Shown: positions 1 to 50,966 of the stretch, piece by piece
Layout of the letters: each line of letters opens with the position of its first letter
How positions within the stretch are numbered: the first letter of the stretch is position 1
Assembly (NCBI GenBank): GCA_900314995.1
Contig: OMXK01000021.1
Coordinates: 1-50,966, forward strand
Source: an uncultured Prevotella sp.
GTDB lineage: Bacteria; Bacteroidota; Bacteroidia; Bacteroidales; Bacteroidaceae
Reading direction: 5' to 3'
Length of the DNA: 50,966 nt
Position numbers and translations under genes: made by a program
The notes under the pieces: model-generated
The model's input: only the letters and a program-made list of their open reading frames with translations
Told to the model about the DNA's origin: nothing
Database searches by the model: none

Positions 1-98
1 ATCAGAGTTTGCAAGCAAACTCCATGATGCCCCTCGACTTGCATGTGTTAAGCCTGTAGCTAGCGTTCATCCTGAGCCAGGATCAAACTCTTCATTGT
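1..98 (-). rRNA. rrs: 16S ribosomal RNA, 5' end (partial)
   Basis: The reverse complement carries the universal 16S 5' motif AGAGTTTGATCCTGGCTCAG, followed by the start of the molecule with a Bacteroidales-like first variable region. The gene runs off the left edge, so only about the first 95 nt are present. The exact mature 5' end cannot be fixed from sequence; it is placed a few bases upstream of the motif. Its leader and promoter lie to the right. Confidence 0.97.
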
Positions 99-334
99 AA
101 AAATTGTATCTTCGATAGAATTTTTACGAGCCTCCGTCGTCACTCGGCAATTGAAAGCAAACTTTCATTGCACTCGTTCCTAGGAGCCTTGTATAATTTC
201 AGTCTATCATTATCTCTGTCTCAGAACGACTATCCAAATCCAAGAAATTAAAACGGTTCGTTTCTTTTTACCCAAGTGCTTCACATAAGAAAGCACTCGC
301 TTCTTGTACTACTTCTGTCCTCGTTTAGCGGGTG

Positions 335-366
335 CAAAGGTACGAAGATTTTCCGAACCAACAAAA
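335..366 (-). promoter_or_regulatory. rRNA operon promoter, Bacteroidetes type
   Basis: On the minus strand TTTTG (362-366) is separated by 19 nt from TACCTTTG (335-342), which matches the Bacteroidetes primary sigma consensus. Transcription would start near 328 and give a leader of about 230 nt before the 16S gene. The upstream side (370-500) is very AT-rich and could act as an UP-like element, which is inference. Apart from this leader and promoters, the stretch 99-569 holds nothing I recognise. Confidence 0.85.
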
Positions 367-499
367 CTTTTCGGAAGAAAAATTGCATTTTAGATGCATT
401 TTTATCACACTCTTGACGAATATCAAGACGCATTCAGGCCTACACCTTATTATATTATATATAGAAAAGCTGAAAGAATTATAATATTCACTGATTTCC

Positions 500-531
500 T
501 TTGGTGATTTTGAAAATAAGTTGTAATTTCG
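500..531 (+). promoter_or_regulatory. Promoter of the DUF4923 lipoprotein gene
   Basis: TTTG (500-503), a 20-nt spacer and TAATTTCG (524-531), one base off TAnnTTTG, lie 38 nt upstream of the ATG at 570. Confidence 0.6.
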
Positions 532-569
532 CGGCGTCTTTCATGAATATAATAATTAAGGTATAAAAT

Positions 570-1178
570 ATGAATATGAAAAAGATTACTATCGGAATGC
601 TAACTTGTGCTTGTCTGGCACTGGTCAGTTGTGGGAACATGGGTCAGGTCATGGGTGCGATGACTAACGGCACAGGCGTGGTGAATGCCATAACCAGCGT
701 TATCGGTCTCGACAAAGTGAAACAGCAGAACTTGATCGGAACCTGGGCATACAAAGGTCCTGGCTGCGCTTTCACGAGCAAGAACCTTCTGGCCAAGGCT
801 GGTGGCGAGGTTGCTGCTGTTCAGATTGAAGAGAAACTACTGCCCTACTACCAACAGGTGGGTATCAGTCCCAGCAACACATTTATCACTTTCAACGAGG
901 ACGGTTCCTTTTCCTCTAGGATCGACGGCACGCCATTCAGCGGCAAATACACCTTCGATGAAGCCGCACAGAAAATAACCCTCAAAGGACTGTTGCTGAG
1001 TGTAAACTGCTATACAAAGAGAGAACTCAACGGCATCTCTATCTTGTTCGAGGCCAATAAGTTATTAACAGTTCTTCAGGCGATGTCAGCCATGAGCGGT
1101 AACAAAGACCTACAGACCATCGGTGACCTGAGCAAGCAATACGAGGGTGTCCGCGTTGGCTTCGATATGAATAAGTAA
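570..1178 (+). CDS. DUF4923 family lipoprotein
   Basis: A 202-residue exported protein. The first 21 residues form a hydrophobic signal with lipobox LVSC, so it is probably a lipoprotein anchored through Cys21. The mature part has the family pattern I recognise from DUF4923 (Bacteroidales only): LIGTW near residue 75, AGGEVAA, a phenylalanine-rich beta segment and a C-terminal helical segment ending in GVRVGFDM. The molecular role is unknown; the alternating beta pattern resembles lipocalin-like barrels, but that is inference. It is monocistronic by appearance, with its own promoter, and sits between the rrn operon and argR. An internal start at residue 3 (576) is equally possible. Confidence 0.8.
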   Translation: MNMKKITIGMLTCACLALVSCGNMGQVMGAMTNGTGVVNAITSVIGLDKVKQQNLIGTWAYKGPGCAFTSKNLLAKAGGEVAAVQIEEKLLPYYQQVGISPSNTFITFNEDGSFSSRIDGTPFSGKYTFDEAAQKITLKGLLLSVNCYTKRELNGISILFEANKLLTVLQAMSAMSGNKDLQTIGDLSKQYEGVRVGFDMNK

Positions 1179-1201
1179 TTTTGCAAAAATATGCATAATT
1201 A

Positions 1202-1233
1202 TTTGGTTGGGCGCAAAATAATATGTAATTTTG
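1202..1233 (+). promoter_or_regulatory. Promoter of the argR operon
   Basis: A perfect TTTG (1202-1205), 20 nt, TAATTTTG (1226-1233). The predicted start near 1240 excludes an argR start at 1244 in practice and supports 1262. TATGCATAATTAT just upstream (1190-1202) could be an operator half; related TATGCA copies lie before argD. Confidence 0.85.
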
Positions 1234-1261
1234 CACCCAACTTTTGAATAAATATACCAAC

Positions 1262-1738
1262 ATGAAGGTCAAAAACAACCGTTTAGAAGCATTGCGGCTC
1301 ATCATTTCGAGTCAGCAGCTGGGAAGTCAGGATGAGCTGTTGAGTGCCCTCCAGAAAGAAGGGTTCAAGTTAACTCAGGCTACCTTGAGCCGAGATTTGA
1401 AGCAGTTGAAAGTAGCGAAAGCCGCCTCTATGAGCGGGAACTACGTCTATGTACTGCCCAATGAAACGATGTACAAGCGCGTCAGCTCACCCAATACGAT
1501 CCGTGAAATGATGAAAGTCCCGGGGTTTGTCAGTATCAACTTTTCCGGCAACATAGGCATCATCAAGACACGTCCAGGCTATGCCAGTAGTATCGCCTGG
1601 AACATTGACAACAGCGACATACCAGAAATCCTGGGAACCATTGCCGGAGACGATACGATCTTCATCGTGATCAAAGAAGGTATCAAGCATCAGGACGTCA
1701 TCGACACATTAAGTGACGTCGTGCCAAACATGAAATAA
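1262..1738 (+). CDS. argR: Arginine repressor ArgR
   Basis: A hexameric arginine-sensing repressor of arginine genes, 158 residues from the start chosen here. The N-terminal winged helix includes the recognition stretch TQATLSRDLKQLKV typical of the family. The C-terminal domain carries the arginine-binding and oligomerisation part, with GTIAGDDTIFIV matching the canonical GTIAGDDT motif. An upstream in-frame ATG at 1244 lies only about 10 nt past the -7 element and would add MNKYTN, so 1262 is preferred. It heads the cluster argR, GNAT, argG, argC and is likely autoregulated. Confidence 0.95.
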   Translation: MKVKNNRLEALRLIISSQQLGSQDELLSALQKEGFKLTQATLSRDLKQLKVAKAASMSGNYVYVLPNETMYKRVSSPNTIREMMKVPGFVSINFSGNIGIIKTRPGYASSIAWNIDNSDIPEILGTIAGDDTIFIVIKEGIKHQDVIDTLSDVVPNMK

Positions 1739-1777
1739 TCCATTCAACAAAGATTTGAGTTTACTTTTCATATACAA

Positions 1778-2386
1778 ATGGAACAAGAAATAGAAATTGA
1801 AGTCTTAGTGGCAGGTCCGGAGCACGAGAAATACGTCGACACTATCCTGGAGACCATTGCCGAAGCAGCCAAAGTACGCGGTACAGGCATTGCCAAGAGA
1901 ACACATGAGTATCTTACCAAGAAGATGATGGAAGCAAAAGCCGTCATCGCCCTGACGAAAGATGGTCGTTTTGCCGGATTCAGTTACATCGAGACATGGG
2001 AGAACATGCAGTATGTAACGACTTCCGGACTGATCGTGCACCCCGATTTCAGAGGACATCACGTAGCAAAGCGCATCAAGGACATGACCTTCACCCTGGC
2101 CCGTACCCGTTGGCCACACGCCAAGATATTCTCGCTTACCAGTGGTGCTGCCGTCATGTCGATGAACACAGCCCTAGGCTATCAGCCTGTTACATTCGCC
2201 GACCTGACGGAAGACGAAGCGTTCTGGAAGGGATGCGAAGGCTGCGTGAATGTCGATGTACTGCATCGCACAGGCCGCAAGTACTGCATCTGTACCGCTA
2301 TGCTGTATGACCCGACAGAGCATCTGCCAGCCAAGATTCCCGATGAAGTCATTGAGCGCATCAAGAAGATCGACGGGAAAGCGTAA
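1778..2386 (+). CDS. GNAT N-acyltransferase, candidate glutamate N-acyltransferase of the arginine pathway
   Basis: A 202-residue GNAT-fold enzyme. Residues about 85-105 carry the acyl-CoA binding motif A, GLIVHPDFRGHHVAKRIKD, with the RxxGxxA-type pyrophosphate loop. The C-terminal third has an unusual Cys-rich stretch (GCEGCVNVD then YCIC). It lies between argR and argG with gaps of 39 and 42 nt, so it almost certainly belongs to arginine synthesis. No classical ArgA or ArgJ is in the window, and N-acylglutamate synthase (acetyl or succinyl donor) is the reaction this position predicts. The fold is seen in the sequence; the substrate is inference from context. Confidence 0.75.
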   Translation: MEQEIEIEVLVAGPEHEKYVDTILETIAEAAKVRGTGIAKRTHEYLTKKMMEAKAVIALTKDGRFAGFSYIETWENMQYVTTSGLIVHPDFRGHHVAKRIKDMTFTLARTRWPHAKIFSLTSGAAVMSMNTALGYQPVTFADLTEDEAFWKGCEGCVNVDVLHRTGRKYCICTAMLYDPTEHLPAKIPDEVIERIKKIDGKA

Positions 2387-2428
2387 TCAAATGAACAATT
2401 ATCAAATGTAAACAATAAAGCAAAAGAT

Positions 2429-3631
2429 ATGGCAAACAAAAAAGTAGTAGTCGCATTTTCCGGAGGACTCGACACCTCTTATACTGTAATGAAGTTAACC
2501 CAGGACGGCTGGGATGTCTATGCAGCCTGCGCCAATACTGGCGGTTTCAGCGAGGAACAGCTGAAGAAGAACGAAGAGAACGCCTATAAGCTGGGCGCAG
2601 TTCAGTACGTAACCCTCGATGTAACCCACGAGTATTACGAGAAGTCGCTGAAGTACATGATCTTTGGCAATGTGCTGCGCAACAACTGCTATCCCATCTC
2701 CGTCTCTTCTGAGCGTATCTTCCAGGCAATCGCCATTGCCCGCTATGCCAAAGAGATTGGTGCCGATGCTATTGCACACGGTTCGACAGGAGCAGGCAAC
2801 GATCAGATCCGCTTCGACATGACCTTCCTGGTGATGGCTCCCGGCGTAGAGATCATTACGCTGACTCGCGACAAGAAGCTGACCCGTAAGGAAGAGGTAG
2901 ACTTCCTGAACGAACACGGATTCTTCGCTGATTTCACCAAACTGAAGTATTCTTATAACGTAGGTATCTGGGGCACCAGTATCTGTGGCGGCGAACTGCT
3001 CGACCCCACTCAGGGACTCCCCGAAGACGCTTATCTGAAGCACGTTACGGCCAAGGAACAGGAGTCGCTGCTGAAGATCACCTTCGAGAAGGGCGAGATT
3101 GTTGCCGTGAATGGCGAGCACTTCGACGACAAGGTGAAAGCCATCCAGAAGATCGAGGAGATCGGCGCCAGCTACGCCATCGGCCGTGATGCCAACGTAG
3201 GCGACACGATCATCGGCATCAAGGGCCGCGTAGGCTTTGAGGCCGCAGCCCCGAAACTGATCATCGAGGCCCACCGCCTGCTGGAGAAGTCTACCCTCTC
3301 CAAATGGCAGCAGTACTGGAAGGATCAGGTAGCCAACTGGTACGGTATGTTCCTCCACGAGAGCCAGTATCTGGAGCCCGTGATGCCCGATATGGAAGCC
3401 ATGCTGACTTCTTCACAGCGCAACGTGACCGGTACCTCTATCCTGAAGCTCCGTCCTTACGGCTTCGAGACCGTCGGCATCGATTCAGAGAACGACCTGA
3501 CGAAGTCGAAGCTTGGCGAATATGGCGAGACGCAGACGGGTTGGACTGCCGACGAAGCCAAGGGCTTCATCAAGGTATCCAGCACACCTCTGCGTGTTTA
3601 CTACGGTATCCACAAAGACGAAAAGAGATAA
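2429..3631 (+). CDS. argG: Argininosuccinate synthase
   Basis: Cytosolic ligase joining citrulline and aspartate with ATP hydrolysis to AMP, the penultimate arginine step. At 400 residues it has normal family length. The N-terminus has the PP-loop ATP pyrophosphatase motif VVVAFSGGLDTSY at residues 6-18. Other signatures are the HGSTGAGNDQIRFD block near residue 117 and GRDANVGDTIIGIKGRVGFEAA. It is followed by a 58-nt gap with a GC-rich hairpin, then argC. Its partner argH is not in the window. Confidence 0.97.
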   Translation: MANKKVVVAFSGGLDTSYTVMKLTQDGWDVYAACANTGGFSEEQLKKNEENAYKLGAVQYVTLDVTHEYYEKSLKYMIFGNVLRNNCYPISVSSERIFQAIAIARYAKEIGADAIAHGSTGAGNDQIRFDMTFLVMAPGVEIITLTRDKKLTRKEEVDFLNEHGFFADFTKLKYSYNVGIWGTSICGGELLDPTQGLPEDAYLKHVTAKEQESLLKITFEKGEIVAVNGEHFDDKVKAIQKIEEIGASYAIGRDANVGDTIIGIKGRVGFEAAAPKLIIEAHRLLEKSTLSKWQQYWKDQVANWYGMFLHESQYLEPVMPDMEAMLTSSQRNVTGTSILKLRPYGFETVGIDSENDLTKSKLGEYGETQTGWTADEAKGFIKVSSTPLRVYYGIHKDEKR

Positions 3632-3644
3632 GAGCCTCCCCCAT

Positions 3645-3662
3645 CCCCTCCAAAAGGAGGGG
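3645..3662 (+). repeat. CCCCTCC/GGAGGGG hairpin between argG and argC
   Basis: CCCCTCC (3645-3651), loop AAAA, GGAGGGG (3656-3662) form a perfect 7-bp stem, with CCTCCCCC just before it. No T tract follows, so it is not a standard terminator. It could set argG/argC mRNA stability, or be a copy of a dispersed GC-rich intergenic repeat. Confidence 0.6.
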
Positions 3663-3689
3663 GGAACGGCCAGATAAACCATTGAAAAT

Positions 3690-4652
3690 ATGAAGATAGG
3701 AATATTAGGCGCAGCAGGCTATACAGGCGGAGAACTGATCCGCCTGCTGCTCAACCATCCCGAGGCAGAGATTGTCTTTGCCAACTCTGAGAGCAACGCA
3801 GGCAATCTGGTGTCAGATGTCCACGAAGGGCTCATCGGAGAGACCGACCTGAAGTTCACCAGCGAGATGCCTTTCGACCAGGTGGACGTCGTATTCTTCT
3901 GTTTCGGACACGGGAAGAGCGAGGCATTCCTCAAGGAGCACACCATCCCCGCCAACGTGAAGATCATCGATCTGGCACAGGACTTCCGCATCAAGGGCGA
4001 CCACGATTACGTGTATGGTCTGCCCGAGATCAACAAGGAAGAGATCATGAATGCGCAGCATATCGCCAATCCAGGCTGCTTTGCTACCTGCATTCAGGTG
4101 GCGCTCCTTCCTGCAGCCTATCTGAACCTGCTGAAAGAGGATGTGGCCGTGAATGCCATCACGGGCAGTACTGGCGCAGGCCAGAAGCCGGGAGCCACCA
4201 CCCATTTCTCCTGGCGCAACAACAACCTGAGCATCTACAAGCCCTTCCAGCATCAGCACATCGCCGAGATCCGCCAGTCGCTCAAGCAGATTCAGGGCTA
4301 TCTTGACGCCGACATCGACTTCATCCCCTATCGAGGCGATTTCGCCCGCGGCATCTTCTGCACGGCAGTCATCAGGACCAAGGCTCCCGTAGAAGAGATC
4401 ATCGAAGCCTACAAAGACTTCTATAAGGATGCGGCCTTTACCCACTACTGCGACAAGGCCATCGACCTAAAACAGGTAGTGAACACCAACAAGGCGCTCG
4501 TCCATGTAGAGAAATACGGCAACAAACTGCTCGTCACCTCCTGCATCGACAATCTGCTGAAGGGTGCCGTAGGTCAGGCTGTTCAGAACATGAACCTCAT
4601 GTTCGGCATCGACGAGACGGCAGGCCTCCGCCTGAAAGCGTCCGCTTTCTAG
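3690..4652 (+). CDS. argC: N-acyl-gamma-glutamyl-phosphate reductase
   Basis: NADPH-dependent reduction of N-acetyl- or N-succinyl-glutamyl phosphate to the semialdehyde. A 320-residue protein with Rossmann motif GILGAAGYTGGEL at residues 3-15. The catalytic cysteine is in ANPGCFATC near residue 130, and STGAGQKPG follows as in the short-type ArgC family. The kinase ArgB that supplies the substrate is not in the window. No terminator is obvious after the stop; the gene runs into the repeat-rich gap before argD. Confidence 0.96.
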   Translation: MKIGILGAAGYTGGELIRLLLNHPEAEIVFANSESNAGNLVSDVHEGLIGETDLKFTSEMPFDQVDVVFFCFGHGKSEAFLKEHTIPANVKIIDLAQDFRIKGDHDYVYGLPEINKEEIMNAQHIANPGCFATCIQVALLPAAYLNLLKEDVAVNAITGSTGAGQKPGATTHFSWRNNNLSIYKPFQHQHIAEIRQSLKQIQGYLDADIDFIPYRGDFARGIFCTAVIRTKAPVEEIIEAYKDFYKDAAFTHYCDKAIDLKQVVNTNKALVHVEKYGNKLLVTSCIDNLLKGAVGQAVQNMNLMFGIDETAGLRLKASAF

Positions 4653-4687
4653 TTGTCCGAGAATGTTGCTCAACGAGTAACCTCCAC

Positions 4688-4818
4688 TCGCATTACGACT
4701 GAAGGCTGGTTACATTACGACAAAGCATGGGTTTCCTTACGACTGAAGGATAGTCTCTCGTAAGGAAACCCATGAATTTTCGAGAGAATTTCATGGTTTA
4801 CTACCGAGAAAAGGGTAA
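4688..4818 (+). repeat. Diverged copies of a 22-bp tandem repeat, direct and inverted
   Basis: Three exact-period 22-nt units follow each other: 4688-4709, 4710-4731 and 4732-4753, with core TTACxxTACGAC. A fourth unit at 4797-4818 has core CTACCGAGAAA. The 43 nt between the third and fourth contain units in inverted orientation. The same 22-nt period and core form an array at 40329-40460, upstream of a VirE-type ATPase gene. The units are too diverged to be a recent duplication. Confidence 0.75.
4726..4774 (+). repeat. Perfect 17-bp inverted repeat in the argC-argD gap
   Basis: CATGGGTTTCCTTACGA (4726-4742) is exactly complementary to 4758-4774, with a 15-nt loop. A weaker inverted repeat, CATGAA to TTCATG, follows at once (4771-4795). 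The stem arises from head-to-head 22-bp units. There is no T tract, so a simple terminator role is doubtful. Confidence 0.85.
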
Positions 4819-4938
4819 AATACAGGGGACAAAACCCTAGTTTGCAGTAATATAATTGAGGTGAAATAGCTTTCTGACTTCAACATCCACTAAATTTGAC
4901 ATATCATTCTGACTTACTGAATCTTATGTTATATTTAT

Positions 4939-4971
4939 ACCTCCACTTAACCTCCACTAAACCTCCACTAA
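4939..4971 (+). repeat. 11-bp tandem repeat, three copies
   Basis: ACCTCCACTTA, ACCTCCACTAA, ACCTCCACTAA in direct succession, with a related single unit ACATCCACTAA at 4883-4893. This is part of the 475-nt gap 4653-5125. Apart from these repeats, three TATGCA motifs (5019, 5030, 5049) and the argD promoter, I see nothing else in the gap. Confidence 0.85.
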
Positions 4972-5094
4972 ATCTAATGACATCCAACAGTTCAGACAAC
5001 CAGCACAAAGGTTATGTGTATGCAGTTTATATGCAGAAAGCGCCTTTTTATGCAAAAAGATGAAGAAATATGCCGATTTATCGGATTTTTGCAG

Positions 5095-5102
5095 TATCTT
5101 TG
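5095..5102 (+). promoter_or_regulatory. Promoter -7 element of argD
   Basis: TATCTTTG at 5095-5102 fits the -7 element; the expected TTTG near 5072 is absent. It places transcription near 5108, so the argD start at 5126 is favoured over the upstream in-frame ATG at 5060. TATGCA motifs at 5019, 5030 and 5049 are candidate ArgR contacts. Confidence 0.6.
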
Positions 5103-5125
5103 CACGCGATTTAAAGGAAACGATT

Positions 5126-6259
5126 ATGAAGCTATTCGACGTATATCCGCTCTTCGACGTAAACATCGTGAAGGGCAAGGGCTGTAAGGTATGGGACGAC
5201 AAGGGGCAGGAATATCTGGACCTCTATGGCGGACATGCCGTAATCTCTATCGGCCATTCTCATCCACATTATATCAGTAAGGTGTCTGAGCAGTTGCAGA
5301 ATCTGGGATTCTATTCAAACTCCGTGATCAACAAGCTGCAGTCAGAGTTGGCTGAGCGCCTCGGCAAGATAAGCGGCTACGACGACTACCAGCTGTTCCT
5401 CATCAACAGTGGTGCGGAGGCTAACGAGAATGCGCTGAAACTGGCCTCGTTTACCAACGGCCGTACTCGCGTCCTCTCTGCCGAGAAGGCATTCCACGGT
5501 CGTACCTCACTGGCTGTCGAGGTGACCAACAATCCGAAGATCATCGCGCCTATCAACGATAATGGTCACGTGACCTATCTGCCAATGAACGATTTGGCAG
5601 CCTGGGAGGCAGAGCTGGCTAAGGGCGATGTCTGTGCCGTAATCTTAGAGTGCATCCAGGGTGTTGGCGGCATCAAGCTGGCTACGGCAGAGTTTGCCCA
5701 GGGCTTGGCTGCTGCCTGCAAGAAACACGGTACGATTCTTATCTGTGATGAGATCCAGTGCGGTTACGGCCGCAGCGGTAAGTTCTTCGCCCACCAGTGG
5801 CTGGGCATCCGTCCTGACATCATCACGGTAGCCAAGGGTATCGCCAACGGTTTCCCGATGGGCGGAGTGCTGATCTCGCCTGAGTTCAAGCCCGTATACG
5901 GACAGTTGGGTACCACCTTCGGCGGCAATCATCTGGCTTGTGCAGCAGCGCTGGCTGTGCTCGATGTGTTCGAGCAGGAGCATCTCGTGGAGAACGCCCA
6001 TGAGGTGGGCGAATACCTCATCACCCAGCTGAAGGAGTTGCAGAAGACGGAGCCACATATCCAGGATGTTCGTGGTCGCGGACTGATGATCGGCATCGAT
6101 CTCGACATTCCCCATAAGGATGTGCGCCAGCCGCTGATCTATCAGGAGCATTGCTTCACGGGCTGTGCAGGCACAAACATTCTTCGCCTGCTGCCGCCAC
6201 TCTGCCTGACCAAGGCAGAAGCCGACTTATTCATCGAAAAACTCAAGAAGACATTATGA
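5126..6259 (+). CDS. argD: N-acyl-ornithine aminotransferase
   Basis: A PLP class-III aminotransferase converting N-acetyl/succinyl-glutamate semialdehyde to the acyl-ornithine with glutamate as amino donor; 377 residues. It shows NSGAEANENALKLA, the phosphate-binding region FHGRTSLAVEVT, CDEIQCGYGRSG, and the Schiff-base lysine in TVAKGIANGFPMGG. Translation from 5060 would prepend 22 unconserved residues and begin upstream of the predicted transcription start; AAGGA precedes 5126. The stop overlaps the proC start (ATGA, 6256-6259), so the two are translationally coupled. Confidence 0.95.
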   Translation: MKLFDVYPLFDVNIVKGKGCKVWDDKGQEYLDLYGGHAVISIGHSHPHYISKVSEQLQNLGFYSNSVINKLQSELAERLGKISGYDDYQLFLINSGAEANENALKLASFTNGRTRVLSAEKAFHGRTSLAVEVTNNPKIIAPINDNGHVTYLPMNDLAAWEAELAKGDVCAVILECIQGVGGIKLATAEFAQGLAAACKKHGTILICDEIQCGYGRSGKFFAHQWLGIRPDIITVAKGIANGFPMGGVLISPEFKPVYGQLGTTFGGNHLACAAALAVLDVFEQEHLVENAHEVGEYLITQLKELQKTEPHIQDVRGRGLMIGIDLDIPHKDVRQPLIYQEHCFTGCAGTNILRLLPPLCLTKAEADLFIEKLKKTL

Positions 6260-7038
6260 AAATAGCAGTTATCGGAGCTGGTGCCATGGGTGGCACCACT
6301 ATAGAAGGACTCGTCAGAGGAAAGACGTTCAACAACGAGGATATCACCGTATCCGACCCCAATCAGGCCACTCTCAAGAAGTTTGCGAAGATGGGTGTGA
6401 AGACAACCAGTGAGAACCATAAGGCAGCCAAGGATGCCGACATCGTGTGTGTGGTGGTGAAGCCCTGGCTTGTAGAGACGGTTCTGAGAGGTATCAAGAG
6501 TGCGCTGAATCCCCAGAAGCAGTTGCTGATCGTGGTGGCTGCAGGCGTATCGTCGGAGAGCATCAAGAAATGGCTGAACCTGAACTGTCCGCCATTGTTC
6601 CTCGTCATTCCAAACATCGCCATCGCCCAGATGCAGTCGATGACCTTCGTGGTGCCTGTGAACGCAACGGATCAGCAGACGCAGACCATCCTCGACATCT
6701 ATAACGAGATGGGCGATACGCTGATTACCGACGAGCAGCATCTGGCCGCCGGCACTACCCTCGCCTCTTGCGGCATCGCTTATGCCATGCGCTATATCCG
6801 TGCCGCTTCGGAAGGTGGCGTGGAACTGGGCTTCAAGGCCGACGACGCCAAGAAGATTGTGCTGCAGACATTGAGGGGCGCTGTGGAGCTGCTGGCAGAG
6901 ACAGGCCTCCATCCCGAGGCAGCCATCGACTTGGTAACTACACCTGACGGTGTATCCATCCGTGGACTGAATGAAATGGAGCACGCAGGCTTTACGTCAG
7001 CGGTAATCCGTGGGCTCAAGGCAGGCATCAAGAAATAA
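6256..7038 (+). CDS. proC: Pyrroline-5-carboxylate reductase
   Basis: NAD(P)H-dependent last step of proline synthesis. A 260-residue protein with dinucleotide-binding motif IGAGAMGGT at residues 5-13, VVKPWLV and the C-terminal helical dimerisation part. The family signature is recognisable in VTTPDGVSIRGLNEMEHAGFTSAV near the end. The start at 6256 overlaps the argD stop by 4 nt; a frame-open extension to 6151 lies inside argD and is rejected. Coupling to argD links proline and arginine synthesis, which share glutamate semialdehyde-type intermediates. Confidence 0.95.
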   Translation: MKIAVIGAGAMGGTTIEGLVRGKTFNNEDITVSDPNQATLKKFAKMGVKTTSENHKAAKDADIVCVVVKPWLVETVLRGIKSALNPQKQLLIVVAAGVSSESIKKWLNLNCPPLFLVIPNIAIAQMQSMTFVVPVNATDQQTQTILDIYNEMGDTLITDEQHLAAGTTLASCGIAYAMRYIRAASEGGVELGFKADDAKKIVLQTLRGAVELLAETGLHPEAAIDLVTTPDGVSIRGLNEMEHAGFTSAVIRGLKAGIKK

Positions 7039-7107
7039 ATTATTGGCAAAAGTACACTTATTAACATTAATTAGTAGGCACAGTTGATAGAATTCATAAA
7101 AATACAG

Positions 7108-7115
7108 TATCTTTG
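7108..7115 (+). promoter_or_regulatory. Promoter -7 element of pruA
   Basis: TATCTTTG at 7108-7115, followed by GCACC, with a poor -33 match (GTTG at 7083-7086, 21-nt spacer). It lies 28 nt upstream of the pruA ATG and suggests transcription independent of argD-proC. Confidence 0.55.
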
Positions 7116-7142
7116 CACCCTGCTACTAAATATTAAACAAGT

Positions 7143-8768
7143 ATGAATAATTCTATCATTTCATTCCCCACACCGGCCAACGAGCCGGTAAAAGCTTATC
7201 TGGCAGGTTCGCCAGAGCGTGTTGCACTTGAGAAAGAACTGGAGCGTCAGAGCAATCTGGTGGTCGACATTCCCATCATCATTGGCGGCAAGGAAATCCG
7301 TACTGGCAATACCGGTCAGGTAACCTGTCCCCACGACCACAAGCATGTGCTGGCCACCTATCACAAAGTTGGCAAGAAAGAGGTTGAGATGGCTGTTGAG
7401 GCAGCTATGGAAGCCTGGAAGGAATGGAGCCGTACACCCTGGACCACCCGTGCCGCTATCGTGATGAAGATGGCCGAGCTGCTCGCCACGAAATATCGCC
7501 CCATTATGAATGCAGCCTGTATGCTGGGCCAGAGCAAGAACATCTATCAGGCAGAGATCGACTCCGCTTGTGAGACCATCGATTTCTTCCGTTACAACGT
7601 ACACTATGCATCGAAGATCTACCAGATGCAGCCGAAGGACGGCAACGGACAGCTGAACCACACGGAATATCGTCCGCTGGAAGGTTTCGTACTCGCCGTC
7701 ACTCCGTTCAATTTCACCAGCATTGCCTCAAACCTCTGCATGACGCCTGTGCTGATGGGTAACGTGGCTCTCTGGAAGCCTTCTACCACTGCGCTGCTCT
7801 CGAACTATTACCTGATGCAGCTCTACAAGGAGGCAGGACTGCCCGACGGTGTAGTGAACTTCCTGCCAGGCAGCGGTGCGCTGATCGGAGAGGTTGCCAC
7901 ACAATCCAAATACTTTGCAGGTATCCACTTCACTGGTAGCACAGCAACGTTCAAGAGTCTGTGGCAGCAGGCCTGCAGTAATCTCGACAAGTATATTTCC
8001 TATCCCCGTCTCGTAGGTGAGACTGGTGGTAAGGACTTCATCTTCGTACATCCTTCAGCCGACAAGAAGGCTGTGGCAACGGCTGCTTTCTGCGGAGCCT
8101 TTGAGTTCCAGGGACAGAAATGTTCTGCCGCCTCTCGTATGTACATTCCGAAGAGTCTGTGGCCCGATGTACTGGAGGATATCAAGAAGATGTGTGCTGA
8201 AATAAAGATGGGCGACGTAAAGGATCCCTCGAATTTTATCAATGCCGTTATCGACGAGGCTTCGTTCGACAAGTGCAAGTCCTATATCGACTATGCCGAG
8301 CAGGCTGCCGATGCCAAGATTGTGGTAGGCGGCAAGTGCGACAAGTCAAAGGGCTGGTTTGTTGAGCCGACTGTCATCGAGACCACGAATCCCAACTTCA
8401 AATCGATGGAAGAGGAAATCTTCGGCCCGATTATCACCGTTTACCCATACGATGACGACAAGGTGGAAGAGACGGTGAAACTTTGCGACGAGACTTCTCC
8501 TTATGGACTGACGGGTGCTGTCTTCGGACGTGACCGTATGGCCGTTGAGAAGATCACCGAGCAGCTCAGCTATGCTGCGGGCAACTTCTACATCAACGAC
8601 AAGCCTACAGGCGCCGTGGTGGGTATGCAGCCCTTCGGCGGAGCCCGTGCCAGCGGTACTAACGACAAGGCTGGCGGTGAGTTCAACCTCATCCGTTGGA
8701 TCATCCCGCGTGTCATCAAGGAGACCTTGGTGTCTCCGACAGACTACCGCTATACCTATCTGAAATAG
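7143..8768 (+). CDS. pruA: L-glutamate gamma-semialdehyde (pyrroline-5-carboxylate) dehydrogenase
   Basis: NAD-dependent oxidation of P5C/glutamate semialdehyde to glutamate, the second step of proline degradation. At 541 residues it has the length of the monofunctional group, without the PutA proline dehydrogenase domain. It shows the aldehyde dehydrogenase pattern: AVTPFNFTSI, KPSTTALLSN, FTGSTATF, the catalytic Glu in GETGGKDF and the catalytic Cys in GQKCSAASRMY. A catabolic enzyme directly after proC is notable, as the two run in opposite directions around P5C. No proline dehydrogenase gene is in the window. Confidence 0.94.
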   Translation: MNNSIISFPTPANEPVKAYLAGSPERVALEKELERQSNLVVDIPIIIGGKEIRTGNTGQVTCPHDHKHVLATYHKVGKKEVEMAVEAAMEAWKEWSRTPWTTRAAIVMKMAELLATKYRPIMNAACMLGQSKNIYQAEIDSACETIDFFRYNVHYASKIYQMQPKDGNGQLNHTEYRPLEGFVLAVTPFNFTSIASNLCMTPVLMGNVALWKPSTTALLSNYYLMQLYKEAGLPDGVVNFLPGSGALIGEVATQSKYFAGIHFTGSTATFKSLWQQACSNLDKYISYPRLVGETGGKDFIFVHPSADKKAVATAAFCGAFEFQGQKCSAASRMYIPKSLWPDVLEDIKKMCAEIKMGDVKDPSNFINAVIDEASFDKCKSYIDYAEQAADAKIVVGGKCDKSKGWFVEPTVIETTNPNFKSMEEEIFGPIITVYPYDDDKVEETVKLCDETSPYGLTGAVFGRDRMAVEKITEQLSYAAGNFYINDKPTGAVVGMQPFGGARASGTNDKAGGEFNLIRWIIPRVIKETLVSPTDYRYTYLK

Positions 8769-8790
8769 GAAGATCAACAAAAAAAATAAA

Positions 8791-8820
8791 GGTGCGTCCG
8801 CTACTGGGCGCACCAATTTT
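8791..8820 (+). terminator. Hairpin with short T run after pruA
   Basis: GGTGCG (8791-8796) pairs with CGCACC (8809-8814), followed by AATTTT. The tail is weak. No TAnnTTTG promoter is seen between this and the next ATG (8835), so partial readthrough into the downstream string is plausible. Confidence 0.55.
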
Positions 8821-8834
8821 AAACAGAAACCGAT

Positions 8835-9392
8835 ATGGACGAACAACTCAAACAAATTGGCGAGCGCCTGAAAGGTCTGCGCGACGTGCTCGACTTAACA
8901 GCGCAGGAAGTAGCCGATACCGTAGGCATCTCACTCGACAAGTACGAGAAGATCGAGGCAGGCGAAGTAGATATAACCATCTCCAACCTGATGAAGATTG
9001 CCCACAAATATGGCATCTCTGCCGAGGAACTGATGTTTGCCGAAGCCCCTCACATGAAGTCGTACTTTGTTGTACGCAAGGGACAAGGCATGAGTGTGGA
9101 GCGCACCAAAGCCTATAAGTACCAGAGTCTGGTAAGCGGCTTCGTGAACCACAAAGCAGATGTATTCATCGTAACCGTAGAGCCTAAGCCCGAGGCTCAC
9201 ACCATCTACAAGAATTCACACCCCGGGCAGGAGTTCAATATGATTCTTGAAGGTACGATGGAGCTCTATATCGGTGGTAAAACCATTGTCCTGGAGGAGG
9301 GCGACAGCATCTATTTCGACTCCACCAAGCCCCACGGCATGAAAGCATTAGGCGACAAAGCAGTAAGATTCTTAGCATTTACAGTAGAATAG
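8835..9392 (+). CDS. XRE-family regulator with C-terminal cupin domain
   Basis: A 185-residue transcription factor. Residues 1-70 form a helix-turn-helix of the lambda-repressor type (TAQEVADTVGISLDKYEKIEAGEVDITISNLMKIA region). Residues about 110-185 form a cupin: HPGQEFNMILEGTMELYIGGK, then EGDSIYFDSTKPHGMKALG, with metal-type His and Glu positions. Such fusions usually sense a small metabolite. It is 8 nt upstream of the acyl-CoA synthetase gene, so the ligand may relate to that enzyme's acyl substrate; this is inference. Confidence 0.88.
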   Translation: MDEQLKQIGERLKGLRDVLDLTAQEVADTVGISLDKYEKIEAGEVDITISNLMKIAHKYGISAEELMFAEAPHMKSYFVVRKGQGMSVERTKAYKYQSLVSGFVNHKADVFIVTVEPKPEAHTIYKNSHPGQEFNMILEGTMELYIGGKTIVLEEGDSIYFDSTKPHGMKALGDKAVRFLAFTVE

Positions 9393-9400
9393 ACTAAACT

Positions 9401-11068
9401 ATGGTAGAAAGATTTTTGAAGCAGACGACGTTTACGTCTGTAGAGGATTACAACAAACACCTGGAGTTCATCATCCCGGAAGAATTCAATTTCGCCTACG
9501 ATGTGATGGACGCCTGGGCGGAAGAAGCTCCCAACAAACTCGCCATCCTGTGGACAAACGACCAGGGCGAGGAAATACGTACGACATACGGTGAGCTGAA
9601 AGAACAGACAGATCAGGCTGCGAGTTACCTTTTATCACTGGGCATCGGCAAGAACGACCCCGTGATGCTCATCCTGAAGCGCCGATACGAGTGGTGGGTC
9701 GTCATGCTGGCACTCTGTAAGATCGGAGCCATCGTCATTCCTGCTACCCACATGTTGACCAAGCACGACATCGTATATCGCAATACCAGAGCCAGCATCA
9801 AGGCGATTATCTGTGTGGATGATCCATACGTGACAGAGCAGATCAAACTGGCTATGCCCGAGAGTCCGACGGTGGATACGCTGATTGCCATCACCGATCA
9901 CGGGAAACCCATTCCAGAAGGATTCCGCGACTGGCAGAGCGAATGGAAGCAAGCTCCGAAATTCGTACGTCCAAAGCACGTCAACGACAATGAGGATACC
10001 ATGCTGATGTATTTCACCAGCGGTACCTCTGGTGAGCCTAAGATGGTAGCTCACGACTATCTCTATGCGATGGGACATCTCACGACTGGTGTGTTCTGGC
10101 ACAATCTCCACGAGAACTCACTCCACCTCACCGTAGCCGATACTGGATGGGGCAAGGCTGTATGGGGTAAGTTCTACGGCCAGTGGTTCGCTGGTGCAAC
10201 GGTCTTTGTGTTCGATCATGAGAAGTTCAATGCCGACACCCTGCTGCGCCAGATGGAGAAATACCACGTAACCAGCTTCTGTGCGCCACCTACCATCTAC
10301 CGTTTCATGATTCGTGAAGACCTGTCGAAGTACGATCTCAGCAGCCTCGAATACTGCTGTACAGCTGGTGAGGCCCTGAACCCTGCCGTGTTCGACAAGT
10401 TCTACGAGAAGACAGGCATCAAGATGATGGAAGGCTTCGGACAGACGGAAACGACGATGACGCTCGGCACCTTCCCTTGGATGACTCCGAAACCTGGCAG
10501 CATGGGTATGCCCAACGCTCAGTATGACATCGACCTCGTCCGTCCTGACGGTACCCCATGCGAAGACGGTGAGAAAGGCGAAATTGTTGTACGTGTTGGT
10601 GACCGCAAGCCCATCGGCCTCTTCAAGGGCTACTACCGTGATGAGGAGAAGACCCGCGAGGCTTGGCACGATGGTATCTACCATACCGGTGATATGGCCT
10701 GGCGCGATGAAGATGGCTATTACTGGTTTGAAGGCCGCATCGACGATGTGATCAAGTCAAGTGGCTACCGCATTGGTCCGTTCGAAGTAGAAAGTGCCCT
10801 GATGACCCACCCCGCCGTCGTAGAGTGTGCTATTACTGGTGTACCCGACGATATCCGTGGTATGGTCGTAAAGGCTACCGTCGTACTTGGCAAGGAGTGG
10901 AAAGACAAGGCTGGTGATGATCTCGTGAAGGAACTGCAACAGCACGTCAAGAAAGAAACTGCACCTTACAAATATCCGCGTATCGTGGAGTTTGTCGACG
11001 AACTGCCGAAGACCATCAGCGGCAAGATACGCCGTGTGGAGATTCGTCAGAAAGACGCAGAAAAGTAA
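9401..11068 (+). CDS. AMP-forming acyl-CoA synthetase
   Basis: A 555-residue ANL-superfamily enzyme that activates a carboxylate to an acyl-adenylate and then to the CoA thioester. Motifs: P-loop YFTSGTSGEPKMV near residue 205, EGFGQTETT near 345, the hinge region GRIDDVIKSSGYRIGPFEVE and the C-terminal catalytic Lys in KTISGKIRR. The sequence resembles short/medium-chain (acetyl/butyryl-type) synthetases of Bacteroidales; the acid cannot be read from sequence. Gaps are 8 nt on both sides, to the XRE-cupin gene and yraN. Confidence 0.88.
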   Translation: MVERFLKQTTFTSVEDYNKHLEFIIPEEFNFAYDVMDAWAEEAPNKLAILWTNDQGEEIRTTYGELKEQTDQAASYLLSLGIGKNDPVMLILKRRYEWWVVMLALCKIGAIVIPATHMLTKHDIVYRNTRASIKAIICVDDPYVTEQIKLAMPESPTVDTLIAITDHGKPIPEGFRDWQSEWKQAPKFVRPKHVNDNEDTMLMYFTSGTSGEPKMVAHDYLYAMGHLTTGVFWHNLHENSLHLTVADTGWGKAVWGKFYGQWFAGATVFVFDHEKFNADTLLRQMEKYHVTSFCAPPTIYRFMIREDLSKYDLSSLEYCCTAGEALNPAVFDKFYEKTGIKMMEGFGQTETTMTLGTFPWMTPKPGSMGMPNAQYDIDLVRPDGTPCEDGEKGEIVVRVGDRKPIGLFKGYYRDEEKTREAWHDGIYHTGDMAWRDEDGYYWFEGRIDDVIKSSGYRIGPFEVESALMTHPAVVECAITGVPDDIRGMVVKATVVLGKEWKDKAGDDLVKELQQHVKKETAPYKYPRIVEFVDELPKTISGKIRRVEIRQKDAEK

Positions 11069-11076
11069 TTCAGCAA

Positions 11077-11436
11077 GTGGCAGCGCACAACGAGTTGGGG
11101 AAATGGGGCGAGGACCTTGCAGCCAAGTATCTTGAAGATCAAGGCTATGAGATTCTGGAGCGCGACTGGAAATCAGGACATCACGACCTTGATATTATAG
11201 CCAGGAGCGAAGAGGCCTTAGCCATCATAGAAGTGAAGACTCGGCGCAACCGACTGTTTGGAGCCCCAGAAGAGGCCATCGACTACAAGAAACGCCTCAG
11301 CCTGCAATCGGCCATCAACCACTACATCAAGTCGCATCGCATAAAAGTCCCTGTCCGTTTCGATGTAATCAGTATCGTTGGGGCCATCGGCAGTACGCCG
11401 GAAATCGATCACATCAAGGATGTGGCTCTATTATAA
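11077..11436 (+). CDS. YraN family (UPF0102) nuclease-like protein
   Basis: A 119-residue protein with the Holliday-junction-resolvase-like fold pattern of UPF0102: GKWGEDLAAKYLEDQGYEILERDW, then DLDIIA and IIEVKTRR. The acidic residue of DLDII and the ExK of IEVKTR match the restriction-endonuclease-like active site. Cellular role is not established for the family. The start is GTG at 11077, 8 nt after the preceding stop; no ATG is available upstream of the conserved N-terminus. Confidence 0.88.
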   Translation: MAAHNELGKWGEDLAAKYLEDQGYEILERDWKSGHHDLDIIARSEEALAIIEVKTRRNRLFGAPEEAIDYKKRLSLQSAINHYIKSHRIKVPVRFDVISIVGAIGSTPEIDHIKDVALL

Positions 11437-11445
11437 AAATGGAAT

Positions 11446-12216
11446 ATGAGTAGAAGAATAGTCATAAAAGTAGGCTCAAACGTACTCACACGTATCGATG
11501 GGAAACTAGATGTCACCAGGATGTCAGCACTGGTAGACCAGATAGCCTGGCTCAGAAAGCAGGGCTATGAGGTGATACTGGTATCTTCTGGTGCAGTAGC
11601 CTGTGGAAGGCGGGAACTGACGGTTGACCATTCGCTCGACTCTGTAGAGCAGCGACAGTTGTATTCTGCCGTTGGACAGGTAAAGCTTGTGGGACTCTAC
11701 TACGACCTGTTCCGTGAGTTTGGCATTCACGTGGGACAAGTTCTCACGATGAAGGAGAACTTTGAACCAGGCGAGCAGTATCAGAACCAACAGGCCTGTA
11801 TGACTGTCATGTTAGAGAACGACGTACTGCCTATCGTAAATGAGAACGACACCGTCAGCGTTACTGAGTTGATGTTTACCGATAATGATGAGCTTTCTGG
11901 ACTGATAGCCCAGATGATGAATGCCGACACCCTGATTCTGTTATCCAATATAGATGGTATATATAATACCCATCCAGATGATCCCGATGCAGAACTAATC
12001 CGCAAGGTGGCTCCTGGTCGTGATCTGTCGGAATACATCCAGCCTGAGAAGAGTGCGTTTGGCCGTGGAGGCATGCACTCCAAGTACACGACAGCCCGAA
12101 AAGTGTCACAGACAGGTATCAGGGTTATCATTGCAAATGGGGAACGTGACAATATTCTTATCGATCTCATCGAAAAACCCACGGAGACACCACATACTGA
12201 ATTTGAAACCAAATAA
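11446..12216 (+). CDS. proB: Glutamate 5-kinase
   Basis: First step of proline synthesis, ATP phosphorylation of glutamate. At 256 residues it contains only the amino-acid kinase domain and lacks the C-terminal PUA domain present in the E. coli enzyme of about 367 residues. Motifs: VIKVGSNVLT at the start, VSSGAVACGR, VNENDTVSV, FTDNDELSG and FGRGGMHSKYTTA. The PUA-less form is known in other bacteria. It sits 9 nt after yraN and 9 nt before proA. Confidence 0.95.
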   Translation: MSRRIVIKVGSNVLTRIDGKLDVTRMSALVDQIAWLRKQGYEVILVSSGAVACGRRELTVDHSLDSVEQRQLYSAVGQVKLVGLYYDLFREFGIHVGQVLTMKENFEPGEQYQNQQACMTVMLENDVLPIVNENDTVSVTELMFTDNDELSGLIAQMMNADTLILLSNIDGIYNTHPDDPDAELIRKVAPGRDLSEYIQPEKSAFGRGGMHSKYTTARKVSQTGIRVIIANGERDNILIDLIEKPTETPHTEFETK

Positions 12217-12225
12217 CACTTCACA

Positions 12226-13467
12226 ATGGAACTGAAAGAGACTTTTGAGCGTGTGAAACGTGCCAGCAAGAAGTTGGCACTCTTGGATGACAGCCAGCGT
12301 AACGACATACTGAATGCTGTGGCCGATGCGATTCTGTCGCAGAAGGAACGGATACTGGAGGCCAATAAACTTGACCTTGCCAAGATGGAACCATCAAATC
12401 CGCTCTACGATCGTCTGCAACTGACAGACAGCCGTCTGGAGGGTATCGCCAGTGATATGCGTAATGTTGCAACACTGCCCACGCCACTCGGGCATATCAC
12501 AAAATCCAAAACACTTCCTAACGGGTTGCGACTCTGTCGTGTCAGTGTACCATTCGGTGTTATCGGTATGATCTATGAGGCTCGTCCAAATGTCACGTTC
12601 GACGTCTTCTCATTATGTTTCAAGAGTGGTAATGCCTGTGTGCTGAAAGGCGGAAAAGACGCAGACTGCTCTAATCGTGAAGAGGTGGCACTCATTCATG
12701 AGGTATTGGAGAAATATGGCATTTCCGAAGATGTGGTAGCACTCTTGCCTGCCACCCACGAGGCCACTGGCGAGATGTTGAATGCCGTAGGCTATATTGA
12801 TCTCTGCATCCCACGTGGTGGAAGGAAACTGATTGACTTTGTCCGCGACACAGCCCGTGTGCCAGTCATTGAGACTGGTGCCGGGGTGGTAAACACCTAT
12901 TTCGATGAGGAAGGTGATGTGGAAATGGGTAAGGCTATCATCTATAATGCCAAGACTCGCCGTGTCTCAGTCTGCAATGCACTCGACTGTCTGATTATCC
13001 ACAAGAACCGCCTCAATGATCTGGCAAAACTCTGCGAGAAGATGGCAGAGAAAAACGTCATCATCTACGCAGACGAACCTGCCTATCAGGTGCTCGACAA
13101 CAAATATCCATATTTGGAGCATGCAACTGCTGAAAGTTTTGGAACAGAATTCATGGATTACAAACTGGCTATCAAAACCGTTAGTTCATTGGAAGAGGCA
13201 CTTGCCCATATCGACGAGAACGGCAGCGGACATAGTGAATCCATCATTACGATGAATGAACAGACTGCACGAAAGTTCCAGGCCCAAGTTGATGCTGCCT
13301 GCGTTTACTGGAATGCGCCGACAAGTTTCACCGACGGTGCCCAATTCGGACTAGGTGCCGAAATTGGTATCAGCACACAGAAACTAGGGCCACGCGGTCC
13401 GATGGCCCTTGAAGAAATCTGTACTTACAAATGGCTCATCGAGGGCGAAGGACAGACAAGACCATAG
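12226..13467 (+). CDS. proA: Glutamate-5-semialdehyde dehydrogenase (gamma-glutamyl phosphate reductase)
   Basis: NADPH-dependent reduction of gamma-glutamyl phosphate to glutamate semialdehyde, which cyclises to P5C, the substrate of ProC encoded at 6256. A 413-residue protein of normal length. Signatures: [30 protein letters not shown] and the active-site cysteine in [13 protein letters not shown]. The C-terminal motif is [26 protein letters not shown]. It forms a 9-nt-spaced pair with proB. Confidence 0.96.
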
Positions 13468-13496
13468 TATTCTCTACGACAAACCTATAACAATAT

Positions 13497-15527
13497 ATGA
13501 ATAAAAACAAACATGCCATCGCCTTTGCTGTATGGGTTTTCACCCTGCTCCTAGCTGTCTCGTGCCAAAAAGCGAACAACGGCTCCAGACTGACAGTCAA
13601 AGAAATAGACTACAACGATTCACTGGTATATGCTGCTATGGAGCATGACTATAACCAAGCCCTACTAGTAGTCGACAGTCTGGAGGATGTGCATGCGCTG
13701 TATGATGCAAAGATTAACTTCTACCGTGCCCAGATTCATTACAAGATGGGACAAGAACTCAGTGCAGAACTATACTATAAGAAGGCACTGACAGGTAACG
13801 AACTCTATAAAGATCAGCCATCCATTTTCTATTTTGCCTACGATCAGTTATCAACAATCCTTACCATCAAAGGTGACCAGCAAGGCGCACTGGCAACAGC
13901 TACAGAAGCTTACTCTATAGCCCAAAAAGACAAGACGGAAAGCGGACAAGAGTGGCAAGCAATTTTGCTCCATGACATTGGATATTGTCAGATGCAGTTA
14001 AGCCGCACTGCTGAGGCAGAAAAGAACTTCACCCATGCCTACAACACCCTGAAGCGACTGGCATTACAGACAGGGAAATATGATCACATCTATTCATGGG
14101 CAAGAGTGGCTTATAACATCATGGACGCCTATACTACCACCAACAATTTCGAACAGGCAGAAAAATGGGTCGTCGCTGCCGAAGAAGCTATTAATAGACT
14201 TGTGGAATCTCCTGATTGTTCAAAACGCACCGCAGAAGAATACCTAGGCAGTTTGGGAACTCACAAGGCTATCGTGCTAATCAAGACCGGACAGCGCCAA
14301 GAGGCTGATAAAATCTATCGGGAGTTCTTGAAGTCTGACTATTCCAAAACCAGTATCGGTCTTGTTGACAACGCCGAATATCTGGAAATGGCCGAACGTT
14401 GGGATGATCTGGCAGACCTTGTTCCTAAACTTGATTCGCTCGCCAATTCTTGGGCCATGCCTAAATCGATGTACTACCTGAAGACTTATCTCATTCCGTT
14501 CTTTAATGCCTATCAGAAATCCGGAAGACATGATAAGGCGCTTATGGCTGCTCGACGAATAGCCGAATCCATCGACTCCGTTGATGAATATGAACGTAAA
14601 CACAATGCAGCCGAATTGGCTATTATCTATGAGACAAGAGAGAAAGAGGCCAAAATCGCAGAACAAGAAACAGCCATGACCCAGCAGCGTATTCTGGCTG
14701 TTTCGATTGCCATGTTGCTGATTATCATCTTCTTGGTGATTTTCACCTATCACAGGTATCGCAGTACTAAACGTCTGGCAGAGAAGAATCTGGAATTAGA
14801 ACAGAAAAATAAAGAACTGACTATTGCCAATGCCCGTGCAAATGAGTCTTCTCAGATGAAGACCAACTTCATCCGCCAAATATCACACGAAATCCGTACA
14901 CCGCTGAACATCCTCAATGGATTCGCTCAGGTGATTACAGGGAAAGATGTAGAACTGGGTACTGACGAGAAGAAGGATATCCAGCAGCGTATCAGGGAAA
15001 ACAGTGAGCGGATCACCGAATTGGTTGACAAGATGCTAGAGTTGTCAGAAGCCAGCAGTCAGACCATTATCGAACGAACAGATGAGACCACAACAAATAT
15101 CATTGCCAATAAAGCCATCGAAAATTCTGGCATCTGTCATACAGAACATATCAAGTTCGACTTACAACTGAAAGAGGGAACAAAAGATTTCCAATTATTG
15201 ACAAATCAACGCTATGCAACCCGTGCCTTGGTACTTCTGCTCGACAATGCCAAGAAATTCACGAAAGAAGGTGAAGTCAGGTTAATCATCTCTCAAAAGC
15301 CCTCTGAAATAGCATTCATCGTTGAAGATACAGGTATCGGTGTCCCAGCCAAACAAGCAGAACACATTTTTGAGGCATTTGTACAATTGGATGAGTATTA
15401 TGAAGGTACAGGTATTGGCCTCTCTGTGGCACGCAGTATTGTCCGCCGTCTTGGTGGCGATATCGTCCTTGACACCAACTATAAAGAAGGTGCACGTTTC
15501 ATCATGACATTACCAAAAGAATCATAA
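13497..15527 (+). CDS. TPR-containing membrane sensor histidine kinase
   Basis: A 676-residue sensor. A signal region with lipobox-like LLAVSC (Cys23) is followed by a periplasmic helical tetratricopeptide-type region (about 50-390). One transmembrane helix lies at about 399-421. A coiled linker leads to the HisKA domain, with phospho-acceptor His464 in ISHEIRTPLN, and the ATPase domain (LLDNAKKF N-box, EDTGIGVP and GTGIGLSVARSIV). No receiver or response regulator is fused or adjacent. It lies 29 nt after proA and 4 nt before argF', so it is part of the amino-acid operon. Its signal is unknown. Confidence 0.9.
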   Translation: MNKNKHAIAFAVWVFTLLLAVSCQKANNGSRLTVKEIDYNDSLVYAAMEHDYNQALLVVDSLEDVHALYDAKINFYRAQIHYKMGQELSAELYYKKALTGNELYKDQPSIFYFAYDQLSTILTIKGDQQGALATATEAYSIAQKDKTESGQEWQAILLHDIGYCQMQLSRTAEAEKNFTHAYNTLKRLALQTGKYDHIYSWARVAYNIMDAYTTTNNFEQAEKWVVAAEEAINRLVESPDCSKRTAEEYLGSLGTHKAIVLIKTGQRQEADKIYREFLKSDYSKTSIGLVDNAEYLEMAERWDDLADLVPKLDSLANSWAMPKSMYYLKTYLIPFFNAYQKSGRHDKALMAARRIAESIDSVDEYERKHNAAELAIIYETREKEAKIAEQETAMTQQRILAVSIAMLLIIIFLVIFTYHRYRSTKRLAEKNLELEQKNKELTIANARANESSQMKTNFIRQISHEIRTPLNILNGFAQVITGKDVELGTDEKKDIQQRIRENSERITELVDKMLELSEASSQTIIERTDETTTNIIANKAIENSGICHTEHIKFDLQLKEGTKDFQLLTNQRYATRALVLLLDNAKKFTKEGEVRLIISQKPSEIAFIVEDTGIGVPAKQAEHIFEAFVQLDEYYEGTGIGLSVARSIVRRLGGDIVLDTNYKEGARFIMTLPKES

Positions 15528-15531
15528 GCAT

Positions 15532-16494
15532 ATGAAGAGTTTTATCAATGTAGAGGATATTGGCGATCTCCGCCAAGCCCTCGCCGAAGCACAAGAGATT
15601 AAGAACGAACGTTACAAATATCAGCATCTGGGGAAGAACAAGACACTCATGATGATCTTCTTCAACAATTCCCTCCGAACACGCTTGTCTACTCAGAAGG
15701 CTGCCATGAACTTGGGAATGAATGTCATAGTGCTTGATGTGAATGCCGGTGCCTGGAAACTGGAAACAGAACGTGGCGTCATTATGGATGGCGACAAGTC
15801 TGAGCACCTGTTAGAAGCCATCCCCGTCATGGGCTGCTATTGCGATCTTATCGGTGTGCGCTCCTTTGCCGGACTGACTGATCGTGAATACGACTACGCC
15901 GAAACCGTACTGCAGCAATTCATCAAATACAGTGGTCGCCCGGTCTTTGCGATGGAAACAGCCACCGTACATCCGCTCCAGGCTTTTGCTGACCTCATCA
16001 CCATCGAAGAATACAAGACCGTGCAGCGTCCTAAAGTTGTACTGTCATGGGCACCTCATTGCCGTGCTTTGCCACAGGCAGTACCTAACAGCTTTGCCCA
16101 ATGGATGAATGCAGCCGATGTTGATTTCGTCATTACGCATCCTGAAGGGTATGAGCTCGATCCAAAGTTTATCGGTAATGCCCGTGTGGAATATGATCAG
16201 AAGAAAGCTTTTGAGGGTGCAGACTTCATCTACGCCAAGAACTGGAGTAATCCCGGTGTGACGAATCCTGCCGACTATGGCAAGATTACATCAAAGGATA
16301 TGTCATGGACCGTAGATACCGAACACATGTCATGGACAAACAATGGTAGGTTCATGCATTGTCTGCCTGTACGCCGCAACCTTATTGTGACGGATGACGT
16401 GATTGAATCACCAAACTCTATTGTCATACCAGAAGCAGCTAACCGCGAGATTAGCTGCTCAGTAGTCATCAAGCGAATGCTTGAGGCTTTATAA
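15532..16494 (+). CDS. argF': N-succinyl/N-acetyl-ornithine carbamoyltransferase
   Basis: Transfers carbamoyl phosphate to an N-acyl-ornithine to form N-acyl-citrulline. Its 320 residues align along their length with the Bacteroides fragilis N-succinylornithine transcarbamylase as I remember it. Landmarks are the carbamoyl phosphate loop NNSLRTRLSTQ (45-55), the HPLQAFADL motif and MHCLPVRRN near the C-terminus. The ornithine-transcarbamylase hallmark STRTR is replaced by SLRTR, as in this subgroup. Residue 90, reported to set succinyl versus acetyl preference, is Ser here rather than Pro or Glu (codon 15799-15801). It overlaps no gene; the histidine kinase stop is 4 nt upstream. Confidence 0.92.
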   Translation: MKSFINVEDIGDLRQALAEAQEIKNERYKYQHLGKNKTLMMIFFNNSLRTRLSTQKAAMNLGMNVIVLDVNAGAWKLETERGVIMDGDKSEHLLEAIPVMGCYCDLIGVRSFAGLTDREYDYAETVLQQFIKYSGRPVFAMETATVHPLQAFADLITIEEYKTVQRPKVVLSWAPHCRALPQAVPNSFAQWMNAADVDFVITHPEGYELDPKFIGNARVEYDQKKAFEGADFIYAKNWSNPGVTNPADYGKITSKDMSWTVDTEHMSWTNNGRFMHCLPVRRNLIVTDDVIESPNSIVIPEAANREISCSVVIKRMLEAL

Positions 16495-16504
16495 CATATG
16501 ATGG

Positions 16505-16532
16505 ACTTTAGCTGCAATCTTGCAGCTAAAGT
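16505..16532 (+). terminator. Hairpin between convergent argF' and GH31 genes
   Basis: A perfect 12-bp stem, ACTTTAGCTGCA (16505-16516) with TGCAGCTAAAGT (16521-16532), loop ATCT. It lies 10 nt after the argF' stop and abuts the GH31 stop (16533-16535). T tracts are poor on both strands, so its efficiency as an intrinsic terminator is uncertain. Confidence 0.65.
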
Positions 16533-18959
16533 TCATAGTTTACATGAAACTTCCTTTCCCTGATACTCGACGACAGATGAAGTGCCGTCGGGCAGGACAA
16601 TAGTAAACTTACGAGACAGTATCATGCCTGGGAAGCTGCCCTTGCGCTGTCCGATTGTCAAAGTGCGGCTACGATCACTCCACTCAAAGTTAATCGTAGA
16701 ATAAACACCCCGCTCATAGTTATAATTGTCACCCTCATCCTCATAGAGCGTAAAGGTTGCATCAGCTCCTGGATAAACTCGCAATTCAAGATTATCCCAT
16801 GCCTTTTCACCTACATACTGCATCTCAGGGCCAAATGGCAGGATACTGCCCACACGAACAAACATTGGTACACGGTCGAAAGTTGTCTGAATAGTCACGA
16901 ACTGTCCTCCCTTCATACGGTTACCAGTCCAAAAATCATACCAGTCAGTTCCTTTTGGCAGATATTTCTTGGCAGACTTTGTTCCCGTGAAGTCAACTTT
17001 CACATCACCCTCGTTAGCCATCTCCTTCCTATCCCAGCCCGTCATGGCATCTTCCTTGATGATCTTTTCTTCCGTGTACTGAGCCTCAAGAACAGGAGCA
17101 GCCAAAATTGAGCGCCCGAACATAAACTCATCCGGCATATCCCAGACACGCTTATCGGCAGCAAAGTCGCTGAACAATGGACGCAGATAACTCTCATGAT
17201 GACTCGTCACCTGCCAAGCTGTACTATATAAATAAGGTATTAGGCGATATCGCAGACGAATCGACTTCTCGATAGCATCATATACGGGTTCGCCCTTCTT
17301 TCCGAACTGCCATATTTCACGAGGCGCATCTGCACCATGACTGCGGAAGACAGGACAGAACAGGCCGTACTGCATCCACCGTACATAGAGTTCCTGAAAC
17401 TGCGGATTTCTCGGAGCAGAACCAGAGCCCCGCGTATTATAGGAATTACAGAAGAAACCGCCGATATCGGTATTGAAATTAGGATTACCTGTCAAGGAGA
17501 AATTCAGACCTGCAGGCACTTGCTTACGAAGCATATCCCACGAAGAAGCCACATCACCACTCCACATATTCGAGCCATAATGTTGTTGCCCTGCAAACGA
17601 GCTCCGCGTCATGATAAAGACACGTTTATCCGACGACTCCTTACGCTGCGCCTCATAGACACCACGGACAGTCGCTAAGGGGAAGGCATTACGCAATGAG
17701 CGCCATGTGCCATCACCAACCTTGTGGTCATAGTCTGACTCTTTGGGATTGAAGAAGTCCGGATCTGTAGAATCCATCCACCAGGCATCAGTACCATAGT
17801 CGAAAAGGCGCTTCAGGTGCTTCCAATAGATATCTCTTGCCACAGGACTAAATGCATCATATACCTTTACACCAGAGGGATATCCCATCACTGGAGGCCA
17901 GATATGCGAGATTCCACTCTGGGGCCAGGTCTCGATGGGCAGAAGTAGTCCCTTCTCATCCAGCTCACGGAACTGCTGGGTCTGAGGGCCGAAGCTTGCC
18001 CAGATACTAATCATGAAATGGGCATGCTTCTGATGAACGTTCTTGATGAGTTGTTGCCCTGTAGCGAAGTCTTCTGCCAGGAAGTCCATCGCATTCCACA
18101 GATAGTTGGAACCCCAGTATTGCCAGTCTTGAATGATACCGTCAAGGGGAACTTGCAATTCACGATATTTATCAACGATACTTTCCGTCTCGGCTGCAGT
18201 CTTATAGCGTTCTTTTGATTGCCAGAAGCCATAGGTCCAAAGCGGGAACATCGGAACATCCCCAGAAAGTTGACGCATCTGAGCGATCACGCCGTCAGCA
18301 GAACCGCCATACATAAAATAGTAATCAATAACATCGCCTACCTCTGACGAGAAAGACATACCTTTCAGAGCATCATCATCGAAGTCTGTCGGTGAGTAAT
18401 TATCCCAATAGATGCCCCACCCTTTAATACTTTGCAGCACATTCTGAAAATCTTCCAGATTCGATTGTTCCATCCTTTGATGGATGCCCCGCCGATTCAA
18501 TTTGCCATCCTGAATAGTACCAAGACCGTATATCGCTTCATCCTTGTCAAGTACAAACGACTGTGTCACTCTATAAGCACCAGCATCCGAGCCTTTTGTA
18601 CGCTGTTCGAAAGCGGAAGACTTTTCTTTCAACAGGCTCTTCCCTTTACTCATAAATTGCAACTGCCCTGTACGTTTATCTATCATGACTGATAGTTTCT
18701 CACTACTCATCACCACTTTAGAAGCAGCCTCCTTCACAGAAATGTCAATATCCGTCTGGGGCGCCAGCGTTACTACAAGGCTATTCCGCTTCTGCGTAAT
18801 GGTTTCACCAGGGCATTTCACAACCCTGACGATTTCAGGTGTGTAAAAGCTCACCCGCGTTACCACTCCATTTGCCTTTACCTCAACTTCATTTGTCGTT
18901 TCCGCCATAACTAGCGCTACAGACGCCAACAGGCAGAGCAATGTCAATAGTCTTTTCAT
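16533..18959 (-). CDS. Secreted GH31 alpha-glycosidase (glucosidase/xylosidase type)
   Basis: An 808-residue retaining alpha-glycosidase. A signal peptide spans about 1-19 (cleavage after VMA). It has the N-terminal beta domain and the (beta/alpha)8 barrel. The likely nucleophile is Asp396 in WWMDST and the likely acid/base is Asp469 in WSGDVASSW. C-terminal beta domains follow (DUF5110-like, with YPGADATFTLYEDEGD). The sequence resembles bacteroidal alpha-xylosidase/alpha-glucosidase members; substrate cannot be decided. It lies 30 nt downstream of the DUF3089 gene and is probably cotranscribed. No SusC/D pair is nearby, so it is not in a standard polysaccharide-utilisation locus. Confidence 0.9.
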   Translation of the reverse strand: MKRLLTLLCLLASVALVMAETTNEVEVKANGVVTRVSFYTPEIVRVVKCPGETITQKRNSLVVTLAPQTDIDISVKEAASKVVMSSEKLSVMIDKRTGQLQFMSKGKSLLKEKSSAFEQRTKGSDAGAYRVTQSFVLDKDEAIYGLGTIQDGKLNRRGIHQRMEQSNLEDFQNVLQSIKGWGIYWDNYSPTDFDDDALKGMSFSSEVGDVIDYYFMYGGSADGVIAQMRQLSGDVPMFPLWTYGFWQSKERYKTAAETESIVDKYRELQVPLDGIIQDWQYWGSNYLWNAMDFLAEDFATGQQLIKNVHQKHAHFMISIWASFGPQTQQFRELDEKGLLLPIETWPQSGISHIWPPVMGYPSGVKVYDAFSPVARDIYWKHLKRLFDYGTDAWWMDSTDPDFFNPKESDYDHKVGDGTWRSLRNAFPLATVRGVYEAQRKESSDKRVFIMTRSSFAGQQHYGSNMWSGDVASSWDMLRKQVPAGLNFSLTGNPNFNTDIGGFFCNSYNTRGSGSAPRNPQFQELYVRWMQYGLFCPVFRSHGADAPREIWQFGKKGEPVYDAIEKSIRLRYRLIPYLYSTAWQVTSHHESYLRPLFSDFAADKRVWDMPDEFMFGRSILAAPVLEAQYTEEKIIKEDAMTGWDRKEMANEGDVKVDFTGTKSAKKYLPKGTDWYDFWTGNRMKGGQFVTIQTTFDRVPMFVRVGSILPFGPEMQYVGEKAWDNLELRVYPGADATFTLYEDEGDNYNYERGVYSTINFEWSDRSRTLTIGQRKGSFPGMILSRKFTIVLPDGTSSVVEYQGKEVSCKL

Positions 18960-18989
18960 AATTGATGGTTTTTATCCGTTGTCTTCTGT

Positions 18990-19955
18990 CTATTCTTTCT
19001 TTCCAAGAAATGCCGCTACCCTATCTGCCATATTCTGACGGATATAGGGATAATAGAATTTCAATTCCATGTGGTGATAGTTGCCGGGCTTACCGATAAC
19101 GCGCATCGGTTTGTCGATATTATAACCCTCGACCAAAAGTAAACGACTCGCGGGGTCAAGACGTACAGTAAGCGTATCATTCTTTTTCCGTCCATATAGT
19201 ACAAAGGGCGTTGACAAAGTATCTGTACGCCAATTGACAGGGTTGATACAGAAAAGATTACCCTCACTCACCACTGATATTTCACATTCCGGCGACTTCA
19301 CTGAGTTAAAGTTAATGGTTACCCCCGTATCGGTAGCACCAGAGGCATGACGCAGATGACAGCAGGCAGCCGTATCCTCACGAGTCACCTTATAACCAAG
19401 AGGGTACACAGCAACCATGCGACTAGCCACGCTATCGGGCATTCGCTTCATGATTTCCATCACGGCATGAGCTCCTTGGCTGAAGCCAGCCAGAATAAAT
19501 GGACGTCCTTGATTCATGTGCTCTAGATAATACTCCCAACTGAGGACGCAGTCAGACATTGCTAATGGAATACGTGCCATTGCTACCGACTCTGATGCCC
19601 ATGACTGCATAGAAACTTGACGGTAGTAAGGGGAGAAATAATTGAGACGACCGGAATAAAATGAGTCCACGGCATGCATCTCGTGTTCCATACGGTTACG
19701 CAAATCTGGATTGTGGGTATCAGCAAAATGGCAAGTGTCTGTTCCCATCAAATGATCACCTGTCTCTGTTGAGATAATATAGAAAAGATCTGCTTCACCA
19801 CCTCTTTCGTGAATATACCACTGGGTGGAGTCTGCATAGTCTGGAATAGCAGGAATCGGGCCTATCATCGTATGATCATCGCTATTCCAAGAGCAAAGCG
19901 ACAAGATCAGCAGTACAACAAAAGGACCAACAAAAGTATTCTTTTGCTTAATCAT
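18990..19955 (-). CDS. DUF3089 alpha/beta-hydrolase-like secreted protein
   Basis: A 321-residue protein with an N-terminal hydrophobic export segment (about residues 9-21, ending LSLC, a possible but atypical lipobox). The DUF3089 pattern includes WYIHERGGEADLFYI, TCHFADTHNPDLR and a nucleophile elbow FILAGFSQGAHAVME, suggesting a serine esterase/lipase. The open frame extends to 20057, but a consensus promoter with -7 at 19984-19991 places transcription near 19977, so 19955 is the start. It is transcribed towards the GH31 gene, which may act on related material. The substrate is unknown. Confidence 0.8.
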   Translation of the reverse strand: MIKQKNTFVGPFVVLLILSLCSWNSDDHTMIGPIPAIPDYADSTQWYIHERGGEADLFYIISTETGDHLMGTDTCHFADTHNPDLRNRMEHEMHAVDSFYSGRLNYFSPYYRQVSMQSWASESVAMARIPLAMSDCVLSWEYYLEHMNQGRPFILAGFSQGAHAVMEIMKRMPDSVASRMVAVYPLGYKVTREDTAACCHLRHASGATDTGVTINFNSVKSPECEISVVSEGNLFCINPVNWRTDTLSTPFVLYGRKKNDTLTVRLDPASRLLLVEGYNIDKPMRVIGKPGNYHHMELKFYYPYIRQNMADRVAAFLGKKE

Positions 19956-19983
19956 ATCTGCAATCTGGCATGTAATTAATGTG

Positions 19984-20015
19984 CAAATATACAAAATTAT
20001 TCCCAAGTATGCAAA
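19984..20015 (-). promoter_or_regulatory. Promoter of the DUF3089-GH31 unit
   Basis: On the minus strand TTTG (20012-20015), 20-nt spacer, TATATTTG (19984-19991): a full consensus. It lies back to back with the plus-strand element TATTTTTG (20035-20042) of the PLP lyase gene. Confidence 0.8.
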
Positions 20016-20065
20016 TAAATCGCAAAACTTTATGTATTTTTGCAGGCAAAAAGACAAAACATATT

Positions 20066-21097
20066 ATGGTATCATTTGAATGTGACTACAACAATGGTGC
20101 GCACCCCAAGGTGTTGGAGAATCTTGTGAAGTATAACGGCGCCCACCCTACGCCCTACGGATTTGATGAATTCAGTGAGCGTGCCAAGGATCGTATCCGT
20201 GAAGCATGCGGACTTCCTGATGCACAGATTTTCTTCCTGACAGGCGGTACTCAAACAAATGCCACGACCATCGACTCCATGCTTTACCAGTATGAAGGTG
20301 TCATCTGTGTGGGGAGCGGTCACATCAATGTCCACGAAGCAGGTGCCGTGGAATTTACAGAGCATAAGATTATCACCATCGCTGATACAGACGGAAAGAT
20401 GGAAGCTGCCGTGCTCGACAAATATCTAGATGACTATATGCATGATGGCAATAAAGACCATGCGGTGCACCCTGGACTTGTCTATATCACCTTTCCTACA
20501 GAATTCGGCACTCTTTATACTGCAAAGGAACTTTCCGATATCTATCAGGTTTGTCAGCGATACGACATTCCGCTCTATATTGATGGAGCCCGTCTTGGCT
20601 ATGGTCTGATGGCAGAAGGTTGCGATGTCAGCTTACCTTACCTGGCTCGTCATTGTGACGTTTTCTATATCGGTGGCACCAAAATTGGAGCTCTCTGCGG
20701 TGAGGCTGTCGTATTCACAAATCGCAAAGCCCATAAACATTTCTTCTCTATCCAAAAACAGCATGGTGCAGTCATCGCAAAAGGCGCACTTATCGGCCTT
20801 CAGTTTGAAGCACTCTTTACGGATGATCTCTATTTTGAGCTTTCACGTCATGCCATTAAAATGGCCATGCGAATGAAAGACATCTTCATCAGGAAACATC
20901 TGGATTTTTTTGTTGATTCTCCCACCAATCAGCAGTTCGTAATCATCGACAACGAACAAGTGGGGCGTCTAGACTCAAAAATCGGATTCACGCATTTCGG
21001 ACAGTCAGACAAGCACCATACGATCTGCCGTTTTGTAACCAGCTGGGCCACCACAGACGAGGAACTGGATGAACTGGAAAGAACGCTTTCCTTCTAA
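20066..21097 (+). CDS. Low-specificity L-threonine aldolase / beta-eliminating lyase family
   Basis: A 343-residue PLP enzyme of fold type I. Signatures: PYGFDEFSERA at the N-terminus, FLTGGTQTNATTID, ALYIDGARLGYG-like IPLYIDGARLGYGLM, and the PLP lysine in YIGGTKIGALCGEAVV. The family cleaves threonine or allo-threonine to glycine and acetaldehyde. The open frame extends to 19979, but the -7 element TATTTTTG at 20035-20042 implies the start at 20066. It converges with the NigD-like gene, the stops being 9 nt apart, with no strong hairpin between them. Confidence 0.88.
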   Translation: MVSFECDYNNGAHPKVLENLVKYNGAHPTPYGFDEFSERAKDRIREACGLPDAQIFFLTGGTQTNATTIDSMLYQYEGVICVGSGHINVHEAGAVEFTEHKIITIADTDGKMEAAVLDKYLDDYMHDGNKDHAVHPGLVYITFPTEFGTLYTAKELSDIYQVCQRYDIPLYIDGARLGYGLMAEGCDVSLPYLARHCDVFYIGGTKIGALCGEAVVFTNRKAHKHFFSIQKQHGAVIAKGALIGLQFEALFTDDLYFELSRHAIKMAMRMKDIFIRKHLDFFVDSPTNQQFVIIDNEQVGRLDSKIGFTHFGQSDKHHTICRFVTSWATTDEELDELERTLSF

Positions 21098-21106
21098 TCG
21101 CTTAAA

Positions 21107-21775
21107 TCAGCGTTTGGGAAGTTGGAGGGTCCTGACAATCAGACCTGAATACGTATTAACGATTAGCCGCACTGAATCGGCAGGGATCTTATCAGTAGGC
21201 AGGCTCACATATGACTGAATAGAATAATATTCCGGCACATTCCCTTGATCATGGTGAAGACGGATATAAAGCGTTTGCGTTTTGTCGGGATTCACCAACA
21301 ATGTATCAGACACGAAGGCCAGATGCTGAACTGCTGTGGTATCATCGGTATGACCAGTCTTCAACTGAAGACTCATATTCAAATACTTGCCAGACTTACT
21401 CAACCAGATACTCTCAAGTTTCACAGGGTCGGTGCACACCTTCTCCTCAAACTCACCCAGAGATACAATGGGAGGACAAGGAACTTGCCCCATAGAGATC
21501 ACCTCTGCTTTATCATCCACCTTATTATAATATAAAAGACAACGGTAAGTGGTGTCTGGTCTGGCAATCCATTTCGCCGTATAAGGCTCCTTCAGGGAGA
21601 GTCGTTCAAGGTCATCGGTAACAATCGTTGTCGCTCGTAAATCCGCATCAATTCTTAACTCAGCAAAATCGCCTCGCATAAGGGAATACCTGCCCTCACC
21701 CTTTTCATAGTTATCCTGCTCACACGAGATGAAGACAGTCAACAAGAATACTATAGGCATTATCACGCGTCTCAT
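21107..21775 (-). CDS. NigD-like lipoprotein
   Basis: A 222-residue exported protein with a short signal and lipobox VFISC (Cys18). The pattern resembles NigD-like proteins of Bacteroidales: an N-terminal OB-like part (RLSLKEPYTAKW, RCLLYYNKV) and a C-terminal beta-sandwich (YLNMSLQLKTG, LYIRLHHDQG, VRLIVNTYSG). Function is unknown for the family. Its start overlaps the stop of the acyltransferase gene by 4 nt, making it the last gene of the operon that begins at 25685. Confidence 0.65.
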   Translation of the reverse strand: MRRVIMPIVFLLTVFISCEQDNYEKGEGRYSLMRGDFAELRIDADLRATTIVTDDLERLSLKEPYTAKWIARPDTTYRCLLYYNKVDDKAEVISMGQVPCPPIVSLGEFEEKVCTDPVKLESIWLSKSGKYLNMSLQLKTGHTDDTTAVQHLAFVSDTLLVNPDKTQTLYIRLHHDQGNVPEYYSIQSYVSLPTDKIPADSVRLIVNTYSGLIVRTLQLPKR

Positions 21776-22950
21776 TCTGCGGCAATTTTATTACGTAATG
21801 GATTAGCGTACATATTCAACAAGCAATTCCGAAGGAAACTATCATCTTTATTGGGAAGCTTTATCTTATCCAGTTGACTTGCAAGATAACCTTCAAACCG
21901 TTTTTTGTCTGCATCAGTATAATGTATAGCATATTCATTAGTCCCACTGAGTTCATCAGCTGCAATATAGTTGCCTGGATAGAGTCTGTATCCCCGATGA
22001 ATATCCTTATCCATACGCTGAGCCATCGCTGTATAGAACTCCGTCTTAGGCAAATCCGACAGTTCATCGATCCATTGGTCCACTGGCGAAGCACAATGAT
22101 AGTGAACATGCCCCTTATAGCCAAAGATACCGATGCGCATATTGTCAAGATCGTCCTGACGACTCTTTTTAAAGGCAGGATTATCACGACGTTCCTGCAG
22201 TTCCTGAGCCTTCAGATAGTCACATGGATCATACTCATAACTGATGGTCAACGGCACAATGTTCAGTTCACGTAATCTGTCGGCAGGATTCTTCTGCTCC
22301 TCAGGAGCGCCCATGGCAAGCATTTTTAACACAGCATCCTGTGTACGGTCATTAGAATCCTTGGCTCTTCCTTCACGCTGAGCTATCCAGATATTCTCTT
22401 CCTTTTTTGTGACGGCATAGTGAATATAACGGCTCATCAACTGACTGGAACGGAGTGTCTCTTTCGGACTCAGTCCCCTGCGCACCGTAAAGGCCTTATT
22501 CATCCGTACAAGCCGTTTAATCCAGGGATAAATGAGCAGATTATCCCCTATGCCTATTTCTACCGTCGTAGGATAGCCTGCCTGAATAAGCAAGAGATCA
22601 AGGAAAGCTGAATCGAGTACGATATCACGATGGTTACTGACAAAGGTGAAGCGCTGACGCTTATCCGTCGGCAGGCTGGTACTGTCGAAAGTAGTACCGT
22701 CGGTATGTCGCTTGATAATGTATTGGACGACAGGCTTCATGAACCGCTTCTGGAAATCGAGCGGTGTCTTCACCCCGATGAAAGACAGGCGCAGGAGAGC
22801 ATTGCGCAACGATTTCGGCAACCAAGGCACCAATCCTTTCAAGACTAACGAGAACTGGCGGTCGTTGAGCAAATCCACAAAGGCCTGCTTCATCTCATCC
22901 GGCTCATAGGGCCGGATTTCATCAAACGCTTTCAACTCATCACTTACCAT
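21772..22950 (-). CDS. PlsC/PlsB-like glycerol-phosphate acyltransferase family protein
   Basis: A 392-residue protein with an acyltransferase core. The H...D block reads SNHRDIVLDSAFLDLLL, where the spacing (H, five residues, D) differs by one from the canonical HX4D; the first Asp (HRD) is closer. An FTVRRG-type block (NKAFTVRRGLSPKE) and IWIAQREGRAKDSND correspond to motifs II and III of the family. Likely role: transfer of an acyl group in phospholipid or related lipid synthesis at the membrane. It lies between ddl (12-nt gap) and the NigD-like gene (4-nt overlap). Confidence 0.75.
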   Translation of the reverse strand: MVSDELKAFDEIRPYEPDEMKQAFVDLLNDRQFSLVLKGLVPWLPKSLRNALLRLSFIGVKTPLDFQKRFMKPVVQYIIKRHTDGTTFDSTSLPTDKRQRFTFVSNHRDIVLDSAFLDLLLIQAGYPTTVEIGIGDNLLIYPWIKRLVRMNKAFTVRRGLSPKETLRSSQLMSRYIHYAVTKKEENIWIAQREGRAKDSNDRTQDAVLKMLAMGAPEEQKNPADRLRELNIVPLTISYEYDPCDYLKAQELQERRDNPAFKKSRQDDLDNMRIGIFGYKGHVHYHCASPVDQWIDELSDLPKTEFYTAMAQRMDKDIHRGYRLYPGNYIAADELSGTNEYAIHYTDADKKRFEGYLASQLDKIKLPNKDDSFLRNCLLNMYANPLRNKIAAE

Positions 22951-22962
22951 AGGCTATTTGGA

Positions 22963-23955
22963 TTAACGAAACTGATTCTCTACGATATCGGCCAGTACAT
23001 CAGCCATGGTAAGACCTGCGGCGCGAACCTGCTGAGGGATAAAGCTGGTTGCGGTCATACCCGGTGTCGTATTTACCTCAAGCATCGAGATTTTCCCATC
23101 CTTGGAAATGATATAATCGATACGGATAATACCATTGCAGTGGAGAATATCATAGATGTGACTGGTTATCTTTCCCACACGCTCGGCAAGTTCCTCAGAC
23201 AGACGAGCGGGAGTAATCTCTTTCACTTGACCATTGTATTTGGCATCATAGTCGAAAAACTCATTATTTGTTACGACCTCAGTAATAGGGAAAAGGACAG
23301 TTTTCTCACTTGTCTTGTAGATTCCTTGGGTGATTTCTGTGCCATCAAGAAAACTCTCCACCATCACCTCAGGACTCTCCATCATAGCCTTACGGATAGC
23401 AGGAGCCAGCTGATCCTTATTCTTAACCTTCGACACACCAAAAGAAGAGCCGTCAGCTGCAGGCTTTACAAAACAGGGCATCCCTATACACTCCTCAATC
23501 TCGTCGTCGCTGACCAATTCCTCGTAGCCCTTGCGAATAAGCAATGATTCAGCGACACTAACACCATAGCCACGCAGATATTGGTTCAGTACGAACTTAT
23601 CGAAGGTCAAAGCCTCTACCAACACGCTGCTGGTGCTGTAGGGCATCCCTATGAGATCAAAATAGCCCTGAAGCAGACCGTTTTCACCAGGTGTCCCATG
23701 TATAGTAATATAAGCATAATCAAACGTCTTTTTCTTTCCATCCTCCTGGAAAGAGAAATCGTTGCGATCAATCTTTGTTGTAGTTCCGTCTGGTAATTCC
23801 ACATGCCAGTCAAGGCCTTTGATGTCTACAATATAAACCTGATACCGATCCTTGTCGAAAAAGGAATAGATACCTTGTGCCGAACGTAAAGACACGTCGT
23901 GCTCAGATGAGTCGCCACCGCAAACGATGGCAATCGTTCTCTTCAAATTGCTCAT
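22963..23955 (-). CDS. ddl: D-alanine--D-alanine ligase
   Basis: ATP-dependent synthesis of the D-Ala-D-Ala dipeptide for peptidoglycan, the substrate of MurF encoded at 46524. A 330-residue ATP-grasp enzyme: CGGDSSEHDVSLRSA at the N-terminus, ITIHGTPGENGLLQGYFD, PCFVKPAADGSSFGVSKV, and IRIDYIISKDG..LEVNTTPGMTATSF at the C-terminus. The length is normal. It is separated by 12 nt from the pseudouridine synthase gene in a five-gene operon. Confidence 0.96.
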   Translation of the reverse strand: MSNLKRTIAIVCGGDSSEHDVSLRSAQGIYSFFDKDRYQVYIVDIKGLDWHVELPDGTTTKIDRNDFSFQEDGKKKTFDYAYITIHGTPGENGLLQGYFDLIGMPYSTSSVLVEALTFDKFVLNQYLRGYGVSVAESLLIRKGYEELVSDDEIEECIGMPCFVKPAADGSSFGVSKVKNKDQLAPAIRKAMMESPEVMVESFLDGTEITQGIYKTSEKTVLFPITEVVTNNEFFDYDAKYNGQVKEITPARLSEELAERVGKITSHIYDILHCNGIIRIDYIISKDGKISMLEVNTTPGMTATSFIPQQVRAAGLTMADVLADIVENQFR

Positions 23956-23967
23956 TTTTATATCTTA

Positions 23968-25044
23968 CTATTTTACTTTTATATATCTTCTCCATTTATC
24001 TATCAGCATCGCCATATCGTCTGGCCATTCTGATGTGAAGTCCATCTGTTGCCCCGTGACGGGATGGACAAAACCCAGTGTGCGAGCATGCAGTACCTGA
24101 CGAGGACAGAGTTTGAAACAATTTTGGATATACGCTTTATAGCTTGCTGTTCGTTCACCTCGCAGGATCTCTGTGCCACCATAGCGTTCGTCGCAGAACA
24201 ATGGATGCCCGATGTGTTTCATGTGGGCACGGATCTGATGCGTTCGTCCAGTCTCTAGCACACATTCCACCAACGTCGTATAACCATAGCGTTCCATCAC
24301 CCGGTAGTGCGTTACGGCTGGTTTGCCAATCTCAGAATCGGGAGGAAACACATCCATCCGTAAACGGTCTTTCGGATCACGTCCGATATTTCCCTCAATA
24401 CGGCCTTCGTCTTCCACGAAATTTCCCCACACAAGGGCATTATAGCTTCGGTGCGTCGTCTTGTTGAAGAACTGTTTCCCCAGCGATGTCTTTGCGTCAG
24501 GTGTCTTTGCCACAACAAGCAATCCACTGGTGTCCTTGTCAATACGATGGACGAGCCCCACCTCCGGATCATTCGGATCGTAACTCTCGAGGTCTTTCAG
24601 GTGCCAGGCAACTGCGTTCACCAGCGTACCGCTGAAATTACCACAGCCTGGATGAACCACCATTCCTGCCGGTTTATTGATAACCATCAAGGCATCATCC
24701 TCGAAGACCACGTCAAGAGGAATTTCCTCTGGTTCAATGGTCGTATCATAATGAGGACGATCAAGCATGAGCGTTATCACATCACCAGGACGCACCTTAT
24801 AATTACTTTTCACGGGCTTTCCATTCACATGGATAAAGCCTGCATCAGCCGCTTTCTGAATACGGTTACGACTGGAATGCTGTTGGTGTTCTGATAAATA
24901 TTTGTCGATACGGACAGAGTCCTGACCTTTATCCACCTCCATTCGGAAGTGTTCATATAGCATGCCCGGTGTACTGTCTCCCTCAAGTCCAGAGCCGTTC
25001 TCGTCAGCCATCAAATCAAGATCATCATCGACATATTCCATCAT
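23968..25044 (-). CDS. RluD-family 23S rRNA pseudouridine synthase
   Basis: A 358-residue protein with an N-terminal S4 RNA-binding domain (RIDKYLSEHQQHSSRNRIQK, residues about 42-61). The RluA/RluD catalytic domain carries the active-site Asp in GLVHRIDKDTSGLLVVAKT, with GRTHQIRAHM further on. The RluD type modifies helix 69 of 23S rRNA; RluC-type activity cannot be excluded. An acidic N-terminal extension of about 35 residues precedes S4. It starts within the PASTA gene stop (ATGA, 4-nt overlap); a second ATG follows directly at 25041. Confidence 0.9.
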   Translation of the reverse strand: MMEYVDDDLDLMADENGSGLEGDSTPGMLYEHFRMEVDKGQDSVRIDKYLSEHQQHSSRNRIQKAADAGFIHVNGKPVKSNYKVRPGDVITLMLDRPHYDTTIEPEEIPLDVVFEDDALMVINKPAGMVVHPGCGNFSGTLVNAVAWHLKDLESYDPNDPEVGLVHRIDKDTSGLLVVAKTPDAKTSLGKQFFNKTTHRSYNALVWGNFVEDEGRIEGNIGRDPKDRLRMDVFPPDSEIGKPAVTHYRVMERYGYTTLVECVLETGRTHQIRAHMKHIGHPLFCDERYGGTEILRGERTASYKAYIQNCFKLCPRQVLHARTLGFVHPVTGQQMDFTSEWPDDMAMLIDKWRRYIKVK

Positions 25045-25685
25045 TCAGCAGCCTCCTCCAGCTCATCAGTTTGCCCGCTTTGCATCATCTTATACTCTGG
25101 TTCAATGTCATCGATTTCTTCGTCCAGCTCATAGGTGCCGCTACCAATCAGCAATGTAAGCGGTGATTCTATCGACACATAATCACCCGTAGAGACCCTC
25201 CGCCCACGACAAAGGATACCATAAACCCAATCTTTCTCACCGGAGACGTACTGCGGAGGCAGTAGTTTGAATCCCAGCGCCGTCAACTTTGCTTCTGCCT
25301 CACGAAAACTAGAGTTGTCGACCACATCAGGGATTGCGAATGTTGGCGACGAGGGCGAGTTCACTGTCACATAGACCACATGGCCTTGTTTCACAAAGGC
25401 TCCCGGGTTAGGACTCTGGGCCAGGATGCTATTAGCGGCGAATCGCTTATTATAACCAGAGTCACTCACCATGATACGCAACCCGTCACTTTCTATCATA
25501 CTACGGGCATTGGCATACAGCATGCCTTCCAACTTGGGAACTTTCACGCCTTCACCATGATGGGTATAAGCGTCAAGTCCATATTTCACAGCCAATCCAA
25601 GGACAAGCACTACGAGAGCCATAGCCAGAAGATTGCCCCAAAGGAAAAGACTTGTAAACTTGCCGAAGAATTCTTTTGCTTTCAT
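25041..25685 (-). CDS. Single-pass membrane protein with PASTA domains
   Basis: A 214-residue protein: a short cytoplasmic N-terminus, one transmembrane helix (about 16-36), then PASTA repeats outside the membrane (VKVPKLEGMLYANARSMIE; FAIPDVVDNSSFREAEAKL; a third degenerate unit) and an acidic tail. PASTA domains usually bind peptidoglycan fragments in Ser/Thr kinases or PBPs; here there is no kinase or transpeptidase. Being first in an operon with ddl suggests a cell-envelope role. It has its own consensus promoter downstream of the rpmH terminator. Confidence 0.88.
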   Translation of the reverse strand: MKAKEFFGKFTSLFLWGNLLAMALVVLVLGLAVKYGLDAYTHHGEGVKVPKLEGMLYANARSMIESDGLRIMVSDSGYNKRFAANSILAQSPNPGAFVKQGHVVYVTVNSPSSPTFAIPDVVDNSSFREAEAKLTALGFKLLPPQYVSGEKDWVYGILCRGRRVSTGDYVSIESPLTLLIGSGTYELDEEIDDIEPEYKMMQSGQTDELEEAAE

Positions 25686-25707
25686 TCCTTGTTATCGTTT
25701 TCAACTG

Positions 25708-25739
25708 CAAAGATAGTACAAACCTAGCGAAAAACCAAA
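25708..25739 (-). promoter_or_regulatory. Promoter of the PASTA-rluD-ddl operon
   Basis: Minus strand TTTG (25736-25739), 20 nt, TATCTTTG (25708-25715): perfect consensus, 22 nt upstream of the PASTA start codon. It follows directly after the rpmH terminator. Confidence 0.85.
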
Positions 25740-25749
25740 AAAAGCCTAA

Positions 25750-25795
25750 TAAAAAAACAGAAAGAAGCTAAGATTATATCCTGCTTCTTCCTGTT
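25750..25795 (-). terminator. Intrinsic terminator of rpmH
   Basis: On the minus strand a near-perfect 13-bp stem (arms 25783-25795 and 25756-25768, one mismatch) encloses a 14-nt loop and is followed by a run of at least seven T. It cleanly separates rpmH from the PASTA operon. Confidence 0.85.
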
Positions 25796-25826
25796 TTAAC
25801 CATTTTTTCCTTATGATGCGCTAATT

Positions 25827-25982
25827 TTACTTTCCGTGATGCTCATCAGAAACTGTTAACTTCTTGCGACCCTTAGCACGACGTGCAGCCAGTACGCGAC
25901 GACCGTTCTTGGTTGTCATTCTCTCACGGAAGCCGTGCTTGTTCACGCGACGGCGGTTGTGGGGCTGAAATGTTCTTTTCAT
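25827..25982 (-). CDS. rpmH: 50S ribosomal protein L34
   Basis: A 51-residue, very basic ribosomal protein. It begins [18 protein letters not shown] and contains the invariant [20 protein letters not shown], then [10 protein letters not shown]. It lies alone between its promoter (-7 TAATTTTG at 26028-26035 on the minus strand, CTTG 20 nt upstream) and the terminator at 25750-25795. rnpA and dnaA, frequent partners elsewhere, are not adjacent; it is divergent from efp instead. Confidence 0.97.
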
Positions 25983-26027
25983 TGCTTTATACTTATTTTA
26001 TTCGTTATTATTTATCGATTTGGGCTG

Positions 26028-26059
26028 CAAAATTACTCATTTCTTTTGAATTACGCAAG
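26028..26059 (-). promoter_or_regulatory. Promoter of rpmH
   Basis: Minus strand CTTG (26056-26059), 20-nt spacer, TAATTTTG (26028-26035). Transcription would start near 26021, giving a leader of about 40 nt. The efp -7 element TAACTTTG (26131-26138, plus) lies on the other side of this divergent region. Confidence 0.7.
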
Positions 26060-26175
26060 TTTTCTGTGAAAATTAGCACAACTTTTTGTGTTTTTTTCCA
26101 AAAAAGCAGAGATTTCACGAATAAAATAAGTAACTTTGCAGCCGAAAACGAAACAATAGTAACATTTTTAGGTAT

Positions 26176-26742
26176 ATGATTAATTCACAAGACATTAAAA
26201 AAGGCACCGCCATTCGCATGGACGGTGGTATTTGGGTTTGCATTGATTTCCAGCACCGCAAGCCAGGCAAGGGTAACACCATCATGATCATCAAGGTAAA
26301 GAACGTTTCTGACGGACGTGTGTTGGAGCGCCGCTTCAATATCGGTGAAAAACTGGAAGATGTAGTCATCGAGCGTCGTCCTTATCAGTATCTCTATGAG
26401 GACCAGTCTGGACGTATCTTCATGAATCAGGAGACATTTGAGCAGATTCCTATCGATAACGAACTCGTTATCGGTCATGAGTACATGAAGGAGAGCGATA
26501 TCGTGGAGGTTGTCAGCGACACCACCGATGGTACGATTCTCTATGCCGAGATGCCTGTAAAGACTGTGCTCCGCGTAACCCACTCTGAGCCCGGTATCAA
26601 GGGTGATACCGCTACGAACACCCTGAAGCCTGCAACACTTGAGACGGGTGTTGAGGTTCGCGTTCCCCTATTTATCAACGAAGGCGACCTGATTCAGGTA
26701 GATACTCGTGACGGCAGCTATCTGCAGCGCGTTAAGGAATAA
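26176..26742 (+). CDS. efp: Elongation factor P
   Basis: Translation factor relieving ribosome stalling at polyproline. A 188-residue protein of three OB-like domains. The N-terminal KOW-like domain ends in the loop QHRKPGKGNTI, with the tip lysine expected to contact the peptidyl-tRNA. The C-terminal domain has the signature GDTATNTLKPATLETG..VPLFINEGDLI. No modification gene (epmA, earP) is in the window. The stop overlaps the next start by one base (TAATG), coupling efp to the glycosyltransferase gene. Confidence 0.97.
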   Translation: MINSQDIKKGTAIRMDGGIWVCIDFQHRKPGKGNTIMIIKVKNVSDGRVLERRFNIGEKLEDVVIERRPYQYLYEDQSGRIFMNQETFEQIPIDNELVIGHEYMKESDIVEVVSDTTDGTILYAEMPVKTVLRVTHSEPGIKGDTATNTLKPATLETGVEVRVPLFINEGDLIQVDTRDGSYLQRVKE

Positions 26743-27788
26743 TGAAATACTCGATTATCGTTCCTGTCTTCAATCGTCCCGACGAAGTGGACGAACTACT
26801 CGAAAGCCTATCTAATCAAACACAGAAGGACTTCGAGGTCATCATCGTGGAAGACGGATCGGTAAAGCCTTGCAAGGATGTTTGCGATAAATACGCAGAC
26901 ATCCTTGTTTTGCATTATTACAACAAGGAGAACAGCGGGCCTGGACAGAGCCGCAACTACGGAGCCGAGCGAGCCAAGGGCGAGTATCTGCTGATACTTG
27001 ATTCCGACGTGGTTTTACCAGCTGGCTATATAGAAGCAATCACCAAGTCGCTGGAGGCTAGTTCAGCAGAAGCTTTTGGCGGCCCTGATGCAGCCCACCC
27101 GTCATTCACCCCTGTACAAAAGGCCATCAGCTACTCGATGACTTCATTCTTCACGACAGGCGGCATCCGCGGAGGGAAAGCCAAGCTCGACAAATTCTAC
27201 CCTCGCTCGTTCAACATGGGCATCCGCAGAGATGTCTACCTTGCATTAGGCGGCTTCACTAAGATGCGCTTTGGCGAAGACATTGATTTCTCTTACCGCA
27301 TCGTCGAGGCCGGCTATCGGCCACAATTGTTCCCCAATGCGTGGGTTTGGCATAAACGTCGTACAGACTTCCGGAAATTCTTCCGTCAGGTTTATAATAG
27401 TGGTATCGCGCGTATAAACCTCGAAAAGCGCCATCCTGGCACCTTGAAGCTGGTGCACTTGCTGCCTACCGTCTTTACCATTGGTGTCATAGCATTGACA
27501 CTGCTCTTTGTCGGCGGACTGATGCTCAGCAGCTTTGGTTCTCCAGCAGCCAAGTCCGAAGGACGCACGCTCTGCCAGCTGTCCATGCTGCCATTGGCAC
27601 TTTACGCCCTACTCATCTTCACCGACTCAAGCATCAAGAACAAAAATCTCCACGTCGGGCTACTCTCCATCCCAGCAGCCTTTGTCCAGCTGATGGGTTA
27701 TGGACTTGGATTCATCGAATCGTGGTGGAAACGGTGCGTCAGAGGCCAAGACGAATTCCAGGCATTCGAAAAAACATTCTACAAATAA
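26742..27788 (+). CDS. Family 2 glycosyltransferase, membrane-associated
   Basis: A 348-residue protein with a GT-A N-terminal domain (SIIVPVFNRPDEVDELLESL; VIIVEDGS; NSGPGQSRNYGAERAKGEYLLILDSDV, with the DxD-type metal site DSD; FGEDIDFSYRI). Two to three C-terminal hydrophobic segments follow, at about 240-330. It transfers a sugar from a nucleotide donor, probably at the inner membrane face; donor and acceptor cannot be read. It overlaps the efp stop by one base and is followed by radC after 27 nt. Confidence 0.88.
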   Translation: MKYSIIVPVFNRPDEVDELLESLSNQTQKDFEVIIVEDGSVKPCKDVCDKYADILVLHYYNKENSGPGQSRNYGAERAKGEYLLILDSDVVLPAGYIEAITKSLEASSAEAFGGPDAAHPSFTPVQKAISYSMTSFFTTGGIRGGKAKLDKFYPRSFNMGIRRDVYLALGGFTKMRFGEDIDFSYRIVEAGYRPQLFPNAWVWHKRRTDFRKFFRQVYNSGIARINLEKRHPGTLKLVHLLPTVFTIGVIALTLLFVGGLMLSSFGSPAAKSEGRTLCQLSMLPLALYALLIFTDSSIKNKNLHVGLLSIPAAFVQLMGYGLGFIESWWKRCVRGQDEFQAFEKTFYK

Positions 27789-27815
27789 CAATAATAAGAT
27801 CTTTAAATTTTAGCT

Positions 27816-28502
27816 ATGGAAAAACTTAACATCAATCAATGGGCGGAAGAAGACCGTCCGCGTGAAAAAATGGCTAGTCTCGGTGCCGATGCGCTGAGTA
27901 ATGCCGAGTTGCTGGCAATTCTCATCGGCTCAGGCTCTACGAAAGAGAGCGCCGTAGAATTGATGAAACGGCTTTTGGCTGACTGTAACAACAATCTGAA
28001 TACGCTGGGCAAAATGGCCATTCGCGAGCTCTGCCAATACAATGGCATCGGTGAGGCGAAAGCCATCTCTATCCTAGCTGCGTGCGAACTAGGTAAACGA
28101 AGACAGATGGAGTCTCCAGAGGAGCGCCCAGACCTAGGTACGGCCACTCGCATCTACAACCACATGCATCCGGTGCTACAGGATCTGGATGTAGAGGAAT
28201 TCTGGGTCCTGCTGCTCAACCAACATTACAGGCTCATCAAGAAAGTTCGCATCTCGCATGGCGGCATCACCGAGACCTCTGTTGATATCCGCATTATTAT
28301 ACGTGAAGCCGTAGTCGCCAACTGCACCATCCTTGCCGTCTGCCACAACCACCCCTCAGGCAATCTTACGCCCAGTAAGGCCGATGACGAGCTGACGAAA
28401 ACGATCAAACATGCCTGCGACCTGATGCGCATCCACTTCCTGGATCATGTCATCATCACCGACGGGCAATACTACTCCTACCATGAGCTTGGCAAATGCT
28501 AA
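27816..28502 (+). CDS. radC: RadC family JAB/MPN-domain protein
   Basis: A 228-residue protein. The N-terminal helical part with a helix-hairpin-helix-like segment (LCQYNGIGEAKAISILAACELGKR) is followed by the JAMM domain (residues about 105-228). The metal motif is complete: HGGITETSVD..REAV and CHNHPSGNLTPSKADDELT. Despite its name, a DNA-repair role for RadC is not established; the family is metalloprotease-like. It is followed by a good intrinsic terminator (28539-28574). Confidence 0.93.
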   Translation: MEKLNINQWAEEDRPREKMASLGADALSNAELLAILIGSGSTKESAVELMKRLLADCNNNLNTLGKMAIRELCQYNGIGEAKAISILAACELGKRRQMESPEERPDLGTATRIYNHMHPVLQDLDVEEFWVLLLNQHYRLIKKVRISHGGITETSVDIRIIIREAVVANCTILAVCHNHPSGNLTPSKADDELTKTIKHACDLMRIHFLDHVIITDGQYYSYHELGKC

Positions 28503-28538
28503 CAAAATACAAATAGCTCGCTTTACCGAAAATAGATG

Positions 28539-28574
28539 CCGATTCGTTGAAAGGATTTTCACGGATCGGTTTTT
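28539..28574 (+). terminator. Intrinsic terminator of the efp-GT-radC unit
   Basis: CCGAT (28539-28543) and CGTTGAAA pair with TTTCACG (28557-28563) and ATCGG (28565-28569), with small bulges; TTTTT follows (28570-28574). Confidence 0.75.
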
Positions 28575-28579
28575 CGTCG

Positions 28580-28694
28580 TACCTTTGCATCGTCAAACAG
28601 GAAAAGTTAGTTTTTTCATACATTAGATTAGGTTATTGTTAGTTTTAATTGGTTAGAATTATTAAGGGCGCAGGGATGCGCCCTTAATAATTTT
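28580..28694 (+). ncRNA. Candidate small RNA transcription unit
   Basis: A self-contained unit between radC and the convergent SDR gene. The -7 element TACCTTTG is at 28580-28587, with a T-rich -33 region. About 65 nt without a plausible ORF follow, carrying three GTTAG motifs (28606, 28638, 28652). Then a perfect 16-bp hairpin (28657-28672 with 28677-28692, loop GGGA) runs into TTTT. The RNA would span roughly 28593-28694, about 100 nt. The hairpin may also stop the SDR gene from the other side. I cannot match it to a named RNA family. Confidence 0.55.
28657..28694 (+). terminator. Perfect 16-bp terminator hairpin, probably bidirectional
   Basis: The stem AATTATTAAGGGCGCA with its exact complement, tetraloop GGGA, is AT-rich at the base so that T runs follow on both strands. 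It ends 6 nt from the stop of the SDR gene on the minus strand. Confidence 0.85.
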
Positions 28695-28700
28695 GCAAAA

Positions 28701-29423
28701 TCAATAGATTAGATGTTGACCGGCATTAATCGGTATTTCGACACCATTCAATTGCTGGCTGGACATAATAATGCCGTATATGATATCCGCTACTTCTGCA
28801 GGCTTTAGGAGTTTCTTCAGAGGATGGGCTTCTATCATTTGCTCCAATTGAAAGTCTTCAACTTGTCCAAATGGCGTTGCCATATAGTCAGGAAGAATGC
28901 AATTCGACGTTATGTTAAAACGTCCGTATTCCTTGCTGATACATTTAGACAATTGTCTTATGTAAGCCTTTGTTGCAGTATAGACCGAGAATCCTGCCGG
29001 GGGAACGTCAATAAGATACGAAGTTAAGATATTGACAATTTTCCCATACTTTCTCTTCCTCATCCCAGCCAAACAAGCTTGATTAATCTTAATGAATGGA
29101 ATAATGTTTTCATGAAACGATGTTTCAAAATCAACGAAATCTGTCTTATGGAAGTGGGTTCCCTGCGCCTTTCCCGAATATACATTATTGATTAAGACAT
29201 CGACAGGTACTCCAGATAACAGGTCGACAAATAGATCGACACCTTGATTATCACAATAATCGACTTTGTATGATGAAACATTGCAGAATCTAGACATCAA
29301 CTCCTCTGCATTTGCTTTCTTGCTACAGAAAGTAAAGCCCACGTGGTTATCTTTTCCCATTGCGAATTTCTCAACAAGAGCCCTGCCTAAACCGGAGGAT
29401 CCGCCTGTAATCAATATGTTCAT
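28701..29423 (-). CDS. Short-chain dehydrogenase/reductase
   Basis: A 240-residue NAD(P)H-dependent oxidoreductase of FabG-like form. The cofactor motif TGGSSGLGRALVE is at residues 6-18, NNVYSG takes the place of NNAG, and the catalytic Tyr/Lys are in YTATKAYIRQL. The N-terminus begins directly with the first beta strand. It follows the MaoC-like gene by 7 nt. Together they could reduce and dehydrate a 3-ketoacyl (or reverse) substrate; no acyl carrier protein or ketosynthase is nearby. Base composition is AT-richer than the arg/pro genes. Confidence 0.88.
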   Translation of the reverse strand: MNILITGGSSGLGRALVEKFAMGKDNHVGFTFCSKKANAEELMSRFCNVSSYKVDYCDNQGVDLFVDLLSGVPVDVLINNVYSGKAQGTHFHKTDFVDFETSFHENIIPFIKINQACLAGMRKRKYGKIVNILTSYLIDVPPAGFSVYTATKAYIRQLSKCISKEYGRFNITSNCILPDYMATPFGQVEDFQLEQMIEAHPLKKLLKPAEVADIIYGIIMSSQQLNGVEIPINAGQHLIY

Positions 29424-29430
29424 AACATAA

Positions 29431-29853
29431 TTATCTGTTTAGCAATCCAATCTGAACGTGTCCCTTAGCCACCATTTCTGGCTTCTCTGCACCTAATCTA
29501 CGAAATTTCAGATTGTATTCTATCGTATTCACTGCCGTAGAAACAGTTTCCACCCTCGCCTCTAATTGGATGTCATCGCCAAGATATACAGGTTTATGAA
29601 AGCTGATATCCTGTGACAGTATCATCACATCCCTTGCAGGGAGAAGCATCCCTACGAAATGAGAGACAAATGCATTCAGGATATTGCCGTACATCACCTT
29701 TCCCGTAAAGCCCCTTTCTTCGGCATACATCTTATCTGTATGCAATGGATTGTAATCATTACTGCACCTTTGAAAGCTATAATACACCTCTGGTGTCACC
29801 TTATAGACAAACTTGATCATTTCCGATTTGTCCACTAATTCTTCAATCGTCAT
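29431..29853 (-). CDS. MaoC-like hot-dog dehydratase
   Basis: A 140-residue single hot-dog protein with the R-specific hydratase signature SNDYNPLHTDKMYAEERGFTG (catalytic Asp and His, residues about 31-50), then ISFHKPVYLGDDIQLEARVE. The family hydrates or dehydrates acyl-CoA or acyl-ACP. It is paired with the SDR 7 nt downstream, an arrangement that suggests processing of a 3-hydroxyacyl group. The physiological substrate is unknown. No strict -7 element is seen; TATAATTTG on the minus strand just upstream is one base off. Confidence 0.85.
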   Translation of the reverse strand: MTIEELVDKSEMIKFVYKVTPEVYYSFQRCSNDYNPLHTDKMYAEERGFTGKVMYGNILNAFVSHFVGMLLPARDVMILSQDISFHKPVYLGDDIQLEARVETVSTAVNTIEYNLKFRRLGAEKPEMVAKGHVQIGLLNR

Positions 29854-29905
29854 AGGTTGTCAAATTATAGTATAAATGTGATAATTCATTGAGAAGTTAC
29901 AATCG

Positions 29906-32068
29906 TTACTTAATTAACACTTTCTTCCCCTCCTTTATATATATTCCTTCAGCAACTTTAGCTCCATAATCGTTTTTGTCAATCATCTTACCAGACAAAT
30001 CATACATTCTAAAACTGGTTCTTGGTCTTTGGACTCTATTAATATCAGTATTAATGACACCATTACCCAAGTTCTTAATTTGACAGTCAGACAACGGTAT
30101 TTCCCAGAAATACAATCCTGCCAATTCCATATCTACCCGTTCGTTGCTATCATCTAGAAAAAAATAAACACCTTCAGCGTCAACAACCCAACGGCTACCT
30201 GCGCCAGTTGCGAGGAAATCCCCATCGACATAAATATTAAAGTTGCCATCCCGATTTACGAAAGCAATACGATGCCACTCATTTTCACTTATATAGCCAT
30301 AATAACCCATCTCGGCAACCCCTATCTGGTGGTTGGAAACAAAGATATCTGCATCATCAAGATTTGACATAGAAGTTTGGATAAGCGCATTGAATGATTC
30401 TGCATCTCTCTGTTTTATATCCATTATTATGGTATAGTTATTCTTTGCTTTTCCATCATCCAGAACAAGTTTTAATCCTGTATCGTGAGGAATGGAAATT
30501 GCCTTATCACCCGCATGGATACCAGCCACTGGAAAAATACCAGCCTGATCCATGCTACTCCTTATGACGACTTCGCCACTTTCAATACTAACGGGAAGGA
30601 GATCTGCGTAATCCTTTTGGCAAGAATAAAGTGGATTATCACTATCAAAAGTCCAGTAGGCATAAGGTTTTGGATATTCATCAGACAATTCGGATAATGT
30701 AGAGAACATTTCCACTATTGGATGGGAAGCATTATCGTATGAATCGTAAGCTTTTACCTCAAAAAGATAATTTGTATTCGCGTTCAGACTATCAATCGTG
30801 CATACCAACGTGTCTGGCATATCCGCATTCAAATAAAACTGCGAGAAAAAGAATCTTTCAGCTATTAGTTGACCTTCCTTTGTGATTTTTACACCATAGC
30901 GAAAGACACAATCATTATCCTTCGCTTGAGGGATTAATAGTTTGATTTCATTTACACCAGATTCTGCATCAAGTACAGTTCCGTTGGGGAATGAGGGAGC
31001 GGGTGCCCCATTTCGGAGGATTCGCCCCAAAGGATTGTCATCTCTATCGCGAATATCACCGTATTCAAACATACTTCCATCAAAGGGAGCCTTTATTATC
31101 CAACGGTTGTTGTTCCCTATTTCATGGTTTCTGTAAGTATCATAACGACGTATCTCAATATTTCCATTATCCTGCTCACTGACGATTAACCCTTCCGTTA
31201 CTCTCACAAAGTATTTAGGATGTATACCAACATCCACGGCGCCTGGATTAATCTCAGAATAAGTTGATGTCCCAGTCCCAACAACTGTATAATAATTTTC
31301 TCTTGGAGAGTTTGGGTTTACACCCTGATGAATGCACCTAGGATCACCTAAGGGGTAATGGGTATGTCCGCAAAAGACAATACACTGCGGATATTTATTA
31401 AGAATCGGGTTTAATCTAGACGTACTCCAATCATCACCTTCGAACTCTGCCCATGAGCCATAGCAAGTATACTGGGGCGGGACATGGGTAAATACAAATA
31501 TCGGTTTGTTTGGACATTGTGAGGTAGCACGTTCCAAGTATGTTTCTAGTGTGTCCAATGTCTCAGGAGGATAAGATTCAATACTACTATTGGGATTAGA
31601 TGTATCATTACAGCTTACTCCAAGTTGGCTTAGCGTAATAAATGGATAGCCTTTAATAACTCGATAAGTGTGTAGAGGATAGTCTTCGCCATTATTAAAT
31701 GGCCTTAATGACTCCTCATAGTTTTTCTTTCCATCTACAGAGAACATATCATGGTTTCCCAACATTAGGACGATATCATCAACAGAATTCTGATAGTTAT
31801 TACTATCTTCAAATACACTGATCAATTTCTCATATTGATCTGAATAACCATAATTTGTAAGGTCTCCTACAACGAAGAGTGCATCAAGAGAGCCTGTGGA
31901 AGTAAGATTTTTCAATGTCCTTGACGTTTTTACTATAGCCCCCTCACCTGCATGATTTTCAAAATGGGTGTCCGAAATAACACCGAAAGAAAGTTTGGCT
32001 GTTTTTTGGCCAAACATGGAGAACGGCACACAAAGGTACAACAACACCATTAAGCAATTCTTTTTCAT
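29906..32068 (-). CDS. Secreted metallophosphoesterase with C-terminal LamG-like and sorting-type domain
   Basis: A 720-residue exported protein; the signal peptide spans about 1-20 (cleavage near FGQ). The calcineurin-like phosphoesterase domain (25-290) keeps all metal motifs: DTHFENH, GDLTNYG, GNHD, FTHVPP and CGHTHYP. A fibronectin-III-like stretch follows, then a concanavalin/LamG-like domain (about 470-670: NYTIIMDIKQRD, WHRIAFVNRDGNFNIYVDGD). The end, FRMYDLSGKMIDKNDY..GIYIKEGKKVLIK, has the form of a Bacteroidetes type IX-secretion C-terminal domain. Substrate unknown; possibly extracellular phosphoester or nucleotide. It has a 325-nt structured leader. Confidence 0.85.
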   Translation of the reverse strand: MKKNCLMVLLYLCVPFSMFGQKTAKLSFGVISDTHFENHAGEGAIVKTSRTLKNLTSTGSLDALFVVGDLTNYGYSDQYEKLISVFEDSNNYQNSVDDIVLMLGNHDMFSVDGKKNYEESLRPFNNGEDYPLHTYRVIKGYPFITLSQLGVSCNDTSNPNSSIESYPPETLDTLETYLERATSQCPNKPIFVFTHVPPQYTCYGSWAEFEGDDWSTSRLNPILNKYPQCIVFCGHTHYPLGDPRCIHQGVNPNSPRENYYTVVGTGTSTYSEINPGAVDVGIHPKYFVRVTEGLIVSEQDNGNIEIRRYDTYRNHEIGNNNRWIIKAPFDGSMFEYGDIRDRDDNPLGRILRNGAPAPSFPNGTVLDAESGVNEIKLLIPQAKDNDCVFRYGVKITKEGQLIAERFFFSQFYLNADMPDTLVCTIDSLNANTNYLFEVKAYDSYDNASHPIVEMFSTLSELSDEYPKPYAYWTFDSDNPLYSCQKDYADLLPVSIESGEVVIRSSMDQAGIFPVAGIHAGDKAISIPHDTGLKLVLDDGKAKNNYTIIMDIKQRDAESFNALIQTSMSNLDDADIFVSNHQIGVAEMGYYGYISENEWHRIAFVNRDGNFNIYVDGDFLATGAGSRWVVDAEGVYFFLDDSNERVDMELAGLYFWEIPLSDCQIKNLGNGVINTDINRVQRPRTSFRMYDLSGKMIDKNDYGAKVAEGIYIKEGKKVLIK

Positions 32069-32398
32069 TTACATTACTTATTATTAGTATCAAAAAAATA
32101 ACAAGTGTGCGCAAAAGAATGCCAATACTCCCGTAAAAAAGGGCGCAAAAAAGCGTGGCCACTCTTATTGCGCTTAGCTGAGGGGCGAGCCTAGGAAATG
32201 GAACCCCTGATAACTCATAAGAATGCACCACGCTGTTATGCGTCTTACATAGCTAACTTTGTTATCTGGAAATGCCACTTTCAAGACTATCCCTTCACAA
32301 TTATTCGTGTCTTATTCCAAATAGTTTCCTAGGCTCTTGGCTAAGCGCGAAATAATAGCTAATGCTTGCTAGTTCGGATTTCTCCCCGTAACCGGCGA
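32069..32398 (-). promoter_or_regulatory. Long structured 5' leader of the metallophosphoesterase gene
   Basis: The predicted transcript starts near 32393. Arms 32325-32348 and 32170-32198 are complementary in two blocks, GCGCTTAGC and GAGCCTAGGAAA, separated by short internal loops and 126 nt. A competing pair AGCGTGG/CCACGCT followed by TTTTTT (near 32143-32151 on plus) looks like a terminator, so alternative folds are possible. No ORF with a convincing start lies in it. It matches no riboswitch class I know. Confidence 0.5.
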
Positions 32399-32430
32399 CA
32401 AAGATAAACATATTTTCTTAAACAAGCAAG
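32399..32430 (-). promoter_or_regulatory. Promoter of the metallophosphoesterase gene
   Basis: Minus strand CTTG (32427-32430), 20 nt, TATCTTTG (32399-32406). Confidence 0.7.
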
Positions 32431-32437
32431 AAAAAGA

Positions 32438-32469
32438 GAAAAAAAAGAAGCAGGAACCATCATGATTCC
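32438..32469 (-). terminator. Intrinsic terminator of the first CotH-like gene
   Basis: On the minus strand GGAATCA, loop TGA, TGGTTCC (32453-32469; one G-U pair) is followed by TGCTTC and a run of eight T. The intervening 3' UTR (32470-32534) holds another GAGCCTAGGAAATGG copy (32485-32499). Confidence 0.75.
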
Positions 32470-32534
32470 CACCTCTCCCACTTTCCATTTCCTAGGCTCA
32501 AGTGTTTGTATGTCCAAATTATCCGTGATTCATC

Positions 32535-33800
32535 TTAAAGGTCCTCAATATGATTGTTCATCCACATAAGACGAACTTCAATCCAATTCTTAAGTTCTTC
32601 AACTTTTTCCATATAAACTTCTTTTACTCTCTCATCATCTGGATTCTGATCTTTCCCCAAAAGCTGGTTCCATTTTCTATTGTCTTCCGCTATTTTTTCT
32701 ACAATACGATCTGCCTCTTTGTCTATCCTATCGTATATTTGCTGGCGGTTAAGATAATAATCTTTAAAGCGTTTTTTCACTTGAGATTCAAACGCAGGAT
32801 CCATGAACAACCTGGTGTACCAAGATGCGGCATAGCGTACCCAGAACCCTTCTGGATTTTCATTACCGTTAAGAGATGTTCCTCCAAAAGCCCAATCAAA
32901 ATCCCAAACAGGTCCCATCTTCAGCTTACCACCTTTTTCGAGATGCATATAACAACTGGTATAAAAGGCTGCATCATTGTTTTTCGAGATTTCATTGATG
33001 ATATACCAATCCACGAAAGAATCTATATCCAAATATTTCCTATACCCCTCAGATTCATCTGCAAAGTCCTGCGAATATAAAGCCTGCTCTGCTGACAATA
33101 CATATTCTTTCACATAGTTATATTCTTCAGTACCATACCCAACATTTGGATCCTTGATATTAACAGGCTGTTCTAGATGGAGCGTTCTGAAAGTAACATC
33201 ATTACTACTGGATTTTGCATCAATCTCAAGCAAGAAACCGTCTTTGCCATTGTTTACTCTATTAGCTGAGAGCCTCATTTTTTCACCCATTTGGTAAATG
33301 CCATAGTATTCGTCGTTCAACCACAATTCCACAAATTCGGATCGAGATGTGTAATCCAACTTGCTTATTCTACTACTTATATATAAAGCTATATCATTTC
33401 TTAGAAGAGTCTTGTCATAGAAGTTACCAAGTAACACCCATGTCTTGCCAGCTGGCATATCAAGCAATGTGACTTTTAGTGGCAATTTGATGGCATAAGA
33501 TTTTTTAGGGGCTTCATACCAATTCATATTTCCCCTGCCCTTAATCATCATTTCCCCTGAAAATTGTTCTGTATGATCTTCTCCGAAGATCGTCATCCGC
33601 GCACCATCTATATAATCAATTTTACTGTCAGGAGCTTGTCCGCCGGGAATAGAAACAACAACTTGAGGGAACACATCCGTAGCATGCTTTTCTTGATTTT
33701 CATTGTTGTCATCGACACATGATGACGAAGACAGAAAGAACAATGAGACGGTTGTTCCAACTAACATCCAGAGTCTCTTGAGCATTCTCATTTTTCTCAT
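32535..33800 (-). CDS. CotH-kinase-family lipoprotein (paralogue 1)
   Basis: A 421-residue exported protein with a signal and lipobox ending SSSC (Cys28). It is followed by acidic VDDNNEN, similar to surface-export signals of Bacteroidetes lipoproteins (inference). The CotH-like atypical kinase domain keeps IKGRGNMNW and PKKSYAIKL (about 86-107), LLGNFYDKTLLRND, and the metal-binding-type GPVWDFDWAFGG near residue 298. CotH proteins phosphorylate proteins in Bacillus spores; the target in Bacteroidales is unknown. Alternative starts at 33791 and 33785 shorten the signal. It has its own long leader and an AT-rich composition. Confidence 0.8.
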   Translation of the reverse strand: MRKMRMLKRLWMLVGTTVSLFFLSSSSCVDDNNENQEKHATDVFPQVVVSIPGGQAPDSKIDYIDGARMTIFGEDHTEQFSGEMMIKGRGNMNWYEAPKKSYAIKLPLKVTLLDMPAGKTWVLLGNFYDKTLLRNDIALYISSRISKLDYTSRSEFVELWLNDEYYGIYQMGEKMRLSANRVNNGKDGFLLEIDAKSSSNDVTFRTLHLEQPVNIKDPNVGYGTEEYNYVKEYVLSAEQALYSQDFADESEGYRKYLDIDSFVDWYIINEISKNNDAAFYTSCYMHLEKGGKLKMGPVWDFDWAFGGTSLNGNENPEGFWVRYAASWYTRLFMDPAFESQVKKRFKDYYLNRQQIYDRIDKEADRIVEKIAEDNRKWNQLLGKDQNPDDERVKEVYMEKVEELKNWIEVRLMWMNNHIEDL

Positions 33801-34245
33801 CCGATTACCAATCGTTTGAACAATATCTATGTCCTACAAATACCCAAAATCGGACGAGGTAATACCTAATGAACCTACAAATAGAAAAGCGGGGTATCTG
33901 GCTTCTGCCTGTTCGCTATTCGAGGCCTACCACAGCCTTTGGTTGTAAACAGACAGAGTGATACCCACGCCGACGGTATATATAGCATGTCCCTAAGGTG
34001 TGCTTGATGGCTTAAATTGCCATCTGCACACCACCGGGAACGGTATATACCTACCCGTAGCATCTACCCTGCAATGTCTTCGACAACCAATTCGATTGTG
34101 GTAGTTTCGAACAGCCAAAAACAAAGCGTCAGCGACGCATTCCAAAATGTAGTGCTCCCTCCCTTTGCCGCTCCAGCCTTATAAAAGGCGGCACGGCGTG
34201 AGTACTTTGACAAGCAAAGCGACCGTAGGGTCGAATGAGCAGGTG
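33801..34245 (-). promoter_or_regulatory. Highly structured 440-nt leader region of CotH paralogue 1
   Basis: Downstream of TATCTTTG (34246-34253, minus) the predicted RNA folds into successive stems. They are CGACC/GGTCG and CTTTG/CAAAG near the 5' end, nested GCCGC and GCCTT stems, and GCGTC/GACGC at 34126-34138 followed by TTTGTTTTT. A long rod spans 33975-34051, with four paired blocks: GGTATATA, CCC, GGTGTGC, GATGGC. A hairpin at 33892-33966 has outer GGGTATC/GATACCC and an inner 9-bp stem with a G-U pair. It could be a leader or one or two separate RNAs ending at internal terminators. No known family recognised. Confidence 0.5.
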
Positions 34246-34336
34246 CAAAGATACTGCATTTTTCCGATAAAGAACATCAATAATGAGATAATTAACATAT
34301 TTTTCTAAGGCATTATCATTTAAAATCCCAGAATCA

Positions 34337-34368
34337 TTTGAAGGTTCGGGGATTTTTTCGTAAATTTG
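34337..34368 (+). promoter_or_regulatory. Promoter of the sufT-like/lpxH/kdgK unit
   Basis: TTTG (34337-34340), 20 nt, TAAATTTG (34361-34368): full consensus. The -7 element ends only 10 nt before the ATG at 34378, so the mRNA would have almost no leader. Confidence 0.8.
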
Positions 34369-34377
34369 TGCCCGATT

Positions 34378-34698
34378 ATGACACAAGAAGAGAAGACACA
34401 GATAGAGGAAAAGATCGTAGACGTGCTGAAAACGGTCTATGATCCGGAGATTCCCGTCAACATCTACGATCTGGGAATGATTTACAAAATCGATGTGAAC
34501 GAAGACGCATCGGTGGATATCGACATGACATTCACGGCACCGAACTGTCCTGCTGCGGACTATATATTAGAAGATGTACGCACGAAAGTGGACAGTCTGG
34601 AAAGCGTAAAGTCGACGAACGTGAACCTCGTATTCGAACCCGCATGGGATCAGAGCATGATGAGTGAAGAGGCTCGCGTGGAACTAGGATTCGATTAA
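34378..34698 (+). CDS. MIP18/DUF59-family iron-sulfur assembly protein
   Basis: A 106-residue SufT-like protein. Signature: VLKTVYDPEIPVNIYDLGMIYKI (residues about 15-37) and TFTAPNCPAADYI, including the reactive cysteine of the TxxxCP motif. The family helps mature Fe-S proteins. An in-frame GTG at 34366 lies inside the -7 promoter element, so 34378 is taken, which makes the message nearly leaderless. lpxH follows within 13 nt. Confidence 0.9.
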   Translation: MTQEEKTQIEEKIVDVLKTVYDPEIPVNIYDLGMIYKIDVNEDASVDIDMTFTAPNCPAADYILEDVRTKVDSLESVKSTNVNLVFEPAWDQSMMSEEARVELGFD

Positions 34699-34711
34699 TT
34701 TGACCATCATT

Positions 34712-35476
34712 GTGAAGAATATCTATTTCCTTTCCGATGCCCATCTGGGATCGCTGGCCATTCCCCATCAAAGAATGCAGGAAAGGCGGCTAGTGAGATT
34801 CCTTGACTCCATCAAGGAGAAAGCCGCTGCCATCTATTTATTAGGCGACATGTTCGATTTCTGGTATGAATACAAATATGTAGTCCCCAAGGGCTACACC
34901 AGATTTCTCGGCAAGATTTCCGAATTGACAGACATGGGGGTGGAGGTTCATTACTTCACAGGAAACCACGACATCTGGGCCTACGGCTATCTGGAAAAGG
35001 AATGCGGGGTAATTTTGCATAAGCAGCCAGAGACGACCGAGCTATATGGAAAGATGTTCTATCTGGCACATGGTGATGGACTCGGTGACCCTGACAAGAA
35101 GTTCAAGGTGATACGTTCCGTATTCCATTCCAAATTCTGCCAGTGGGCTTTCTCCAACATACATCCACGCTGGGGTATGTGGTTTGGCTTGAACTGGGCC
35201 AAGCATAGCCGCATGAAGCGCCCAAACGGTGAAGAACCTGCCTATATGGGAGAGAATCGCGAGCATCTTGTGCTCTTTACAAAGAGATATATCCAATATC
35301 ACTCCAATGTGGATTATTTCATTTACGGCCATCGGCACATCGAAGTAGACCTGCAACTTACAAAGAAAGCCCGCATGATCATCCTTGGCGACTGGATCAC
35401 CCATTTCACCTATGTGGTATATGACGGTGAGCATCTGCTGATGTCGCAATATATTGAGGGCGAGAGCAAGCCATAA
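34712..35476 (+). CDS. lpxH: UDP-2,3-diacylglucosamine diphosphatase
   Basis: Hydrolyses UDP-2,3-diacylglucosamine to lipid X and UMP in lipid A synthesis, at the inner membrane. A 254-residue calcineurin-like enzyme: LSDAHLGS, LLGDMFDFW, TGNHDIW, LAHGDGLGDPDKKF and YGHRHIE supply the metal ligands. The start is a GTG at 34712 giving MKNIYFLSDAH, which agrees with the usual family N-terminus. A TTG at 34700 would add four residues (MTIIV instead of M). It follows the sufT-like gene and precedes kdgK by 23 nt. Confidence 0.9.
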   Translation: MKNIYFLSDAHLGSLAIPHQRMQERRLVRFLDSIKEKAAAIYLLGDMFDFWYEYKYVVPKGYTRFLGKISELTDMGVEVHYFTGNHDIWAYGYLEKECGVILHKQPETTELYGKMFYLAHGDGLGDPDKKFKVIRSVFHSKFCQWAFSNIHPRWGMWFGLNWAKHSRMKRPNGEEPAYMGENREHLVLFTKRYIQYHSNVDYFIYGHRHIEVDLQLTKKARMIILGDWITHFTYVVYDGEHLLMSQYIEGESKP

Positions 35477-35499
35477 CAGTCTAACTCACAAAAACAGAT

Positions 35500-36543
35500 A
35501 TGAACAGACATAAAATCGTAACATTCGGAGAACTCCTTCTCAGGTTTTCGAAAGCGGATCACCTTCGTCTGACACAAGGTGATACATTTACCAGCAAATA
35601 TGGTGGCAGCGAAGCTAACGTAGCTGTATCGCTGGCCACATTAGGAGAAGACGTCACTTACATCACCCGACTACCCGACACCCCTGTAGGCCATGCTGGT
35701 GCAATGTGTCTGGCACAGTTAGGCGTCGACACTAGCCACGTGCTTTACGGCGGACAGCGTATCGGCACCTACTATTTTGAGCCTGCCGCTGGCATGCGTG
35801 CTGCCAAGGTGATCTATGATCGTGCCAACTCCGCATATTACGATTTGAGGCCTGGCATGATACCCTGGCGAGAGATTCTGAAAGACTGCGACTATTTCCA
35901 TGTCTCAGGTATCACGGCTGCCATATCCCCGCATGCTGCCGAGGCTACCTTTGAGGCACTGGACATTGCCGACGAGATTGGCGTTACGGTATGCTTCGAC
36001 ATCAACTATCGCAAAAACCTCTGGAAATACGAGGGTGCGAATCCAAGGGAAACACTTAGCCGAATGCTGTCACACTGCGACATGATGTTTGGAGACGCCA
36101 TCGAATTTGAATGGCTGAGCGAACACCCGCAACCACCGTTCACCGCTACGGACTCGAATTTCAAGATGCAGATGGATGAATACAGGGAGTGGTTCGACGA
36201 ACTGCATAAGCGCTTCCCCCGTCTGAAGAACTGGATGATGGGCATGCGCAATATCGTCAACTCCAATCATCACACCCTGACAGGTCTGCTTTGGACAGAA
36301 GGGGAACTGTTACAGGCACCTATCATAGACATCCCCGATGTGGTGGATCCTGTCGGTGTCGGTGATGCCTTCATGGGAGCTTGGCTGCATGCCCTCAGGT
36401 TGTATCCTGAAGACAAACAAAAGCAGCTGAACTACGCACTCGCAGCAGCTGCTTTAAAGAATACCGTTCCTGGCGACTTCAATCTCTCGACAGAAGACGA
36501 GATTATGGAAGTGTTGGGGAATCGCAACTATTTCTTGTCATAG
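35500..36543 (+). CDS. kdgK: PfkB-family sugar kinase, 2-dehydro-3-deoxygluconokinase type
   Basis: A 347-residue ribokinase-fold enzyme phosphorylating a sugar acid, likely 2-keto-3-deoxygluconate. Motifs: TFGELLLRFSKADHLRL at the start, YGGSEANVAVSLATLGEDV (PfkB signature 1) and DVVDPVGVGDAFMGAWL (signature 2, catalytic Asp in GVGDAF). No KDPG aldolase (eda) or uronate genes are adjacent, so the substrate assignment rests on similarity only. The last 16 nt overlap the 3' end of the convergent CotH gene. Confidence 0.85.
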   Translation: MNRHKIVTFGELLLRFSKADHLRLTQGDTFTSKYGGSEANVAVSLATLGEDVTYITRLPDTPVGHAGAMCLAQLGVDTSHVLYGGQRIGTYYFEPAAGMRAAKVIYDRANSAYYDLRPGMIPWREILKDCDYFHVSGITAAISPHAAEATFEALDIADEIGVTVCFDINYRKNLWKYEGANPRETLSRMLSHCDMMFGDAIEFEWLSEHPQPPFTATDSNFKMQMDEYREWFDELHKRFPRLKNWMMGMRNIVNSNHHTLTGLLWTEGELLQAPIIDIPDVVDPVGVGDAFMGAWLHALRLYPEDKQKQLNYALAAAALKNTVPGDFNLSTEDEIMEVLGNRNYFLS

Positions 36544-38237
36544 TCATTCTTCATCCACTCAAAGCGGGTATTGATCCATTCCTTCAGGTCTTGCACCTCA
36601 TTCCAGTAAGAGCCCCATATATCAAAGTTCTTATAAGTATAATGGTATAAGGTGCCCCAACGATTCTCGTTCTCTATGACGGAATAGTGCAGATAGCTGG
36701 CATGATCGTTCAAGAACATGAGGATGTCATTCTTATGGCTATAGAAATAGTCAAAACGCTCTTTTACCTTCGCAACGAAGACTGGGTCTTTCATCAGACG
36801 AGCATACCAGCGTGATTGAGATAGGAGGTTACCATAGGGGAATACCCACTTCAGGTACTCATTATTATTCTCTTTTACGTTACCGTATGCAATATCAAAG
36901 TCCCAAACAGGTCCCATCCTCAGCTTATCGCCTCTTTTCAGATTAAAATAGGTACTGAAATTGAACATACAGTCACAATTCAAGGCTATTTCGTGAATCA
37001 AATACCAGTCTACGAATGAATCCATATCCAGATATTTCTGCCAGCCCTCATTAGGATCCGTAAAATTTGATGAGAAGAGAGCCGCATCAGCCTGATTCAT
37101 GAATTCAACGATGTAGTTATAATTTGCATCGCCGTATTGGATATCCTCCGGTTCCTTGATTTCCATATCCGATTCCACGTGTTGCGGACAGAAATAGACT
37201 ATATCATCATAACGATCAGCCCACCTGTTGCACTCCAGGATAAAGCCATCGTCACCAACAGCAACGCGATGATTGGAAACCTTAATCTTTTCTGCAAGCA
37301 GATATGTACCATCATAACGGCCATTTATCACCACTTCCACGAAGTGGGAACCTGGCGTCCATTCCAGATTGCTGATCTTACCCATAAAGAAAGTTACGGC
37401 ATTACGGAGCATACTTTTGTCTGAATAGTTGGGGATCAGCACCCACGACTTATCCTTATGCTCTCCCAACAGCGCAATCTTCTCATCGAACTTCAGACGA
37501 TAAGGTTTCTTGGGACGACCCCATGAAGTATTACCCCTTCCTTTGATATGCACAGGAGCCTCTACCACGTCGCCAGGGCCACGGGTCCTCACATCCTCTA
37601 CCAGTCTGAAAGAAGCATTCAGATAGTAGTCCTTAGAAGTAACTTCCTGATTGCCGTCGATATTGATATACATGACGGGAAGTCCTGTGAAGGAATGGAC
37701 AAACATCCGATAGCTGGTAGAACTCTCAGAGGTATGGACTGTAACCGTGACAGGCTTCGTGAAATCAAACATGCTCACGCCACTTTCGGCTTCCATGTCA
37801 TCGATGGTGACAAGGGTACCGTCAAATGTAAAACGAGGAATCAGATATTTCTCATGCATGATTGCAGGAAGCCAACAATCAATAATGCTGTCGCCAACAA
37901 TCTCACAAGCAATATTCTTTGTCAAATCAGAATTCTCTGTGGAAACGAACTCCATGGAGAGCAGTTTAGGCTCGACAGGAACGATCAGCGACTGTTCCAA
38001 GCTATCAAGTTTAGCCGCCAATGCATCACCTTCCAGTTTAACCCTTTCCAGCATTGCCTGAATGTCGGCATTGCGTTTGGCCTGTTCGCTATTATGCTTG
38101 CTAAGAGCATCGATTTTCCCTTGCATCGCAGCGTTAGCAGCCTGTCGCTGCTCAATACGCTTGTCATACTCTGATAGGTCTTCCTTACACGACACCAGGC
38201 ATAACAGCATCAGAAATAGGAAAAGTATCTTTTTCAT
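36528..38237 (-). CDS. CotH-kinase-family lipoprotein with coiled-coil stalk (paralogue 2)
   Basis: A 569-residue exported lipoprotein with lipobox CLVSC (Cys17), then acidic KEDLSEYD. A coiled coil spans about 20-90 (repeated KHNSEQAKRN-type heptads). A beta-rich linker contains LLSMEF and SYRMFVHSFTGLPVMYI. The CotH domain (about 195-560) keeps IKGRGNTSW, RPKKPYRLKF, LIPNYSDKSMLRNA and GPVWDFDIAYG (near 442). These conserved blocks suggest an active atypical kinase; the target is unknown. The C-terminus overlaps kdgK tail-to-tail by 16 nt. It is 23 nt downstream of paralogue 3, so the two are cotranscribed. Confidence 0.82.
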   Translation of the reverse strand: MKKILFLFLMLLCLVSCKEDLSEYDKRIEQRQAANAAMQGKIDALSKHNSEQAKRNADIQAMLERVKLEGDALAAKLDSLEQSLIVPVEPKLLSMEFVSTENSDLTKNIACEIVGDSIIDCWLPAIMHEKYLIPRFTFDGTLVTIDDMEAESGVSMFDFTKPVTVTVHTSESSTSYRMFVHSFTGLPVMYINIDGNQEVTSKDYYLNASFRLVEDVRTRGPGDVVEAPVHIKGRGNTSWGRPKKPYRLKFDEKIALLGEHKDKSWVLIPNYSDKSMLRNAVTFFMGKISNLEWTPGSHFVEVVINGRYDGTYLLAEKIKVSNHRVAVGDDGFILECNRWADRYDDIVYFCPQHVESDMEIKEPEDIQYGDANYNYIVEFMNQADAALFSSNFTDPNEGWQKYLDMDSFVDWYLIHEIALNCDCMFNFSTYFNLKRGDKLRMGPVWDFDIAYGNVKENNNEYLKWVFPYGNLLSQSRWYARLMKDPVFVAKVKERFDYFYSHKNDILMFLNDHASYLHYSVIENENRWGTLYHYTYKNFDIWGSYWNEVQDLKEWINTRFEWMKNDYDKK

Positions 38238-38260
38238 CTTTCTAGGATTAAAGTCTTTTA

Positions 38261-39958
38261 TTATGCCATTGCGTCAAATTCACCCTTCAGCCAGTCCATG
38301 CGCGTGTTCAGCCAGTCCTCCATAGCATAGACACTGGTCTGGTAAAGCGCCCATACCTGATCACCAGCGATCAGGTCAGAGGAGAACGTATACCACTTAT
38401 TATTATCTTCCTGAATCGCATATTTCAGGTACTGAGCCATATTGCTGACCTCGGTGATAATATCATTCTTGTGGCTATAGAAAAAGTCATAGCGTTCCTT
38501 CACCTTTGCCACAAATACCGGATCCTCGAATAGACGGGCATACCAATTCACGTTCTTGATGACAAAGCCGTTAGGGCTGGCATCAACGCTGAAAGCCTTC
38601 TCGAAGTCCCATAGCGGACCCATCTTCAGTTTTCCGCCACGTGTCAGGTTCATCATACAGTCGCTCCTGAAAGCACCGTTCTCATTCTTTGATATCTCAT
38701 TAATCAGATACCAGTCAACAAACGAGTCAATATCCATATACTTCTGCCAGCCATTTGACTCATCAGTAAAGTCAGATGAGAAAAGCGCATTCTCTGCGGT
38801 GGCAACGAAATTACTGACATAGTCTACACTGGCGTCAGACTGAGATGAACTCGGGGCAATCACACTCACTGCCCTTTCAAGATGATCTGTAGTGAAAGAC
38901 GGACCATAAGTGCTGGCACCAATACCGAGCACGAAACCATCAGAGCCCACATTCACCCTTCCTTCCGATGCCTCAAGATCCTCACCCATCAGATAAGTAC
39001 CATAATATCTGCCGTTCATCAGCAGATTGACATGATAGAAACGTGGGGTATATTCCAAAGCACTGATACTGCTCAGATAAAAAGCGGTCTGTTTATGCAA
39101 CATTGTTTTATCACCTGTGTTTGTATAAAACTCCCAAGCCTTACCTGCAGGCGCATCAAACAAAGATATATTTTCGTTAAAGAGTATGGAATAGGCGTTC
39201 TTGCCTAACTGAAGGTCTTCATGAATGCGCGAACGATACCAATATACTGGTCCGACAATCATCATCTTTGCATTTGCCTGGGTGATGTAGGCATTCTCAC
39301 TCGTACCTGGGGTGGCTGCCAGCTTCAGTCGGCCGTTGAAGTACTGTCCCGACGTCTCGATGTCTTTATGGGTGGTCGTCTCCAGCCATACTGTCGGCAG
39401 TCCGGTATAGGCGCCCACATAAACCGTATAATCCTTGATTGTCTTTGGTGTAATGATGCTTAGCACCACAGGCTGACTGAAATCAATCTCGGAAACACCG
39501 CTTTCAACTTCTTCGCCATTGATGGTCACAACAGAACCTTGGAAAGTAAAGCGAGGAATCAGGACCTTACTACTTGTAATATTCAGGATTCTGCACTCCA
39601 CCGCACTGTCGCCAATGATAGTGCACTTCACGTTTTCGATCAGTTGCAGAGGATTATCAGCAGCAACAAATTCCATGGAGAGCAACTTCGGTTCAACAGT
39701 GTTAAGGCTATCCTCCAGTTCTAGCAAGTGCTGACGTATCTTTTCGTTTTCCTCCTGACGTTTTCTTACCTCAGCCTCGAGTGCATCACTCTCTTTGTCG
39801 AGCCTTTCACTCTCTTTTTTGGCATCATCGTACTTCTTTTCAAGATTAGCACCTTCTTTTTCAAGACCAGTAAGCTTCTCTTCAATACCACTAAGGTCTG
39901 TGCTACATGAAATCAGGCCAATCAAGGCAACGGCTACAAAAACTAGTTTCTTCATCAT
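38261..39958 (-). CDS. CotH-family lipoprotein with degenerate kinase motifs (paralogue 3)
   Basis: A 565-residue lipoprotein with lipobox GLISC (Cys19), a strong coiled coil at about 22-90, and the same LLSMEF linker and CotH-like fold as paralogue 2. Conserved motifs are altered. The GRGN(T/M)xW block is VGPVYWYRS (near 233), the PKK lysines are gone (QLGKNAYSILF), DKSMLRN is DKTMLHK, and WDFD is WDFE (near 450). It may be a pseudokinase or a binding partner of paralogue 2. It is first in the two-gene unit; -7 TAACTTTG at 39992-39999 (minus) precedes it without a -33 match. Confidence 0.8.
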   Translation of the reverse strand: MMKKLVFVAVALIGLISCSTDLSGIEEKLTGLEKEGANLEKKYDDAKKESERLDKESDALEAEVRKRQEENEKIRQHLLELEDSLNTVEPKLLSMEFVAADNPLQLIENVKCTIIGDSAVECRILNITSSKVLIPRFTFQGSVVTINGEEVESGVSEIDFSQPVVLSIITPKTIKDYTVYVGAYTGLPTVWLETTTHKDIETSGQYFNGRLKLAATPGTSENAYITQANAKMMIVGPVYWYRSRIHEDLQLGKNAYSILFNENISLFDAPAGKAWEFYTNTGDKTMLHKQTAFYLSSISALEYTPRFYHVNLLMNGRYYGTYLMGEDLEASEGRVNVGSDGFVLGIGASTYGPSFTTDHLERAVSVIAPSSSQSDASVDYVSNFVATAENALFSSDFTDESNGWQKYMDIDSFVDWYLINEISKNENGAFRSDCMMNLTRGGKLKMGPLWDFEKAFSVDASPNGFVIKNVNWYARLFEDPVFVAKVKERYDFFYSHKNDIITEVSNMAQYLKYAIQEDNNKWYTFSSDLIAGDQVWALYQTSVYAMEDWLNTRMDWLKGEFDAMA

Positions 39959-40123
39959 ATCACAAATACATTAATTTTACGTAAGACGCTGCAAAGTTAA
40001 TCATTTTTTTGCATCCAATGCATCATTTATCGTAATTTTTCGTCTAAAGAGGCCAAATTTGCAGATAACCGCCTTCTTATATAATAAGGTTCACATTATG
40101 TGAAAAAATGAAGTAATAATTTT

Positions 40124-40190
40124 TTCTGCCACTCTGCCACCGATACTTGAAAATAGCATTATATAAAGCAAGATCGAGGTGGTGGCAGAA
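40124..40190 (+). repeat. TGCCACC inverted-repeat module, left of the VirE-type gene
   Basis: TTCTGCCACTCTGCCACC (40124-40141) faces GGTGGTGGCAGAA (40178-40190). GGTGGCAGAATGG (40181-40193) recurs exactly at 42420-42432 downstream of the gene. Further TGGCAGAAAG (40201) and CTGCCAGAA (40242) lie nearby. Between paralogue 3 and 40124 (39959-40123) I see only the paralogue 3 promoter. Confidence 0.75.
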
Positions 40191-40253
40191 TGGTTGTAGA
40201 TGGCAGAAAGCTGCTAAAAAAGCTACGAATAGACAGAAAAACTGCCAGAAAAA

Positions 40254-40285
40254 TTTGGAAAATCAGGGAAAAAGTCGTATCTTTG
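40254..40285 (+). promoter_or_regulatory. Promoter of the VirE-type ATPase gene
   Basis: TTTG (40254-40257), 20 nt, TATCTTTG (40278-40285): perfect consensus. Transcription from about 40292 puts all six 22-bp repeats in the 5' UTR. Confidence 0.8.
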
Positions 40286-40328
40286 TAGGCGAAAACGCTC
40301 CCATCCTTACAAGGAATCTGACGGGGAG

Positions 40329-40460
40329 TCACATACCTACAAACTCATAGTTATATACCGACAAAGCAACAGTTACATACCGACAAACGCATAGTTACAT
40401 TACGAGAAACTAGTTGTTTCCTACCGAGAAACAAAGTGTTTCCTACCGAGAAACAATCGG
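40329..40460 (+). repeat. Six tandem 22-bp iteron-like repeats
   Basis: Six units of exactly 22 nt without gaps start at 40329, 40351, 40373, 40395, 40417 and 40439. The consensus core is TTaCaTACCGAcAAAC in the first three and TTtCcTACCGAGAAAC in the last two. The array ends 33 nt before the ATG of the VirE-type ATPase gene. The fixed period (two helical turns) and position resemble replication iterons or a protein-binding array. There are no spacers, so it is not CRISPR. Confidence 0.9.
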
Positions 40461-40493
40461 AAACAAATAATAAAAGATACACGATACAAGCAA

Positions 40494-42341
40494 ATGAAAC
40501 TGACATTAGTACTACGCGACAAGAAGAAAGCGCTGAAGGTATCCACGAAGACCATCGAGCGCTTCATCGAACGCATCCAGACTGACACCAAGGACCGTGC
40601 GGTGAGCCGCCGCCGCAAACAGCTGAAGAAGCTCGACTATATCGGGAGCTACGACAAACAGAACCCGCCACGGCTCGTCTATCCCAGCGCAGAGTTCGAG
40701 AAGGATGCCAACGACAACCTGCGCATGAAGACCTTCAACGGTGTGGTGGCACTTACCGTCGGCGGTCTGGAGAGTCCGGCAGACATTGAAGCCGTGAAGC
40801 ACGCGGCCCGGATCCTGCACTACACCCTCGCCGCCTTCACGGGAGCCTCGGAGGAGGAGGTGATCATCCTCGTGAAGATTGCCGCACAGGACGACACGGC
40901 TCCCACGGAGGAAGAGGCCGACGCCCTGTGCGAGAAAGGCCACCGACTGGCCTCCGCCCTCTATCAGGCCATCCTGCCGAAGACCGTCAGGCGAGAGAAG
41001 GCATCCGTCTCCAGCTGCTTCCTCATGCCGCTCGACGAACAGCCCTACTTCAACCCCAAGGCGATGGCCCTGCCCGTGAGCGAGAAGCCGGAAGCGTGGG
41101 AACAGTCACGAGACCTCGCGGACAGCCGCAACAGCACCGACAGCCTCGACGAGGAGATGGACGAGGACGCAATGGCCGTCAGCCAGGAGACCCAGCGGCT
41201 CATGGACTTCCTGAATGCCCGCTACGAGTTCCGCTACAACACCATCATGGGCTATACGGAGCACAGGAGCCGCGACGACAGCCATCTGGAAGCCGCCTGG
41301 AAGCCCGTCGACGACCGTTCGCTGAAGGGGCTGACGATGAAAGTGCGACTCAGCGGCATCGATGCCCGCGAGAACGACGTGCGGCGCTACGTGCAGTCGG
41401 ACATGATCACAGCCTACAACCCCATCGGCGAATTCCTCTGGGAACAGTACTACAAATGGGACGGCAAGGACCACATCCGACAGCTGGCAAGGACCGTGCC
41501 CACGAGCAACCCCCACTGGGAAGACTGGTTCTACACATGGTTCCTCGGCATGGTGCGCCAGTGGCAGGAGACGAATCTCGCTAAATACGGCAATCAGGCC
41601 GTGCCGCTGCTCATCTCCAAGCAGGGATGGAACAAGACCACCTTCTGCGAACAGCTGCTGCCGCCGAAGCTGAGATGGGGCTACACGGGCAACCTGCAGA
41701 TGGACGACAAGAAGCAGGTGCTCCAGCAGATGGCGCAGATGCTGCTCATCAACCTCGACGAGTTCAACCAGATCTCACCGCGCATACAGCAGGGATTCCT
41801 GAAGAACCTGATCACCCTCTCGTCTGTCAAGATAAAGCGTCCCTACGGCAGACACGTGGAAGACTTCCCCCGCCGCGCCTCGTTCATCGCCACCACTAAC
41901 CAGGCCGATGTGCTGGCAGACCCATCAGGCAGCCGCCGTTTCCTCGGCGTGGAGCTGACGGGTCCCATCGACGTGAGCACGCCGCCCAACTACGAGCAGC
42001 TCTACGCCCAGGCCATGCGCGCCCTGCACCAGCATAACCACCCCTACTACTTCGGCCCCGCCGAGATCAAGCAAATCATGGCGAGTAACAGCAAGTTCAG
42101 CGTCAAGACGGCTGCCGAGCAGTTCTTCTTCGACTACTTCGAGCCCACGGACAACGAGGAAGAAGGCGAGTGGATCAGTCCTACCGCCATCTTCAATTTC
42201 CTAAAAGGAAAAGTGGGTGTCAGTATGCTGAAGCCGATGGCCGTTTCCGCCTTCGGACGCAGACTTTCCGCCATACCGGGCATCAAGAAAGACGAGAACA
42301 AATACGGAACAATCTACTTGGTAAAGCGAAAAAAATCCTGA
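40494..42341 (+). CDS. VirE/BT4734-type protein: primase-like N-terminus and SF3 ATPase/helicase-like domain
   Basis: A 615-residue protein with visibly higher GC than the neighbouring CotH genes. Residues about 1-190 match the BT4734-like VirE N-terminal (primase-like) pattern (TFNGVVALTVGG, VIILVKIA, SSCFLMPLDEQPYFNP); the acidic DxD of true primases is not visible. Residues about 320-560 form the VirE/VapE ATPase. It has EFLWEQYYKWDGKDHI, an unusual Walker A QGWNKTTFC (Asn where Gly of GK(S/T) is expected, near 377-384), Walker B LLINLDEF and the arginine finger SGSRRF (near 480). Likely an element-encoded replication ATPase; it is flanked by repeats on both sides and has no integrase. Confidence 0.85.
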   Translation: MKLTLVLRDKKKALKVSTKTIERFIERIQTDTKDRAVSRRRKQLKKLDYIGSYDKQNPPRLVYPSAEFEKDANDNLRMKTFNGVVALTVGGLESPADIEAVKHAARILHYTLAAFTGASEEEVIILVKIAAQDDTAPTEEEADALCEKGHRLASALYQAILPKTVRREKASVSSCFLMPLDEQPYFNPKAMALPVSEKPEAWEQSRDLADSRNSTDSLDEEMDEDAMAVSQETQRLMDFLNARYEFRYNTIMGYTEHRSRDDSHLEAAWKPVDDRSLKGLTMKVRLSGIDARENDVRRYVQSDMITAYNPIGEFLWEQYYKWDGKDHIRQLARTVPTSNPHWEDWFYTWFLGMVRQWQETNLAKYGNQAVPLLISKQGWNKTTFCEQLLPPKLRWGYTGNLQMDDKKQVLQQMAQMLLINLDEFNQISPRIQQGFLKNLITLSSVKIKRPYGRHVEDFPRRASFIATTNQADVLADPSGSRRFLGVELTGPIDVSTPPNYEQLYAQAMRALHQHNHPYYFGPAEIKQIMASNSKFSVKTAAEQFFFDYFEPTDNEEEGEWISPTAIFNFLKGKVGVSMLKPMAVSAFGRRLSAIPGIKKDENKYGTIYLVKRKKS

Positions 42342-42350
42342 TTTTCGCTA

Positions 42351-42439
42351 TTTACTGCCACCAGGCGCGATTCTGCCACCACCACGGAGCACCTGCATTT
42401 AAGGGCATTTCCAAAGGTCGGTGGCAGAATGGCAGTAAA
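42351..42439 (+). repeat. TGCCACC inverted-repeat module, right of the VirE-type gene
   Basis: TTTACTGCCA (42351-42360) pairs with TGGCAGTAAA (42430-42439) and TTCTGCCACC (42371-42380) with GGTGGCAGAA (42420-42429), all exact. The left side has an extra 10-nt spacer, and a 39-nt loop closes the structure. It starts 9 nt after the stop codon. Together with the left module it brackets a 2.3-kb unit. Confidence 0.85.
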
Positions 42440-42498
42440 TTTCCAAAATTATTGCAACAGATTCTCTTCACACCGTGCCGTGCCGTTGATAAACACAA

Positions 42499-42530
42499 AA
42501 AATCCCGCTCAGACAAAGAGCGGGATTTTT
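42499..42530 (+). terminator. Strong bidirectional terminator
   Basis: AAAATCCCGCTC (42499-42510) and GAGCGGGATTTT (42518-42529) form a perfect 12-bp stem with a 7-nt loop and A/T tails on both strands. It serves the VirE-type gene (plus) and ackA (minus, stop at 42554). Confidence 0.92.
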
Positions 42531-42553
42531 CTATCATGTAGTAAGGTGAAAAA

Positions 42554-43747
42554 CTACTTCAGCAGATTCATGGTGTCGGTAGCAATCATCAGCTCCTCAT
42601 CTGTAGGAATGACAACCACCTTCACCTTGGAGTCGTCGGCGGAGATAACGGCTTCCTCGCCACGGACATTGTTCTTCGACTCATCGAACTTGATGCCGAG
42701 GAACTCCATGTTCTTGCAGACCTCAGAACGCATGCCAATCTGGTTCTCGCCGACACCGGCGGTGAACACCACGACATCGAGGCCACCCATGGCAGCAGCA
42801 TAGGCACCAATATATTTCTTAATGCGATAGAAATACATGTCCTGGGCCAGCTGTGCACGAGCATCACCCTTCTTAGCTGCATTCTCCACGTCGCGCATGT
42901 CACTAGAGCCGCCTGTCACGCCAGCCACACCACTCTTCTTGTTGAGCAGATTCGACATACCGTCGGCATCGAGGCCCAGTTTCTTCTCAATGAAAGTCAC
43001 TGCACCACCGTCGATATCGCCAGCACGGGTACCCATCATGAGACCCTCCAGCGGCGTAAGACCCATGGACGTATCGATACACTTGCCGTCGACCACTGCA
43101 GCGATAGAGCCACCGTTGCCCACATGGCAAGTTACCATCTTGGTGCCCTCTGCGGGAATGCCCAGGAACTCACAGGCACGGGCAGAGACATAACGGTGAG
43201 AAGTACCGTGGAAGCCATAGCGACGGATACCATACTTCTCATACAACTCGTAAGGAATGGCATACATAAAAGCCTTGGGAGGCATGGTCTGGTGGAAGGC
43301 AGTATCAAACACACCCACCTGAGGCAGACCAGGCATCAGCTCCTTCACGGCATTCACACCCTTCAGGTTTGCCGGGTTGTGCAGCGGTGCAAGGTCAGAG
43401 CACTCCTCGAAGGTCTTCAGCACCTCATCAGTGAGGATAACAGACTTATTGAACTTCTCACCGCCGTGCACCATACGATGGCCTACGGCATTGATCTCGT
43501 CAAGACTCTTGATAACACCAATTTCGGGATCAGTAAGCAGGGAGAAGATAAACTTCACGCCCTCGGTATGCTCGGGGATGTCGTGCATAATCTGCTTCTT
43601 TTCGCCATTGGCCAGCTTTACCTTTACGAAAGCGCCATCGAGGCCTACACGCTCGGCGCCACCACTGGTCATCACACTCTTGTCGTCCATGTTGTACAGA
43701 GCATACTTGATAGACGACGAGCCACAATTCAAAACAAGGATTTTCAT
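42554..43747 (-). CDS. ackA: Acetate kinase
   Basis: Reversible transfer of phosphate between acetyl phosphate and ADP, yielding ATP and acetate. A 397-residue ASKHA-fold enzyme: VLNCGSSSIKY at the N-terminus, GHRMVHGGEKF, FDTAFHQTMP, RRYGFHGTSHRYV, CHVGNGGSIAAVVDGKCIDTSMG, and VFTAGVGENQ near the C-terminus. The length is normal. It is 53 nt downstream of pta across a polypyrimidine tract, forming the standard acetogenic pair. Confidence 0.97.
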   Translation of the reverse strand: MKILVLNCGSSSIKYALYNMDDKSVMTSGGAERVGLDGAFVKVKLANGEKKQIMHDIPEHTEGVKFIFSLLTDPEIGVIKSLDEINAVGHRMVHGGEKFNKSVILTDEVLKTFEECSDLAPLHNPANLKGVNAVKELMPGLPQVGVFDTAFHQTMPPKAFMYAIPYELYEKYGIRRYGFHGTSHRYVSARACEFLGIPAEGTKMVTCHVGNGGSIAAVVDGKCIDTSMGLTPLEGLMMGTRAGDIDGGAVTFIEKKLGLDADGMSNLLNKKSGVAGVTGGSSDMRDVENAAKKGDARAQLAQDMYFYRIKKYIGAYAAAMGGLDVVVFTAGVGENQIGMRSEVCKNMEFLGIKFDESKNNVRGEEAVISADDSKVKVVVIPTDEELMIATDTMNLLK

Positions 43748-43800
43748 TGTCTTACTTTTATTTCCTTTTTACCTTTTTACTTTTTTACTTTTTTCCCTTT
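43748..43800 (-). repeat. Purine-rich pta-ackA spacer with GTAAAAA repeats
   Basis: Read on the minus strand the spacer is nearly all A and G, with AGTAAAAA/GGTAAAAA repeated four to five times. It provides several AAGG-like purine runs before ackA and is probably unstructured. It may enhance ribosome loading on ackA, which is inference. Confidence 0.6.
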
Positions 43801-44811
43801 TTACTTCTTAGCGTCCATTGCCTGACAAGATGTGATGGCAATCATATAATAGATATCATCGACAGAACAACCACGAGATAGGTCGTTAACAGGACGAGCA
43901 ATACCCTGGAGCACCGGACCGATAGCGATGGCATCACCCAGACGCTGCACCATCTTATAGCCGATGTTGCCTACCTCGAGGTTCGGGAACACGAGCACAT
44001 TAGCCTTACCTGCGATATCAGAACCAGGAGCCTTCTTGGCACCTACAGAGGGAACAAGAGCGGCATCAGCCTGAAGCTCACCATCAATTTTCAGCTCTGG
44101 AGCCATCTCCTTAGCCAGACGCGTAGCCTCAATCACCTTGTCGCAAACCTCGTGCTTGGCACTACCTTTGGTAGAGAAACTCAGCATAGCCACACGGGGA
44201 TCCTCGAAACCAGCCACAGCCTTAGCCATCTGAGCCGTGCAGACTGCAATCTGTGCAAGCTGATTAGCATCGGGCATCGGGGTTACAGCCACATCGGCTA
44301 CTACAAGCACACCATCCTCACCATACTGCTTCTGCTTGGAAATCAGTAGCAAGCCACCACTCACGCAAGTGATGCCAGGCTGGCATTTGATAATCTGAAG
44401 GGCAGGACGCAGGGTGTCACCTGTCGTAGAGAGTGCACCAGAGATCTGACCATCTGCACCCTCGGTCTTAATAATCATACAACCCAAATAGAGTGGGTTC
44501 TTAATCAGTTTACGAGCCTCCTCGATGGTCATTCCCTTAGATTTACGAATCTCTGCCAGCTTCTCTGCCAGTTCTTCGCTCTTGTCATAGTTCTCCGGGT
44601 CAATCAAGGTTGCCTTACCAATGTTCGTCAGACCTTTTTCCTTTGCCAAAGCCTCAACCTTAGCGGGGTTACCAATCAGGATGATGTCTGCGAGGTCATC
44701 ACCAAGTGCCTTATCGGCTGCACAAAGTGTACGCTCCTCCTCTGCCTCAGGGAGCACAATGCGCTGCTTGTTACTCTTAGCACGCGCTACAATTGAACTT
44801 AATAGATCCAT
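43801..44811 (-). CDS. pta: Phosphate acetyltransferase
   Basis: Converts acetyl-CoA and phosphate to acetyl phosphate, feeding AckA. A 336-residue protein equal to the catalytic PTA_PTB domain only, without the N-terminal DRTGG/P-loop regulatory part of the long form. Signatures: RIVLPEAEEERTLCAAD, GCMIIKTEGADGQISGALSTTGDTLRPALQIIK, MLSFSTKGSA, and LVFPNLEVGNIGYKMVQRLG. It is 39 nt downstream of cdaA with no clear promoter between, so cotranscription from folP-cdaA is possible. Confidence 0.96.
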   Translation of the reverse strand: MDLLSSIVARAKSNKQRIVLPEAEEERTLCAADKALGDDLADIILIGNPAKVEALAKEKGLTNIGKATLIDPENYDKSEELAEKLAEIRKSKGMTIEEARKLIKNPLYLGCMIIKTEGADGQISGALSTTGDTLRPALQIIKCQPGITCVSGGLLLISKQKQYGEDGVLVVADVAVTPMPDANQLAQIAVCTAQMAKAVAGFEDPRVAMLSFSTKGSAKHEVCDKVIEATRLAKEMAPELKIDGELQADAALVPSVGAKKAPGSDIAGKANVLVFPNLEVGNIGYKMVQRLGDAIAIGPVLQGIARPVNDLSRGCSVDDIYYMIAITSCQAMDAKK

Positions 44812-44850
44812 AACTTTGATTTGTTTTAAAATGTTATATATATGAATTCT

Positions 44851-45633
44851 TTATTGTTCTAATTCTTTGGTGAGGATACTCTCCAGTTCCTCGGCCGATA
44901 GACGCAGACGGAACTCGCCTTTAACAGCGACAGAGATACCACCCGTTTCCTCGGATACAACGATGGCCACAGCATCGCTCTCTTGCGATACGCCCATGGC
45001 AGCACGGTGTCGCAAACCCAACTCCTTTGGGATATCCATATCGTGACTCACGGGCAAGATACAGCCTGCTGCCTTGATGCGCTTCTTGGATATGATCATC
45101 GCACCATCGTGCAATGGTGAGTTCTTAAAGAAGATATTCTCTATCAGACGCTGATTGATGTTCGAGTCGATCTGATCGCCGGTCACAGCTATCTCGTCGA
45201 GTGGCATCGCACGCTCTATCACGATGAGCGCACCTACCTTGCCACGACTCATATTCATCGATGCCATCACAATAGGCATGATAATCTCCTTAAGTGCCTT
45301 CTTATCATCTTCGCCCACATCCCTTGATGTAAATAGTTTGGCAAATGCCCGCATACGACGGTGGGCACCTACGTTATAAAGGAACTTACGGATATCGTCC
45401 TGGAAAAGTACGATGAGCGCGATAACACCCACACTCACCAGCTTATCAAGTATCGAGCCAAGCAACTTCATCTCGACCACCTGCGACACGAACAGCCACG
45501 TAATCACAAACATCAGAATGCCTATGAACACGTTAAGCGAACGTGATTCGCGCATCAGCCTGTAGATGTAGTAAAGTATCATAGCTACAAGCAGGATGTC
45601 GATGAAGTCCTTTATGCCAAACTCGAAGAACAT
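44851..45633 (-). CDS. cdaA: Diadenylate cyclase CdaA
   Basis: A membrane-bound synthase of cyclic di-AMP from two ATP. 260 residues: three N-terminal transmembrane helices (about 10-80), then the DAC domain. Catalytic motifs are intact: SPLHDGAMII (DGA) and GLRHRAAMG (RHR). In Firmicutes cdaA is followed by ybbR and glmM; here it instead follows folP by 2 nt. No phosphodiesterase gene is in the window. Confidence 0.95.
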   Translation of the reverse strand: MFFEFGIKDFIDILLVAMILYYIYRLMRESRSLNVFIGILMFVITWLFVSQVVEMKLLGSILDKLVSVGVIALIVLFQDDIRKFLYNVGAHRRMRAFAKLFTSRDVGEDDKKALKEIIMPIVMASMNMSRGKVGALIVIERAMPLDEIAVTGDQIDSNINQRLIENIFFKNSPLHDGAMIISKKRIKAAGCILPVSHDMDIPKELGLRHRAAMGVSQESDAVAIVVSEETGGISVAVKGEFRLRLSAEELESILTKELEQ

Positions 45634-45635
45634 GT

Positions 45636-46436
45636 TTATTTTGCGATTTGACTATTTAACGATTGCACCATTTTTACGCATTCTACGGCCTGACGTACAT
45701 CGTGCACTCGGAGGATGTGAGCCCCCTTCATGAGCGAGATGGTGTTAAGCACCGTAGTACCATTGAGCGACTCCATAGGCGTAGTACCCAAGAGTTTAAA
45801 AATCATCGACTTACGCGAGATGCCTACCAACAGGGGCAGTTCCATCACGTGCAGACGCTCCATCTGGTTCATAATCTCGTAATTCTGCTCCAGCGTCTTA
45901 CCGAAACCAAAACCAGGATCAAGAATGATATCGCAAGCACCACAATCACGCAACTGCTGTACCTGACGGGCAAACGACATCAGCATGCTTTTCAGCGTGG
46001 GCTGCTGCGACATTAATATATAAGGTACGCGTAAGCGCGACACTAACCGGTACATGGTCTCGTTGCCTTCGCTCACATCGTTAATGATATCTGCACCAAA
46101 CTCCTCAACCGTCATATGGGCCACATCGGGACGGAACGTATCTACCGAAATAATGGCATCGGGCAACTCACGACGGATAATCTTCAAGCCAAAACGCAGG
46201 CGCTCCATCTCCTCGGCCTCCGACACCTCGGTGCCACCAGGACGGGTAGAATAGCCACCCACGTCAATCATGCTGGCACCTTCGTCGATAATCTGATGAC
46301 AACGCTGCACAATTTCAGCCTCAGTCTGCACTCGGCTCCCTGCATAAAAAGAGTCGGGCGTAACGTTCAGGATTCCCATCACCTGCGGGGTGCTGAGATC
46401 CACTAATTTGCCTCGAATTTGAATCGTTTCGTTCAT
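45636..46436 (-). CDS. folP: Dihydropteroate synthase
   Basis: Condenses p-aminobenzoate with hydroxymethyl-dihydropterin diphosphate in folate synthesis. 266 residues: VMGILNVTPDSFYAGSR (pterin-binding signature), GASMIDVGGYSTRPGG, ISVDTFRPDVA, DIINDVSEGN, DIILDPGFGFGKT and VGISRKSMI. The open frame reaches 46457, but the -7 element TATCTTTG (46445-46452, minus) lies between that ATG and 46436, so 46436 is the start. This leaves a very short mRNA leader. It is coupled to cdaA (2-nt gap). Confidence 0.94.
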   Translation of the reverse strand: MNETIQIRGKLVDLSTPQVMGILNVTPDSFYAGSRVQTEAEIVQRCHQIIDEGASMIDVGGYSTRPGGTEVSEAEEMERLRFGLKIIRRELPDAIISVDTFRPDVAHMTVEEFGADIINDVSEGNETMYRLVSRLRVPYILMSQQPTLKSMLMSFARQVQQLRDCGACDIILDPGFGFGKTLEQNYEIMNQMERLHVMELPLLVGISRKSMIFKLLGTTPMESLNGTTVLNTISLMKGAHILRVHDVRQAVECVKMVQSLNSQIAK

Positions 46437-46444
46437 ATCGCCCA

Positions 46445-46503
46445 CAAAGATACACATTTTTTTTGGATTAAGAATCCTGAATTAAGAATTTTCACTATCT
46501 TTG
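46445..46503. promoter_or_regulatory. Divergent folP / murF promoter region
   Basis: TATCTTTG on the minus strand (46445-46452) for folP and TATCTTTG on the plus strand (46496-46503) for murF, 43 nt apart. Neither has a clear TTTG at 19-20 nt. Confidence 0.65.
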
Positions 46504-46523
46504 CACCAAAAATAACGAAGTTT

Positions 46524-47882
46524 ATGGATATTAAGGAACTATACAAGCTGTATGAGCAGCATCCGTGCATCACAACCGATAGTCGTGACTGCCCCGAAGG
46601 AAGCATCTTTCTGGCACTGAAAGGTGAGTCGTTTAATGGTAATAAGTTCGCCTTGCAGGCACTCGAAAAAGGCTGTGCTTATGCCATCGTAGATGAAGCA
46701 AGTGTTCTAGATAACCTAGACCCTCTAGATAGTCTAGCTAAGCGAATCATCCTAGTTGATGATGCGCTGCAGACTTTCAAGGACCTGGCCCGCGAGCATC
46801 GCCGCCAGTTCGATATCCCCGTAATCGGTATCACAGGCACCAACGGCAAGACCACCACCAAGGAGCTTATTGCCGCTGTGCTCTCACAGAAATACAATGT
46901 GCTCTACACCCAGGGCAACTTTAACAATGATGTAGGTGTACCCAAGACGCTGTTCCGTTTGAACAAGGAGCACGAGATAGCCGTGATTGAGATGGGTGCC
47001 AGTCACCCTGGCGACATCAAGACACTGGCTGAGACCGCTGAACCTACTTGCGGACTGATTACCAACGTTGGTCGTGCCCACTTGCAGGGCTTCGGCTCGT
47101 TCGAAGGTGTAATTAAAACCAAATGCGAACTTTACGATTTCCTGCGCAGCAGGAAAGACAGTCTTATCTTCATCAATGCCGACAACGAGCATCTCATCGA
47201 CCAGATTGGTGAAGAAGAAGAGATATGGCTCTCGCCCTATTCTACCGACCCTGAGAAGCAATACAATTGTATCAGTGGTGAGATTATCGCCTGCGATCCG
47301 TTCCTGAAGTTCCGTTGGCGTGAGCCGCTGATGGTTCTTGAAGAGGAAGGCCGCAGCACAAAGTGGCACAAGGTACAGACACAGTTGATTGGTTCCTATA
47401 ACATCGACAATCTGTTGGCTGCTATTGCTGTAGGTATCAATTTCGGTGTTGAACGGAAGAAAATCTGTGAAGCACTCGAGAAATATGTGCCATCAAACAA
47501 CCGTTCACAAATGACCGTAACGGCAAAAAACCACCTTGTCGTTGATGCTTATAATGCTAATCCTTCATCGATGCAGGCTGCCCTTGAGAATTTCTCGCTG
47601 ATGCAGGCAGACCATAAGATGGCTATCCTGGGACAGATGGGAGAACTGGGAGCCGACAGTGACAAGGAACACCGTCAGCTCGTCAGTTATCTTGAGGCTG
47701 CCGGCTTTGATGAAGTATGGCTCGTGGGGGACAATTTCCGTGACATTCCCTGCTCTTTCCGAAAATTCCATGATACAGAGGAAGTGAAAGCTGCCATCAA
47801 GGAACATTGTCCAGAAGGGTTCTATATCCTCATCAAAGGCAGCAACAGCAACAAACTGTTCCAACTGCCTGAACTGCTGTAA
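46524..47882 (+). CDS. murF: UDP-N-acetylmuramoyl-tripeptide--D-alanyl-D-alanine ligase
   Basis: Adds the D-Ala-D-Ala made by Ddl to the UDP-MurNAc-tripeptide. A 452-residue Mur ligase: N-terminal ITTDSRDCPEGSIFLALKGE (substrate domain), ATP P-loop GITGTNGKTTTKELI, IEMGASHPGDI, ITNVGRAHLQGFGS, and C-terminal VVDAYNANPSSMQAAL. The start at 46524 follows the -7 element by 20 nt; the frame-open extension to 46419 is upstream of the promoter. It leads a three-gene unit with two lipoproteins. Confidence 0.96.
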   Translation: MDIKELYKLYEQHPCITTDSRDCPEGSIFLALKGESFNGNKFALQALEKGCAYAIVDEASVLDNLDPLDSLAKRIILVDDALQTFKDLAREHRRQFDIPVIGITGTNGKTTTKELIAAVLSQKYNVLYTQGNFNNDVGVPKTLFRLNKEHEIAVIEMGASHPGDIKTLAETAEPTCGLITNVGRAHLQGFGSFEGVIKTKCELYDFLRSRKDSLIFINADNEHLIDQIGEEEEIWLSPYSTDPEKQYNCISGEIIACDPFLKFRWREPLMVLEEEGRSTKWHKVQTQLIGSYNIDNLLAAIAVGINFGVERKKICEALEKYVPSNNRSQMTVTAKNHLVVDAYNANPSSMQAALENFSLMQADHKMAILGQMGELGADSDKEHRQLVSYLEAAGFDEVWLVGDNFRDIPCSFRKFHDTEEVKAAIKEHCPEGFYILIKGSNSNKLFQLPELL

Positions 47883-47884
47883 GA

Positions 47885-48751
47885 ATGAGAGAGAGAGCCT
47901 TATGGATTTGTTTTCTGCTCTGCCTGTTGACCATCAGCTGTCAGGAGCAGGAAATGCGAGAACAGGGAAATGCCGTATATTACTGGCGCACAGACCTGAG
48001 ATTCGACTCTACGGAGATGGCATTTCTGAAACAGTATCATATCACTAAAGTGTACTGCCGCTATTTCGATGTCGTAATTGACTCCACAAGAAGTCTGGAT
48101 CCCATGCCGAATGCGACCATCTCCTTCTCTGATACACTGCCAAAGGGTATTGAGATGATCCCAACAATCTACATCACGGAGAACTGTATGCATCAGCAAC
48201 ATCAAGGACTAGCCGAGAAAGTAGTAAAACGCATAAGGCAGATGAACGAGACCAACGACATCATGGATGTCAAGGAGATACAAATCGATTGCGATTATAC
48301 CATCAACAGCCTGCCTGTCTATTACCAGTTCCTGAAAGAGGTCAAGGAAGCTTGGGGACACCAGCTCTCCACCACCATCCGACTGCACCAGCTCTCAATG
48401 AAGGCACCGCCAGTGGACTATGGTGTACTGATGCTCTATAATACAGGCGACCCCAGGAAATGGATGGAGCGTAACCCCATCCTTGACATTCACGACGTTT
48501 CACCTTATCTGAAATCCCTCGACAACTACCCCCTGCCACTGGCAGCAGCCTACCCGGTATTCAGCTGGCTTCGCATCATCAACGGCGTACATATCGAACA
48601 CAAGGTTGAAGCCGAGGAGATTCTAAAAGTAAAACAGGCCGTGGAGCAAAGGCGTGAAGGATTAAAACGCAGCATCATCACCTATCATTTGGACAAAACA
48701 AACATTAACAGATATAAACCAGAAACCTATGAAGAGATTTATCATCACTAA
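47885..48751 (+). CDS. Uncharacterised lipoprotein, possible TIM-barrel fold
   Basis: A 288-residue protein with a signal and lipobox LTISC (Cys19). Visible pieces suggest an alternating beta/alpha barrel as in glycoside-hydrolase-like proteins: AVYYWRTDLRFDS, ITKVYCRYFDVVID, MIPTIYITENC, VKEIQIDCDYT, LSTTIRLHQL and VDYGVLMLYNTGD. I do not recognise a named family with confidence and see no definite catalytic pair. It starts 2 nt after murF and overlaps the next gene by 23 nt, so the two lipoproteins are very likely coupled. Confidence 0.75.
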   Translation: MRERALWICFLLCLLTISCQEQEMREQGNAVYYWRTDLRFDSTEMAFLKQYHITKVYCRYFDVVIDSTRSLDPMPNATISFSDTLPKGIEMIPTIYITENCMHQQHQGLAEKVVKRIRQMNETNDIMDVKEIQIDCDYTINSLPVYYQFLKEVKEAWGHQLSTTIRLHQLSMKAPPVDYGVLMLYNTGDPRKWMERNPILDIHDVSPYLKSLDNYPLPLAAAYPVFSWLRIINGVHIEHKVEAEEILKVKQAVEQRREGLKRSIITYHLDKTNINRYKPETYEEIYHH

Positions 48752-50774
48752 TCTGCTGGCCATGATGGTCTTGCCCATGCTGGCCTGTGCCGGAGGATGG
48801 ACAACCAACTACTACTTGTTCAGCGTCTATCAAAAAAATGATTTCAGCGACCGTATGGACGACATCACCAGAAAGAACTGGAAGACCTATCTCGGGATAG
48901 GTGACGATGAGTATTTCTGGTTCCAGGCAGATGAAATCATCAAAGCGGCCCAAGCTAAAAACGATGCGCTGATGGTGAGCTACGTGCAGAACCTAGACAA
49001 ATACCTCGACTGTGCCCGCGAAGTGTCATACGAGGTATGGGACTATCCGACGAAGGAGAAACTTGCCGAGCGTAACAAGATGCTACAAGCCATCCGCACC
49101 TATGCACAGAGTAAACTGAAGACCCGTCTGCGCTCTCAGCATGCCCTGCTCTTCATGCGCTGCAACATGCTGCTGAAAAGACATCAGGAGAATGTTGACT
49201 TTTGGGAGCAGACCGCCAGCCAATACATCGAGACTGTCTACAAGGACATGATGAAGAACATCTATGCTGGTGCATTATATAAGACAGGCCAGGAAGCCAA
49301 GGCTGGAGAATTGTTTGCCGAGATGGGCGACTACAATAGTCTGATGACCCTGTACTACCTGAAACGCTCGTATGCCGCCATCCATGAGGAATACATGAAG
49401 AATCCAAATGCAAAAGTACTGCCTTTCCTGCTGCAGGACTTTGTGAACAATGCCCAGGAGGCCGACGATGCGACAAATCCCAATGCCGAAGGAATCGGCG
49501 GCAAGCTCTTCATACGCGACATTTCCAAGAAGGAGGCTACACAGATGCTTCACTTTTGCGAACAGGTCGTTAAGGAAGGAAAGACCGAGACACCTATCCT
49601 CTGGCAGAGCGCCAAGGCTTGGTTGGAATACATGTACGGCAACAAGAAACAGGCTTATTCCGATATTCAGGAGGCAGTCAAGATGAATGATGGCACGGAA
49701 CGTATGCAGGACAATGCCCGTATTCTCAACCTCTATATCTCACTAGCGGAAGCTCCAGAGAGTCAGGAGTATGACAATTGGCTGGCGAAAGAACTGGAAT
49801 GGCTGTCGCAGAAAGAGAAGGAGAACGAACACGAATGGCATTATGGCAATGCACACACCCGTATTACCCACCAGGTACTTGTGAAGCGCTACGAAAGCCA
49901 TCCCGAAAGGGCTATTGCCTTGCTTCGGGAAGGAAACAGTTGGAAATACGACGCATGTATCGACACCATGAAGGTGGAAAAACTGGAGAAGTACTTCCTC
50001 TATACCCTCAAGACCCCTCAAACAGATCTTGACAAATATCTGAAAACACACCTGACAAAAGAGGCGTATGCCCTTGAAGACTTGATCGGTACAAAATATA
50101 TGCGTCTGTGCCAATGGGATAAAGCTATCATGTGGCTGAAAGACATCCCTGAATCTTATTACAACAAGAAGGGCTATGCCGTCTATGCAGCTAACCGCAG
50201 GTACGATATCGGTCCTTGGATTAAGCGCCAGTGGCTGAAGGGCGAGACAACTTACAGCGACAGAGAGTGGAGGATTGGTGCCAATCCGAAACTTGCCTTC
50301 TCCAAAGATATGCAGAAGAAGGAAGGCGAGTTGAACATCCTGTCTGGTGAAGAGCTGAAGAAACAATATTACGAACTGGCTGTACGCTATGCCCAAGCCA
50401 GCTTTACGGGTGATTGCTGGTTCCTGATGCATGACGGCAAGAGTGTGATGGATACTGTTCGTGTCAACGAAGTAGACCTTGCAGCCAAAGCTGCCTCATA
50501 TCTTCAGAAAGCAGGTGACCCGAAGGATTTCCTGCTGAAAGAGAAAGTGATGTTTGCCAAAGCCTACGTCTATATGAATGATTCACCCTGGTACGACAGT
50601 GTGTGGAACGATGAGACCTATGAGTACGACCACAAACCAAATCCACAGAGTGCACAGTATAAGTCGTTCGCAGCTTTTGCAGACTTCGCAAAACAACATA
50701 ATTCAGAGTTGAGCAGTTATGTCACCCGCTGCGATGAATATGCCACATTCCTAAAGGCATACGCCAAACGATAG
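48729..50774 (+). CDS. Uncharacterised large lipoprotein, helical-repeat type
   Basis: A 681-residue exported protein with a signal ending MLAC (Cys20). The mature part is almost wholly helical with tetratricopeptide-like spacing (for example AGALYKTGQEAKAGELFAEMGD, and LCQWDKAIMWLKDIPESYYNKKGY with the W/Y pattern of TPR helices). The C-terminal part mentions no enzyme motif I know. Its start overlaps the preceding lipoprotein gene by 23 nt. Likely a periplasmic or surface scaffold working with that partner; function unknown. A clear terminator follows. Confidence 0.78.
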   Translation: MKRFIITNLLAMMVLPMLACAGGWTTNYYLFSVYQKNDFSDRMDDITRKNWKTYLGIGDDEYFWFQADEIIKAAQAKNDALMVSYVQNLDKYLDCAREVSYEVWDYPTKEKLAERNKMLQAIRTYAQSKLKTRLRSQHALLFMRCNMLLKRHQENVDFWEQTASQYIETVYKDMMKNIYAGALYKTGQEAKAGELFAEMGDYNSLMTLYYLKRSYAAIHEEYMKNPNAKVLPFLLQDFVNNAQEADDATNPNAEGIGGKLFIRDISKKEATQMLHFCEQVVKEGKTETPILWQSAKAWLEYMYGNKKQAYSDIQEAVKMNDGTERMQDNARILNLYISLAEAPESQEYDNWLAKELEWLSQKEKENEHEWHYGNAHTRITHQVLVKRYESHPERAIALLREGNSWKYDACIDTMKVEKLEKYFLYTLKTPQTDLDKYLKTHLTKEAYALEDLIGTKYMRLCQWDKAIMWLKDIPESYYNKKGYAVYAANRRYDIGPWIKRQWLKGETTYSDREWRIGANPKLAFSKDMQKKEGELNILSGEELKKQYYELAVRYAQASFTGDCWFLMHDGKSVMDTVRVNEVDLAAKAASYLQKAGDPKDFLLKEKVMFAKAYVYMNDSPWYDSVWNDETYEYDHKPNPQSAQYKSFAAFADFAKQHNSELSSYVTRCDEYATFLKAYAKR

Positions 50775-50779
50775 AACGA

Positions 50780-50806
50780 AATGAGGGGCATTTTACCCCT
50801 CATTTT
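50780..50806 (+). terminator. Intrinsic terminator of the murF-lipoprotein unit
   Basis: AATGAGGGG (50780-50788) pairs with CCCCTCATT (50796-50804), followed by TT within CATTTTG. Confidence 0.8.
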
Positions 50807-50849
50807 GAAAATTTATCGCATTTCATGCACGTATTTCAAAAAAATGCAC

Positions 50850-50857
50850 TACCTTTG
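50850..50857 (+). promoter_or_regulatory. Promoter -7 element of tRNA-Pro
   Basis: TACCTTTG 13 nt upstream of the tRNA; no TTTG at the expected -33 distance. Confidence 0.6.
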
Positions 50858-50869
50858 CACCCGCAAAAT

Positions 50870-50942
50870 CGGGATGTAGCGCAGTTGGTAGCGCACTACG
50901 TTCGGGACGTAGGGGTCGGGCGTTCGAGTCGCCTCATCCCGA
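50870..50942 (+). tRNA. tRNA-Pro (anticodon CGG)
   Basis: A complete cloverleaf: acceptor CGGGATG/CATCCCG, D stem GCGC/GCGC, anticodon stem CTACG/CGTAG with loop TTCGGGA (anticodon CGG, 50903-50905), and T arm GGGCG TTCGAGT CGCCT. The CCA end is not encoded. An inverted repeat GACAAC/GTTGTC (50941-50957) follows directly and may be part of a terminator cut by the window edge. Confidence 0.95.
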
Positions 50943-50966
50943 CAACGCAAGGTTGTCAATCGCAGG

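Follow-up and report, generated by a model that had tools for sequence, protein, structure and literature searches.

The gene and its flanking modules

The window, the whole 50,966-nucleotide stretch of uncultured Prevotella sp. DNA that was analysed, carries on its forward strand an intact open reading frame of the BT4734/VapE (SF3) family at 40494-42341. Its 615-residue product matches BT4734-like_N (residues 62-186, 55.2 bits), VapE-like/SF3 (320-534, 111.5 bits) and DUF3874 (539-610, 57.2 bits), all above the Pfam cut-off, which bears out the original prediction of an SF3 ATPase gene. Seven residues are invariant in an alignment of 25 sequences (G378, K381, D422, E423, N469, R481 and R482), and we take these to include the SF3 Walker A lysine, Walker B, sensor and arginine finger; as read from the alignment, these motifs are intact. 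The closest solved protein by sequence is 7pds, annotated as 'similar to D. nodosus vapE' (E 1e-6), presumably a SaPI Rep-type helicase. A catalytic DxD in motif I is a mark of active archaeo-eukaryotic primases. In the stretch that we take to be the motif I position of BT4734 proteins (ALTVGGL, LTIDGL and similar), Asp is absent from the first place in all 31 rows aligned.

Searches of Pfam, NCBIfam and PHROGs found no Y1/HUH tyrosine transposase domain in the 615-residue protein, and no transposase/recombinase, integrase or capsid domain; the NCBIfam search gave no match. There is no nuclease or transposase within the unit. As first noted, the list of open reading frames shows no HU, amidase or integrase gene nearby. 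The gene is also GC-richer (0.594, with a GC3 of 0.825) than the two genes on its left (0.440 and 0.455), as had been noted, and than ackA (0.529).

Two modules bracket the gene in inverted orientation, at 40116-40215 on the forward strand and 42346-42445 on the reverse strand. They score 83.8 and 83.4 bits with R2, a model that includes both sequences and replaced R1, whose inner helix was shifted. The left module consists of CTGCCA (40126), CTGCCACC (40134), an AT-rich spacer, GGTGGTGGCAG (40178-40188) and TGGCAG (40201); in the right module lie CTGCCACC (42355), CTGCCACCACC (42373), GGTGGCAG (42420) and TGGCAG (42430). The 13-mer GGTGGCAGAATGG is exact at 40181-40193 and 42420-42432, the shared sequence first noticed; its inverted counterparts lie at 40129-40141 and 42368-42380. 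The whole genome has no other exact copy, and with one mismatch allowed there is no genome-wide enrichment (11 places versus 19 for the reversed control). The window contains seven copies of CTGCCACC where 1.3 would be expected, a number reached by none of 100 shuffles, and five of the seven fall within the two end modules.

Beyond the modules lie AT-rich outer flanks, at 40091-40125 on the left, beginning with the palindrome TTCACATTATGTGAA, and at 42446-42475 on the right (reverse strand), reaching up to TTCACAC. Comparable outer sequence, CACRYGTGA followed by AATTTT and AAATTTG, stands beyond the modules of several other elements, and because of this conservation we place the probable boundaries near 40091 and 42475. 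The modules are terminal inverted repeats of about 95 bp, and the unit would span roughly 40091-42475, longer than the 40124-42439 originally proposed.

Between the left module and the repeat array is a promoter-like stretch read from the sequence at 40254-40285 (forward strand), with TTTG at 40254 and TATCTTTG at 40278-40285, which we take to be the Bacteroidota-type promoter consensus; both it and the six gapless 22-bp repeats ahead of the gene had been predicted. The repeats occupy 40327-40458 in the presumed transcribed leader (forward strand; 35/44 matches at lag 22). The array has no spacers, and a CRISPR-like reading was dropped, as was that of an ordinary gene with chance repeats. Elsewhere in the window, at 4683-4975, lies a broadly similar unit without the gene, made up of a 22-bp array, an AT palindrome and a CCTCCACT half-module. 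It matches the BT4734 gene on contig C43 (L214), with 34/34 bp identical to sequence found upstream of L214. In this genome, most of the other BT4734 genes have an array upstream and, judged by eye, a motif of their own.

Related elements and gene-less modules

By comparison among genomes, two inverted, palindromic modules of about 95 bp bracket the gene, and gene-less modules lie between genes in the same genomes. Across 27 elements, that of the window among them, the gene occupies 24 different sites. This count comes from reading by eye, and the same site in distant species may be counted twice; the automatic count was 22, and we prefer 24 because L076, L077 and L084 were joined only by a repeat of 153-162 bp. 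Both inverted ends were recognised, at near-constant spacing, in 22 of the 27 elements. The right end was not recognised in L064, L066, L071, L076 and L082, and the reading frames of all five are open. One draft genome has six matches to the gene, five of them at 71-77% identity. A 22-bp period is the best in 17 of the 27 leaders and not in 10 short ones; iterons, as predicted, are present here, but they are optional in the family.

Many relatives have two genes between the end modules, the second with DUF6078, which matches no transposase/recombinase family in Pfam; its predicted structure is poor (mean pLDDT 58) and was left uninterpreted. In L183, both ends and DUF6078 are kept, and of the helicase gene only about the last 30 residues are matched.

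Module motifs vary between elements and tend to agree between the two ends of one element. End identity is 0.778 within elements versus 0.652 between them, a value as high in none of 10,000 permutations, and in 14 of the 22 elements an end's best match is its own partner; the left end of the window's element ranks its own right end fifth of 22, and the partner ranks are 17 for L083 and 22 for L085. The module is also internally palindromic, with outer arms typically 8 bp apart, an AT-rich spacer and inner arms. Pairing holds in 91.7% of cells versus 82.7% after shuffling, with 68 double changes versus 30 (0/500 shuffles); of five measures of pairing, two fail to rise above the shuffles (295/500 and 53/500).

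At E≤1e-80, a BT4734 gene is found in 36 of 150 genomes, and at E≤1e-200 in 16 of 396. BT4734/VapE-type matches occur in 16/24 genomes of the window's genus, several per genome. Modules follow the gene. They match in 44 of the 150 genomes, 22 of which have at least three matches (both strands counted), and they do so in 24 of the 36 genomes with the gene versus 20 of the 114 without (Fisher 7e-8). At least three matches are found in 8/8 genomes with a close gene (≥69%) versus 14/142 others. No module match is seen in 12 of the 36 gene-bearing genomes, and 20 of the 44 module-bearing genomes, many of them incomplete drafts, have no gene match at E≤1e-80.

Eight module-rich genomes have 6-11 distinct modules each. 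With G146 (17 module matches) set aside, seven genomes gave 33 gene-less, or solo, modules, though L170 is cut by a contig end and may therefore be the end of a whole element. None of the 33 lies inside a reading frame of at least 150 residues, versus 395 of 660 random positions, and 24 adjoin a 21-22-bp array. Such an array lies beside 26 of 44 modules, six of which are near copies; of 137 single control windows, each half the length of the stretches examined around modules, 2 have one. Of 22 solos compared, with those of G121 and L165 set aside, 11 most resemble a module that flanks the gene in their own genome, against 1.36 expected; the own-genome solo L163 is closest to an element of another species (93%). 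Occurrence of the modules without the gene, as ordinary dispersed repeats, had been proposed as one half of what would speak against an element. Dispersed gene-less modules do exist, but the family that they form follows the gene.

Movement itself was not seen in the genomes compared. Among the matches listed for eight sites (six elements and two solo units), there is no clean empty site, and the suggested search for target-site duplications found none at the same eight sites, whose flanks have diverged. At the L080 site, a 95.9%-identical relative has no element and 115 bp of unrelated DNA instead; at the remaining sites the element is absent, but in diverged DNA. The ackA junction had been suggested as the place to look for an empty site of the window's own unit. 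There, 19 ackA loci of other genomes lack both the gene and the CotH-like neighbour within the stretches of up to 1.5 kb compared, that of L108 being shortened by the end of its contig, but no clean junction can be read, because nearly all listed matches to the joined flanks are ackA, starting near its stop codon. The notion of an undescribed single-gene mobile element thus points in the right direction, given the 24 sites, the two ends in 22/27 elements, the six gene matches in one draft and the ackA loci without the gene.

Protein residues that covary with the module motif

Two residues near the C-terminus vary with the module arms. E601 is present in 11 of 12 CTGCCA elements versus 0 of 10 CTACCA elements, the best of 569 column splits and unmatched in 5000 permutations (residue 601 versus arm base 3, family-wise p <0.0002, kinship ignored). 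K603 is present in 10/11 versus 0/10 for arm base 7 (family-wise p 0.001, kinship ignored). These are the two of four label scans with p<0.05, with arm labels set by eye; the best p was 0.125 for arm base 6 (residue 607) and 0.089 for the base before the arm (residue 583), kinship again being ignored in both label scans. The scans left out L064 and L083 (mixed arms; L064 was kept for the base before the arm), the near copies L067 and L070, L087 (broken gene) and the partial loci L079, L089 and L091; the base-7 scan also left out L085 (mixed).

L073 (T601, TACCACC) and L075 (E601, TGCCACC) form a natural pair. The residue 601 rule held in 5/5 later elements outside the discovery set, a count in which L251, L252, L261, L262, L270, L271, L272 and L274, being loci already used or set aside, are not new. 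Three well-supported independent pairs nearly always run in the expected direction and are too few for a test. On the gene tree, the motif labels are hardly clustered (14 changes versus 15.7 shuffled, as low in 23/200), and the motif changes fast (8 changes among 24 rows). From the covariation of residue 601 with arm base 3 and of residue 603 with arm base 7, we conclude that the encoded protein very probably binds the modules, with the C-terminal DUF3874 (coding stretch 42108-42323, forward strand) as the probable reader of their arms.

A repeat family probably served by a replication-type ATPase

REPIN-RAYT systems are doublets of REP sequences with a REP-associated tyrosine transposase (Y1/HUH). 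The region is likely, in our view, to be the gene-bearing copy of a selfish gene-plus-repeats family organised in the same way, in which an SF3 ATPase bearing a DUF3874 reader would be the only protein always present. Both systems have short palindromic repeats between genes, two of which flank the cognate gene, and several lineages with different repeat types. They differ in that the protein here joins an SF3 AAA+ ATPase to DUF3874 and a BT4734-like domain and is no Y1/HUH transposase, that the modules are about 95 bp long and mostly beside 21-22-bp arrays, and that each of the eight rich genomes has 6-11 distinct modules and not hundreds. The same domain composition (PF08800, PF05272, PF12990) is found in BT4734/BF3469 and VapE-domain proteins of Bacteroidota. 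Like a classical transposon or IS, 22 of the 27 elements have terminal inverted repeats around a gene; unlike one, the protein has no transposase or recombinase domain.

The lack of a nuclease in the unit would also fit MITE-like repeats moved by an ordinary transposase encoded elsewhere, with the BT4734 gene as a passenger or regulator between two captured copies. The 20 module-bearing genomes without a gene match agree with this, and there is a precedent: the Porphyromonas gingivalis unit BrickBuilt is described as a MITE that contains tandem repeats of 23 nt and has terminal inverted repeats of about 12 nt resembling IS5-family ISPg elements (PMC4596501). It shares with our unit a dispersed intergenic position, short tandem repeats, inverted ends and a Bacteroidota host. 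By inspection, the units differ in our ends of about 95 bp, which are not short inverted repeats, and in the 21-22-bp repeat, and the main text on BrickBuilt makes no mention of a helicase or VirE (PMC4596501). That the motif varies by element, and does so together with DUF3874 residues of the gene between the modules, makes this reading unlikely.

The Rep protein of staphylococcal pathogenicity islands is a VapE/SF3 initiator with a C-terminal origin-binding domain. The unit could accordingly be the remnant of a replicon or phage satellite, in which modules and array are origins, a helper phage or plasmid provided the spread, and solos are leftover origins. With SaPI Rep the protein shares the SF3 core and a C-terminal predicted DNA reader; the match to 7pds, the iterons and the repeats on either side of an AT-rich spacer also fit this reading, and among the best matches listed, full-length relatives at about 37-46% identity occur in plasmid and unverified faecal phage records. 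Yet we saw no island, integrase or helper, the protein has no integrase or capsid domain, and a scan of viral contigs for close relatives gave 8 pattern matches, none confirmed. The two inverted terminal modules are not a single central origin, the sites are dispersed in the chromosome, and solos are too small for islands; we judge this origin unlikely.

MatP, which binds matS, is the model of a chromosomal binder and its sites. Were the modules host-useful sites of this kind, serving nucleoid organisation, replication control or transcription insulation, the 33 intergenic solos, the palindromic sites covarying with the protein and the mostly open genes would all be expected. That the gene is patchy at either threshold and sits at 24 sites among 27 elements, that one genome holds several genes with different motifs, that motifs change fast and that L183 is an internal-deletion derivative render such a role improbable. 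An ordinary operon in which the modules serve a domesticated gene as bidirectional terminators or attenuators is very improbable and was dropped: the modules are palindromic and directly follow a stop codon at several loci, but their arms are about 36 bp apart around an AT-rich spacer with no regular T-run, the promoter comes after the left module, changes in the motif go with changes in protein residues, and Rfam gave nothing above the gathering score across 39900-42600.

For the selfish gene-plus-repeats family, a mechanism can be proposed. SaPI Rep loads on its origin as an SF3 ring. By analogy, the ring of the encoded protein would load on the modules and melt their AT-rich spacer, after which host enzymes or some separate nuclease would let the whole unit with its two modules, or a gene-less unit of module and array, be copied into other places between genes. 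Gene-less units may be deletion derivatives of the whole unit, since L183 keeps its ends and DUF6078 with only about 30 helicase residues. One cognate gene would thereby serve a selfish repeat population, as in REPIN-RAYT.

In the parts of the literature searched, we found no description of modules, arrays or solo copies around BT4734 genes, and two papers, PMC5862659 among them, mention BT4734 once each; the literature searched held no mention of DUF3874 or DUF6078, and we found no role assigned to BT4734/VapE-type genes. Whether the gene-plus-repeats family stands for a new class of Bacteroidota genome parasite seems to us evenly poised; in such a class, an SF3 helicase would copy repeats read through a DUF3874 protein-DNA code. 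A genome would harbour many such families side by side, with a separate palindrome for every gene and a 22-bp array motif common to them all. BT4734/VapE-type genes, frequent in the window's genus, are now tied to a dispersed repeat system, and DUF3874 gains residue-level predictions of DNA specificity. If the reading is true, a repeat-spreading (or repeat-binding) system would here rest on an ATPase of the replication type where a transposase is usual, and it could account for many of the 21-22-bp minisatellites and palindromes of these genomes.

The helicase gene and its inverted ends

The gene at 40494-42341 is intact and encodes a 615-aa protein with BT4734-like_N, VapE-like (SF3) and DUF3874 domains. 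It lies between palindromic modules at 40116-40215 (left) and 42346-42445 (right). Six gapless 22-bp repeats follow a promoter-like sequence and precede the start codon. The ATPase gene, the gapless repeats and the two inverted-repeat modules of the original prediction are all present. The PHROGs matches of the protein are phage helicases and primases, its top PADLOC match is a CRISPR-associated PrimPol model, and the vapE-like protein 7pds is its closest solved structure. The first Asp of the primase motif is missing from the BT4734 domain, making priming doubtful.

A scan of species genomes gave 29 relatives at 61-77% identity, with titles naming Prevotella, Prevotellaceae or Bacteroidales. 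Reading of the flanks placed inverted modules of one kind at both ends of the relatives, in near-constant geometry: the outer arms are typically 8 bp apart, followed by 45-50 bp to the inner arm and 11-18 bp to the last. Counting the window, the left end is readable in 27 elements, and both ends were recognised in 22 of these; in L064, L066, L071, L076 and L082 the full right end was not recognised. In L066 and L071, as read by eye, 22-bp arrays occupy the place expected for the right module. In L087 (5629-7435), both end modules accompany an interrupted helicase gene, with 443 aa to the first stop.

The arm motif differs among elements (CTGCCACC, CTGCCACA, CTACCACC, CTACCATG), and the two ends of one element tend to share it. 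Mean identity was 0.778 between an element's own ends versus 0.652 for other pairs (0/10,000 permutations), and the own partner ranked first in 14 of 22 elements; the window ranked 5, and L083 and L085 ranked 17 and 22. Arm positions pair within modules at 91.7%, versus 82.7% after shuffling. Three of five pairing measures lay above all 500 shuffles, and the remaining two did not.

Elements fall into two layouts. In 17 the leader is long, the start codon lying at least 368 bp from the left end, and repeats in the stretch ahead of the gene fit a lag of 22 best, scoring at least 31/44 in eight and 26-30 in nine; in the ten short-leader elements the best lag is another. Most long-leader elements carry a DUF6078 gene upstream of the array, as judged from an ORF in 10 loci, with Pfam PF19555 tested for two and the rest read by eye. 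This gene is missing in the window and in L090, which do have the array. Arrays of 22 bp of type GTTCCGACGTCA or TTGTTCAGACGTC were also seen by eye near elements L066, L071, L076, L081 and L086.

Covariation between DUF3874 and the arm motif

The 22 elements were labelled by arm base 3 and compared over 569 column splits covering the whole protein. The top column was 601, with E in 11/12 CTGCCA elements and 0/10 CTACCA elements; the exception, L082, has Q. This association was matched in 0/5000 permutations, and the next column had p 0.82. For base 7 the top column was 603 (K in 10/11 vs 0/10, p 0.001), followed by 605 (p 0.015). Base 6 (top column 607, p 0.125) and the base before the arm (583, p 0.089) gave no significant column. 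All five positions fall within DUF3874. The rule at 601 also fits five elements not used in the scan: L179, L185, L264 and L268 (E, TGCCA) and L191 (V, TACCA).

On the tree, the base-3 label changes 8 times and residue 601 changes 9 times. Well-supported independent pairs number only three, too few for a test to be feasible; the expected direction was seen in 2.9 on average and the opposite never. In more distant relatives residue 601 is mostly R or H and the motif types are different, which limits the known code to this clade. It is strongly suggested by these sequence patterns that the encoded protein binds the modules.

Modules are dispersed without the gene, and arrays accompany many of them

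Copies at other loci, for which the original prediction proposed a search, exist: the 27 elements occupy 24 sites by our reading and 22 by automatic count. Neither a target-site duplication, also named there as a check, nor a clean empty site was found at the sites compared. Many of the genomes are drafts. At 19 ackA loci of other genomes (L108 truncated by a contig end), the helicase gene and the CotH-like neighbour were both absent in the up to 1.5 kb examined. L116 lacks the element of L080, yet has 115 bp of other DNA in its place. The L173 unit is absent from four relatives. Draft genome G099 (CAMJDL bin.90) has six matches to the gene; identity is 71-77% for five of them and 50% for the sixth.

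A covariance model, R2, built from 39 modules, was run on 150 genus genomes (E<=0.01). It matched in 44, of which 13 had one match only. Matches occurred in 24/36 genomes with a gene match (E<=1e-80) versus 20/114 others (Fisher 7e-8). The original prediction had counted against itself a gene at the same place in all relatives with no copies elsewhere, and modules scattered without it as ordinary repeats. The sites differ, and modules do occur without the gene: among 44 examined in context, from seven of eight module-rich genomes, 33 were solo, with no gene match in roughly 2 kb per side (L170 ends at a contig end and the motif of L165 is that of another family). ORFs of at least 150 aa contain 0 of the 33, compared with 395/660 random positions. 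The top gene-flanking match came from the own genome in 11 of 22 solos tested (1.36 expected).

Six gene-less units in G121 have 265-485 bp in common at 92-95%. L183 (1875-2969) is an internally deleted element that keeps both modules and DUF6078, its helicase match covering residues 585-614 only, and L118 has one module only, attached to L075's right flank. At L163 (2560-3050), 3' of the same gene, relatives L202-L205 carry similarly organised stretches whose motifs differ, as read by eye, which suggests that this 3' end may be a hot spot. R2 had no matches in L202-L211.

Arrays of period 21 or 22 stand within 450 bp either side of 26/44 modules and 24/33 solos; any array of lag 15-30 at the same score occurred in 2/137 control windows of 450 bp, which were single windows set against a two-sided search, with six modules being near copies. 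Array sequence varies from genome to genome. In the own genome, the core TTACGACAAAC occurs at 37 places versus 1 for the reversed pattern, is common to arrays adjoining different BT4734 genes, and at several places sits in arrays holding AAATTCTCGAGAGAATTT or a close form. Octamers in both orientations at several of 20 such places, read without a control, suggest further families. The window itself has a gene-less unit at 4683-4975 (22-bp array, AT palindrome and CCTCCACT repeats), identical over 34/34 bp to a stretch upstream of a BT4734 gene on contig C43. A second short period-22 array was noted at 26049-26090. A short palindrome of type CACACGGGGAC...CCCCGTGTGAG, perhaps another dispersed repeat, adjoins units and occurs elsewhere (L171, L173, L207, L210).

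Other BT4734 genes and a proposed mechanism

Seven of the nine other BT4734 loci of the own genome (L212-L220) are preceded within 2.2 kb by an array whose period is 22 or 23, and two (L212, L218) have inverted repeats on both sides (E<1e-5). A gene-specific arm motif is readable by eye upstream of several further BT4734 genes there. On contig C73 (L166/L220) a TTCCACT module pair precedes the gene, and a TTCCACT solo (L165) lies on contig C34. In a set of 24 loci, inverted repeats surround the gene in 15 (E<=1e-4); excluding five loci at 67% identity or more leaves 10/19, with various motifs. In four relatives from Bacteroides, Parabacteroides or faecal scaffolds, inverted repeats are clear in two (L113, E 1.5e-12; L114, E 8e-10) and a 22-bp array is present in three.

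Among the open-access papers covered, none mentions DUF6078 or DUF3874 and two mention BT4734. Titles and abstract openings of the papers listed from that literature, including ones on REPIN and SaPI, give no description of a helicase gene paired with such modules; the literature covered included PMC4596501, PMC5771137 and PMC5862659.

The comparison shows that the modules are dispersed; we infer that the protein is the agent and that the modules are copied. DUF3874 would position the ring of the SF3 ATPase at the module arms, and the AT-rich spacer would melt. DNA bounded by modules, or a module plus its array, would be copied into intergenic sites. No nuclease was found, and we assume a host enzyme.
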